DNA of 46,691 nucleotides. It comes from Chlorobiaceae bacterium. GTDB lineage: Bacteria > Bacteroidota > Chlorobiia > Chlorobiales > Chlorobiaceae. The notes beneath the pieces were generated by a model. That model saw nothing but the letters and a program-made list of their open reading frames with translations, had not been told where the DNA came from and made no database searches. Shown here piece after piece: positions 1-46,691 of this stretch. The DNA lies in contig JAAXWX010000012.1 of assembly GCA_013334755.1 (NCBI GenBank), positions 1-46,691 of the forward strand, written 5' to 3'. Numbering within the stretch: position 1 is the stretch's first letter; every line of letters starts with the position of its first letter. A program made the position numbers and the translations under genes.

Positions 1-768
1 ATTGAAGGCAGGGCGGGGGGTGAGGATGAGGCGGAGCTGGTGTCGGATGAAGTGAATGAGGTTGGTGTGGTGCCGGCGGTGGTGCATTATAATACGAAGC
101 CGCTGGAGCGTGGGGTTGCGGTGAGCGATTTGCAGGATGTGGCGCGGATGCAGCGGTCGATGTATAATGATTTGTCGGAGCTTGGGCAGATGGTGCGGGG
201 GTCGAATCATAAGACGCTGGTGAAGAATAAGGGGGATGATGCGTCGACGGGTGCGGGTGGTGTGATTGTGATGCATGAGGATACGGTGCCGGAGAAGAAA
301 CCGTATTTGCTGCAGGCGGATGCGGAGGCGCTGCTCGGGTTGTTGCAGGCGCTGGAGATGAAGGTGGAGATGATTAACCGGATGGCGCATTTGACACCGG
401 TGCGGACGTACCGGACAGCGGTGGCGTCTGGAGTGGCGATTGAGACGGAGTTCCAGATTTTAAATACGCTCCTGGCGGAGAAGGCTGCTCAGCTTGCGTT
501 GACGGAGAGTCAGTTGTTCAGGATTTTTTGCCGGTGGGAGGGAGTGGATTATGATTCGGCGAATGTGGTGGTGAGATATCCCCAGCGTTTTGAGCTGCGG
601 GACAGAAGGGCTGATCTGGATTTTCTGGTGAAGGCGAAGGAGGTGACGGAGAAGATCGGGTCGCCGACGTTACAGCGGGAGATTGACCGGCAGTTGGCGC
701 GTGTGGTACTGGAGCGGGATGATGTGCTGGAGGTGGTTGAGGGGGAGTTACGTGGGGGTGCGGGCTAG
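1..768 (+). CDS. Phage portal-like structural protein, C-terminal part (5' partial)
   Basis: The frame is open back to base 1, so the GTG at 40 is only the first visible start and the gene probably begins outside the window. The visible 255 or so codons have no membrane segment. The C-terminal half (SGVAIETEFQILN, LAEKAAQLALTESQLF, then a segment on aspartate/arginine-rich helices) resembles the wing and stem region of phage portal proteins of the DUF4055/SPP1 gp6-like kind; this is recognition by pattern and not proven. Codons are dominated by GCG, GTG, CGG and GAG, giving a strongly G-rich coding strand unlike the genes from 4669 on. Together with the tRNA-Ser fragment at 2701 this fits a prophage or prophage remnant. 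Alternative: another phage head protein or an unrelated island gene. Confidence 0.5.
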   Translation: MEGRAGGEDEAELVSDEVNEVGVVPAVVHYNTKPLERGVAVSDLQDVARMQRSMYNDLSELGQMVRGSNHKTLVKNKGDDASTGAGGVIVMHEDTVPEKKPYLLQADAEALLGLLQALEMKVEMINRMAHLTPVRTYRTAVASGVAIETEFQILNTLLAEKAAQLALTESQLFRIFCRWEGVDYDSANVVVRYPQRFELRDRRADLDFLVKAKEVTEKIGSPTLQREIDRQLARVVLERDDVLEVVEGELRGGAG

Positions 769-993
769 GGAGAAGGTATCCCTTCCCAATGTGCCTGCCT
801 GCATTGCGCGCCGCTCTTTTTCGATCTGGCTTGGTTGTTACAAGCGAGCTAACCGGTGGCAGGGTTGCTTTCTGGGCAGGCTAGCAAAATCGAAACAACT
901 GCGACAACAACGCATAGATAAGCTGCTATCTCCATTTTATAGTTCCCATTTTCAGCGAGACACGCCTAACTTAACCATCATCCGGACGGCTGC

Positions 994-1161
994 ATGGCGT
1001 CGTTCGCATTTTATTTCTTACTGCTTTTGACGACAGCAAGTTTATTGGGTCCCACCGCAGGTGAGCTGTACAGCGCAGACGATTGTTTGCATCCCGAAAT
1101 TCCTTGTCGCTTCCTGATGCACCTGACGCAACATCAAGGTCATATAAGTTGCTTTGGCTGA
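994..1161 (+). CDS. Possible small secreted protein (55 aa)
   Basis: This short ATG frame starts with MASFAFYFLLLLTTASLLG, which reads like a signal peptide, followed by a polar tail with four cysteines and several histidines. Its last 22 bases overlap the 3' end of the SPFH gene on the other strand. No clear ribosome-binding site precedes the ATG and no family is recognised. It may be chance, since hydrophobic runs are common in AT-rich DNA, or a small cargo gene of the element. It lies in an otherwise empty 370-base gap. Confidence 0.25.
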   Translation: MASFAFYFLLLLTTASLLGPTAGELYSADDCLHPEIPCRFLMHLTQHQGHISCFG

Positions 1162-2180
1162 TCCTGAATATTCTTGAACGCAGTGATCATCTTAAAAACA
1201 TCAGCCATGTCGCTGCCAATTAAATTTACATCGGCATTATTGTTTCTCCACATGTTTGTCAGTGCATCAATCTGATACAGCACCACCGACTCGGAGATGT
1301 TCAGTTCCTTTGCAATGACTTTGTAGCCCTCGGCCTTGGCATACGCGAAAGCTTTGTTCACTTCAGCATGAGCAGCACCCTCAAAGAAGATCTTTTGGGC
1401 ATTGTGCCGATTTACCTCTTTGTTTATGACGGCAACTGATAGACTCTTGAGTGCATCATTTATTGGACCTCCTAGATCTATGTTCTGAAGAAGGACGGCG
1501 ACTATTTCAATACCCCAATCTGCTGTGAGGATCACGACCGCTGATTTGAGTGTCGTGTTGATATTCAGGAGGCGCGCGAGATTGTTTGAAACGGAATCTC
1601 TTGCGCATTCCACCTGCGCCGTGGTTACAACAACGTCACGAATCTGTCTTTTCAACTGATCTCTGTTTCCTATGGTCGTAACAAACTGTTTCAAGTCGAC
1701 AATCTTGTACCGGCACACTATACTGGCATTTGTAGTGATTCTGCTGGATAAAGCATCGTTTGCATGTTCCGGGGATTGCCCGTGTGTGATGGTGATTGAA
1801 GGGGTGTTACCTGCCTTGGAAGGATCATCTTCTGGAAACTGTTCTTCGATGACTAGCCGTGTCTCTCGCTGAAGTTCCCATATTGAGAATGGACCAAAGA
1901 AGGGGACGAATACGAATCCAGATGAGACCTGAAGCAATGGGCGCCCAAACTGCAAAATGAGGCCTATTTCATCCGCTTTGATTTTGTTGCACCCGCCCAG
2001 CAAGCTCCATATGGCGACCCAAGTAATGAGACAATAGCATGGCCAATAGAATAGGTGATCTGATACGTGAGAAAAAAAAGGTTGGGGTGGCTGAAAGAAC
2101 ACGGACATCCCGATCATGAGAGCAGGGAATATCGCCGCTACAGCTATGGACTTCTGGTAGTATGATCTTTCTGCTGTCAT
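1140..2180 (-). CDS. SPFH/band 7 domain membrane protein (346 aa)
   Basis: The N-terminus carries two hydrophobic stretches (about residues 10-30 and 42-62), the second followed by KADEIGLILQFGRPLLQV, the typical opening of an SPFH/band 7 domain (stomatin, prohibitin, HflK/C families). The domain continues to about residue 250. A helical alanine/glutamate-rich tail follows (AHAEVNKAFAYAKAEGYKVI), as in stomatin-like proteins, which oligomerise on the membrane. GGAAGGAG sits seven bases before the ATG, which supports the start. The protein lies inside the putative integrated element, next to its tRNA border, and has no protease partner such as NfeD or HflC beside it. The family membership is fairly clear; the specific role is unknown. 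Insertions of low complexity in the middle (FPEDDPSKAG region) are not typical of HflK/C. Confidence 0.75.
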   Translation of the reverse strand: MTAERSYYQKSIAVAAIFPALMIGMSVFFQPPQPFFSHVSDHLFYWPCYCLITWVAIWSLLGGCNKIKADEIGLILQFGRPLLQVSSGFVFVPFFGPFSIWELQRETRLVIEEQFPEDDPSKAGNTPSITITHGQSPEHANDALSSRITTNASIVCRYKIVDLKQFVTTIGNRDQLKRQIRDVVVTTAQVECARDSVSNNLARLLNINTTLKSAVVILTADWGIEIVAVLLQNIDLGGPINDALKSLSVAVINKEVNRHNAQKIFFEGAAHAEVNKAFAYAKAEGYKVIAKELNISESVVLYQIDALTNMWRNNNADVNLIGSDMADVFKMITAFKNIQDQPKQLI

Positions 2181-2626
2181 GTGATTGCTCCTTCCTTTCG
2201 GCGAACATCTTTTAGACTGATCTGCCTAATTCCGAAAAAACAGACCGTACCTTTCTGAATAAGAATGCAGATACCGATGGCTACTGCTTTGGTTCATCCT
2301 TCAACAATTCGGGCCAGTAGCTCCCGTTTGCATTCTTACTAAGATATTGCTGAAAGACGGCAATACAAATAGATCAGCAAAAAAATTACAGGTTTTTATG
2401 CCTATAATACCAGATTGTGTACATCAAGGAGGTAGTCGGCAAGGCCGAGGCCCTGGGTTCGGCCGGCAGGGGTGGTAATAGAAATTGAGGTTGGAGCGGC
2501 GTGACTGATTACACAAGGTTAAGCAATGCAGGCAACCGAAAAGGTATCAACAAATGCAATCAGCTCACAAAAAAATGTAGCTCGTGCAATGATTTTAAGG
2601 ACTCGAACTGAACAACAGATCTGTTT

Positions 2627-2654
2627 TGGTGGTATTTTTGATGGTATATTTTTT
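2627..2654 (+). repeat. Direct repeats next to tRNA-Ser fragment, possible integrase arm sites
   Basis: Two adjacent related units, TGGTGGTATTTTT and GATGGTATATTTTTT, lie about 50 bases inside the tRNA-Ser fragment. Short GGTGGTA-type direct repeats at this distance from an attachment core are common arm-type binding sites of tyrosine integrases. The assignment is by position and pattern only. Confidence 0.4.
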
Positions 2655-2700
2655 AAATACCGAGCATAAAAGTCTTTTATAATAATACTTAAAACAATTA

Positions 2701-2723
2701 TTCGAATCCCACCCTCTCCGCCA
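2701..2723 (+). other. tRNA-Ser 3'-end fragment (attachment-site remnant)
   Basis: The 23 bases read as a T-loop (TTCGAAT), the 3' half of a T-stem (CCCAC), the 3' half of an acceptor stem (CCTCTCC), discriminator G and CCA. This is the 3' end of a serine tRNA of the GGAGAGG class. The 5' half of the T-stem (GTGGG) is missing; the preceding bases are AT-rich. Only the 3' end of the gene is present, which is what remains at one border after site-specific integration into a tRNA gene. The intact tRNA gene would be at the other end of the element, outside the window. Confidence 0.7.
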
Positions 2724-2759
2724 GCAAGTCCACTCTCGGTAATTAATTAGTATTTATCA

Positions 2760-2796
2760 GCCCGGAAGCCCGCACAATGCGGACTTCCGGGCTTTT
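2760..2796 (+). terminator. Strong intrinsic terminator after tRNA-Ser fragment
   Basis: A long hairpin with arms GCCCGGAAG-C-CCGCA and TGCGG-A-CTTCCGGGC and a three-base loop is followed by TTTTCGTTTT. It lies 37 bases after the tRNA-Ser CCA and is probably the original terminator of the tRNA-Ser transcript, left on this side of the attachment site. Confidence 0.8.
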
Positions 2797-2840
2797 CGTT
2801 TTCACTGAGAATCTTTGTCTGTTGTTTTCGGTGGTACCGG

Positions 2841-2920
2841 ACATGAGCCCGAAAATCCGTACAAAAAGATGGTAAGGAAACAGAAAACTCTACTTTTGAT
2901 TGATCCATTTTTTAGGGAGG
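2841..2920 (+). repeat. Diverged dispersed repeat, copy A
   Basis: These 80 bases align without gaps to 3533-3612, with 59 identical positions by hand count. Both copies can be read in one frame starting with His-Glu-Pro (HEPENPYKKM here, HEPGNLYQKM in the other copy). A third, weaker match of about 26 bases lies at 3056-3081 (KPYKKAVRKM). The repeat is not part of any recognised insertion sequence. It may be the relic of a repeated small gene. Confidence 0.6.
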
Positions 2921-3070
2921 GGTTCATCAGGTACTGTAGGCTTCGGACATCCGCAAGCAATAACGAAACATCAACAACATTAAGCACCGGCCATGCGAGG
3001 CATCCCGACTGCCCTTTGTGGCATCATCTCAAACTCCACCATATATTGGACAAGCCTTATAAAAAGGCCG

Positions 3071-3388
3071 TCAGGAAAATGGAGTCGCAACGATTTCATC
3101 TTTATTGTGCGTTTCCGAAAAAGTCTGCCCAGCAACAGGCCGTATCTTGTTCAGTACGTCATCGGAGGGTTTAAGAAGCTCTTGAGACTTAGGGTTAAAA
3201 AGCAGGTTTCCAGCTAAAGCTCCAATAGCCCCGACACCAAGCCCGTGAATAGCGTGTAAAAAAAAAGGAACAGCTAACGGGACAGCTAATGGAAGCGCCA
3301 AGGGTAGAGTAATAACCGGAGCAAGGAGTACAAATTCGTAAATATCAGGTTGTGGCGTTTTATTTTCTACAGCATTTTCATGAGACAT
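3071..3388 (-). CDS. Hypothetical small membrane protein (105 aa)
   Basis: The frame encodes a polar N-terminus, then a hydrophobic proline/leucine-rich stretch (LLAPVITLPLALPLAVPLAV, about residues 22-45) and a second glycine/alanine-rich one (about 48-65), then a polar tail. This could be a helical hairpin or a loosely membrane-associated protein. No family is recognised, and no good ribosome-binding site precedes the ATG. It overlaps the weak third repeat copy at 3056-3081, so it may not be a real gene. Confidence 0.35.
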   Translation of the reverse strand: MSHENAVENKTPQPDIYEFVLLAPVITLPLALPLAVPLAVPFFLHAIHGLGVGAIGALAGNLLFNPKSQELLKPSDDVLNKIRPVAGQTFSETHNKDEIVATPFS

Positions 3389-3532
3389 GGCTGTGATAAC
3401 ATATCAAGTTGGAATAAAGATAAACTAATTTGCTTTTTTGGTTCGATAGCCGAAGCAATATGCTTGAAATTACGCTATTTTGATCGATTGAGCCAAAACA
3501 ATAATTCTCAGTTCCATACAGATTTAATAAGC

Positions 3533-3612
3533 ACATGAACCCGGAAATCTGTACCAGAAAATGGCAGAAATACAGAAAACTCCAGCTTTGAATGGCCCTG
3601 TTTGCAGGGAGG
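3533..3612 (+). repeat. Diverged dispersed repeat, copy B
   Basis: Partner of the copy at 2841-2920, in the same orientation, about 74 percent identical over 80 gapless bases. It ends in the same AGGGAGG and is followed by a short frame that closes at a TAA. The copies are 692 bases apart. Confidence 0.6.
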
Positions 3613-3647
3613 AGGTCAGGAGTATTTCCGCCTTTGTTTAATCTTTT

Positions 3648-3851
3648 TTATATACTCCAATCAAATTTTGCGCCGCATTTGCAATGATGCCCTGTAGTAA
3701 ACTCTCGGCCACAGGAAGGGCACTTAAAGATTGGTATATCGCCTCCCGATAGATTTGCTGTCTCAAAACCCACAAATACAGGCTTTACCTTATTAAGCAC
3801 CAGCGCCTTAACCCACTCGATGAGGGTTATCTCATTCTTCTTTTTCGCCAT
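3648..3851 (-). CDS. Small zinc-ribbon protein (67 aa)
   Basis: The C-terminal third carries a CPSC...HHCKC pattern, enough for one zinc-binding knuckle (CPSCGREF then HHCKCGAKF). The N-terminus is basic (MAKKKNE) and followed by an amphipathic helix. GGAGGAG lies just before the ATG, a much better ribosome-binding site than those of its neighbours, which argues for a real gene. The function is unknown; single-knuckle proteins of this size often bind nucleic acid or other proteins. Confidence 0.55.
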   Translation of the reverse strand: MAKKKNEITLIEWVKALVLNKVKPVFVGFETANLSGGDIPIFKCPSCGREFTTGHHCKCGAKFDWSI

Positions 3852-4668
3852 GGTCTCCTCCCACCTTATAAAGTATTTATTAAACTTGTACTGCTATTTC
3901 ACTCCTTAAAAGCATTGTATTTTCAATGTGAGGCAAAGGGGCGGACACATGTTTCATGATGACCCTCCTTTACTTCTCTTACATTTTGTTTGCTTATTGC
4001 TTATAGGATTGCAAGAAGTGTGCCAGCGATGATGTATGGTGGGATGTTGTTATTTTTTAATGATGCCCTGATCCAGGTATTAATTTCAGAATTATGTCAA
4101 AATGAGACTTTGAAACAGTATGTTATCTTGTTGTTTCAAACCGGCACAGCTTTACAGTTGTGTAATTTGTTTACAAAAATGATTGAAAAAGGGACACGGG
4201 ATATTTGGAAGGACGTTGACGCGGGTGACGAAACGGGACAAGAGCTGGATTTTATAACCCAAAGTAGTCTTGAAAATCGGGCTCAGGTCAACCTGAAGGA
4301 CCTTGTGTGATACAAGATTGACGAAAAGTAAAAAACTGGTTCAGCCAGGCTTATGACCATGGCTATTCATTTAAAAGAGCTGGTAGCGTTTGTCATTGTT
4401 TTACCATCGGTATTATTTTCCTGATAATTTATATCGGCGATGTTGAAGAGTCAGCGAGTACATGGGTATCCGGCGTTTGGTATCATCTAAATCAAACAAA
4501 TCCCCGTTATTTTCCCTGTCAGCAGGGAATTTAGGGGCAAAGAGAAGTAATCGGAGGACTACCAGCAGCGCCACATGGAGTCATATTTTTTTTTATACTC
4601 AGTCTCTCAATGTTGCCACCCCGGAAGCAGAGCAATCTCGCCAATAACCCACACCTCTTGATTAGAGT
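3852..4668. other. Gene-poor stretch with possible decayed membrane-protein gene
   Basis: A TTG-started frame at 3990-4310 could encode 106 residues with a hydrophobic N-terminal half (MLIAYRIARSVPAMMYGGML), but it has no ribosome-binding site and no family. Immediately after it, in another frame and without a start codon, 4322-4531 reads as a protein-like piece with a membrane segment (CHCFTIGIIFLIIYIGDVEE). The pair could be the frameshifted remains of one membrane protein. Nothing else is recognised before the amidotransferase gene. Confidence 0.3.
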
Positions 4669-5385
4669 ATGACAAAGAGAGTGCTGATAGTTAAAAACAT
4701 TACCCATGAAGGGCCGGGACTACTTGACATCCTGCTTAGAGAGCACGCAATTGAATCGCATTGTGTAGATCTTTCACTGGGAGAAGATTTCCCCGATCCA
4801 GTGAACTACAATGCTCTCGTTGTACTCGGCGGGCCTCAAAGTGCCAACGATAACAACCCATCCATGCAGCTTCAGCTCTGCCTTATTGAGCAAGCACTGC
4901 ATGAAGAAATCCCCTATCTCGGCATCTGCCTCGGAATGCAGACCCTTGTAAAAGCAGGCGGTGGAAAAGTGATGAAATGCCCGGTAAAGGAGATTGGATT
5001 CAGTGATCCTGAAGGTAATGCATATTGCGTCAAACTTACTGAGACGGGTAATAATGATCCACTTTTTTCGGGGCTTGGACGCAACTTTCCGGTTTTTCAG
5101 CTTCACGGAGAAACGGTGGGTCTTGCTGCCTCGGACATGGAACTGCTTGCAACAGGCAAACACTGCCCGATACAAGCCGTGAAGGTTGGAAAACATGCTT
5201 ATGGCCTGCAATGCCATTTTGAAATGACCCCTGCTATGTTTTCGGATTGGTGCGATATAGATGCTGATCTGAAGAATATGGATAGTAACGTTCTCATTAA
5301 ACAGTTTGAAAACATCCAGGAGGAATACATCTCGACCGGGCTGAAGCTCCTGCAAAACTTTCTAATGATTTCCGGCCTTGTCTGA
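4669..5385 (+). CDS. Class I glutamine amidotransferase domain protein (238 aa)
   Basis: Single-domain class I glutamine amidotransferase, related to the N-terminal domain of GMP synthase. The oxyanion strand is VVLGGPQSA. The nucleophile elbow GICLGMQ carries the catalytic Cys near residue 87, and the catalytic His-Glu pair is in LQCHFEMT near residue 180. Such proteins hydrolyse glutamine and hand ammonia to a partner, or act as peptidase-like hydrolases; the substrate cannot be told from sequence. The gene overlaps the photolyase frame by eight bases if the latter starts at its TTG, so the two are likely co-transcribed. Confidence 0.85.
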   Translation: MTKRVLIVKNITHEGPGLLDILLREHAIESHCVDLSLGEDFPDPVNYNALVVLGGPQSANDNNPSMQLQLCLIEQALHEEIPYLGICLGMQTLVKAGGGKVMKCPVKEIGFSDPEGNAYCVKLTETGNNDPLFSGLGRNFPVFQLHGETVGLAASDMELLATGKHCPIQAVKVGKHAYGLQCHFEMTPAMFSDWCDIDADLKNMDSNVLIKQFENIQEEYISTGLKLLQNFLMISGLV

Positions 5386-6775
5386 ACCGCAACGCTTCAT
5401 GATCAATCCGCGTCGTATCCGCCTCCTGAACGAGAGTCATGACGGCGATGGAGCGGTGATCTACTGGATGTCGCGCGACCAGAGAGTCCGCCATAACTGG
5501 GCACTGCTTTTTGCCCGCAGAAAAGCAGAACTCCTCCGGCAGCCTCTTGTCGTGCTCTTTACGCTTGCCCCCACTTTTCTCCAGGCTCCATTTCGCCATT
5601 ACGATTTCATGCTCAAGGGGTTACAGGCGGTTGAAGCTGATCTCAGAGCGCTGAACATTCCCTTTGTGCTCCTGCAGGGCAATCCGGAAACAGAACTCCC
5701 CCGCTTTTCAGAAAATATGAAGGCCGGATTGGTGGTTACCGATTTTTCGCCGCTGAACATTTCCAGAGAATGGAAAAAAAAGATTATATCGCACCTCACG
5801 GTTCCGCTCTATGAAGTTGATGCCCACAACATCATACCATGCTGGATCGCTTCCGGCAGACAGGAATATTCTGCCAGAACAATCCGACCGAAAATCAACG
5901 CCCTGCTCGGAGAGTTTCTTACCGAGTTTCCTGAGCTTGAACCACTTGCGTCACCCTCTGAACACCAGCCTGTCGATTGGAACGATGTCTGCCGGAAGCT
6001 GAAAGCAGACCCGGCCGTACCGCCTGTGGAATGGCTGAAACCCGGAGAAAAAGCTGGAGAAGCCTGCCTTGACAGCTTTCTGCGAGGCAGGCTTGCCTCT
6101 TATGCGGAACAGCGCAACGATCCCAATGCAGAGGCAACTTCACATCTCTCCCCCTATCTGCATTTCGGCCAGATCAGTGCCCAGTTTGTGGCCATAAAAA
6201 CAAAGAAAAGCAAGGCCCCGGAAGCCGGCAGAAACGCCTTCCTTGAAGAGCTGATTATACGGCGGGAGCTGGCAGAAAACTTTTGCTGCCATAACAAACA
6301 CTATGACTCGTATGAGGGCATACCGGAATGGGCCAGAGAGAGCCTGAAACAGCATGGCGGTGACAGACGGGAGTACCTCTACTCTGGCGAAGATTTTGCA
6401 GCAGCCAAAACACACGAAAGACTCTGGAATGCCGCGCAGCTTGAGCTGACAAAAACCGGGGTCATCCACGGCTACATGCGGATGTACTGGGCAAAAAAAA
6501 TTCTTGAGTGGAGCGAAACTCCTGAGCAGGCATTTGAGACCGCCATCGCCCTGAATGACCGCTACGCCCTTGACGGCAGGGATCCGAATGGTTATGCTGG
6601 CATTTCATGGTCAATCGGAGGGCTCCATGACCGACCCTGGTTTGACCGGCCGGTTTATGGCAAAATCCGCTACATGAATGCCTCTGGATGCGCCAGGAAG
6701 TTCGATGTCAACCGTTACATCACCCGCAATGAAGGTTGTTCGGAGCAGAAAAAGCAGCAAAATCTGTTCTCCTGA
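5378..6775 (+). CDS. phr: Class II deoxyribodipyrimidine photolyase
   Basis: Light-driven repair of cyclobutane pyrimidine dimers with FAD as cofactor. The N-terminal Rossmann domain (QRVRHNWALLFARRKAELL) would hold an antenna pigment. The C-terminal helical FAD domain carries class II signatures: HFGQISAQ, FLEELIIRRELAENFC, RLWNAAQLELTKTGVIHGYM, RMYWAKKILEWS and DGRDPNGYAGISWSIGG. The length (465 aa) is normal for class II. The TTG at 5378 gives a short overlap with the upstream amidotransferase; ATG at 5399 (MINPRRIRLLN) is an equally good start because class II enzymes often begin near the NxxR segment. The gene converges on rnr with only 38 bases between stops. Confidence 0.93.
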   Translation: MSEPQRFMINPRRIRLLNESHDGDGAVIYWMSRDQRVRHNWALLFARRKAELLRQPLVVLFTLAPTFLQAPFRHYDFMLKGLQAVEADLRALNIPFVLLQGNPETELPRFSENMKAGLVVTDFSPLNISREWKKKIISHLTVPLYEVDAHNIIPCWIASGRQEYSARTIRPKINALLGEFLTEFPELEPLASPSEHQPVDWNDVCRKLKADPAVPPVEWLKPGEKAGEACLDSFLRGRLASYAEQRNDPNAEATSHLSPYLHFGQISAQFVAIKTKKSKAPEAGRNAFLEELIIRRELAENFCCHNKHYDSYEGIPEWARESLKQHGGDRREYLYSGEDFAAAKTHERLWNAAQLELTKTGVIHGYMRMYWAKKILEWSETPEQAFETAIALNDRYALDGRDPNGYAGISWSIGGLHDRPWFDRPVYGKIRYMNASGCARKFDVNRYITRNEGCSEQKKQQNLFS

Positions 6776-6813
6776 AAGCGCAAGGACACCATCAGGAGAA
6801 CTGGTATGCAGCC

Positions 6814-9195
6814 TTATTCTATGACAAGGTCAATCGTACGGCGTTGCAGATCCACACTGTTCACCTTGACCTTTACCCTCTGGCCAATCTGAAGTCGTTT
6901 CTTTCGCCGTTTGCCAACGAGGGAGTAGGTTGCTTCGTCATATTCGTAATAGTCGTCAGTGAGATTACGCATATGCACCATGCCTTCGATGGCAAAATCA
7001 ACCATTCTTACATAGATGCCGTAATCGGTCGCTCCTGAGATAACGCCGGGATATACCTTGCCGACATGGCTTGCCATATACTCAACCTGCTTGAGCTTGA
7101 TCGACTCCCGCTCCGCCTCCACGGCGCTTTTTTCACGCTCGTTGGATATCTGGCAGACCGTCTGGATCTTGCCGGTCAATTCAGCAAGGCGAGTTGCAGA
7201 GATTTTCCGGCGTTTCTTCCGGAGGTTCTCATACTCAAAGAGCATACGGTGCACAATCAGGTCGGGATAGCGCCTGATAGGCGAGGTAAAGTGCGTGTAA
7301 TGTTCAAAGCCGAGACCATAATGGCCAACATTGTCGCCGGTATAAACCGCCTTCGACATGCAGCGCAGCACCAGCTCGCTGACCAGAAACTCAATATTGG
7401 AGCCCTTAACCTGCTGAAGGAGCTGTCGAAGTGCTGAAGCTGAAACAATCGGCCCCTCTTTGCCCCTGTTCAGCTTGAGATCAAAGCCGAGCCTCTTGAC
7501 AAAATTAGCAAGAATGAGCACCTTTTCCTGCTGGGGAGCGCCATGCACCCTGTAGATCACCGGCTGTGGCTCCTTCTTGTTCTCCTTGAAAGTCCTGGTC
7601 AGATATTTCGCCACCTTGCGATTGGCAAGCAGCATGAATTCCTCAATGAGACGATGGCTGCCAAGGCGCTCTTTCTTCATAACTTCAAGCGGCTCGCCCT
7701 TGCTGCCAAGCTTGAATCGCACCTCCTCGGTTTCAAAATCGAGCCCGCCATGCTTGAAGCGCTTTTCACGCAGGATAACACTGAGGCGATCAAGTAATTG
7801 CAGCTCAGCAACAAAATCGCCCTTTCCACGCTTCAGAATCTCCTCGACATCTTCATAAGCAAAACGACGCTTGGAGTGAATAACCGTTTTATTGAACTCA
7901 TGCTTGCGAACTTCACCATCGGCGGTCATCGTCAGAAACACTGAAAATGCCATCCGGTCAACACCGGGGTTGAGGCTGCATATCTGTTCAGAAAGCCGTG
8001 CAGGCAACATAGGAATCACCCGGTCAACAAGATAGACCGAGGTTGCCCTTTTCAGTGCCTCGCGGTCAAGAGGAGAGTTTTCAGGCACATAGTGCGATAC
8101 ATCGGCAATATGGACACCAATCTTGTATTGCCCGTCATCAAGCAATTCAACCGATAGGGCGTCATCAAAATCCTTCGCATCGACAGGATCAATTGTAAAA
8201 ACCACTTTGTCGCGGATATCAAGGCGGCCTTTAAGATCATCGTCGGTAATACCCTCACGAATGGAGGCAGCAAAATCAAGCAATTGTTTGTCGAAAGTTT
8301 CGTCAATCCCGCGGCTCCGGGCAATGGCGCTCACTTCAACCGCAGAATCTCCAGCCTGACCAAGAATCTCAAGCACCTTCGCCTGGATCTGCCCCTCCTT
8401 GCTGAAATCAAGCTCCCCGACGAGCACTTTCTGGCCATCTGCCGCCTTGAGGGAATTTCTGACAGGCACGATGATTTCAGGCAGCAACTTCCTGTCGTCA
8501 GCCTTCAGAACAAACCTGCGGTTCGCCTTGGTCAACGTACCGACAATCGTGCTTATACGCCGGGAAATCACCTTCTGGACCGCACCTTCGCAACGCTGAT
8601 GGGGGGTGGATTTCGAGGAATAGGTATCCGGCACCTTGGCCACAAGCACCTCGACTTCGTCGCCGTGAATGGAGAGGCCCATATCGCCAGCCTTGATAAA
8701 AATATCGTCATCGAACCCGTCGACATCAACAAAACCGTAGCCGTTGGGATGTGTCGAAATATGGCCGGTATAGCTTTTAGCTACCGTATACTGCTTCTTT
8801 CCGGGAAGAGGAAAGGGTTTGACATGTTCAAGATGATCTTCATAGGTAGTGGCCTCTGTGCCCGACATCCCGTAACAGCGGTTGGAGTCCTTGTCAACGG
8901 CACCCTCTTCCTGCAGTTTATGCAGCACATACCAGAAACCGGGAAGCTGTTTTGATTCGGTATACCCCAGAGCTTTAGCCAGCTCTACTGACTTGAAGCG
9001 CTCACCATCATGATCGGCAAAAAAGGTTACAATTTCAGCAGCAAGAGAACTTTCTCCGCGCCTGAAAAGAAACTCATTGATAAGGATATGATCATTCGGT
9101 TTTACCCGCTCACCGGTAAACTGCACGGACGGTTTGTAACTCTTTCCGGGTGTTTTTGATTTTCGTTTATATCGCTCTCTTGCCACTACATTCAA
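6814..9195 (-). CDS. rnr: Ribonuclease R, 3'-5' exoribonuclease (793 aa)
   Basis: RNase R degrades structured RNA from the 3' end. Domain order is complete: a basic N-terminus and winged helix (about residues 30-95), two cold-shock-like RNA-binding domains (about 130-280), the catalytic RNB domain with the metal-binding aspartate cluster in [17 protein letters not shown], the conserved [20 protein letters not shown], and a C-terminal S1 domain ([18 protein letters not shown]). It stops right after the S1 domain, without the long lysine-rich tail of the Escherichia coli enzyme. The track start is a TTG; a GTG three codons later is an alternative, and neither has a strong ribosome-binding site. 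Confidence 0.95.
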
Positions 9196-9417
9196 TCGTT
9201 TATGTTACCCATGATACTGCAAATACCTGTAAGGCATCCTGAAGAGAATGATTAACTACAGATACGTTAATGGTCTGCTTCAGGGGAGTATTGCAGAGGA
9301 ATACGACCATGACTAAAACTTCATTGTATTAACATAATGAAAAAGAAGCCATAAAACACCTTGTGCTGTATCGATTTTCCTTTTGTTCGCCACACTTGTC
9401 TTTTTTTTTCGCAATAT

Positions 9418-9517
9418 TCAGCACTATGAATCCATGCTATTCATAAAATCCCCACTGCAACTCAAACCCCGCAAGCAAACAGAAGTTCACCCTGAAAACT
9501 CCGGATAAACAAAGAAT
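9418..9517 (-). pseudogene. Decayed fragment of a corA 3' end
   Basis: This non-coding stretch aligns with the 3' part of the intact corA gene (13377-13475) at roughly 73 percent by eye, with one single-base gap. Read on the minus strand it gives SGVFRVNFCLLAGFELQW then GFYE-stop, against AGVYGMNFRFMPGLEWQW then GFYAL in CorA: the conserved GMNF loop has decayed and a stop lies in the last membrane helix. It directly follows the xfp stop codon. The rest of the 343-base gap between xfp and rnr (9196-9538) holds nothing else recognisable. Confidence 0.75.
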
Positions 9518-9538
9518 ACCTGCATACTGAAAAAGCAC

Positions 9539-11926
9539 TTATCTCATCCATTGCCAGTTCCGGATTTCCGGCATATCCTCCCCATATTGGCGGATGTACT
9601 CCTTGTGGGCGATCAGCTTGTCGCGCACATGCTGTTTCACATAAGCCGCACGCTGCCTGAGACGCGGCACCCGCTCCACTACATCGGCGACAAGATGGAA
9701 CCGGTCAAGATCGTTCATCACCACCATATCAAAAGGCGTGGTGGTTGTTCCCTCCTCCTTGTATCCCCTGACATGCAGATTTTTGTGATTGGTACGCCGG
9801 TAAGTCAGGCGGTGAATCAGCCAGGGATAGCCGTGATAGGCAAAAATAATCGGCTTGTCGGTGGTAAAAATATCATCAAAATCCCGCTCTTTCAGCCCGT
9901 GAGGATGTTCTTCGCTGGGCTGAAGGGTCATAAGATCAACAACATTGACCACACGAATCTTGAGATCGGGAATTTTGTCCCGTAAAATATCGACAGCAGC
10001 GAGAGTCTCAAGCGTTGGAACATCACCTGCGCAGGCCATGACCACATCCGGATCACCATCTTCGGAGTCATTTGAAGCCCACTCCCAAATACCGATACCG
10101 CTGGTGCAGTGCCTGACAGCAGCATCCATGTCAAGCCACTGCCAGGCGGGCTGTTTGCCGGCAACAATCACGTTGATATAATTGCGCGAACGCAGACAGT
10201 GATCGGTAACCGAAAGCAGTGTGTTGGCATCAGGCGGAAGATAGACCCGGATTACATCAGCTTTCTTGTTGACAACATGATCGATAAAACCCGGATCCTG
10301 ATGGGAAAACCCGTTATTGTCCTGCTGCCACACATGGGAGGTTAACAGATAGTTCAGTGAGGCAATAGGCCGCCGCCAGGGAATTTCATCATTGGTTATT
10401 TTCAGCCACTTTGCATGCTGATTGAACATCGAATCGATAATGTGGATAAAAGCCTCATAACAGGAAAACAAACCATGCCTGCCAGTCAGCAGATAGCCCT
10501 CCAGCCAGCCCTGGCAGGTATGCTCGGAAAGAATCTCCATAACCCTGCCGTTCCGGGAAAGATTTTCGTCATAAGGCATGATGGTGTCCATCCATGTTCG
10601 GTCGGTAACTTCAAAAAGCGATCCAAGCCTGTTGGATGCGGTTTCATCAGGTCCGAATACCCTGAAATTGGAGTCGTGCTCATTCTGTTTCATGACATCC
10701 CGCAAAAAAGCCCCCATGACCCTTGTCGCTTCAGCCTTGACAGATCCAGGTGAAGGCACGGAGACCGCATACTCCCTGTAATCAGGCATATGCAGTGACT
10801 TCAGGAGCAATCCTCCGTTGGCATGAGGATTATCACCCATCCGCCTCTGCCCTTTAGGCGCAAGCTCTTTCAGTTCCGGCTTCAGCGCACCTTCGGCAGT
10901 GAACAACTCTTCCGGCCGGTAGCTCTTCATCCACTCTTCAAGCAGCACAAGGTGGGCTGGATTTTCCCTCACGGCTGAAAAAGGCACCTGATGGGAACGC
11001 CAGAAATCCTCGGTTTTTTTGCCATCAACTTCCTTAGGCCCGGTCCACCCTTTTGGAGAGCGCAGCACGATCATTGGCCAGGACGGCCTTTCCGTCACTC
11101 CATGTTCCCTGGCTTCACGCTGAATTCCGGCAATCTCGTCAAAACAGCTATCGAGTGCTGCAGCCATCTTCTGATGCATGATTTCAGGATCGGAACCTTC
11201 AACAAAATAGGGTTTGTATCCGTACCCTTTCATCAGGCTTTCCAGCTCATCGTGCGGCAAACGGGCAAGAAAAGCGGGATTGGCAATTTTATAACCGTTC
11301 AGATGCAGAATCGGAAGAACAGCCCCGTCACGGGCCGGGTTAAGAAACTTGTTTGAATGCCACGATGTGGCAAGAGGGCCGGTTTCAGCTTCACCGTCAC
11401 CCACCACACAAGCCGCAACCAGATCAGGATTGTCAAAAACCGCTCCAAAAGCATGAGAGAGCGCATAACCCAGCTCTCCACCTTCATGGATGGAGCCGGG
11501 AGTTTCAGGCGCAACATGGCTCGGAATACCCCCTGGAAAGGAGAACTGGCGGAACAACTTCTTCATACCAGCCGAATCTTCCGGAATATTGGGATAATAC
11601 TCGCTGTACGTGCCTTCGAGCCAGACGTTGGCCACAATAGCGGGACCGCCATGCCCCGGTCCGGCAAGATAGATCATATTAAGGTTGCGCCGGCATATCA
11701 CCCGGTTAAGATGGGCGTAGATAAAATTAAGGCCCGGTGTCGTTCCCCAGTGCCCCAGAAGACGCGGCTTGACCTGCTCAGGCTTCAGCGGTTCGCGGAG
11801 CAGCGGATTATCCATCAGGTAGATCTGGCCGACAGAGAGATAGTTCGCCGCACGCCAGTAAGCATCAATGCGCTGCCGTTCATCGCGCGAAAGCGGGCCT
11901 TCAGGTGAGAGTGGATAGTGATCCAT
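9539..11926 (-). CDS. xfp: D-xylulose-5-phosphate/D-fructose-6-phosphate phosphoketolase (795 aa)
   Basis: Thiamine diphosphate enzyme that splits xylulose 5-phosphate (and usually fructose 6-phosphate) with phosphate into acetyl phosphate plus glyceraldehyde 3-phosphate (or erythrose 4-phosphate). Signatures are [18 protein letters not shown] near the N-terminus, the cofactor motif [19 protein letters not shown], the central [20 protein letters not shown] and the C-terminal domain [13 protein letters not shown]. Length is normal. It lies 40 bases after ackA on the same strand, so acetyl phosphate made here would be used by acetate kinase to make ATP. No strong ribosome-binding site precedes the ATG. 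Confidence 0.96.
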
Positions 11927-11966
11927 AAATTCAGGGTTTTAAATGAAGAAGAAGCTGCATTATGCA

Positions 11967-13169
11967 TTACGGGCGGTAAACAGTGCCAGCAACAATATCC
12001 AATGTGTGCCGGACTATCATCAGCTCTTCGTTTGTTGCAATAACCCTGACAGTAACCGCACTGCCATCAGGCGAAATAACCGGTGATGACACAACGTTAC
12101 GGGACGCCTCAACAAAAACACCCAGAAACCCAAGCCCTTCGCAGATACGCCTGCGGATTTCAGCGGCATGTTCACCAATCCCTCCTGAAAAAACAAGGGT
12201 ATCAAGACCACCCATCACGGCTGCATAAGAGCCGAGACACATTTTCGCCCTGTAACAGAACATATCAACAGCTTCGCGGGCTTTAAGGTTCTGTGACTCC
12301 ATCGAAAGCAAAACCTGCATGTCATCACTGATCCCTGAAATGCCCAGCAATCCTGATTGACGGTTGACCATAGCCTTGATCTCTGCCGCATTCATTTTAT
12401 CCTGCTGCAAAAGAAAGAGAATAACCCCCGGATCAAGATCTCCTGTGCGGGTACTCATTACAAGCCCGCCCGCAGGAGAAAACCCCATGGTGGTATCAAT
12501 ACTTCTGTGCTCCTTCACTGCCGCCATGCTGGCGCCATGACCCAGATGGGCAAGAATGATCCTCCCCCGAGCAGCCTCACTGCCCCCCTGCCGTTCAAGC
12601 TCACTCAGCAGATACTCATAGGAAAGGCCATGAAAACCGTAACGCCGCACCCCTTCACTTCGAATCGATTCCGGAAGCGGATAAAAGCGCGCGACAGAAG
12701 GCATGGAGGTGTGAAATGAAGTATCGAAGCACATCACCTGAAGTGTTCCGGGAAAAAGTTTCGAGACTTGGCCAACTGCCTTCAACGCCTGTGGAAGATG
12801 CTCCGGAGCATAGGGCACCAGTTCCTCGAGTGATGCAATTAATTCAGGGGAAACCACCTGCGGGCGGGAGTAATGGGGACCACCATGCACCATACGATGG
12901 CCTATGGCATCAGGCTTATATAATGCCCCTTGTGACACTAACCAGGAAAAGAGATAATCACATGCCGCATCATGATCCGGCACAGTAACGCTTTCACTGA
13001 CAATCGTGATGCCCCGATCGTCTCTGACAACAAACCCTCCACCCTCATGACCAATCCGTATCAGCGAACCAGTAAGCAAAAGCTTTTCTGCCTCACCGGT
13101 TTCATACAATGCAAATTTGATACTTGATGAGCCGGTATTGAGCGCAAGTATTTTTTTCAGCTCTTTCAT
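11967..13169 (-). CDS. ackA: Acetate kinase (400 aa)
   Basis: Transfers phosphate between acetyl phosphate and ADP. The ASKHA fold motifs are present: LALNTGSSSIKFALYE at the N-terminus, HRMVHGGPHYS, FDTSFHTSMP, YGFHGLSYEYLL, STRTGDLDPGVI and FSGGIGEHAAEIRRRI. Two conserved strings deviate from common AckA: HLGHGAS instead of HLGNGAS, and SPAGGLVMSTRTGD instead of the usual TPLEG-type string. This suggests a divergent subfamily that travels with phosphoketolase. It is the first gene of the ackA-xfp pair. Substrate specificity for acetate is inferred from the neighbour. Confidence 0.94.
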   Translation of the reverse strand: MKELKKILALNTGSSSIKFALYETGEAEKLLLTGSLIRIGHEGGGFVVRDDRGITIVSESVTVPDHDAACDYLFSWLVSQGALYKPDAIGHRMVHGGPHYSRPQVVSPELIASLEELVPYAPEHLPQALKAVGQVSKLFPGTLQVMCFDTSFHTSMPSVARFYPLPESIRSEGVRRYGFHGLSYEYLLSELERQGGSEAARGRIILAHLGHGASMAAVKEHRSIDTTMGFSPAGGLVMSTRTGDLDPGVILFLLQQDKMNAAEIKAMVNRQSGLLGISGISDDMQVLLSMESQNLKAREAVDMFCYRAKMCLGSYAAVMGGLDTLVFSGGIGEHAAEIRRRICEGLGFLGVFVEASRNVVSSPVISPDGSAVTVRVIATNEELMIVRHTLDIVAGTVYRP

Positions 13170-13329
13170 AACATTTCTCTATACTCAAACCCTTTTCGCC
13201 TGGCCTCCTGAATATTCCTTTGAACCAACAGCAGCCAAAGAATCTCCTGATTTCCATATACATAGCGCCACCGGCTCATGACAACTCGAAATAAATGAAC
13301 AGAGTTGATTTTCAATCTCGTATACCCTG

Positions 13330-14457
13330 TCAAAACCACTTTCTTGTGCGGAAATAAACCATCATGCCCATGAAAATCAGCACCATAACTCCAAGCAGCG
13401 CATAAAATCCCCACTGCCACTCAAGACCCGGCATGAAACGGAAGTTCATGCCATATACTCCGGCCAAAAAAGAAAGCGGCATGAAAATCGTGGCAATAGT
13501 GGTCAGCACCTTCATGATTTCGTTCATCCGGTTATTGACAATGGCCAGCCAGGTATCATACATCCCGATAACGATGTCACGATAAGTTTCAATCGTCTCT
13601 ATAATAAGAATGACATTATCATAGACATCCCTGAAAAAACGCCACGTTGCTTCATCATCAATCACCTTGTAATGATCCCGGCTGATGCTGTTTATGATCT
13701 CCCTCAACGGCCATACAGATTTCCTTAAAAGAATGACCTCCTTTTTCAGAGCATAAATCGACTGAAAAGTCTCCTTGCCTGACGTAGTGAACAGTTCCTG
13801 ATCAAGCAGTTCAATACGCTCTTCAAGCTGCTCAAGAACGCCGAAATAATTGTCCACAACAGCATCAATGAGGGTATAGGCAAGATAATCAGCCCCCCGT
13901 TTTCTAAGCGCTGTCCCTGAGCTTTTGATCCGTTCCCTGACAGTATCAAACATATCCCCCGGTTTTTCCTGAAAAGTCAGAACATAGTTGCTGCCAATCA
14001 CAACACTCAACTGTTCTTCAACAGCGTTTCCTGTTTCCTGTTCAACTTCAAGCGTTCTAAGAACAAGAAATAGATAGCTTTCAAAATCCTCGATTTTGGG
14101 TCGCTGCCCGGTTTGCAGAATATCTTCAAGGGTCAGTGGATGAATACCGAACAATTTCCCGGCCGCCTCAACTACCGAAACATCATGAAGACCGTCAATA
14201 TTGATCCAGAGAACCCGCTGTTTATCTTTCCAGACAGCACATTCAGCAAAATTCTCCACCGACATATGAAACTCACGTTCTTCATCGTAACCGAAAACAG
14301 AAATGGCGGAAAAGTCAGTTTTCTGTTCACCGATATGAATCAGAGTCCCTGCAGGCTGGCCTATTGTCTTTGAACGATTCCGCATCATTTTTCTTATAGG
14401 CCTGCCCGATGCGTGAACAACCTTTTCTTTCGATCGGATACTTTTTTTGCGTTTCAT
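13330..14457 (-). CDS. corA: CorA family magnesium/cobalt transporter (375 aa)
   Basis: Pentameric divalent-metal channel of the inner membrane. A large cytoplasmic domain (to about residue 305) ends in two membrane helices: MPLSFLAGVYGMNF, with the signature GMNF at the pore entrance, and YALLGVMVLIFMGMMVYF, with a basic cytoplasmic tail (RTRKWF). ATG at 14457 (MKRKKSIRSK) is preferred over the upstream TTG at 14484, which would add nine residues. The 3' end is duplicated as a relic at 9418-9517, on the far side of ackA-xfp. The 160 bases between corA and ackA show no gene. Confidence 0.93.
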   Translation of the reverse strand: MKRKKSIRSKEKVVHASGRPIRKMMRNRSKTIGQPAGTLIHIGEQKTDFSAISVFGYDEEREFHMSVENFAECAVWKDKQRVLWINIDGLHDVSVVEAAGKLFGIHPLTLEDILQTGQRPKIEDFESYLFLVLRTLEVEQETGNAVEEQLSVVIGSNYVLTFQEKPGDMFDTVRERIKSSGTALRKRGADYLAYTLIDAVVDNYFGVLEQLEERIELLDQELFTTSGKETFQSIYALKKEVILLRKSVWPLREIINSISRDHYKVIDDEATWRFFRDVYDNVILIIETIETYRDIVIGMYDTWLAIVNNRMNEIMKVLTTIATIFMPLSFLAGVYGMNFRFMPGLEWQWGFYALLGVMVLIFMGMMVYFRTRKWF

Positions 14458-14484
14458 AAAACAGATAAGGTTATCGCAATTCAA

Positions 14485-14981
14485 TTCTGACGTTCGTTGA
14501 AGAAATCAGTTCAGCTATGAACAGGGCAAGGCCTCAGGAAATATACGTGCGGTTCTGCCATATTAACATACAACTAACCCGGCTGGCTTTCAGAATTACT
14601 GATAGCTGTTTTTCGTCTGAAAAGCTGTAACCGGAGGCTCCGGCCCTCTCAATGCAGCTGCTCGGGAGTATTCCGATTCAGTATTTCTCATGCATGACAC
14701 AGAATGGTTGCATCCTGCTCTATGACTTTCACCATTTGCGGCTTCGGGTACCTGGCAAGATTAACATTTGCAGCCCTTGCAGAGTAATTGTTCAGGATAA
14801 AGCGAAACGGTTATCCGCTCGTTGTGTTGCTCCGCTCGATATCGGTGCAGACAATCGAGGATAGAAATACCGATCTCAGACTACGCTAAAGATAAGACAT
14901 TCACCGATAAAAAATCCGGCTCACTGACACCCGCCGGAGTCAAAGGGGGTGCTGACCAGCATGCAGATGGCATGGTAACGA
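14485..14981. other. Non-coding stretch, possibly decayed gene
   Basis: Nothing convincing is found in these 497 bases. An ATG frame at 14652-14864 (70 codons) has no ribosome-binding site and no family. On the minus strand the same bases give protein-like pieces in two frames interrupted by stops, so an eroded gene is possible. No hairpin with a T-run is seen. Confidence 0.3.
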
Positions 14982-15824
14982 TCAACATGATCCTGATGAA
15001 CGCTCTCGTAATTCTGCAGCAACAACTTGTCGGCCAATCGCATGCACGAGGCCGGGAGCAATGCGGTAAACCAGCGCTGTCAGACGGGCACGGGCAGGGA
15101 CAAGAATAAGAGCCCGGTTGCTTTCCACACCACGCAGGACTGCATGAACCATCTTGTCCGCCGGACAGGGAGAGCCGGCAAGCCGTTCAAGATAGCGACG
15201 GACATTCGGTCGCCAGGGAACCTCGTGCAGGTCAAGAGGTGTCCCTGCATCCAGAAGAGGAGTATCAACAGCTGCAGGACAAATGGCACTGACTCGAACG
15301 CCATAGCGGGCAGCCTCGACACGAAGGCTTGACGTGAGTCCGACGACGGCGTGCTTCGTCATGGCATAGGATGAGAGGAGCGGTGATGGAGCAAGGCCTG
15401 CCAGAGATGCCATGTTCACGATATGGCCTCCACGCTGCCGGATCATCAACGGATATGCGGCAACCGTGCCATTCACCACTCCACGGATGTTGACATCAAT
15501 GATCCGGTCAACATGCTCAATCTCAAAATCATGGAACTCACCTGCTATGATGATCCCTGCATTGTTAAAGAGGAAATCAATACGACCGAACTCTTTTGCT
15601 ACGTTCTCTATGACCTCGCGCACCGCTGGAGCATCACGTACATCAAGCACCAGAGGATGAGCTTCAGGGCCTAACGCCTGAGCGGCACGCCTGATTCCTG
15701 TGCTGTCAATATCGGTGACCCAGACTTCCGCACCACGAGCGATCAACGCTTTTGCAAGTGCGAGTCCGATACCGGAAGCGGCTCCGGTCACGACGACGCT
15801 TTTACCTTCCCAGTATCTCTTCAT
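14982..15824 (-). CDS. Short-chain dehydrogenase/reductase (280 aa)
   Basis: Classical SDR oxidoreductase with NAD(P)-binding TGAASGIGLALA near the N-terminus, an acidic residue after the second strand (VWVTDID) that favours NAD over NADP, the structural NNAG motif, a catalytic Ser in NMASLAG, and Tyr-Lys in SSYAMTKHAVVG. The C-terminus is extended and basic compared with a minimal SDR. The substrate is unknown. ATG at 15824 puts the Rossmann motif about ten residues in, as is usual; a TTG at 15839 would add five residues. It stands alone on its strand, with a truncated deaminase gene starting 230 bases upstream on the other strand. Confidence 0.88.
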   Translation of the reverse strand: MKRYWEGKSVVVTGAASGIGLALAKALIARGAEVWVTDIDSTGIRRAAQALGPEAHPLVLDVRDAPAVREVIENVAKEFGRIDFLFNNAGIIIAGEFHDFEIEHVDRIIDVNIRGVVNGTVAAYPLMIRQRGGHIVNMASLAGLAPSPLLSSYAMTKHAVVGLTSSLRVEAARYGVRVSAICPAAVDTPLLDAGTPLDLHEVPWRPNVRRYLERLAGSPCPADKMVHAVLRGVESNRALILVPARARLTALVYRIAPGLVHAIGRQVVAAELRERSSGSC

Positions 15825-16053
15825 GGCCTGGTGATTCAATTATATCCCTGAACAATACCAATAGATAAACTGCCCGACAAGAGATTGTATTTGTACACTC
15901 CATCACAAGTTGCTGAAACATCGTCAGTGTTCCAGAATGAAAGATCCCGCAGTAGTGTATTTTTACCATATTAGTATGGATTTTCATAAATTACAAAGGT
16001 TAAGGAACGAACAGCAAGGATTCTGTTATCCATACACAACCTCCTTTCGCCCT

Positions 16054-16386
16054 ATGAATTCGCTTGCCGGTTTTATTGCAGGCTTACCGAAAGCGGAACT
16101 GCACCTGCACCTTGAAGGAACGCTTCAACCTGAGCTGATGATTGCCATCGGGAAACGCAACGGGGTCTCACTTCCCTTCCCCGATGCCAAAGCGGCACGA
16201 AAGGCTTACCACTTCAGTGACCTGCAGTCATTCCTCGACATCTACTACCGGTCTACCGCTGTCCTGATCACCGAAGAGGATTTCTACGATCTGACTATTG
16301 CCTACCTGCGCAAGGCGGCATCGCAGCATGTCCGGCATGCTGCGATTTTTTTTTTAACGAACACTTCCGTGAATTTCCCTCGATAG
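16054..16386 (+). pseudogene. Adenosine deaminase, truncated after about 95 residues
   Basis: The frame begins like adenosine deaminase: GLPKAELHLHLEGTLQPELM carries the metal-binding His-x-His and the following conserved residues, and AYLRKAASQHVRHAAIFF matches the next conserved strand. A complete enzyme is about 340 residues; here the frame passes through a run of ten T (16346-16355) and ends with ten unrelated residues. The barrel, the catalytic Glu and the later metal-binding His and Asp residues are all absent, so it cannot be active. After the T-run another frame gives EHFREFPSIGVLNT and a stop, also not deaminase-like. The most likely reading is a deletion with its end at or near the T-run. 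ATG at 16054 is chosen because homology starts there. Confidence 0.8.
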
Positions 16387-16506
16387 GGGTACTCAACACC
16401 TGACTGAAGCAGCCCTCATCATCCCCTCTCCCTTAAAAAAACATCTTTAAACAGCAGCAAAACTGAGTACACCAATCGCTTTAACAAACAAATAAATCTG
16501 CGCAAT

Positions 16507-16520
16507 GACACGGAAATGTC
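16507..16520 (+). promoter_or_regulatory. Inverted repeat upstream of nifV
   Basis: GACA-CGGAAA-TGTC is an inverted repeat with a six-base centre, 110 bases before the nifV start, in a strongly AT-rich region. It could be a dimeric regulator site. It does not match the NifA upstream activator pattern (TGT-N10-ACA), and no convincing -24/-12 sigma-54 promoter was found. Confidence 0.25.
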
Positions 16521-16629
16521 TAAAATATTATTATATTTTTTTATATAACCCTTATTTATTTAGGTTTTATACACGAAAACCTTAAATTAAAAATGGAAGC
16601 GTTTTACTCACAGAAGAAACCGCCAGAAT

Positions 16630-17787
16630 ATGTACAGAGACAGCAGGACATCTTCTCCTTACGGCATCAGGCCCTGGATCATTGATACAACGCTGAGAGA
16701 TGGCGAACAGGCTCCTGGAGTTGTCTTCAGCAGTTCGGAAAAAATGGAAATTGCCACCCTGCTTGCTGATACCGGGGTAAACGAACTTGAAATCGGGTAC
16801 CCCGCAATCAGCACCGAGGAACGGAATACGATCAGAAAAATCGTCGCATATAAGCTGCCGGTCCGCCTGACCAGTTGGGCCAGAGCAAAATGGCAGGACA
16901 TTGAAGATGCCTGTATCTCTGGTACTGAAGCCGTTCATATCAGCTTTCCAGTTTCTGCGATGTACCTTGAGCTTATGGAAAAAGATTACGAATGGGTACA
17001 GGAACAATTGCAGGTGCTCGTGCCGAAAGCAAAAAAATATTTCAACTTTGTAAGCGTCGGGGCTCAGGACGCCACAAGGGCAGACCCTGAACAGCTGAAA
17101 AATTTTATCCTCGATGCCGAAGCATGCGGCGCAGACAGAGTCAGAATTGCCGATACCGTTGGTATCGCAACTCCAACATCATTGATTGATCTGTTGCACC
17201 GCCTGAAATCAGCAAGCCATGTGGCTCTTGAATTTCATGCCCATAATGATCTCGGCATGGCAACAGCCAATGCCTATACTGCTCTGGAAGCAGGATGCCA
17301 TGCGGTAAGCGTTTCGGTTACCGGACTTGGCGAGCGTGCAGGAAATGCTGCCCTTGAAGAGCTTGCCATTGCGCTGAAGTTATCTGGAAAGTATGAAACC
17401 AGCATTGATACAACAAAGCTATCACATCTCTGCACGGCAGTCAGCAAAGCTTCAGGAAGAAACATCGTGGATCAGAAGCCGGTTGTAGGTAAATCGGCAT
17501 TCCAGCATGAATCGGGCATTCACTGCGCAGCACTATTGAAACATCCGCTTTCCTACCAACCATTTCTTCCCGATCAGATAGGCCGTGAGAAATACGAACT
17601 GGTAATAGGAAAACACTCGGGAAGCGCATCTTTGCAACATTATTTTTCAGGCAAGGGAATCATCATAACGAGAAACGAGGCAACTCATCTTCTTGCTCTT
17701 GTCCGCACAACGGCCACTGAAAAGAAAAGAGCACTCCAGCCGGATGAACTTGAAAATATCTACAGCACAATCTTAGTCAAACACTGA
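16630..17787 (+). CDS. nifV: Homocitrate synthase NifV (385 aa)
   Basis: Condenses acetyl-CoA with 2-oxoglutarate to homocitrate, the organic ligand of the nitrogenase iron-molybdenum cofactor. It belongs to the alpha-isopropylmalate synthase/homocitrate synthase family: DTTLRDGEQAPGV with catalytic Arg and metal-binding Asp near residue 20, the metal-binding HAHNDLGMATAN, and GLGERAGNAALEE. The length of 385 and the absence of a LeuA regulatory domain are typical of NifV, and the downstream nifA neighbour supports this over LeuA or CimA. The nifA start follows the stop by 20 bases, so the two form an operon. Confidence 0.93.
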   Translation: MYRDSRTSSPYGIRPWIIDTTLRDGEQAPGVVFSSSEKMEIATLLADTGVNELEIGYPAISTEERNTIRKIVAYKLPVRLTSWARAKWQDIEDACISGTEAVHISFPVSAMYLELMEKDYEWVQEQLQVLVPKAKKYFNFVSVGAQDATRADPEQLKNFILDAEACGADRVRIADTVGIATPTSLIDLLHRLKSASHVALEFHAHNDLGMATANAYTALEAGCHAVSVSVTGLGERAGNAALEELAIALKLSGKYETSIDTTKLSHLCTAVSKASGRNIVDQKPVVGKSAFQHESGIHCAALLKHPLSYQPFLPDQIGREKYELVIGKHSGSASLQHYFSGKGIIITRNEATHLLALVRTTATEKKRALQPDELENIYSTILVKH

Positions 17788-17807
17788 TAAATCATACGCT
17801 AAGCATC

Positions 17808-19439
17808 ATGCTCATTGCCCAGGAACAGGACCATAGCAGTATAAGCCTGCTTGCTGAAGTCAGCAGGACCATAACCAACGAAGATGATATCAACAAGGTT
17901 TTACGGCTTGTTCTTTTCATCATGTCTGAGAACATGAACATGCTCAGGGGCATGATCACAATTCTTAACCGTGACAGTGGTGAAATATTTATTAACGAAT
18001 CATTTGGATTGACGGAAAAAGAAAAAGAGAGAGGGCGTTACCAGATAGGCGAAGGAGTTATCGGGCATGTGGTTAAAACCGGAAAACCGGTCATTGTGCC
18101 TTGTATTAACGATGAACCACTCTTTCTTGATCGAACCCGATCACGGACAAAAACAAAAAAAGAGACGCTTTGCTTTATCTGTATTCCCATAAAAGCCGGC
18201 ACGGAAATCATCGGCACCCTGAGCGCAGACCGTCAGCTTGAACCTGCAGCAACAGACAAACGCATTAAAACAACAAAATCCGGGGAGAAAAGCACGGATG
18301 TGCTCCAGCACTATGTTGACCAGCTCTCTATTATAGCATCCATGATCTCACAGGCCGTTCGCATCAAACAGCTTGCTCACGAGGAGAACGCAAAAAAATA
18401 TCCAGCATTAAAAATCGAAGGAAATGCTTCAATTCAGAAGCACCATACTGAAAAGCACGACGAAGAAACAATTTCAGAAGCAGAACGCCCGGCAAATATT
18501 ATCGGCAATACGAAACCAATGATCTCGCTGTATAAAATGATCGACAAGATCGCAAAAACCAGCGCAACGACGCTTATTCTGGGAGAAAGTGGTGTTGGAA
18601 AAGAACTGGTGGCAAGCGCCATTCATTATAAAAGTCACAGGAAAGAATATCCGTTCATCAAATTCAACTGTGCAGCACTGCCGGAAAGCATTGTGGAAAG
18701 CGAGCTCTTCGGACATGAAAAAGGGGCATTTACCGGAGCGTCAGCCACACGGCAAGGCAGGTTTGAACTTGCACATACCGGCACAATCTTTCTTGATGAA
18801 GTTGGTGAACTCAGCCTGACCGTGCAGGCGAAACTGCTCAGAATCATACAGGAAAAAGAGTTTGAACGGGTAGGTGGGTCAAAAACCATCAAAGTCGATG
18901 TTCGGGTAATTGCAGCAACTAACCGCAACCTTGAGGAGTTGATTCGAAATGGTCTCTTCAGGGAAGATCTCTATTATCGTCTTAATATTTTTCCCATTAC
19001 CGTGCCCCCGTTGCGAGAACGCAAAACAGATATCCTGCTGCTTGCTGATTATTTTGTAGAAAAATACAATCTGGCTAACCATAAAGGAATCAGACGAATC
19101 TCTACAACATCGATCGACATGCTTATGCGTTATCACTGGCCAGGTAACGTCCGCGAACTTCAGAACTGTATGGAAAGGGCGGTCATTCTGAGTGAAGATA
19201 ACGTTATCCACGGCTATCATCTACCGCCAACACTCCAGACTGCAGAATCGAGTGGAACGCCATATACCGGATCCCTGCAGCAGAAACTTGATGCAATAGA
19301 AAAAGAGATGATCATGGAAGCACTCAAACGCACCCAGGGAAATATGTCCCGCGCGGCAGTCCAGCTTGGGCTTTCCGACAGGATTATGGGGCTTCGAATA
19401 AAAAAGTTCAATATTGACTACAGGAAATTCCGGCCATAA
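17808..19439 (+). CDS. nifA: NifA-like sigma-54 activator (543 aa)
   Basis: Bacterial enhancer-binding protein. It has an N-terminal GAF domain (about residues 20-185), a short linker, an AAA+ ATPase domain with Walker A GESGVGKE near residue 258 and the sigma-54 contact loop GAFTGA near residue 305, Walker B TIFLDEVGEL, an arginine-finger region FREDLYYRLN, and a C-terminal Fis-type helix-turn-helix (QGNMSRAAVQLGLS). Location directly after nifV makes nitrogen-fixation control likely. The linker before the helix-turn-helix lacks the cysteine pattern of oxygen-sensitive NifA types. Start ATG at 17808 has no clear ribosome-binding site; translation may be coupled to nifV. Confidence 0.88.
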   Translation: MLIAQEQDHSSISLLAEVSRTITNEDDINKVLRLVLFIMSENMNMLRGMITILNRDSGEIFINESFGLTEKEKERGRYQIGEGVIGHVVKTGKPVIVPCINDEPLFLDRTRSRTKTKKETLCFICIPIKAGTEIIGTLSADRQLEPAATDKRIKTTKSGEKSTDVLQHYVDQLSIIASMISQAVRIKQLAHEENAKKYPALKIEGNASIQKHHTEKHDEETISEAERPANIIGNTKPMISLYKMIDKIAKTSATTLILGESGVGKELVASAIHYKSHRKEYPFIKFNCAALPESIVESELFGHEKGAFTGASATRQGRFELAHTGTIFLDEVGELSLTVQAKLLRIIQEKEFERVGGSKTIKVDVRVIAATNRNLEELIRNGLFREDLYYRLNIFPITVPPLRERKTDILLLADYFVEKYNLANHKGIRRISTTSIDMLMRYHWPGNVRELQNCMERAVILSEDNVIHGYHLPPTLQTAESSGTPYTGSLQQKLDAIEKEMIMEALKRTQGNMSRAAVQLGLSDRIMGLRIKKFNIDYRKFRP

Positions 19440-19845
19440 CGTATCTGTCACCCCACTCATAATTATTAAAAAAAGCGTTGCATATAACCTTTGCATATAT
19501 TGCTTTATTAATAAATAATGAAGTAAACTTAGTAAAATGGTATTATATTAATACGGAATGATGAAATAAGTTACGACGTAAACGCGGTATTATCGAAGGT
19601 GGAAAACCCTTAAAATGAGGGGAAAATCTGTTGATCGCAGAGGTCTTGCGGTACTTCCAGAAAATGAAGTAATACTCATTACGCTCTTACGTGATTTGAG
19701 AGATGCACAATTTTGACACCCCCAACGATCTGCAAATAAATATATAGTTGCGCTCCTGATAAATGATAGCTGCAGTTTGTCAAGTACTGCTTCAGTCTCT
19801 GTACGTAAAAAAAATTATGACGTTTGCAACGTATAAAAGAATGAT
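19440..19845. other. Intergenic region with direct and inverted repeats
   Basis: This 406-base AT-rich gap holds two TTGCATATA copies 13 bases apart (19478-19486 and 19491-19499) just after nifA, and an ACGTT-TGC-AACGT inverted repeat (19820-19832) just before the histidine kinase start. A 33-codon ATG frame at 19615-19716 lacks a good ribosome-binding site. No RNA gene or terminator was recognised. Confidence 0.4.
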
Positions 19846-21879
19846 ATGAACCCCCTTACGAATACCAGAGTCCTCGACGAACTGGTCTCGATTGACAAGG
19901 TTGAGTTCAAATCCGAATGGCAATTTGAGGACAGAAAAACAGGTGTTTTTTACAGAAACGGCGTTATCCCCAACAAACTGTTTCTCACGTTGCTTGGAGG
20001 AGATATTGAACTTGAAAGCGCAAAAAATGCCATCAAGATCCTTGGAAATATGTTCAGAAGCGGTGTACTCGAAAACTGCGAGTATATACGAATTGCCGAC
20101 TATTCAAAAGTTACCAGAGCATCGATCAACACCAGAATCCTCTATGCAAATACACTAAACCGACTCAACAGCGAATATCATTGCCATCCCTCCATTACCT
20201 ATATCTGTGGAGCTTCAATTCTACTGAAAACGATGCTTCGCCTGTTTGCTTCCTATGTAAAACAAAAACTCATCTTTGTTCCGACACTGCAAGACGCCTT
20301 CGATCTGATTAACAACCGCAATGGAACTGCATCAGCAGAGAAGTTACATCAGATTACTGTTTCATCGCAAGAAATGGATGAATTTGCTGCCGAATGCGGG
20401 CACATTCTCTTCGATGAATTTTATACTATTGATGAAACAAAAAATTTCATTTCACCCAACAACCCTCTTCACCCCCTATACACTATCATCTCGCTTCTAA
20501 ACGATGATCTCAGGGAACTAAAAAGAACAGAAAAAGAACAAAAACAAAAAATCAAAGCCACTCTTGAACATGCACGGGTGCTGAACAAAGAGCTTTCAGA
20601 TCAGAAAAAAAATATTGAAGAAAAAGAACAGATCCAGCAGATCCTGATTGAAAACCTGAAACTCGCCAGAGAAAATGCAGAAATAGCAAGTGAAGCAAAA
20701 AGCGAATTCCTTGCCAACATATCCCATGAAATCCGAACCCCCTTGCACGCCGTACTCGGCATGACGGAACTCCTTCTGTATACAGCGCTGAACAACGAAC
20801 AGAAAAACTATACCGATACGATCCTGACAAGCGCAAAACAGCTTCATCATTTGATAAACGATATTCTTGATTTCAGTAAAATCGAATCCGGACAGCTTGA
20901 CCAGGAAAAATCACTCTTTGATCTTCGTATACTCTTTGATGACATATCGTCAATACTGGCTGGAAGCGCTCTTAAAAAAAGCCTGCCTTTGACCTTTACC
21001 ATTCCATCCACCATACCGCCAGCGCTTTGGGGGAATGCTATCTATCTGCGTCAGGCACTCATCAATCTGGTACAGAATGCTATCAAGTTCACTTATAAGG
21101 GGAAAATTGTTGTCAGCGCTGAGCCAGTATCAGAAACCCCTTTTGAATTCAACTTACGCATATCGGTAAAAGACACTGGTATTGGTATACCCGAAGAAAA
21201 AAAAGAGCTGATTTTCCAGAGATTTACCCAATTGGACTCTTCAGCCACCCGGAAAGAAGGAGGAACGGGACTCGGTCTGGCAATAGCCACACAGCTTATA
21301 TCGTTTATGGGAGGATCTCTCCGGCTCAACAGCTGTGAAAATGAAGGATCTGAGTTCTGGTTTATCCTTTCGTTCAGAAAACCAAAAAAAGAGAGTGACA
21401 CAACGGAAACAAACGCCAGCATGCCGGATACAGTGCTTGCTATGCTGCCTGAAACTGCATCCGAATGTCAAAAACCGGTCGATAGTACCCCGCCAAAAAA
21501 TCCCCGTATTCTGCTTGTTGAAGACAATATTATCAACCAGCAGGTGGCCACAGCCATGCTTACCAAGCTGGCCTACACGGTGGATATTTCGGTAAATGGC
21601 CTTGAAGCCATTGAAGCCCTGAAAAAAAAGCCATATGCTTTGGTAATCATGGATTTGCAAATGCCACATATGGGAGGATTTGAGGCTACAAAAAATATTA
21701 GAAAACCGGAAACAGGTGTACTAAATCCCAATATTCCGGTTATTGCCTTGACAGCCAATGCTACGAAGGAAGACAGAGAAAATTGCCTGAAAGCAGGTAT
21801 GAATGACTTTATCACCAAACCTGTTATGATGCAGGTACTTCAGGAATTGCTGCAAAAATGGGCACCAAGATCCCAATAG
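19846..21879 (+). CDS. Cytoplasmic hybrid sensor histidine kinase (677 aa)
   Basis: No membrane segment is seen, so the sensor is soluble. Residues 1-170 form an unrecognised N-terminal domain (IRIADYSKV, NTLNRLNSEYH, FVPTLQDAFDLINNR) that resembles ligand or partner-binding modules of other cytoplasmic hybrid kinases. A charged coiled coil spans about 220-285. The dimerisation/phosphoacceptor domain has the autophosphorylated His in FLANISHEIRTPLH near residue 293. The ATPase domain carries QNAIKF, DTGIGIP and GGTGLGLAI. The C-terminal receiver domain has the phosphoacceptor Asp in LVIMDLQMP near residue 602 and the Lys in DFITKPV. No separate output domain or response regulator lies beside it, so the target is unknown. 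It converges on comEC. Confidence 0.92.
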   Translation: MNPLTNTRVLDELVSIDKVEFKSEWQFEDRKTGVFYRNGVIPNKLFLTLLGGDIELESAKNAIKILGNMFRSGVLENCEYIRIADYSKVTRASINTRILYANTLNRLNSEYHCHPSITYICGASILLKTMLRLFASYVKQKLIFVPTLQDAFDLINNRNGTASAEKLHQITVSSQEMDEFAAECGHILFDEFYTIDETKNFISPNNPLHPLYTIISLLNDDLRELKRTEKEQKQKIKATLEHARVLNKELSDQKKNIEEKEQIQQILIENLKLARENAEIASEAKSEFLANISHEIRTPLHAVLGMTELLLYTALNNEQKNYTDTILTSAKQLHHLINDILDFSKIESGQLDQEKSLFDLRILFDDISSILAGSALKKSLPLTFTIPSTIPPALWGNAIYLRQALINLVQNAIKFTYKGKIVVSAEPVSETPFEFNLRISVKDTGIGIPEEKKELIFQRFTQLDSSATRKEGGTGLGLAIATQLISFMGGSLRLNSCENEGSEFWFILSFRKPKKESDTTETNASMPDTVLAMLPETASECQKPVDSTPPKNPRILLVEDNIINQQVATAMLTKLAYTVDISVNGLEAIEALKKKPYALVIMDLQMPHMGGFEATKNIRKPETGVLNPNIPVIALTANATKEDRENCLKAGMNDFITKPVMMQVLQELLQKWAPRSQ

Positions 21880-22121
21880 TGAGAGTATCGAATCATTTCA
21901 CAAGCCACATCAAAATAACCCGATCAACTGTAAGTCTCACAGATTCAAGAGATACATAGAGGCAAACACTCCGCTGAATACCATTTTTGAAAAGACAGTT
22001 ATACCGCTCAATATTGACGTTAAGCCTTTTTTCAGAGTATGTTTTTTTATTCGAACATTCCTGCACAGCATTGAACGTTCTGATACTGAAAAGAGGCAAC
22101 AACAGAACAATGTTCTTACCT

Positions 22122-24365
22122 TCAGTACACCACAATCTGTCGGGTTTTACTTCGGGTTTCAAGCCCGGAATAACTGGCGACAAAGTTATGCATAGCGGCA
22201 AGGTGGCTTCGGGAAAGAAAGGAGCCAGGTACAAGGATGCAACGCCTTGGTCGAACATAAGTGAGCCACGACGTTATCTCCTGCCGCTGTTTCTGACCAA
22301 AACGGTAGACCCAGACGATTGCTATATCCGCCTTATAGATTTCCTCTTCTTTAAGGCGGCTTATGCCCGAAACAATGAGCAGGGAACCCTTCCTGCTCCA
22401 GAGCTTGAGTACCTTCTCCTCCAGACGGACAATAACAATAGATGACAGCGCAAGTACTGTACTGTCCTGCAACATGTGATGACTGGCGGGCACTTTTACG
22501 ATGAGAGAGTCGGGAGTATAAAACTGCACAACGGCATCCGGTGAAGTCAACCCGTACTCGTCAATCTGTTGTGCAATGCGCTTCCGGTCAGACATTGACC
22601 TTCCCGCATCAATAAGCACCGTTTCACTGCCCGATGAGAAAAGAGCAGAAAGATTCCTGCCAAGATTGACCGTCACCATATTGGGGGCAACGGGTCGGGG
22701 ATGCAGGAAAAAGAGATACCAGAACAGTACATTAGCACCAAAAAGAAAAAATACCGCAACCTTTTCCCACTGTTTTTGATAGATAAAATAAAGCAGTCCT
22801 GCAAGGATAAGATAATAGAGGCAGACCTCTGTAGCATCAGGTCTTATGGTTATGGATGCGAAAGGATACTTGCTGAAATAAAGGGCTGAATGGAGGGTGA
22901 GCTTTGCAAAGAAAAAAGAACTTGCAGCAAAAAAAGAAGCCGCATAGCCCGAAACAAGATTCAACAGCAGCATAGGCACAAGCGAGTACATCAGGAGGGT
23001 GGAACAGAGCACAACAGGAATATTGGCAAGAATGCTGATGACCGAAAAAGTTCCAAAATAGTACGCAATAATCGGCGCGACCCCGATAATGGCGGCAATA
23101 GTGACCATAACGCTGCTGAGAAAAAGATGATAACTGCTGCGAAGAAGACTGTCATCCTTCTGCTTTGAACTGATACAACGGGGATAAATCAGAAGAATGG
23201 CCAGAACGGCACCATTGGTCATTAAAAATCCCGGATTCAAAAGGTCAAATGGATCGAACAGGAGAATCAAAAAATCAGCAAGGGCAAGGGAGTTAACTGG
23301 ATAGGTTTTCCGTCCGAGTGTTTTACCGCCAATCAGCACCAGAGACATAACAGCCGCACGCTTGACCGAGGGAGAGTTTCCGGTCACATTACAATAGACA
23401 AGCAGAATGAAAGCGAAAAGCAGAAAGGAGGCCCAGCGACCCGGCATAGTAACCTTGAAGCGTTGAAGGCAAATATGAATGACAAAGGCAAGCAGACCTA
23501 CGTTCAGCCCCGAAACAGCAAGAATATGCGCTGTACCCGTCAGTTTAAAGGCTTCAAACACCTCCTCCGACATGCTCTCCTTTTCTCCTGTAAGCACCCC
23601 TGCAGAGAGTTTTCGTTCTTCCCCATCGGGCAAAAGCTCTTCAAGGCTTTTCATGATAAACTCGTGGACTGGCTGGACAATGAATCGCTCGAAACCATTA
23701 AGTCTTGGCTTTCCTTCATGCTGCACCTGCCAGGGACCTGCACAGTAAAGCTGTACTGAAAGCTGTTTCATACGGCCAGCGTTGCGGGGATCGAACTCAC
23801 CCCGGTTGGCCGCTTCAGGAATTAGATCAAGCTGCCCCTTGACCCAAACCATATCACCATACCCGATCCTGACATCCGGCCGCCCAGCACTGCGCATAAA
23901 AACCTTTGCCCGATCCCGGAGTTTTACACTCCGACCGCTTTCAAACACATCCTCAACCTCCATAATCCAGCCAACTCCCGTTTTAGAGAACTTGGGCCGA
24001 TCATCAACTCTCCCGTAAAGCAGCACTTTTTTACCGCTGAAACGTAAAAGCCCGTCACGAGGCACATAATGGAGCTGGTAGTCACTGTAGGCGGCAAAAC
24101 AGAAAAACACAAAAAAAGCATAGCCTATCGCACTAAAAAAGTGCGGAAATGGAGCAGGGGCTGTCAGCTTTTCGTAGAGAATTCCTGCAAGCAGGGTAAC
24201 AAGAGCTATAACACAACAGAGCAGCCACACCTCTACCGTAAAGGAAAGGTTTACCCCTGCAAGAATCCCTGAAATAGTGATGCAGAGCAGTCGAACTGCC
24301 GGCAAAGGGGCCAGTGAAAACAGCACAGAATGCCGCAGCTCCTTTATTTTTTTTACGTTAGGCAA
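22122..24365 (-). CDS. comEC: ComEC/Rec2 family DNA-uptake channel protein (747 aa)
   Basis: Polytopic inner-membrane protein expected to pass single-stranded DNA into the cytoplasm during transformation. The N-terminus has membrane helices and the DUF4131 region (KKVLLYGRVDDRP), the central Competence domain carries GTAHILAVSGLNVGLLAF and many helices to about residue 540, and the C-terminal part (VTVNLGRNLSALFSSG, VLIDAGRS) is a metallo-beta-lactamase-like domain. The latter lacks the metal-binding HxHxDH string and looks shortened, so nuclease activity is doubtful. It lies back to back with metF, whose start is 57 bases away. No other competence gene is in the window. Confidence 0.88.
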   Translation of the reverse strand: MPNVKKIKELRHSVLFSLAPLPAVRLLCITISGILAGVNLSFTVEVWLLCCVIALVTLLAGILYEKLTAPAPFPHFFSAIGYAFFVFFCFAAYSDYQLHYVPRDGLLRFSGKKVLLYGRVDDRPKFSKTGVGWIMEVEDVFESGRSVKLRDRAKVFMRSAGRPDVRIGYGDMVWVKGQLDLIPEAANRGEFDPRNAGRMKQLSVQLYCAGPWQVQHEGKPRLNGFERFIVQPVHEFIMKSLEELLPDGEERKLSAGVLTGEKESMSEEVFEAFKLTGTAHILAVSGLNVGLLAFVIHICLQRFKVTMPGRWASFLLFAFILLVYCNVTGNSPSVKRAAVMSLVLIGGKTLGRKTYPVNSLALADFLILLFDPFDLLNPGFLMTNGAVLAILLIYPRCISSKQKDDSLLRSSYHLFLSSVMVTIAAIIGVAPIIAYYFGTFSVISILANIPVVLCSTLLMYSLVPMLLLNLVSGYAASFFAASSFFFAKLTLHSALYFSKYPFASITIRPDATEVCLYYLILAGLLYFIYQKQWEKVAVFFLFGANVLFWYLFFLHPRPVAPNMVTVNLGRNLSALFSSGSETVLIDAGRSMSDRKRIAQQIDEYGLTSPDAVVQFYTPDSLIVKVPASHHMLQDSTVLALSSIVIVRLEEKVLKLWSRKGSLLIVSGISRLKEEEIYKADIAIVWVYRFGQKQRQEITSWLTYVRPRRCILVPGSFLSRSHLAAMHNFVASYSGLETRSKTRQIVVY

Positions 24366-24422
24366 ATCATTGTTTTTGTATATTCTCTTCTTTATCCAAG
24401 CCGTCTAACCATTACAGCCTGC

Positions 24423-25292
24423 ATGCTTGTCAAAGAAATACTGAACTCTGCCGCTAAACCTGTCTTCAGTTTTGAGTTCTTTCCCCCCAAAAAAGATGAA
24501 GAGTGGGAAACATTGTTTGAAACCATAGCAGCACTATCGCCTCTCAACCCATCCTATGTCAGTGTCACTTATGGAGCTGGAGGATCGACCCGCTCAAGAA
24601 CCCATAGCCTGGTGACAAAGATTCAGAAAGAGACCGGGCTGACCGTCGTATCGCATCTCACCTGCATCTGTTCCGACAAAATGGAAACCGGAGCCATTCT
24701 CCAGAACTACCGCGATCACGGTATCAAAAACGTCCTTGCCCTGAGAGGTGACAAACCAGCAGGATCAACATCTCTGGCAGATGCAATCAAAGATTTTCCC
24801 TATGCCATAGACCTTGTCCGTTTCATAAAAAAAGAGTATCCGGATTTTGGTATCGGCGTAGCAGGCTTTCCTGAAGGACACCCTGAAACTCCAAACCGGC
24901 TTAAAGAGATTGAATACCTGAAGGCAAAAGTCGATGCCGGCGCAGACTATATTGTCACACAGCTCTTTTTCGACAACCGGGATTACTTCGACTTCGTCGA
25001 ACGTTGTGCTCTTGGAGGCATTACTATACCCATCATTCCCGGAATCATGCCCATCACCACACGAAAAGGAATGATCAGAATGTCGGAACTGGCTCTTGGC
25101 GCAAGAATACCCTCCCCGCTCCTGAAAAAAATCCTTGCCGCTGAAAACGACGATGAAGTCGCCTCAATCGGTATCGATTGGGCTACAAAACAGGTGCAGG
25201 AGCTCATCGACCATCATACCAAGGGAATCCATTTCTATACCCTCAACATGGCCGATGCAACTCTTAAAATCTTCAATAACATCCACCAGTAA
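24423..25292 (+). CDS. metF: 5,10-methylenetetrahydrofolate reductase (289 aa)
   Basis: FAD enzyme that reduces 5,10-methylene-tetrahydrofolate to 5-methyl-tetrahydrofolate for methionine synthesis. The TIM-barrel motifs are clear: FSFEFFPPKKDEEW with the catalytic Glu, VSVTYGAGGSTR, LTCICSDK, NVLALRGDKP, VAGFPEGHPE, and DYIVTQLFFDN. The ATG at 24423 begins 15 residues before the catalytic strand, as in known MetF; the open frame extends upstream to 24330, but that part is hydrophobic and overlaps comEC on the other strand. It converges on lysA with 26 bases between stops. Confidence 0.95.
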   Translation: MLVKEILNSAAKPVFSFEFFPPKKDEEWETLFETIAALSPLNPSYVSVTYGAGGSTRSRTHSLVTKIQKETGLTVVSHLTCICSDKMETGAILQNYRDHGIKNVLALRGDKPAGSTSLADAIKDFPYAIDLVRFIKKEYPDFGIGVAGFPEGHPETPNRLKEIEYLKAKVDAGADYIVTQLFFDNRDYFDFVERCALGGITIPIIPGIMPITTRKGMIRMSELALGARIPSPLLKKILAAENDDEVASIGIDWATKQVQELIDHHTKGIHFYTLNMADATLKIFNNIHQ

Positions 25293-25318
25293 ACTTTTTA
25301 CATCATTCGGCACCCACG

Positions 25319-26575
25319 TTAACAGGATAACTCATTCTGTATAAGCTGCTCCAGTGTTTCACGTTTACGGACAAGCTTGACCTGGCTTCCGTTCACCAGT
25401 ACCTCCGCAGGACGCAGCCTGCCATTGTAATTGCTTCCCATAACAGCAGCATAGGCTCCCGCTGACATAACCGCAAGCAGTTCGCCCTCTTCCGCCGCAC
25501 TAATCTCCCTCTGGCGAGCAAAAAAATCACTCGACTCACAAACAGGGCCGACAACATCCGCCATAACCGTTTCATCATGAAAGGTCACAGCCTGAATTTC
25601 ATGATGCGACTGGTAGAGTGCGGGACGGATCAGTTCAGTCATCCCTGCATCAACAACAAAAAACTGTTTGCCGGTATGATTACTCTTTTTGTAGAGAATT
25701 CTGGTCAAAAGTATAGATGCGTTGGCAACCAGGTAGCGACCCGGCTCAAAAATCACTTTTACTCCAAATGGCTGGAGCATTGGAATAAGCTTCTCCGCAA
25801 AATGTTCAATAGGTGTTGCCGGTTTCAGTGGATCGTAAGTTACCGGAAAACCTCCACCGATATCAAGAAACTCAATTGAAAAGCCGAGCTCTTTCGATGC
25901 TTCGAAAAGCGCGAGCAGTTTTACTGTTGCAGCCACAAAATATTCCGGATCGAAAATCTGTGATCCGATATGCATATCAAGGCCTACAAGCCTGATGTTC
26001 GGCAAGCGGGAAAGAAGGGAAAATACCACCGGAAGCTCAGCTTCATCGATGCCGAATTTCTCCTTGCTGTCGCCAGTTGTAATATAGGGATGAGTTTCAG
26101 CTGTCACATTCGGATTGATCCTGATCGCAACAGAAGCTGTTTTGCCAAGCTCTCCGGCAATCCGGTCGATGGCCCGGAGTTCCGACAGAGACTCGGCTTT
26201 AAGCATGAGCACTCCACTTTCAAGGGCATAGGAAATTTCTTCAGCGTTCTTGCCGACACCGGCAAAAATGATTTTTTCCGGAGAAACACCTGCCTGGAGT
26301 GCCCGATAAAGCTCCCCACCGGAGTTGACATCGCATCCACAACCAAGTTCTGCAAGCGTACGAATAACACTGAGATTATAGTTAGCCTTGACTGAATAGC
26401 AGGTGAAATGGGAAAGTGCTTTAAAAGCATCCTCGAAAGTCTGATAGCTCTCAATCAGGCTTCTGGCAGAGGTAACAAAAAGAGGTGTTCCGTAAATGCC
26501 GGCAAGCTCTTCAAGCCTGACATCATCGCAACTGAGGTCTGTACCGGTATAATGAAAATAGTTAGAGTCAAGCAC
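25319..26575 (-). CDS. lysA: Diaminopimelate decarboxylase (418 aa)
   Basis: PLP enzyme of the alanine racemase fold that makes lysine from meso-diaminopimelate. The PLP lysine is in CYSVKANYNL near residue 60. Other motifs are GCDVNSGGEL, DMHIGSQI, DIGGGFPV, EPGRYLVANA, CESSDFFA with the catalytic Cys, and AGAYAAVMGSNYNGR. Length is normal. The start is a GTG; a weak AAAAGG lies upstream of it. The 148-base gap to rpmG on the other strand must hold divergent promoters. Confidence 0.95.
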   Translation of the reverse strand: MLDSNYFHYTGTDLSCDDVRLEELAGIYGTPLFVTSARSLIESYQTFEDAFKALSHFTCYSVKANYNLSVIRTLAELGCGCDVNSGGELYRALQAGVSPEKIIFAGVGKNAEEISYALESGVLMLKAESLSELRAIDRIAGELGKTASVAIRINPNVTAETHPYITTGDSKEKFGIDEAELPVVFSLLSRLPNIRLVGLDMHIGSQIFDPEYFVAATVKLLALFEASKELGFSIEFLDIGGGFPVTYDPLKPATPIEHFAEKLIPMLQPFGVKVIFEPGRYLVANASILLTRILYKKSNHTGKQFFVVDAGMTELIRPALYQSHHEIQAVTFHDETVMADVVGPVCESSDFFARQREISAAEEGELLAVMSAGAYAAVMGSNYNGRLRPAEVLVNGSQVKLVRKRETLEQLIQNELSC

Positions 26576-26723
26576 GGGTCTTTTACCTTTTAAGATTTTA
26601 TAAAGTGTTCAAAAATAGCTTTTCTCCCGTTATCATGGAAAGAAAAAACCCATAACTTGCAAATTCGTCATTAAGGTTTTATATTCACAGCTCTCTACAA
26701 TTACATACCTGATTGAGGTTACC

Positions 26724-26906
26724 ATGGCAAAAGGAAAGGAAAATAGAATCGTTATCACGCTTGAATGCACAGAAGCAAAAAAAGAAGGGAAAACGGTTTC
26801 ACGATATACCACGACAAAAAACAAAAAAAATACAACAGAACGTCTTATTCTGAAGAAATACAATCCGAATATGCAGCGTCATACCCTGCACAAGGAGATC
26901 AAGTAA
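26724..26906 (+). CDS. rpmG: 50S ribosomal protein L33 (60 aa)
   Basis: Small basic ribosomal protein. [20 protein letters not shown], a short [10 protein letters not shown] turn and [20 protein letters not shown] follow the L33 pattern throughout. It has only one cysteine, so it is of the zinc-independent type. A GAGG ribosome-binding site lies a few bases before the ATG. The tRNA-Leu gene follows after 67 bases and may share its transcript. Confidence 0.95.
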
Positions 26907-26973
26907 GCCTCTTTTTTGCAGGTTAACGGAATAAAAGAACATATTTTTTGTACCGGTCTGAGCATAACGCAAT

Positions 26974-27055
26974 GCCCGAATGGCGGAATTGGTAGACGCA
27001 CGCGTTTCAGGGACGCGCGCCGCAAGGTGTAGGAGTTCGAGTCTCCTTTCGGGCA
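26974..27055 (+). tRNA. tRNA-Leu (anticodon CAG)
   Basis: Acceptor arms GCCCGAA and TTCGGGC pair fully. The anticodon stem CGCGT/ACGCG encloses the loop TTCAGGG, giving anticodon CAG. A class II variable arm (CGCCGCAAGGTGT) and the T-loop TTCGAGT complete the cloverleaf. The discriminator base is A, and CCA is not encoded (CAA follows). Confidence 0.97.
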
Positions 27056-27155
27056 CAAACAATCTTCCCAGGCGATATGCAAGTGAATACGATTAACAAC
27101 ATATCATCAGTCGATTCAGCTCAGACCAGGTTTTTCACATACAACGCACCTGTAT

Positions 27156-27186
27156 GCACCTTTTCTTGAGAGGGTGCTTTTTTTTG
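27156..27186 (+). terminator. Intrinsic terminator after tRNA-Leu
   Basis: Arms GCACC and GGTGC enclose a pyrimidine-rich loop and are followed by a run of eight or more T. It would end the rpmG/tRNA-Leu transcript, and lies just before the next gene's GTG start. Confidence 0.7.
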
Positions 27187-27216
27187 TTGCTCTAACAATC
27201 CAAAATATCAGCCGTA

Positions 27217-28017
27217 GTGGATCATACCAAAATTAATCTCCTTGTCAGACTTCAGCACCTTGACAATCAGATAGAAAGCATAGTCAGCCTTCAGAAAGGC
27301 CTCCCCGAGGAAATCGATGCTCTGGATGAAGACCTGGTGTTTACAAGCCGCCAGATCGAATCACGACAGAAAATAGCTGACGATTACCTGAAAACGCGGT
27401 CACGTCTGCATGAAACGATCAATGAGTGCAAAAACAAGATTTTGAACTTCAAGGAGAAGCAGACGCTCGCCCGCAACAATAAAGAGTATGATGCCCTCTC
27501 CAAGCAGATCGAATATGAAGAAAAGGAGATAGCTCAGGCTGAAATTCAGCTTCAGGACATAGTGCATGCCATACAACGGTCACAGGAAATCCAGAAAAAA
27601 GGGCATCAGCTCATTGCCGAGAATCGCTATGACGAGATTACTGAAGAGATGATGCCTGACGACGTCCTGCATCAGCAGCTTCAAGACCTGAAAAAACAGG
27701 TTGATCAGAAAAGAGAGGAACTGGAAAGTATTGTGATTGAAACAGCAGAAGACGTAAACTCACTGAAAAAGAAGGTGGCAGATCAACGGGCACTTATTGC
27801 AACCGAAGCTAAAAGACTGCTCGACAAGTACGACCATCTCAGAAGCGGTACATTGCAGAATGCCGTTGTAAGGCTGAACCGCAATGCCTGTTCCGGCTGC
27901 AATACCAGAGTACCTACCAATCGTCACACCATGATTGTTCAGGGAGGATTTTATCTTTGTGAATCCTGCGGACGGATTGTCGTTCATGAACGACTTTTTG
28001 AAGAGGCTGAAGGTTAA
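27217..28017 (+). CDS. CT398-like coiled-coil zinc-ribbon protein (266 aa)
   Basis: A long charged coiled coil covers about residues 15-195. The C-terminal zinc ribbon carries two cysteine pairs (CSGCNTRV near residue 228 and CESCGRIV near 250), as in the family of Chlamydia CT398 (zf-RING_7, formerly DUF164). Known members are widespread in bacteria; chlamydial CT398 binds sigma-54 and type III secretion parts, but a general role is not established. The start is GTG at 27217, and the N-terminal LVRLQHLDNQIESI matches the family's usual opening. A hairpin terminator follows the stop. Confidence 0.85.
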   Translation: MDHTKINLLVRLQHLDNQIESIVSLQKGLPEEIDALDEDLVFTSRQIESRQKIADDYLKTRSRLHETINECKNKILNFKEKQTLARNNKEYDALSKQIEYEEKEIAQAEIQLQDIVHAIQRSQEIQKKGHQLIAENRYDEITEEMMPDDVLHQQLQDLKKQVDQKREELESIVIETAEDVNSLKKKVADQRALIATEAKRLLDKYDHLRSGTLQNAVVRLNRNACSGCNTRVPTNRHTMIVQGGFYLCESCGRIVVHERLFEEAEG

Positions 28018-28023
28018 TAATAC

Positions 28024-28050
28024 ACGTTCATTTTGAAAAATGAACGTTCT
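28024..28050 (+). terminator. Hairpin terminator after the zinc-ribbon gene
   Basis: Perfect 11-base arms ACGTTCATTTT and AAAATGAACGT with a GA loop lie six bases after the stop codon, followed by TCTCTCTT. The weak T-run makes the terminator imperfect. It separates this gene from RNase P RNA. Confidence 0.6.
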
Positions 28051-28070
28051 CTCTTACATGATGGTTCTTT

Positions 28071-28433
28071 GTAAAGCTGAAACCGTAAGTGTGCAGTCGC
28101 CGTACAGCCGTAAGGCTGCATGGAGGAAAGTCCGAACTTCATAGGGCAGGGTGCCGGTCGAGAGTCGAAAGGTTCAAGCCCGGGGATGACGGCGCAAGCC
28201 GATTTTCACAGAGAGTGCAACAGAAAACAAACCGCTCCGGGCAACCGGAGTAAGGGTGAAACGGGGGTGTAAGAGACCACCAGACATTTCAGTAATGGAA
28301 TGTGCTTGGCAAACCTCCCCGAAGCAAGGCTAAATATGAGAGCTTTTCCCCATGGGGAAAGAGAGTGGCCCGTTCAATTCCGAAAGGAGAGTTTTCGGGT
28401 AAGCCGCATTAGATAAATGGCTGCAGCTTTACC
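28071..28433 (+). ncRNA. rnpB: RNase P RNA, type A
   Basis: The catalytic RNA of RNase P. Conserved blocks are present in order: GGAGGAAAGTCCGAACTTC with CATAGGGCAGGGTGCCGG (P3-P4 and CR-I), AAGGGTGAAACGGGGGTGTA, AGAGACCACCAGAC, GGCAAACCTCCCC, and the 3' GATAAATGGCTGC. The ends pair as P1: GTAAAGCTG at 28071 with CAGCTTTAC at the 3' end. A further small hairpin, TTACCCG-TTTTT-CGGGTAA, overlaps the 3' boundary and may end the transcript. The ends are set from P1 pairing and could be off by a few bases. Confidence 0.95.
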
Positions 28434-28552
28434 CGTTTTTCGGGTAATTCACAGAATTCGGCTTATAGCTTCGGTTTCAGCTTTTTTAATGGTTCATTCC
28501 CATCGTCAGATTACCCGCTCACGTTACCTTCGCCTTGTCAGCAACAAACAGG

Positions 28553-28744
28553 TCATGAATCCTCAGGCCTTGCATCCACTGATGGAAACCCGCTCTCAGA
28601 AAGAGTGATGGAAATGGCAATCGGCTTGCAGCAGATTGGACAATCTTCAGTATACTCCTGCTCTCCTTCCGAAGAAGCAACCTGAATGTCCATAATCTCA
28701 CCGCAATAAGGGCATGGTACGGAAATCGTTTCAATGATATTCAT
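28553..28744 (-). CDS. CPXCG-motif cysteine-rich protein (63 aa)
   Basis: Small protein with a two-knuckle zinc-binding pattern, VPCPYCGE and EDCPICCKPI, typical of the CPXCG family (PF14255), whose role is unknown. Start MNIIETISV at 28744 is preferred because the family begins there; the open frame extends 13 codons further up. The C-terminus is an acidic tail. It follows the lipoprotein gene on the same strand by 42 bases and is probably in its transcript. Confidence 0.85.
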   Translation of the reverse strand: MNIIETISVPCPYCGEIMDIQVASSEGEQEYTEDCPICCKPIAISITLSESGFPSVDARPEDS

Positions 28745-28786
28745 GGTTAGCTCTGATTCTGTTAACAAAAGTCTTCTCTGCAATCA

Positions 28787-29614
28787 CTACTTAAAACTGA
28801 CTTCAACCTCTTTTTTTGTTTCCATCCTGATTCCTGGAATTTTTTTCATGATCTTCTGCATCTCTTCCGAAGAGAGCTCAGTACCAGAAGAGGAAAAAGA
28901 TGTAAATTGTTCCGGATTGGCTATCAACTTGTCAAAATCTACATCCATCAGGGTTATTCTCTGTCCTTTTCTGTATGTCGCATTAGTGCCGAGCAATGAA
29001 CCATCGATATCCACTGCCATAAAGATTCTCATTCCCTTGAGAAACTCTTTCATGATATTCGCCACCATTTTAAGTTGCTCAGGATTCTGCTGAGGTTTGG
29101 CTGCTGCAGAAGAGGGTGATACTGAAGCACCCTTTTCATGCTCCATCATGATAAGAAGCTTTGATGGAGAACCCTCTTTCAGGACAAATCGGATATACTG
29201 TTTTTTCTTTTCTTGAGCTTTCTCTCCTGATGCAGAATCGGCGGAAATACCGGAATCAGGATTACGGTTGACCTGCAGTAAATTGATATCCCTGAATGCA
29301 AAAAGTGCTTCATATCCTTCATGAGTTTTTGTTGACACCGGACGAATCGAGATGAAACGCACCCCTTCACCCATCTCCCTGGTCTTCTTCTCCAGTTCAA
29401 CCTTTTCCGGCACCTGACCAGGCTGCCCTTTTTTATCTTTATCGTTAAGGGAATGCGTCTGACTGAACGAGGCTTTGCTGATCAACAACCGTTCGGTAAC
29501 TGTTCCGGTTCCATCCGGTTTGACACGGACTATGGTACTGATCTCCAGGCAGCCAGCCATTGTCACCAGCATAACAACCAATCCCGCAATCCTGATCAAA
29601 CCTTTTCTGACCAT
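28787..29614 (-). CDS. Predicted lipoprotein (275 aa)
   Basis: The N-terminus has a basic start, a hydrophobic core and a lipobox ending in TMAGC (Cys near residue 22), so it should be lipid-anchored. The residue after Cys is Leu, not Asp, which favours the outer membrane. The rest is a beta-rich segment (ISTIVRVKPDGTGTVTERLL), a low-complexity serine/alanine/glutamine middle and a helical C-terminus. Similar lipoproteins with this opening occur in several phyla without known role. It is between the aminotransferase and the CPXCG gene on the same strand. Confidence 0.7.
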   Translation of the reverse strand: MVRKGLIRIAGLVVMLVTMAGCLEISTIVRVKPDGTGTVTERLLISKASFSQTHSLNDKDKKGQPGQVPEKVELEKKTREMGEGVRFISIRPVSTKTHEGYEALFAFRDINLLQVNRNPDSGISADSASGEKAQEKKKQYIRFVLKEGSPSKLLIMMEHEKGASVSPSSAAAKPQQNPEQLKMVANIMKEFLKGMRIFMAVDIDGSLLGTNATYRKGQRITLMDVDFDKLIANPEQFTSFSSSGTELSSEEMQKIMKKIPGIRMETKKEVEVSFK

Positions 29615-29640
29615 GCAAGTACCCCAGTTATGTTAAAATT

Positions 29641-30798
29641 TCAGGCAAGAAGCTGAATACGGCGAATAGCTTCGTCAAGCACAGCATCCTCCTTGGCGAA
29701 GCAAAAACGAACCATCTTTTCTCCTCTTTTATCGTGATAAAAAGCACCACCCGGAACACTTGCCACCCCGGTTTTCTGCAAAATGTGCATAGCCCGTTCC
29801 TTGCCTGTCATACCGGGAATTCGGGAAACATCTGTAAGGACATAATAGGCTCCGTCAGGAATATGAGGAGGCAGACCAGCCTGAGTGAGAGCGCTGCAGA
29901 AACGGTCACGCTTGGTCTGATAGTCAACAGAAAGATTATGATAATAACTATCTCCAAGCTCGCCGAATCCCCTGGCGACACCAGCCTGCAATGGTGCTGG
30001 CGCACAAACATAAACAAGATCATTGAAATAACCGATTGCCTGGGCCCACCTTGCATCGCAGAAAGCATAACCGATCCGCCACCCCGTGACACTGAACGTT
30101 TTTGATGACCCTGAAACGGTAATAGTCCGCTCCCTCATACCCGGCAGGGAGGCAAATGAGTGATGGATGTTATCCCCGTACACAAAATGTTCATAAATTT
30201 CGTCAGTAAAGACAAAGAGATCGTAACACTCGGCAAACGAGGCTATAAGCTCAAGTTCATGAACTGAGAATACCTTGCCTGAAGGATTTGCCGGCGTATT
30301 GATAATAATGGCCCGGGTACGGGGAGTGACAACATGCTCAAGATCATGAACACTGAATGACCAATCCGGCGGATTCAGTGGAAGATAAACCGGCATTGCT
30401 CCCGCGGCCTGCAATGTACTGATATGGTAACCGTAAAAAGGCTCAAAAACAATCACCTCATCACCGGGATTGAGCAGTGCCTGAAACGCACAGTACAATG
30501 CACCCGTTGCTCCGGCGCTTACAATAATCTCACACTCAGGATCAAAGGTCAGGCCCGAAAACCTCTTCTGCTTGAGTGCAAGAGCCTGGCGCAACTGAAA
30601 CAGACCTGCATAATGGGTATAGGTGTTCATCCCCTGTTCTATCGCCTCTGCAGCACCCTGAAGAACGGGCACGGGAACAGGAGTGTCACAGACACCCTGT
30701 GCAAGATTGATACCACCTACGCGACGGCACTCAATTGACATGTTACGAATTTCCGACTGCTGCACGCAAGCATGCCGGTCACTTAAGGTCAGTCCCAT
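29641..30798 (-). CDS. Class I/II PLP-dependent aminotransferase (385 aa)
   Basis: Fold-type I aminotransferase of the aspartate/methionine/kynurenine branch. GGINLAQGVCDTPVP and NTYTHYAGLFQLRQAL open the protein, followed by SAGATGALYCAF, NTPANPSGKVF, TDEIYEHFVY, the PLP lysine in SGSSKTFSVTGWRIGY near residue 232, and a C-terminal RFCFAK with the carboxylate-binding Arg. The amino donor cannot be told; methionine or glutamine aminotransferases are close relatives. It lies 26 bases from the lipoprotein gene, same strand. Confidence 0.88.
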   Translation of the reverse strand: MGLTLSDRHACVQQSEIRNMSIECRRVGGINLAQGVCDTPVPVPVLQGAAEAIEQGMNTYTHYAGLFQLRQALALKQKRFSGLTFDPECEIIVSAGATGALYCAFQALLNPGDEVIVFEPFYGYHISTLQAAGAMPVYLPLNPPDWSFSVHDLEHVVTPRTRAIIINTPANPSGKVFSVHELELIASFAECYDLFVFTDEIYEHFVYGDNIHHSFASLPGMRERTITVSGSSKTFSVTGWRIGYAFCDARWAQAIGYFNDLVYVCAPAPLQAGVARGFGELGDSYYHNLSVDYQTKRDRFCSALTQAGLPPHIPDGAYYVLTDVSRIPGMTGKERAMHILQKTGVASVPGGAFYHDKRGEKMVRFCFAKEDAVLDEAIRRIQLLA

Positions 30799-30839
30799 CG
30801 GTTCATATTTTTAACTGACATCGAATAAACAGCCCAAAC

Positions 30840-31064
30840 TCAGATTGGAAGACCGCCTTCAGGAAATAAACCATGAAATCCCCATATGGTACCGAACAGG
30901 AGACCCAAAACCATCATGATCACACCTGCAACAAAAGAAAAGATAATCATGGCAGGAATACTGGCAAACACCCACTTCACCATAAAAACAACCATCGACC
31001 AGAAAGGCATACGGATATCGGTAACCACAACCTTCTGTTCATCCTGAAATTTTTTTTCATCCAT
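30840..31064 (-). CDS. Small membrane protein (74 aa)
   Basis: A short charged N-terminus (MDEKKFQDEQKVVVTDIRMP) is followed by two hydrophobic helices (about residues 22-40 and 44-62). AAGGAG lies at the right distance before the ATG at 31064; the GTG two codons upstream overlaps that site and is rejected. Conserved small membrane proteins with the pattern VVVTDIRMPFWSMV are found in various bacteria, without known function. Confidence 0.7.
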   Translation of the reverse strand: MDEKKFQDEQKVVVTDIRMPFWSMVVFMVKWVFASIPAMIIFSFVAGVIMMVLGLLFGTIWGFHGLFPEGGLPI

Positions 31065-31342
31065 AAACACTCCTTTAATTTTTTTCGCAATATACCTATC
31101 GAAAGCACTTACAACAATGAGACCAGAATAAGGAGAAGATCAAAATCCCTGAAAAATAACGCAATCAGATGCCCATACTGAGTACAGAACAATATGATAA
31201 CCGAAACCAGCGATCGGCCCCACTCGTTTACTCTTATTTATTATTCATTTTAACTGATTTTTAATGCTTTCTTCACTCTCTTTTAAGCACTATCGGATAT
31301 CTTTTGCGGAAGAAAGTTATGAATGGTTAACGATGCTGAAAT

Positions 31343-31921
31343 ATGTGGAAATCACTCCTTGTACAACGAACATTACCGCTGACGATATCATATCTCCTGC
31401 TGATCATTGCGGGCATATCACTTGACTATCTCCTGCATATTGCCAATCTTGTATGGGTAGGCCGATATCTTGGAATCGCAGGTACTCTGTTTCTTGCCTT
31501 ATCCTTTGGCTATTCTGCCCGAAAAAAAAAGGTGATTAAAAATGGAGCCCTGAAACTTTTTCTCAAGCTCCACTGTAATGCCGGCTGGGTTGGCACCCTG
31601 ATGATCTTTGTTCATTCAGGGATTCATTTCAATGCCATTCTGCCCTGGATGGCGACAGCGCTGATGATGGTGGTAACTGCCAGTGGCCATGTCGGACAAT
31701 ATCTGCTCAAGAAGGTCAAGGAAGAGGTAAAACTGAAAATGAAAGAGCTTGGAGTCAACGCCGTTGTTGATGATGAAATTGAGCAGCAGCACTACTGGGA
31801 TACCCTGACCATCAAGACTCTTGAACAGTGGAGAAAGGTTCATATGCCAATGGTTTCCGTTTTGCTTGCATTAACGACAATCCATATTCTATCAATCTTT
31901 TTCTTCTGGAACTGGAGGTAG
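31343..31921 (+). CDS. Histidine-rich membrane protein, b-type cytochrome candidate (192 aa)
   Basis: Four membrane helices are visible (about residues 12-32, 38-55, 82-112 and 168-188). Histidines suited to bind haem lie in them: LKLHCNAGW, FVHSGIHF, SGHVGQYL, RKVHMPM and TTIHIL. This resembles the small cytochrome b/ferric-reductase-like quinol oxidising subunits found next to multihaem c-type cytochromes. The stop is four bases from the start of the 16-haem cytochrome gene, so the two should be co-translated and act as a membrane partner and a periplasmic electron carrier. Haem binding is inferred, not proven. Confidence 0.7.
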   Translation: MWKSLLVQRTLPLTISYLLLIIAGISLDYLLHIANLVWVGRYLGIAGTLFLALSFGYSARKKKVIKNGALKLFLKLHCNAGWVGTLMIFVHSGIHFNAILPWMATALMMVVTASGHVGQYLLKKVKEEVKLKMKELGVNAVVDDEIEQQHYWDTLTIKTLEQWRKVHMPMVSVLLALTTIHILSIFFFWNWR

Positions 31922-31925
31922 CCTG

Positions 31926-33188
31926 ATGAAACCACTCTTTGCTTTTATCACGTCTGCCATTATTCTTGTAGCCCTTGCCACAGCATTTCCCCATCTGCTG
32001 CTTGATCCCGGTGCACTCATGAAGGGGCATCAAAAAATCAAAAACGATTGTTTGAGCTGCCACACACCATTTCAAGGGGTAACTTCAGTGCAATGCATCA
32101 GCTGTCACAAACAGGACAGCATCGGCATCAAAAATGTCGCCGGGGCATTCCTTCCAAAAGATTCCACAAAGGTTCTTTTTCATAAAGGACTTTCTGCCAG
32201 CTCATGTGTCGAATGTCATACCGACCACAAGGGAACTGAAGCTGTAAAAGCAATCAAAACTTTCAAGCATGCTTCGCTGACGACAGCGCTCCAGAAAAAT
32301 TGCATCGCCTGTCACAAAGATCAAATACCTGCTGACGCTCTTCATCGTTATGCAAAAGGAAATTGCTCCGAGTGTCATACGACAAAAAAATGGAAACCGG
32401 CTGCATTTGATCATAAACAGCTTACAGCCTCAGGCGGAAGACAATGCATCACCTGCCATAAGGCTGACCGACCGAATGACCAGCTGCACCGGGATGTTAC
32501 TGCTTCCTGCGCTGCATGCCATGGCACCACAAAATGGAAACCAGCTACATTCAACCACAAACAGCTGGCAGGAGGAAAACAGTGCATCACCTGTCACAAA
32601 GCTGACCGACCCAACGACAAGCTGCACCGGGATGTTACTGCTTCCTGCGCTGCATGCCATGGCACCACAAAATGGAAACCAGCGTCATTCAACCACAAAC
32701 AACTGGCAGGCGGCAAACAGTGCATCAGTTGCCACAAAGCTGACCGACCCAACGACAAGCTGCACCAGGAGATAACCGCAAGCTGCGCTGCGTGTCATGG
32801 CACCACAAAATGGAAACCGGCTACATTCAACCACAAACAACTGGCAGGAGGAAAACAGTGTATCAGTTGCCACAAGGCCGACCAGCCGAATGACACTCTG
32901 CATCGTCAGTCAGAAGCAAACTGTGCAGCATGCCATGGCACCATGAAATGGAAGCCTGCATCATTCAACCATAACCGGTATTTCCGGCTCGACGGTGACC
33001 ACAGGGCAAGCTGCAAGACCTGCCACACCAATCCGGGAAATTATAAACAGTATACCTGCTACAACTGCCATGAGCACTCCCCGGCAAATATGGCGGCAGT
33101 ACATCGTGAAGAGGGTATCTCCAACTATCAGAACTGCGTCCGATGTCACCGCAACGGAAGCGGCGAAGGCGAAAGAGGAGATGATTAG
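31926..33188 (+). CDS. Multihaem c-type cytochrome with 16 CXXCH motifs (420 aa)
   Basis: A hydrophobic N-terminus (about residues 4-22) serves as signal or membrane anchor. Sixteen CXXCH haem-attachment motifs follow. From about residue 147 the protein is made of tandem modules of 46 residues, each with CAACHGTTKWKPATFNHKQL and CI(T/S)CHKADRPND, so two haems per module. Extra histidines (FNHKQL, DKLHRD) would supply the second axial ligand. The chain would be a haem wire in the periplasm or on the outer membrane. GGAGG precedes the ATG. The gene converges on the FAD/Fe-S oxidoreductase with three bases between stops. The C-terminus ends in three more haem motifs and a charged tail. Confidence 0.92.
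   Translation: MKPLFAFITSAIILVALATAFPHLLLDPGALMKGHQKIKNDCLSCHTPFQGVTSVQCISCHKQDSIGIKNVAGAFLPKDSTKVLFHKGLSASSCVECHTDHKGTEAVKAIKTFKHASLTTALQKNCIACHKDQIPADALHRYAKGNCSECHTTKKWKPAAFDHKQLTASGGRQCITCHKADRPNDQLHRDVTASCAACHGTTKWKPATFNHKQLAGGKQCITCHKADRPNDKLHRDVTASCAACHGTTKWKPASFNHKQLAGGKQCISCHKADRPNDKLHQEITASCAACHGTTKWKPATFNHKQLAGGKQCISCHKADQPNDTLHRQSEANCAACHGTMKWKPASFNHNRYFRLDGDHRASCKTCHTNPGNYKQYTCYNCHEHSPANMAAVHREEGISNYQNCVRCHRNGSGEGERGDD
32364..33059 (+). repeat. Tandem 138-bp modules in the multihaem cytochrome gene
   Basis: Cysteine codons of successive modules lie at 32364, 32508, 32646, 32784 and 32922: one step of 144 and then three of exactly 138 bases. Modules two and three are nearly identical in DNA over most of their length (for example around GGGATGTTACTGCTTCCTGC), so the expansion looks recent or homogenised by recombination. 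The outer modules are more diverged. Confidence 0.9.
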
Positions 33189-33191
33189 CTG

Positions 33192-36100
33192 CTAAAAGCT
33201 TACTACCGTTCCCCTTGAAACCTGACTCAGCATCAGCTCCATCCAGCCGGAACCCGAATGTTTTTCAGCAAGAGCCACAACAATATGCTGTGGCTCAACA
33301 CCAAGATCAAGATTTCTTCCAAGCCCCTGGACACATGAAGGACAATTGGTCAACATAACAGCCCTCTCTCGGCCATGCATGAGCTCAGTTATGGCATCCC
33401 GTTTACGGTGAAGCATGGAATCTGTAATGTCAGGACGCGACAGGGCAAGTGTACCAGCCTCGGAACAGCAATGCGGCACAGCGGTCACGCTGCCGAACCC
33501 TCCCAGACCGTGCAAGGTGTCCCGCGCTTTTCCGGAAAGCGAATCGTGGCATGGAGCATGATAAAGGTAATCGCCTGTTCCATCCAGCTTCATCCCTTTT
33601 CCAAGGGCATAAGCAGCAATATCGATGATCTTTCCGCCGAAAATCCTGCCGGTTTCAATAGCATCAAGCCCCTCAATGCAAGTACCACAAGTCACTACGC
33701 AGGCATCAAAATCAAGATAGGAGAACATCTCCCTGATCTGGCTGAAGAGCACAGTATTGCGCAGCACAATACTCGAATACTGGTCAGTTTTTGCATTGAC
33801 ATGTGCCGGAAATCCGCAGCAAAGAAATGGAGGCGGAAGCACCACCCTTGAACCAAGCTCAAGCAACACATGGAGAGCTGCCATGGAAATGGAGGAATTC
33901 ATCCGCTCCGAGCCACATCCCGGAAAATAAAAAACATTGCTGGTCACCTCTCCGGCAGGCTCGAAAACAAGCACCTGATCAGGACCGCACTCCGGCAGAA
34001 CATCACGCAAAGTTCCTTCAGGTACCGGCGGCACAGGAGAGCGCAGCAATCGCAAAGGATAGAAGGCCGGTGGATCATTTTCAGGCTGCAGCGACGAGGA
34101 AAGTCTGTTGCCGGCTCGCTGAACGGCTCCACCAAGCCGGAGCACAGTACGGCGAAACAGTGCATTAAACGCAGGAGAACGGCTTTCGAGATAGCGCAGG
34201 GTCAATTCAGTAACCGGTGAAGAGTGCTTGAACCCCCACTCAGAAAGGATTTCACGTTCCAGCACCGAAACCTCGCCGCTATCGATATCGACCGGACATG
34301 GCTTGAGACATTTATGACAGATAGTACAGTGATCGGCCACCTCTTCAAGCCACTTCAGAAGGGCAAAATCGGTAGTACGCTCACGCTGGGCATCAAAAAG
34401 AAGGGCCTCGATCAGTGATCCGATCGCCAGGTTTTTGTTGCGTGGATGATAAAACATACCCCGTGCCGGATAGTAGACACAGCAGTCTGGCTTGCATTTG
34501 CCACAGCGGATACAATAATCAACCTTTTTTGAAAGCTCCTCAATCTGGGCGCGCCTGAGAATATGCGCCTCAAGCTCGAGCAGATTGAACGAGGGTGTAA
34601 AAATGTAGTCAAGTACCTTATAATCATCAAGCTTCCCAGGGTTCATGATCCCTTTTGGATCAACCTTGCGACGATATTTTGACAGCTCTTCAACTATGGA
34701 TGGGTCGAGATATTTCAGCTTGGTAACACCAATACCATGTTCACCCGAAACTACCCCGCCGAGAGAAACAACTTTTTCCATAACATGGTCGATCACCTGG
34801 TCCGCCCGCTCAAGCATTGGCCGGTCATTGGAGAGTACCGGAACGTTGACATGGACATTCCCGTCACCGGCATGCATGTGAGTAGCCAGCACGATACGCC
34901 GGTCACGCACATGCTGATAAGCGCCATCAAGTGCCGCATGAATGCCCGGGTAACCCTGAACCAGCTCTCCAAGCTCGCTGCCAAGCTCCTGCACAACTGT
35001 AAGCGCACGAAGCGACTCTTCCGGCTCAGCATCAATCTTCCCGCCAAAAATGCGGCAAAGCTCAAGCCCTGCCGGAATCTTTGAGGCAAACTGGCCGCCA
35101 TCCTCATTTACTTGTGTCGATGCAAGAATATCCCGTGCACGCTCCACAAAACGAAGCTGGGCATAACGTTCTTCCTCAATATTGAGTTTATCAATAAAGC
35201 GGGAAAACTCGGCAAGGGCTTCAAGCGGAATAACAATATCCTCGTTAAGCTTGAACGCATTGGTTCGCCGGGCAATAGCACCAAGCTTTTTACGGTCAGC
35301 CCAGAAACGGACAGCCTCGGCATTATCTCTGGCCAGGAACATCAAGGTGTTTGGATGCTGCTCAAGCAGCCGTTCAACCCGCTCCACACCACTCTGTACC
35401 TCCTCGGTATTATTGCCGGCGATATCAATCAGCAGTACCGCTTTCGGCGTCTGTGCTCGGGGTGCCTTCACCTTGTAATCGATTGCCCTGATATACTCGT
35501 CATCAAAATGTTCGAGCGCAAGCAGTGCCTCACGATTCTCGGAATGAAGCGGAAATATTTTTGATAGCTCAAGAATCACACGGCTGGCCTCTTCCATGTC
35601 AGGTCCGAAAAACTCAAGACAGAGTGTTCTTTTTTCAGGATATTTCGGATAGAGAATAAAACGAGCCGAGGTAATCACCCCGTCAGTCCCCTCTTTCTGA
35701 AGACCCGGTACTCCCCCAAGCGCTTTGTTGGTAATATCCTTCCAGAGTCCTTTTTTACGAATATCGGTGCCGATCAGTTCAATACGATCGATCCTCTTGC
35801 CCGACTCATTCCATACCTCAAAAACCACCGTATCCTCATGCATGATTTTCCGCAACCGGTGATCAGCACGCTTTACCGTCCAGTTTTCTCCCGAAGGCAT
35901 AGCCATACGCCACTCCAGCAGGTTGTCGATACAGGTTCCCCAGCGTACAGCCATCTTCCCACCTGCATTTTCAGCAATATTACCCCCGACGGTGCAAGCC
36001 CACTCACTGGTTGGATCGGTAGCGAAAACAAGACCATGCTCATCAGCCTCCTCCATCGCATGTTCAGTAATAACTCCTGCTTCAACTTCAATCACCGATG

Positions 36101-36848
36101 CCTTGGAAATCTGGCCATTTTCAAGCTGAAAATCATGCACCGAAATACCACGGATACGGTTAAGTTTTTCCATGTTGATAATCACGCACTTTGACCTCAG
36201 CGGCACAGCCCCCCCTGTCAGGCCGGTACCTGCACCACGAGGAATAATATTAAGGCCAAGTGCAGCAATGGCCGTAATCAGTGGCCCGACCTGCGACTCC
36301 TGATCCGGCGTCACCACTGCCGCCGGAAGATGAAGCCGCCAGTCAGTTGCATCAGTTGCATGAGCTGCAAGGGAAAAAGGATCAAAGAGAACGTTTTTCA
36401 CACCAACTACTGCACCAAGCTCCCGCTTCAGGCGGCGGCGCAGTTCAGGCGTCTTCTCAACAGCCGAACGGAACCGTTCAAGCTGCTCACGGAGAGCCGC
36501 TACAATGGTCGAAACCCTCGTTTCACCATTTGCCGATACAGTAATAGTGTCAAGCTCAGCAAACGCCCTCTCAAAAAGACGGCGGCGGCGGGCAGATGAG
36601 TTCACCAGCTCCTGAAAGAGATAGGGATTACGGCGGTGAATAAGAATTTCGCCGATAATGCCCATAAGCAGCCGAGCCGATCTGCCGGTAACCCGCAATT
36701 CGCGCAGCTCATCAAGCATCTGTACAATATCCGGGCCCAACAGGAATAATATTGCCTGCCGATCTCCTGCGGAAGTATAATTAAAGGGTATCTCACGCGG
36801 TGCGTTCATGGATGCTTTCGCTGTTTCTGGAGGTGTGGTTGACGTCAT
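33192..36848 (-). CDS. FAD-linked oxidase / Fe-S oxidoreductase, DUF3683 type (1218 aa)
   Basis: Very large fused flavo-iron-sulfur protein. The N-terminal DUF3683 region (PREIPFNYTSAGDRQAILFL, VTGRSARLL, RRNPYLFQEL) is followed by a GlcD-type FAD-binding domain (IPRGAGTGLTGGAVPL, ACTVGGNIAENAGGK), a flavin oxidase C-terminal domain (HMHAGDGNVHVNVPV, SGEHGIGVTKLKYLDP), two 4Fe-4S clusters (CIRCGKCKPDC and CTICHKCLKPCP) and two CCG domains (FPGCGSERMN, LCCGFPAH, HAPCHDSLSG, NCPSC). Relatives oxidise D-2-hydroxy acids such as D-lactate or glycolate; the substrate of this subfamily is not established. No signal peptide is seen, so it works in the cytoplasm or at the membrane face. Neighbouring cytochrome genes suggest a route for the electrons. 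Confidence 0.88.
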   Translation of the reverse strand: MTSTTPPETAKASMNAPREIPFNYTSAGDRQAILFLLGPDIVQMLDELRELRVTGRSARLLMGIIGEILIHRRNPYLFQELVNSSARRRRLFERAFAELDTITVSANGETRVSTIVAALREQLERFRSAVEKTPELRRRLKRELGAVVGVKNVLFDPFSLAAHATDATDWRLHLPAAVVTPDQESQVGPLITAIAALGLNIIPRGAGTGLTGGAVPLRSKCVIINMEKLNRIRGISVHDFQLENGQISKASVIEVEAGVITEHAMEEADEHGLVFATDPTSEWACTVGGNIAENAGGKMAVRWGTCIDNLLEWRMAMPSGENWTVKRADHRLRKIMHEDTVVFEVWNESGKRIDRIELIGTDIRKKGLWKDITNKALGGVPGLQKEGTDGVITSARFILYPKYPEKRTLCLEFFGPDMEEASRVILELSKIFPLHSENREALLALEHFDDEYIRAIDYKVKAPRAQTPKAVLLIDIAGNNTEEVQSGVERVERLLEQHPNTLMFLARDNAEAVRFWADRKKLGAIARRTNAFKLNEDIVIPLEALAEFSRFIDKLNIEEERYAQLRFVERARDILASTQVNEDGGQFASKIPAGLELCRIFGGKIDAEPEESLRALTVVQELGSELGELVQGYPGIHAALDGAYQHVRDRRIVLATHMHAGDGNVHVNVPVLSNDRPMLERADQVIDHVMEKVVSLGGVVSGEHGIGVTKLKYLDPSIVEELSKYRRKVDPKGIMNPGKLDDYKVLDYIFTPSFNLLELEAHILRRAQIEELSKKVDYCIRCGKCKPDCCVYYPARGMFYHPRNKNLAIGSLIEALLFDAQRERTTDFALLKWLEEVADHCTICHKCLKPCPVDIDSGEVSVLEREILSEWGFKHSSPVTELTLRYLESRSPAFNALFRRTVLRLGGAVQRAGNRLSSSLQPENDPPAFYPLRLLRSPVPPVPEGTLRDVLPECGPDQVLVFEPAGEVTSNVFYFPGCGSERMNSSISMAALHVLLELGSRVVLPPPFLCCGFPAHVNAKTDQYSSIVLRNTVLFSQIREMFSYLDFDACVVTCGTCIEGLDAIETGRIFGGKIIDIAAYALGKGMKLDGTGDYLYHAPCHDSLSGKARDTLHGLGGFGSVTAVPHCCSEAGTLALSRPDITDSMLHRKRDAITELMHGRERAVMLTNCPSCVQGLGRNLDLGVEPQHIVVALAEKHSGSGWMELMLSQVSRGTVVSF

Positions 36849-37070
36849 AACATTAAAAACCTTTTCAATCCTTCAGCATACAATCATAACGTACTGTCTT
36901 TGCTGTTTTTTATGCAAAGTACAAATATTTTTAATTCCAGCTTAAAAACCGCTTATAAACCGGGATATTAGCGGTAAGCCTTTTTATTCAAGGTAATAAA
37001 CCATGTTCAGGGCCAAGGGAGAAGAGGCAGGCAAGAGGAAATAAAGCAAAGATGACACAGCATGGCTGAA

Positions 37071-37100
37071 GCCTGCAAACAAAAAACTCTGTTTGCAGGC
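37071..37100 (-). terminator. Hairpin between hydrolase stop and oxidoreductase start
   Basis: Perfect 11-base arms GCCTGCAAACA and TGTTTGCAGGC with an eight-base loop lie 22 bases after the hydrolase stop. On the minus strand only TTC follows, so it is a poor intrinsic terminator, though it may still protect the transcript end. Confidence 0.45.
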
Positions 37101-37121
37101 GACGGCACATCTGACTATGAG

Positions 37122-38378
37122 TCAATCACGGGCATATTGAACATACTTTCCGTCACTGAACGGTACAAGATTGATACGACCGTCAGGGCTTTTCCGGTTC
37201 AGCCACTTCATGAATTTGCTGTCGCGCCATTGATTGAAATCGCCGTTGAACCCGCCATTGGCACCACCATTTTCATATTCATAATAAAGATTGATGAAAT
37301 TCCTCAAAAGTTCTGTTGTAAACAGTGATTCATCTCCACCAGCCTTATAGGTATCCTTTCCGATAGTTGACTTACAGGGATTCGATATATCAGCAACACT
37401 GCAGAGCGTGTTTTTTTCGGTCAGATAACCGCAATGACTCCCTTTTTCGACACTGGCAACCGTTGCCCAGCTCTTTTCAGAAGCAAGCTGCCTGAACTGT
37501 GATTCCTTTCCCGAATCAGACGACCATGCCGGTGGCTGCGACATACTGAGGCATGCATTGTCACACTGACCAATGACCATGACACTTGGAATCGCTGATT
37601 CAGAAAGCACATCCCGATAAGGTTCCATTCCCGGCGCAAGAATGGGAACGTTCATATCAACAGGAGAAAGCTGAATAAAGCCTACAGGATTTGCCCTCTC
37701 CTCATCAGACCAGGACGACATGGAAGAGGAGAGTGCCGGAAGAAACTCTCTGTCATAAAGCACCGGATCGAATCGTAGACAGGTACGTTTACCGATTTCA
37801 TGCAATTTGCTGAAACCCACTGAAGCAACCTGTGCATGTGCCCCCCCGACAGAATGTCCGGCAAAAATCACATTATTACTCTTCATAAACCCGGTCTTCT
37901 TGACCAGCTCCCTGCTGTAAAAAGAACTATTACGGTTATGTTCGTCGATTCTGTAAAACTCATCCGTTGCTCCATACTTGACAAGATACGATGCTGCAGC
38001 ATAAGCATCCTGCCCCACCCTCGGATTGCCACCGAAATCAATCCACGGCATGGCAACCGACTGCAAGTGTGATGCCGTTACAAAGGCCATGGCCCAGTTG
38101 TGCTCAACAATGGCCGAAGAGTAGTTGTAAAATCGGGAAGGATTGATGCCGAAAAGAGGATTTTCATTCAGTAACCCACCGATAATTTTTTTAGGATAGT
38201 AAAGCAGATCATTGCCGATCAGGAAACCGTGACTGAACATCACAAGACCATCTGCCTGTCGGTTTTCGGGATAAAAGACCTCAATCACAACCTCAATAAA
38301 CTGGGGAATGCGCTTGTCATACTGTATCCAGGTATGAATACGGTCAAAACAGTAGTTGTTGATTCGAATCGGCTGCAT
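37122..38378 (-). CDS. Alpha/beta hydrolase, chlorophyllase-like fold (418 aa)
   Basis: The nucleophile elbow is GHSVGGAHA near residue 180 (counting from the ATG at 38378), after the oxyanion region VMFSHGFLIGND. The catalytic acid and His are probably in VIGQCDNAC and KGSHCGYL. The overall layout (long lid, GHSxGG) resembles chlorophyllase-like and platelet-activating-factor hydrolase-like families. In a phototroph a pigment-ester substrate is possible but nothing in the sequence proves it. No signal peptide is seen when the ATG is used; a TTG at 38420 would add 14 hydrophobic residues that could act as a weak export signal. Neither start has a good ribosome-binding site. Confidence 0.65.
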   Translation of the reverse strand: MQPIRINNYCFDRIHTWIQYDKRIPQFIEVVIEVFYPENRQADGLVMFSHGFLIGNDLLYYPKKIIGGLLNENPLFGINPSRFYNYSSAIVEHNWAMAFVTASHLQSVAMPWIDFGGNPRVGQDAYAAASYLVKYGATDEFYRIDEHNRNSSFYSRELVKKTGFMKSNNVIFAGHSVGGAHAQVASVGFSKLHEIGKRTCLRFDPVLYDREFLPALSSSMSSWSDEERANPVGFIQLSPVDMNVPILAPGMEPYRDVLSESAIPSVMVIGQCDNACLSMSQPPAWSSDSGKESQFRQLASEKSWATVASVEKGSHCGYLTEKNTLCSVADISNPCKSTIGKDTYKAGGDESLFTTELLRNFINLYYEYENGGANGGFNGDFNQWRDSKFMKWLNRKSPDGRINLVPFSDGKYVQYARD

Positions 38379-38420
38379 AATAAACAAGGAGGGGGTTATA
38401 CATTGAAAAATGAGCCACAA

Positions 38421-38727
38421 AAGATGTAAAAGTAAGCATAATATCCATAAAAAAGGAACTGTTACCCCTTAAATCATACCGTAAAAGCACTTTCCTGTGC
38501 AAGTCCTGACTACTTCCAAAATACCCGCATGGCAATCAATGAAAGATCACCCACAATACTTGATACCAAGCAGTAAAATATATGGATTGAGATTCAGAGT
38601 TATGAATACGTATATCGCCCAATAAAAACACGTTACTTTTTTTGATTGATCAAGCTTTTATGTACAATAAAACATGTGGTTAACATGACGCTCAAAATTT
38701 CACGACTTCCCTGCTCAACGTAATTCT
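38421..38727. other. Intergenic region upstream of the CRISPR-Cas operon
   Basis: No gene is seen in 307 bases. It should hold the cas promoter. A TTGATTGATCAA palindrome-like string at about 38642-38653 and an AT-rich TACAATAAA about 15 bases further are candidates, but the spacing is not ideal. Confidence 0.3.
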
Positions 38728-38982
38728 ATGGCACATCAATCGTTGCAACCGATCGCCCATCTTCGTCAAAATCAGGATGGTTCATGGACAGAGCATGACT
38801 TGAAAGAACATCTGATGCAGGTTGCTGACAAAGCTGCCCGATTTGCCGAGGAATTTGGCAACGGTGACTGGGTTAAAACGGCCGGCCTGTTGCATGATCT
38901 TGGAAAATACAATCCTCAGTGGCAGGAATATATCCGCAAGAATAACGGAGATTATGACGAGGAGTGTAATGGGCAAGATTGA
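38728..38982 (+). CDS. cas3: Cas3 HD-nuclease N-terminal fragment, type I-C (84 aa)
   Basis: This frame encodes the first half of the HD nuclease domain of type I-C Cas3: LKEHLMQVADKAARFAEEFG with the first metal-binding His, and TAGLLHDLGKYNPQWQEYI with the His-Asp pair that names the domain. The frame ends at a TGA (38980-38982) just after NGDYDEE. The next conserved segments (KIDHSSAGA and ITGHHAGLPDW), which supply the other metal ligands, continue in the +1 frame. Alone, this peptide cannot form a complete nuclease. See the helicase part for the possible restart. Confidence 0.75.
   Translation: MAHQSLQPIAHLRQNQDGSWTEHDLKEHLMQVADKAARFAEEFGNGDWVKTAGLLHDLGKYNPQWQEYIRKNNGDYDEECNGQD
38958..38971 (+). 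promoter_or_regulatory. Internal ribosome-binding site and ATG within cas3
   Basis: GAGGAG followed four to five bases later by ATG lies exactly at the frame change of cas3. The ATG (38969-38971) opens the frame that holds the rest of the HD domain and the helicase, and it overlaps the end of the upstream frame by 14 bases. Such an overlap allows translational coupling. The GAGGAG codes for Glu-Glu in the upstream frame, so it could also be coincidence. Confidence 0.45.
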
Positions 38983-40966
38983 TCACTCTTCTGCTGGTGC
39001 GATTCATGCCGTACAGAAAAATGAATTCACTGGACGAATACTTGCATACCTTATTACTGGTCATCATGCCGGTTTACCGGACTGGGAATATGAACCGGGT
39101 GTAGGAGGAGCTCTTTCAGGAAGGCTTACCTCTTTTGAAAATCTGGAAAAAGCCTTGAAAGGTAACCCGCCTCATGATATTCTTGATGCATCATTGCCCT
39201 CTTCATCGCCATGCAATACCATATTCAAAGACAATGAAGCAGTGCATGTGTGGATAAGAATGCTCTATTCCTGTCTGGTTGATGCTGATTTTCTTGATAC
39301 TGAGTCGTTTATGAGCCCTGATAAGGCAGAACTTCGCGTCAATGACTGCTCGCTTGAAAAGCTCAAGATTGTATTTGACTCTTTTATGGAGGGAAAACAG
39401 AGCGAAGCTCTTCAGACACCTGTGAATCAGGCAAGAAAGACCATTCTTGACGATTGCAGAAATAAAGCAGAACAGGCGGCCGGCTTGTTTTCTCTTACCG
39501 TCCCGACCGGTGGCGGCAAAACCCTGTCATCAATGGCTTTTGCGCTTAACCATGCTATCCGGCATGGCAAAAAGCGGATTATCATTGCCATTCCCTATAC
39601 CAGTATTATCGAACAGACTGCTGATGTTTACCGGAAAGTGTTCGGCACTGATGCAGTACTTGAACATCACAGTAATTTTGATTCGGATAAAAACAATTCA
39701 AAAGCCAACCTTGCTGCAGACAACTGGGATGCTCCGATTATTGTGACAACAAATGTTCAATTGTTCGAGTCGCTTTTTGCTGCTAAAAGTTCTGCCTGCA
39801 GAAAACTGCATAACATCGTGAATTCAGTCATTGTGCTTGATGAAGCGCAAATGCTGCCCACAGAATATCTTCAACCGATAGTTTCAGTTCTGAAAGTATT
39901 GACGGAATACTTTAAAATATCTGTTGTGCTTTGCACAGCAACACAACCGGTATTGTCCGGCAAAATCGGCTCGGGGCAGAATATCCTGAAGGGATTCAAT
40001 GAAGGTACTGTTCGTGAGTTGATGACAGATCCTGACAAACTGTTTGAGATCTTCCAGCGTGTTACCATTCAAATGGTTGGCAATTCAGATGAACGTCAGG
40101 AGTGGCCAAATATTGCAGAAAAGCTCTGTGATAAGGAACAAGCTTTATGCATCGTCAATACGCGGAACGATTGCCGGGAATTACACTCCATAATGCCGGA
40201 AGGAACGGTTCATCTTTCAGCTCTGATGTGCCCTGAACACAGAAGTGAAGTTATTGCTAAAATTAAATCAAAGCTGAAAGAAAATATTCCTGTTCGTGTA
40301 ATCAGTACACAACTGCTCGAAGCAGGCGTTGATATTGATTTTCCTGTTGTTTTCAGGGCATTTACCGGGCTTGACAGTATTGCGCAGGCAGCCGGTCGAT
40401 GCAACCGTGAAGGGAAATTGGAAAAAGGCAAGGTTTTTGTTTTTAATCCCCCAAAGCCGCCGCCGACAGGAATGATGCTGAAAGCAGAGCAGGCCGGACA
40501 GGAAATGTTCCGCGTTTATCCCGAACTTGCCGCATCATTGATGCCTGAAGCCTTCAGACAATACTTCCATCTTTATTTCAACAGACTGAATGATTTTGAC
40601 AAAAAGCAGATCATGGATCTCCTTGCCGGGCCTGATGCCAGGCAGTTTAAGATTCAATTCCGTACAACTGCGCTTCGCTTCAAGCTCATTGATGATGCAC
40701 AGCAGCATGGTCTTGTTGTCCGATATCAATCCGACGCCATTGATAACAAAAAATTGATCGATCAATTACGTTTTGTCGGCCCAAGCAGAAGACTCATGAG
40801 ACAATTGCAACGTTTTTCTGTCAATGTCTATGACCGTGACCTGCAGGAAATGCGAAAAAATGGGATGATTGAAGATGTGAATGGTATCTGGGTGCAGACT
40901 GACAAGAATTTATATGACCCGATATTCGGTCTTGATGTCAAGGCCACACCAAACATGTACTGGTAA
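38969..40966 (+). CDS. cas3: Cas3 helicase with C-terminal half of HD domain, type I-C (665 aa)
   Basis: Superfamily 2 helicase of the interference step. It starts with MGKIDHSSAGAIHA and ITGHHAGLPDW, the second half of the HD nuclease site, then carries the helicase motifs: Walker A VPTGGGKTLSSMAF near residue 180, DEAQ in VIVLDEAQMLP, TATQPVLS, and motifs V/VI in VISTQLLEAGVDIDFPVVF and QAAGRCNREG. The open frame begins further upstream, at 38822, but those residues are out-of-frame shadow of the HD segment. Either the gene is frameshifted relative to an intact ancestor, or the helicase is made as a second chain from the ATG at 38969. cas5c follows after 20 bases. Confidence 0.85.
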   Translation: MGKIDHSSAGAIHAVQKNEFTGRILAYLITGHHAGLPDWEYEPGVGGALSGRLTSFENLEKALKGNPPHDILDASLPSSSPCNTIFKDNEAVHVWIRMLYSCLVDADFLDTESFMSPDKAELRVNDCSLEKLKIVFDSFMEGKQSEALQTPVNQARKTILDDCRNKAEQAAGLFSLTVPTGGGKTLSSMAFALNHAIRHGKKRIIIAIPYTSIIEQTADVYRKVFGTDAVLEHHSNFDSDKNNSKANLAADNWDAPIIVTTNVQLFESLFAAKSSACRKLHNIVNSVIVLDEAQMLPTEYLQPIVSVLKVLTEYFKISVVLCTATQPVLSGKIGSGQNILKGFNEGTVRELMTDPDKLFEIFQRVTIQMVGNSDERQEWPNIAEKLCDKEQALCIVNTRNDCRELHSIMPEGTVHLSALMCPEHRSEVIAKIKSKLKENIPVRVISTQLLEAGVDIDFPVVFRAFTGLDSIAQAAGRCNREGKLEKGKVFVFNPPKPPPTGMMLKAEQAGQEMFRVYPELAASLMPEAFRQYFHLYFNRLNDFDKKQIMDLLAGPDARQFKIQFRTTALRFKLIDDAQQHGLVVRYQSDAIDNKKLIDQLRFVGPSRRLMRQLQRFSVNVYDRDLQEMRKNGMIEDVNGIWVQTDKNLYDPIFGLDVKATPNMYW

Positions 40967-40986
40967 CAGGATAAAAAAAACATGAT

Positions 40987-41700
40987 ATGGAATATTCCAA
41001 TAAAACATTCTGTCTTGAAGTCAAGGGCGATTATGCCTGTTTCACAAGACCGGAGATGAAGGTCGAGCGCGTCAGCTATGATGTAATTACTCCATCAGCA
41101 GCACGGGCTATCTTTGAAGCAATTTTCTGGAAACCAGCCATCCAATGGCATATCCGGAAAATTGAGGTTTTAAAACCAATAAAATGGGTTTCAGTTCGGC
41201 GTAACGAAGTTGGAACTACAGCCAGCGAACGAAGTAGTGGCGTTTTTATAGAAGATAATCGTCAACAACGAGCGGGACTTTTTCTGAAAGATGTGGCATA
41301 TCGACTTCATGCAGAGCTTGAATTTATTCCTCCTCCAGCAAGGCCAAAAGTTACTGGCCCGTTAAAGGAGACTTTGCTTGACAAAAATGAAAAGGACGAT
41401 TGGCAAAAAGATGAGAATCCAGGCAAATACAACGCCATGTTTGAACGCCGGGTCCGCAAGGGGCAATGTTTCAATCAACCCTATCTCGGTTGCCGTGAAT
41501 TCAGTTGTGATTTTCGGCTGATTGATGACATGAAAAATGAGCCAGCCCCCGTTGATGAGACCCGTGATCTTGGCTTCATGCTTTACGATCTCGACTTTGC
41601 AAAAGAACCTGACAATCCAGCACCAGCTTTTTTCAGGTCCCAGTTAAAAAATGGAGTTATTGAAATCCCTGATTGGGAAAGTGAGGAGGTAAAAAGATGA
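40987..41700 (+). CDS. cas5c: Cas5c (Cas5d) pre-crRNA endonuclease, type I-C (237 aa)
   Basis: In type I-C, which lacks Cas6, this Cas5 cuts the repeat hairpin to make crRNA and holds its 5' handle in Cascade. The N-terminal VKGDYACFTRPEMKVERVSYDVITPSAARAI is split here only by length limits: KGDYACFTRPEMKVE and YDVITPSAARAIFEAI are typical. Further conserved parts are RRNEVGTTA, QQRAGLFLKDV and the glycine-rich YLGCREFSCDF. A CAGGA site precedes the start. The stop overlaps the start of cas8c by four bases (ATGA). Confidence 0.95.
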   Translation: MEYSNKTFCLEVKGDYACFTRPEMKVERVSYDVITPSAARAIFEAIFWKPAIQWHIRKIEVLKPIKWVSVRRNEVGTTASERSSGVFIEDNRQQRAGLFLKDVAYRLHAELEFIPPPARPKVTGPLKETLLDKNEKDDWQKDENPGKYNAMFERRVRKGQCFNQPYLGCREFSCDFRLIDDMKNEPAPVDETRDLGFMLYDLDFAKEPDNPAPAFFRSQLKNGVIEIPDWESEEVKR

Positions 41701-43430
41701 TTCTACAAGCGTTATACGACTATTACCAACGCAAGGCGGCTGCTCCGGACAGTAACATTGCCCCAGAAGGATTTGAGTGGAAAGAGATTCCTTTTGTGAT
41801 TGTCATAGACAAAGAGGGCAATTTCGTTGCTCTTGAAGATACTCGTGAAGGTGATGGAAAGAAAAAAAGGGCAAAACCCTTTTTAGTGCCTGCTGCCGAG
41901 AAAAAAACAGTTGGAATTAAAGCAAACCTACTGTGGGACAATGTTGAATATGCACTGGGTGCCAATCCCCGTGACCGTAAGGACATTGATGCTCGAAAGA
42001 ATGCATTTCTTAACAGATTACACGAAACATTTTCAGACGAGACATCAGCGTCATTTGTTGCCCCATTGATTGAGTTCCTTCAGCACAACCCCATGGAACA
42101 GATTAACTCCAAAGAGTCAGAAAATGAGCTTTTGAAAGAATTACTTGAAAATAATGCCAATGTCACCTTCAGGGTTTTGGGATCACAGAATACAAACCTG
42201 TGTGAGACTATGAAACCCTATATCCTTAAGAATCAAGAATCTGATGAAGGTGAAATTTGCCTTGTGTCAGGGAACCGAGAACCAATTGCACGTCTTAATG
42301 TTTCCATAAAGGGAGTCCGTGGTGCTCAATCGTCAGGAGCTGCTTTGGTATCGTTTAATTTGAAAGCTTTTGAGTCTTATGGGAAAAGCCAGAATTTCAA
42401 TGCGCCGATGGGTGAGCCTGCTGCTTTTGCTTATACAACAGTGTTGAATCTGCTGCTTGGCAAGGACTCTAAAAACAAAGTTCAGGCTGGCGATGCAACG
42501 ACCGTCTTTTGGGCAAAAAAGCCAACAGTTTTTGAAGATATTTTCCCCTCTTTTTTTGCTTTTCCGCCAAAGGATGATCCTGATACTGACGTTCGGGCTG
42601 TCAAAGCACTTTACGATGGGGTGTTTACAGGACACACTGGCAGTGATTCTCTAACAAGATTTTATGTTCTTGGGCTTGCTCCTAATGCTGCACGTCTTTC
42701 CGTTAGATTCTGGCATGAGGGGGTAGTTCAAGACTTTGCCGAAAAAATCCGGCAGCATTTTGATGACCTTAACATAATTCGTTCGCCAAAGGATAATGGG
42801 CGTTACGCTTTGTTCTGGATTCTTTCAGCTATGGCTTTGGAAAACAAGGTTGACAATGTTCCGCCGAATCTTTCTGGTCAAATTGTTCAGGCAGTTCTGA
42901 CAGGTTCGCTCTATCCGGCAACAATGCTTCAGCAAACCATTCGTCGAGTCCGGGCTACGAGGGATGTTACCAGAATACAGGCAGGTATCCTGAAGGCTTA
43001 TCTCAATCGATATTACCGAATTCACTCAACCAAAGAAAAGGAGATCACTGTGGCTCTTGATACTGCCAATAATAATCCGGGTTATCGCCTTGGACGTCTT
43101 TTTGCTGTACTTGAAAAAATTCAGGAAGAGGCAAATCCCGGTTTAAATGCAACGATTCGTGACCGGTTCTATGGTGCGGCATCTTCATCACCGGTAACAG
43201 TTTTTCCCCAGTTACTGAAGCTTAAAAACCATCATCTTGCCAAGCTTGAAAATGTTGGCAGAAAAATCAACTTTGAGCGAATGCTGACTGAAATTTTTGA
43301 CGGCATTGGTTCTGAAATGCCACCTCATCTGTCTATGGAAGATCAGTCCCGTTTTGCCATTGGCTATTACCACCAGAGGCAGGCATTATTTTCGAGTTCT
43401 TCAAACAATGAAAACAAAAAAGAGGGGTGA
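41697..43430 (+). CDS. cas8c: Cas8c (Csd1), large Cascade subunit, type I-C (577 aa)
   Basis: Large subunit that recognises the PAM and recruits Cas3; the C-terminal part of cas8c is also translated internally as Cas11 in known type I-C systems. Family signatures are the start [23 protein letters not shown]-like central strand ([15 protein letters not shown]), [17 protein letters not shown] and the C-terminal SYYHQRQ-like end ([12 protein letters not shown]). AGGAGG lies seven bases before the ATG. The stop overlaps the GTG alternative start of cas7. An internal start for Cas11 was not resolved by eye. Confidence 0.95.
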
Positions 43431-43435
43431 ACATC

Positions 43436-44335
43436 ATGATTAATCTTGAAAAACGGTACGACTTTGTCTTGTTGTTTGATGTAAAAGATGGGAACCCCAA
43501 TGGCGACCCTGACGCAGGAAATCTTCCGCGCATGGATGCAGAAACAGGTATGGGGCTGGTAACCGATGTTTGCTTGAAACGAAAAGTCCGGAATTATGTT
43601 CAGCTTTCTGGGCAAGACATATTTATTAAAGAAAAAGGTGTTCTTAACGTCTTGATAGATCAAGCATACGACGACCTGCATATTGATCTGTCCAAGGAGC
43701 CATCAGATCCAAAAGATGGAAAAAAAAGAAATAAGGATGGTACCGCTCAAGGTAGTGAAGTCGATAAAGGCCGTACGCAAATGTGTAAACAGTATTATGA
43801 CATTAGGACATTTGGTGCTGTCATGTCAACGGGTGCAAACGCAGGCCAGGTTCGTGGTCCTGTGCAATTAACGTTTGCTCGTTCTATTGAACCGATTGTT
43901 GCCTTGGAACACAGCATTACCAGAATGGCCGTTGCAACGGAAGCAGAAGCTGAAAAACAAAGTGGCGATAACCGGACAATGGGCCGAAAATACACTGTGC
44001 CTTATGGCCTTTATCGGGCACATGGCTTTGTTTCAGCTCATCTCGCAAATCAGACTGGTTTTTCAGAAGAGGATCTCAACCTCTTCTGGGACTCACTGCT
44101 GAACATGTTCGAACATGACCGTTCGGCAGCAAGGGGAATGATGGCAACAAGGGGGTTGTATGTCTTTGAGCACAGCACAGCACTTGGCAATGCTCCAGCC
44201 TACTCCTTGTTTGATCGAATTAGTGTGGAACGGAAAAATGCTCTGTCTGGCCCTGCTCGTTCATTTGAAGACTATGTCGTAAATGTGAATGACAATGATC
44301 TTGGTGAAGTGAATTTGATTAGAAAAATTGGCTGA
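43436..44335 (+). CDS. cas7c: Cas7c (Csd2), Cascade backbone subunit, type I-C (299 aa)
   Basis: Forms the helical backbone that holds the crRNA spacer. The signature [15 protein letters not shown] lies near residue 20. Other conserved parts are [38 protein letters not shown] and [20 protein letters not shown] at 43436 is chosen because it is preceded by GAGGGG at good distance; a GTG at 43427 would overlap cas8c and add three residues. The stop overlaps the TTG start of cas4 by eight bases. Confidence 0.95.
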
Positions 44336-44999
44336 CAAAAATATCACACAAGCCCTGTACCCGGAATCCGATTTCGTGATGCTGTCGGCATTGCAGCATT
44401 ATGTCTATTGCCCCCGGCAGTGTGCGCTGATCCATCTGGAGCAGATATGGAGTGAGAACGTTTACACTGCCGAGGGGCGGGAGATGCATGATCGGGTAGA
44501 TAATGGTGAAACATCTTACCGAACCGGTGTTCGGGTAACGAGGAGCACTGCATTGCGCAGCGCTTTGCTTGGTGTTTCCGGTGTGGCTGATGTGGTTGAG
44601 TGGCACAAGCAGAATAGTCATGAAGAACCGTTTCCGGTTGAGTATAAACGGGGCAAACCGAAAAAACATGATGCCGACAAAATCCAGCTTTGTGCCCAGG
44701 CTATGTGCCTTGAGGAGATGCTGGGGATTCAAATTCCGGCAGGAGCCTTGTTTTACGGGCAAACAAAGCATCGGCTTGATGTTGATTTCGATGATGCTTT
44801 ACGAGAAAAAACTGTTCTTGCAGCAGAAGGGGTACATGATCTTTTTCGCAATGGAGTAACACCTCCACCTGAGCCAGGGCCGAAATGCAAGCTCTGCTCT
44901 TTGAAGGAGGAGTGCCTGCCAGAATTGATTGTTCAGGGCAGATCGGCAAACGTATACCTTCAAAAATTGCTTCAGACACTCTCGAAGGAGGAGATGTGA
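44328..44999 (+). CDS. cas4: Cas4 RecB-like exonuclease with Fe-S cluster (223 aa)
   Basis: Trims and selects new spacers with Cas1-Cas2. The nuclease core has [19 protein letters not shown] with catalytic Glu and Lys, and the [12 protein letters not shown] helix. The four cluster cysteines are in YCPRQC near residue 30 and [10 protein letters not shown] near residue 195. The start is TTG at 44328, in overlap with cas7. GGAGGAG near its end is the ribosome-binding site for cas1. Confidence 0.94.
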
Positions 45000-46027
45000 A
45001 AAAATATCTCAATACCCTTTTTGTCACTACTCAGGGTGCCTATCTCTCAAAAGAGGGTGAGTGTGCCGTTATCAAAATAGAGAAAGAGGTAAAAACACGC
45101 ATCCCGCTTCACATGCTTGACGGCATTATCTGTTTTGGATCGGTTACCTGCAGCCCGTTTTTGCTTGGACATTGTGCTGAAAGCGGTGTGACGGTAACGT
45201 TTTTAAGCCAGTACGGAAAATATCTTTGTCAGGTTCAGGGGGCAACACGGGGTAACATTCTGTTGCGGAGGGCGCAGTACCGTATGGCTGACAATAACCT
45301 CCAGACCGCTCGCCTTGCACGATCATTTGTTATCGGAAAAATCGGTAATGCCCGCATCACACTTGCCCGAACAGTAAGGGATCATCCTGAAAAAGTGAAC
45401 TCTGTCAAGCTGAAAAATGCCCAGCATATCCTTGCCGGCTGCATAAAGCGCTTGCAGGATGAAACCGATCAGGAACGTATCAGGGGAATTGAGGGAGAAG
45501 CTGCTAAAATTTATTTCGATGTCTTCGATGAATGCATTACCTCAACTGATCCATTGTTCCGCTTTACCGGTCGCAACCGCCGCCCGCCGCTTGACCGGAT
45601 AAACTGTCTGCTCTCCTTTCTCTATACACTGCTGACACACGATATCCGCTCTGCACTTGAATCATGCGGTCTTGATCCTGCCGCAGGGTTTTTACATAAA
45701 GACCGACCGGGACGCCCAAGTCTTGCCCTTGACATGATCGAAGAATTCCGTTCGTATATTGCGGACAGATTAGCACTATCGCTGATCAATCGAGGCCAGA
45801 TTCAATCGAAAGATTTTACCATTTCAGAAACAGGCGCAGTGCTCCTGAAGGATGATGCTCGTAAAACGCTTCTAACCGCTTATCAGAATCGAAAGCAGGA
45901 AGAAATAGAGCATCCGTTTGTAAAAGAAAAAATGGCCATCGGTCTACTGTGGCATATGCAGGCCATGCTGCTTGCCCGCCATATCCGGGGCGATATCGAC
46001 ATGTACCCGCCATTTGTCTGGAGATAA
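44996..46027 (+). CDS. cas1: Cas1 integrase, type I-C (343 aa)
   Basis: Integrates new spacers at the leader end of the array. The catalytic residues are a Glu in GIEGEAAKIYF, a His in AAGFLHKDRPGR and an acidic residue in LALDMIEEFR. The start is the GTG at 44996, which overlaps the cas4 stop (GTGA) and follows GGAGGAG; the open frame continues upstream to 44885, but that part only shadows cas4. The length of 343 residues is that of Cas1 in subtype I-C. Confidence 0.96.
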   Translation: MKKYLNTLFVTTQGAYLSKEGECAVIKIEKEVKTRIPLHMLDGIICFGSVTCSPFLLGHCAESGVTVTFLSQYGKYLCQVQGATRGNILLRRAQYRMADNNLQTARLARSFVIGKIGNARITLARTVRDHPEKVNSVKLKNAQHILAGCIKRLQDETDQERIRGIEGEAAKIYFDVFDECITSTDPLFRFTGRNRRPPLDRINCLLSFLYTLLTHDIRSALESCGLDPAAGFLHKDRPGRPSLALDMIEEFRSYIADRLALSLINRGQIQSKDFTISETGAVLLKDDARKTLLTAYQNRKQEEIEHPFVKEKMAIGLLWHMQAMLLARHIRGDIDMYPPFVWR

Positions 46028-46032
46028 CGATA

Positions 46033-46323
46033 ATGCTTGTTCTGGTCACTTATGATGTTAACACCGAAACTCCTGCCGGAAAAAGGAGATTGCGTCGCAT
46101 AGCCAAAACCTGCCAGAACTATGGGCAACGAGTCCAGTTTTCTGTGTTTGAGTGTAATGTGGATCCTGCACAATGGACAAAATTACGAGGAAAGCTGGTG
46201 CATGAAATGGATCATAAACATGACAGTTTACGTTTTTATTTCCTTGGATCAAGCTGGCAGGATCGAATTGAACACGAAGGAGCCAAAGAACCACGAGATC
46301 TTGAAGGACCGCTGATTTTATAG
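46033..46323 (+). CDS. cas2: Cas2, type I-C (96 aa)
   Basis: Small ferredoxin-fold partner of Cas1. MLVLVTYDVNTETPAGKRRL has the conserved Asp after the first strand, RVQFSVFECNVDPAQW is the second signature. It begins five bases after the cas1 stop and ends with DLEGPLIL. The length is normal. Confidence 0.96.
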   Translation: MLVLVTYDVNTETPAGKRRLRRIAKTCQNYGQRVQFSVFECNVDPAQWTKLRGKLVHEMDHKHDSLRFYFLGSSWQDRIEHEGAKEPRDLEGPLIL

Positions 46324-46499
46324 CGCGAACGTCAAGCTGTACTTCAAATCCCGGTATGTTCGCGATATCCATATCTTCTTGATATTTTTGTGTTTATAGT
46401 TTTTTATATCAGGTTTTCGTAAAATGTTATTTGGCATACGAAGTGGTTCGCGTTTAGGCGACTCTAAAACCACGAAATGCCTGATTTTACAGTTAGACA
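46324..46499 (+). promoter_or_regulatory. CRISPR leader
   Basis: The 176 AT-rich bases between cas2 and the first repeat are the leader, with the array promoter and integration signals. GTTCGCG occurs at 46358 and 46446 and its inverse CGCGAAC at 46324, so the first two form an inverted repeat with 27 bases between. Confidence 0.8.
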
Positions 46500-46691
46500 G
46501 TCGCGCCCCCCGCGGGCGCGTGGATTGAAACGACTGTAATGCCGTCGCCTAAAATCTTTTTTTCTGTCGCGCCCCCCGCGGGCGCGTGGATTGAAACCGA
46601 AGCTCACCCTCGAACACCGGCCCTGCGTTGAGTCGCGCCCCCCGCGGGCGCGTGGATTGAAACTGACAGGGATAACGTTCCTGCTGTTTTT
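46500..46691 (+). CRISPR. Type I-C CRISPR array, leader end (3 repeats visible)
   Basis: Three identical 32-base repeats at 46500-46531, 46566-46597 and 46632-46663, starting GTCGCGCCCCCCGCGGGCGC and ending GTGGATTGAAAC. The repeat forms a seven-pair hairpin (CGCGCCC with GGGCGCG), the site cut by Cas5c. The two complete spacers are 34 bases each (46532-46565 and 46598-46631); a third is cut by the window end. The sequence belongs to the common I-C repeat class, consistent with the cas genes. The array is transcribed on the plus strand and continues past the window. Confidence 0.98.

Follow-up and report, generated by a model that had tools for sequence, protein, structure and literature searches.

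Chlorobiaceae of one lineage carry a type I-C cas3 gene that is cut inside its HD nuclease domain into two overlapping reading frames, and the evidence set out below makes it likely that this gene yields a two-chain Cas3 by coupled internal initiation, the two chains rebuilding one HD nuclease site. The gene was analysed in a window of 46,691 nucleotides from Chlorobiaceae bacterium GCA_013334755.1 (contig JAAXWX010000012.1, positions 1 to 46,691, forward strand). The original prediction had placed the first HD motifs in 38728-38982 and the remaining HD motifs together with the helicase in the +1 frame, and had read GAGGAG-TGTA-ATG with a 14-base overlap at the junction. Both descriptions are confirmed, the first by the open reading frames and by the matches to TIGR01596 (cas3_HD, 178 positions), and the second by the positions of the following features.

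38728-38982, + strand: predicted small chain of 84 aa, the N-terminal half of the Cas3 HD domain, matching TIGR01596 positions 1-62, with ligands H11, H28, H56 and D57; its stop is the TGA at 38980-38982.
38959-38964, + strand: Shine-Dalgarno-like GAGGAG, 4 nt upstream of the internal ATG, with its GAGG core at -10 to -7.
38969-38971, + strand: internal ATG, the putative start codon of the large chain, invariant in 15/15 split loci and found in two further loci with a different, complete Cas3 in frame.
38969-38982, + strand: overlap of 14 nt, read in both frames.
38969-40966, + strand: predicted large chain of 665 aa, comprising the HD remainder (DHS, GHH and SCLVDADFLD motifs), a RecA-like helicase and a C-terminal domain, with ligands H32 and H33; it is in the +1 frame relative to the small ORF, and its stop ends at 40966.

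Since the small ORF covers positions 1-62 of TIGR01596 and the large ORF positions 64-177, a single HD domain is cut at one point. The cut runs through the domain between HDxGK and DHS, and not between the HD domain and the helicase. TIGR01587 (cas3_core) scores above its cut-off, and the Cas3 ligand set and the helicase are complete when the two chains are taken jointly.

The split gene belongs to a type I-C operon with the order cas3, cas5c, cas8c, cas7c, cas4, cas1c, cas2 and CRISPR array, in which the six family models named below all score above their cut-offs.

40987-41700, + strand: cas5c, TIGR01876.
41697-43430, + strand: cas8c (csd1), TIGR01863.
43427-44335, + strand: cas7c (csd2), TIGR02589.
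44328-44999, + strand: cas4, TIGR00372.
44996-46027, + strand: cas1c, TIGR03640; the GTG start at 44996 is inferred, the match running from residue 40 of the ORF 44885-46027.
46033-46323, + strand: cas2, TIGR01573.
46500-46666, + strand: start of the CRISPR array, three repeats GTCGCGCCCCCCGCGGGCGCGTGGATTGAAAC with a period of 66; the contig end cuts the array.

All the remaining cas genes of the window have open frames, in agreement with the earlier view that they are intact. In the sampled split loci of sufficient length the other cas genes are likewise open, and repeat arrays are present.

A search for the same break in related strains, which the original prediction had proposed, found it in 16 Chlorobiaceae genomes of two genera, as 15 distinct sequences and down to ~67% identity. 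Single-contig genomes with the split are G076, G080 (2,154,946 bp) and G083 (2,364,842 bp), and the junctions of G024 and G083 are identical. In the search of relatives every close homologue showed the two-frame arrangement. Among 86 genomes of the family, 26 gave a match at a threshold of E<=1e-20, namely 16 with the split, 2 with an exchanged module and 8 with a more distant Cas3 in one open frame of ~815-848 aa; a frame-restored copy of the split lineage was found in none of the 86, the split being present in 16/16 of that lineage. The best 80 of 361 candidates in a scan of GTDB contigs comprised 7 named Chlorobiaceae loci, which were all split (7/7), and 73 loci of other groups, which were all one-frame (73/73) at ~48-54% identity. 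In a wider search of the phylum, the relatives examined other than L181 have a one-frame Cas3. Furthermore, the small-ORF region (252 nt) contains zero indels across the 15 distinct loci, all with the same break and frame change. On the Cas3 tree the split genes lie on one side of a branch with an SH-aLRT of 99, adjoining a one-frame gene of the Spirochaetales. As these genes form one clade, the split appears to have arisen once in the sampled set and to have been kept thereafter, and the 15 split loci do not represent 15 independent events. The split predates the divergence of the sampled type I-C lineage of the Chlorobiaceae and has been stable since.

Judged from their substitution patterns, both pieces are under equal purifying selection. 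With each piece read in its own frame, pairwise comparisons give a median dN/dS of 0.103 (small piece) and 0.101 (large piece); many distant pairs are synonymously saturated, and the closest pairs (large-chain dS 0.2-0.9) lead to the same conclusion. Read in the other two frames, the small-ORF region gives a dN/dS of 1.4-1.5, and third-codon-position diversity peaks in the small-ORF frame before the junction and in the large-ORF frame after it. The metal ligands of NlaCas3 are H8, H25, H52, D53, H118 and H119 (PMC11417383). The small-chain residues H11, H28, H56 and D57 map to H8, H25, H52 and D53 of that enzyme (PMC11417383), and all six ligand equivalents, four in the small chain and two in the large chain, are invariant in 15/15 split loci.

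These data bear on the reading of cas3 as a pseudogene, or as a sequencing or assembly error in the window genome. Such an explanation would fit with the single chain of type I-C Cas3 elsewhere, and with a loop whose shortening is not a multiple of three bases. Against it, the same break occurs in 16 separately assembled genomes, single-contig ones included, a conservation that excludes chance and assembly error, and both halves are under strong purifying selection. The relaxed selection and the lineage-specific lesions of a pseudogene were not observed, dN/dS being ~0.10, the break being shared and the small ORF being otherwise free of indels. We therefore regard this explanation as refuted for practical purposes, its probability being close to nil. 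The dead cas3 in an interference-poor locus, which was one option of the original prediction, falls with it, given the 16 genomes, the median dN/dS of ~0.10 in both fragments and the invariant HD ligands. Because selection has preserved the split in many species, the split Cas3 gives the impression of a functional enzyme in two pieces and not of a broken gene, and lost interference should not be read from a disrupted frame in a cas gene unless relatives are compared.

The break itself has a probable source in a small deletion. One-frame relatives have 26-33 codons (mode 29) from HDxGK to HS, while the split genes that were tested have 76 nt (25.3 codons), which bears out the earlier impression of a segment shorter than usual. 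In addition, an AH[IL]E-like element is present in 70/73 one-frame loops (from the best 80 of 361 GTDB candidates) and in 0/15 split loci. A net loss of ~11 nt from an ancestral loop of 29 codons, which we infer to be the probable origin of the break, would account for both the short spacing and the missing element. The small deletion that had been offered as one possible cause of a dead cas3 is in this way retained as a probable event (~11 nt net), whereas the death of the gene is not, both halves being under purifying selection.

The junction carries conserved signals for initiation. GAGG at -10 to -7 is found in 14/15 split loci even though the residues encoded there vary (EE, ED, EV), L118 being the locus without the core; in L112 and L114 a Glu-to-Val change still leaves GAGGT upstream of the ATG. 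The Glu codon under the Shine-Dalgarno element is GAG in 11/12 sequences, a level that 0/13 other invariant-Glu columns reach. In the small frame the T of the ATG occupies a wobble position that is free to vary, yet it is T in every case; of 37 other Asp/Asn columns, 3 are T throughout. Shine-Dalgarno statistics were taken from parts of the window's genome and parts of G080. In the window genome, 5-mer sites precede just 4% of internal ATGs in the +1 frame and 7% of gene starts, and the element at the junction is therefore not a background feature; 4-mer sites precede 25% of gene starts versus 13% of controls, indicating a modest use of such sites.

A conserved frame change followed by a zero-frame stop just downstream and preceded by a Shine-Dalgarno-like element could also point to a programmed frameshift (+1 or -2) in the overlap, giving a full-length fused Cas3 for which the small ORF is merely the zero-frame entry. 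In favour of this, the loop of the stitched product is of near-normal length and its HD domain models well, and a stable hairpin exceeds the synonymous expectation in some Chlorobium junctions (4/15 at p<0.01). This hairpin, which pairs the Shine-Dalgarno element and ATG with the DHS codons, is in excess in L002, L005, L010 and L115 (p 0.001-0.009) and weakly in L113; the excess is absent in the window (p 0.49) and in the g19 group, and indeed in most loci, and a conserved frameshift stimulator or hairpin masking the Shine-Dalgarno element was consequently rejected. Across the 15 loci neither a conserved slippery site nor a general hairpin was found, the sole plausible slip, GGG-C/T, becoming GAG-T in L115. 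The position of the zero-frame stop varies (TGA at +11 or TAA at +5), and in L112 and L114 a +1-frame stop one codon upstream of the ATG would confine the shift to three codons. A shift would require neither the invariant ATG nor the wobble constraint on the Shine-Dalgarno element, and the complete Cas3 genes grafted at this ATG, described below, can do without one. Given conserved start signals and a slip site that varies, frameshifting, which had been put forward as one way to join the frames, is disfavoured and in our view unlikely, although some low level of shifting may occur.

Two genomes of the family, G106 and G090, provide what amounts to a natural graft at this junction. Their adaptation genes are close to those of the window (cas1 97% and 91% identical), while cas3 (41-42%), cas5 (42-44%), cas8 (28-29%) and cas7 (58%) have been swapped for another type I-C-like set. 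The small ORF is retained and is followed by the same Shine-Dalgarno element and ATG and by MGKID(H/Y)SSAGAL, in frame into a complete foreign Cas3 that has an entire HD domain of its own. Neither genome has an ATG, GTG or TTG between the internal ATG and the first catalytic His of the foreign Cas3. These sequences are most simply read as showing the internal ATG to be the working start of the gene downstream.

The orphan small ORFs of these two genomes also bear on whether the nuclease is rebuilt at all. It is conceivable that the large chain acts as a helicase alone, with the small ORF retained because it serves as a translational leader or does something else, and the persistence of the small ORF upstream of a complete foreign Cas3 speaks for this and counts against the two-chain reading. 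However, none of the HD ligands of either chain varies in the partnered loci (15/15 invariant), and the small chain has a dN/dS of ~0.10; a mere leader would not need the HD ligand residues. In addition, the unpaired small chain loses H11 in 1/2 cases: in G106, H11 is replaced by Q and the relic DHS by DYS, while G090 keeps both. The losses in G106 are what one would predict if the split enzyme relies on these residues. Compared with their nearest partnered relatives, the orphans of G106 and G090 show dN and dS of 0.041/0.351 and 0.035/0.316, which suggests that they are still constrained, though most of this divergence may predate the exchange; their open frames could mean a recent exchange or another role. 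Loss of the nuclease with retention of the helicase is, on balance, more doubtful still than frameshifting.

Two chains that rebuild the HD site, an option already present in the original prediction, are thus best supported by selection in each frame, invariant ligands and conserved start signals. In the mechanism that we propose, one mRNA would give two polypeptides, one of 84 aa with HD motifs 1-2 and one of 665 aa that carries the helicase and C-terminal domain in addition to the HD remainder. Translation of the large chain would begin at the internal Shine-Dalgarno element and ATG within the end of the small ORF, via translational coupling or reinitiation. The chains would then pair via the HD helical bundle, so that the two-metal site is rebuilt from H11, H28, H56 and D57 of the small chain together with H32 and H33 of the large chain, and the complex would behave as an ordinary Cas3. 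On this proposal both polypeptides would be present in the cell and would assemble, and the complex would have nuclease and interference activity.

An AlphaFold model of the HD domain was built from an artificially stitched single chain, with a four-letter word at the overlap used for modelling only. It reached a pLDDT of 88 and a pTM of 0.84, with the type I-C Cas3 structures 8zns and 8g9u as best PDB matches. Only residues 77-81 fall below 50; they lie at the split, in a loop that connects helices 63-71 and 88-97. The modelled loop is probably flexible, and a chain break should be tolerated there as it falls in a low-confidence loop between two helices. An 'HD gate loop' has been described for NlaCas3, to which this loop may correspond. 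Modelled alone, the small chain is poor (pLDDT 57, six sequences).

In domain order, HD ligands and helicase motifs the split Cas3 resembles the one-chain type I-C Cas3 of Neisseria lactamica (8g9u, 8zns; PMC11417383), and it is ~50% identical to one-frame type I-C relatives. It differs from the one-chain enzyme in that the chain is cut inside the HD domain, with a shorter loop that lacks the AH[IL]E-like element; the single-chain habit of type I-C Cas3 does not hold in this lineage.

In type I-A and some other subtypes, Cas3'' (HD nuclease) and Cas3' (helicase) are two polypeptides from neighbouring genes. The present arrangement is alike in deriving the Cas3 functions from two polypeptides, but the classical cut leaves the HD domain whole and separates it from the helicase, whereas here it passes through the HD active site. 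The Cas3''/Cas3' division was rejected for this gene, the small ORF holding only positions 1-62 of the 178 of TIGR01596, with 64-177 in the large ORF. Nevertheless, the small ORF scores 55.5 bits against this model, above the NCBIfam Cas3'' cut-off of 43.45, so that automated annotation would misleadingly call half an HD domain a complete Cas3'' nuclease. Under automated labels the split would go unnoticed, passing for a frameshifted gene or a Cas3''/Cas3' pair. A cas3 on Rhizobium sp. Q54 plasmid 7 (LR606150; L137) is annotated as Cas3'' plus Cas3. It was considered as a second split and rejected, since its frame break falls at the DHS motif itself, lacks start signals and is a single unshared case; it is possibly a lesion or a sequence error.

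According to work cited in PMC7684278, an internal ribosome-binding site within cas8c gives rise to the Cas11c of type I-C systems. The two cases share a second protein made by internal initiation in a type I-C effector gene; Cas11c repeats the C-terminal part of Cas8c, whereas here the second piece is read in a different frame and the one domain is complete only with both pieces. A literature search of open-licence papers found no description of a split Cas3 HD domain or of this locus. If confirmed, the locus would represent a Cas3 catalytic metal site spread over two polypeptides, an arrangement for which we found no report, and would offer a natural two-part Cas3 for studies of nuclease control and for tool design. 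One may further speculate, at long odds, that the split serves as a control in which the nuclease site forms only once the large chain, engaged on its target, has been joined by the small chain. As part of this same doubtful idea, HD-site assembly might act as a switch that limits stray cutting or aids primed adaptation; were it true, the enzyme would be a natural split CRISPR nuclease.

Individual loci show further variation. The split cas3 of L119 (G084), a genome of the window's genus, groups with the other genus, which suggests horizontal transfer. In L228 (G009:C13) the large chain of a split cas3 stops at codon 398 (TGA) near the contig end, as either a decayed copy or a contig-end artefact. 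Compared with window positions 40987-46323, the Chlorobium loci L217-L226 have cas4-cas1-cas2 genes ~71-97% identical to those of the window, and their interference genes are replaced wholesale by quite different sets, an apparent sign of repeated module exchange at one site. In L225 (G034), on the reverse strand near 6154-6210, the first ~27 codons of the small chain persist as a relic upstream of a different Cas3.
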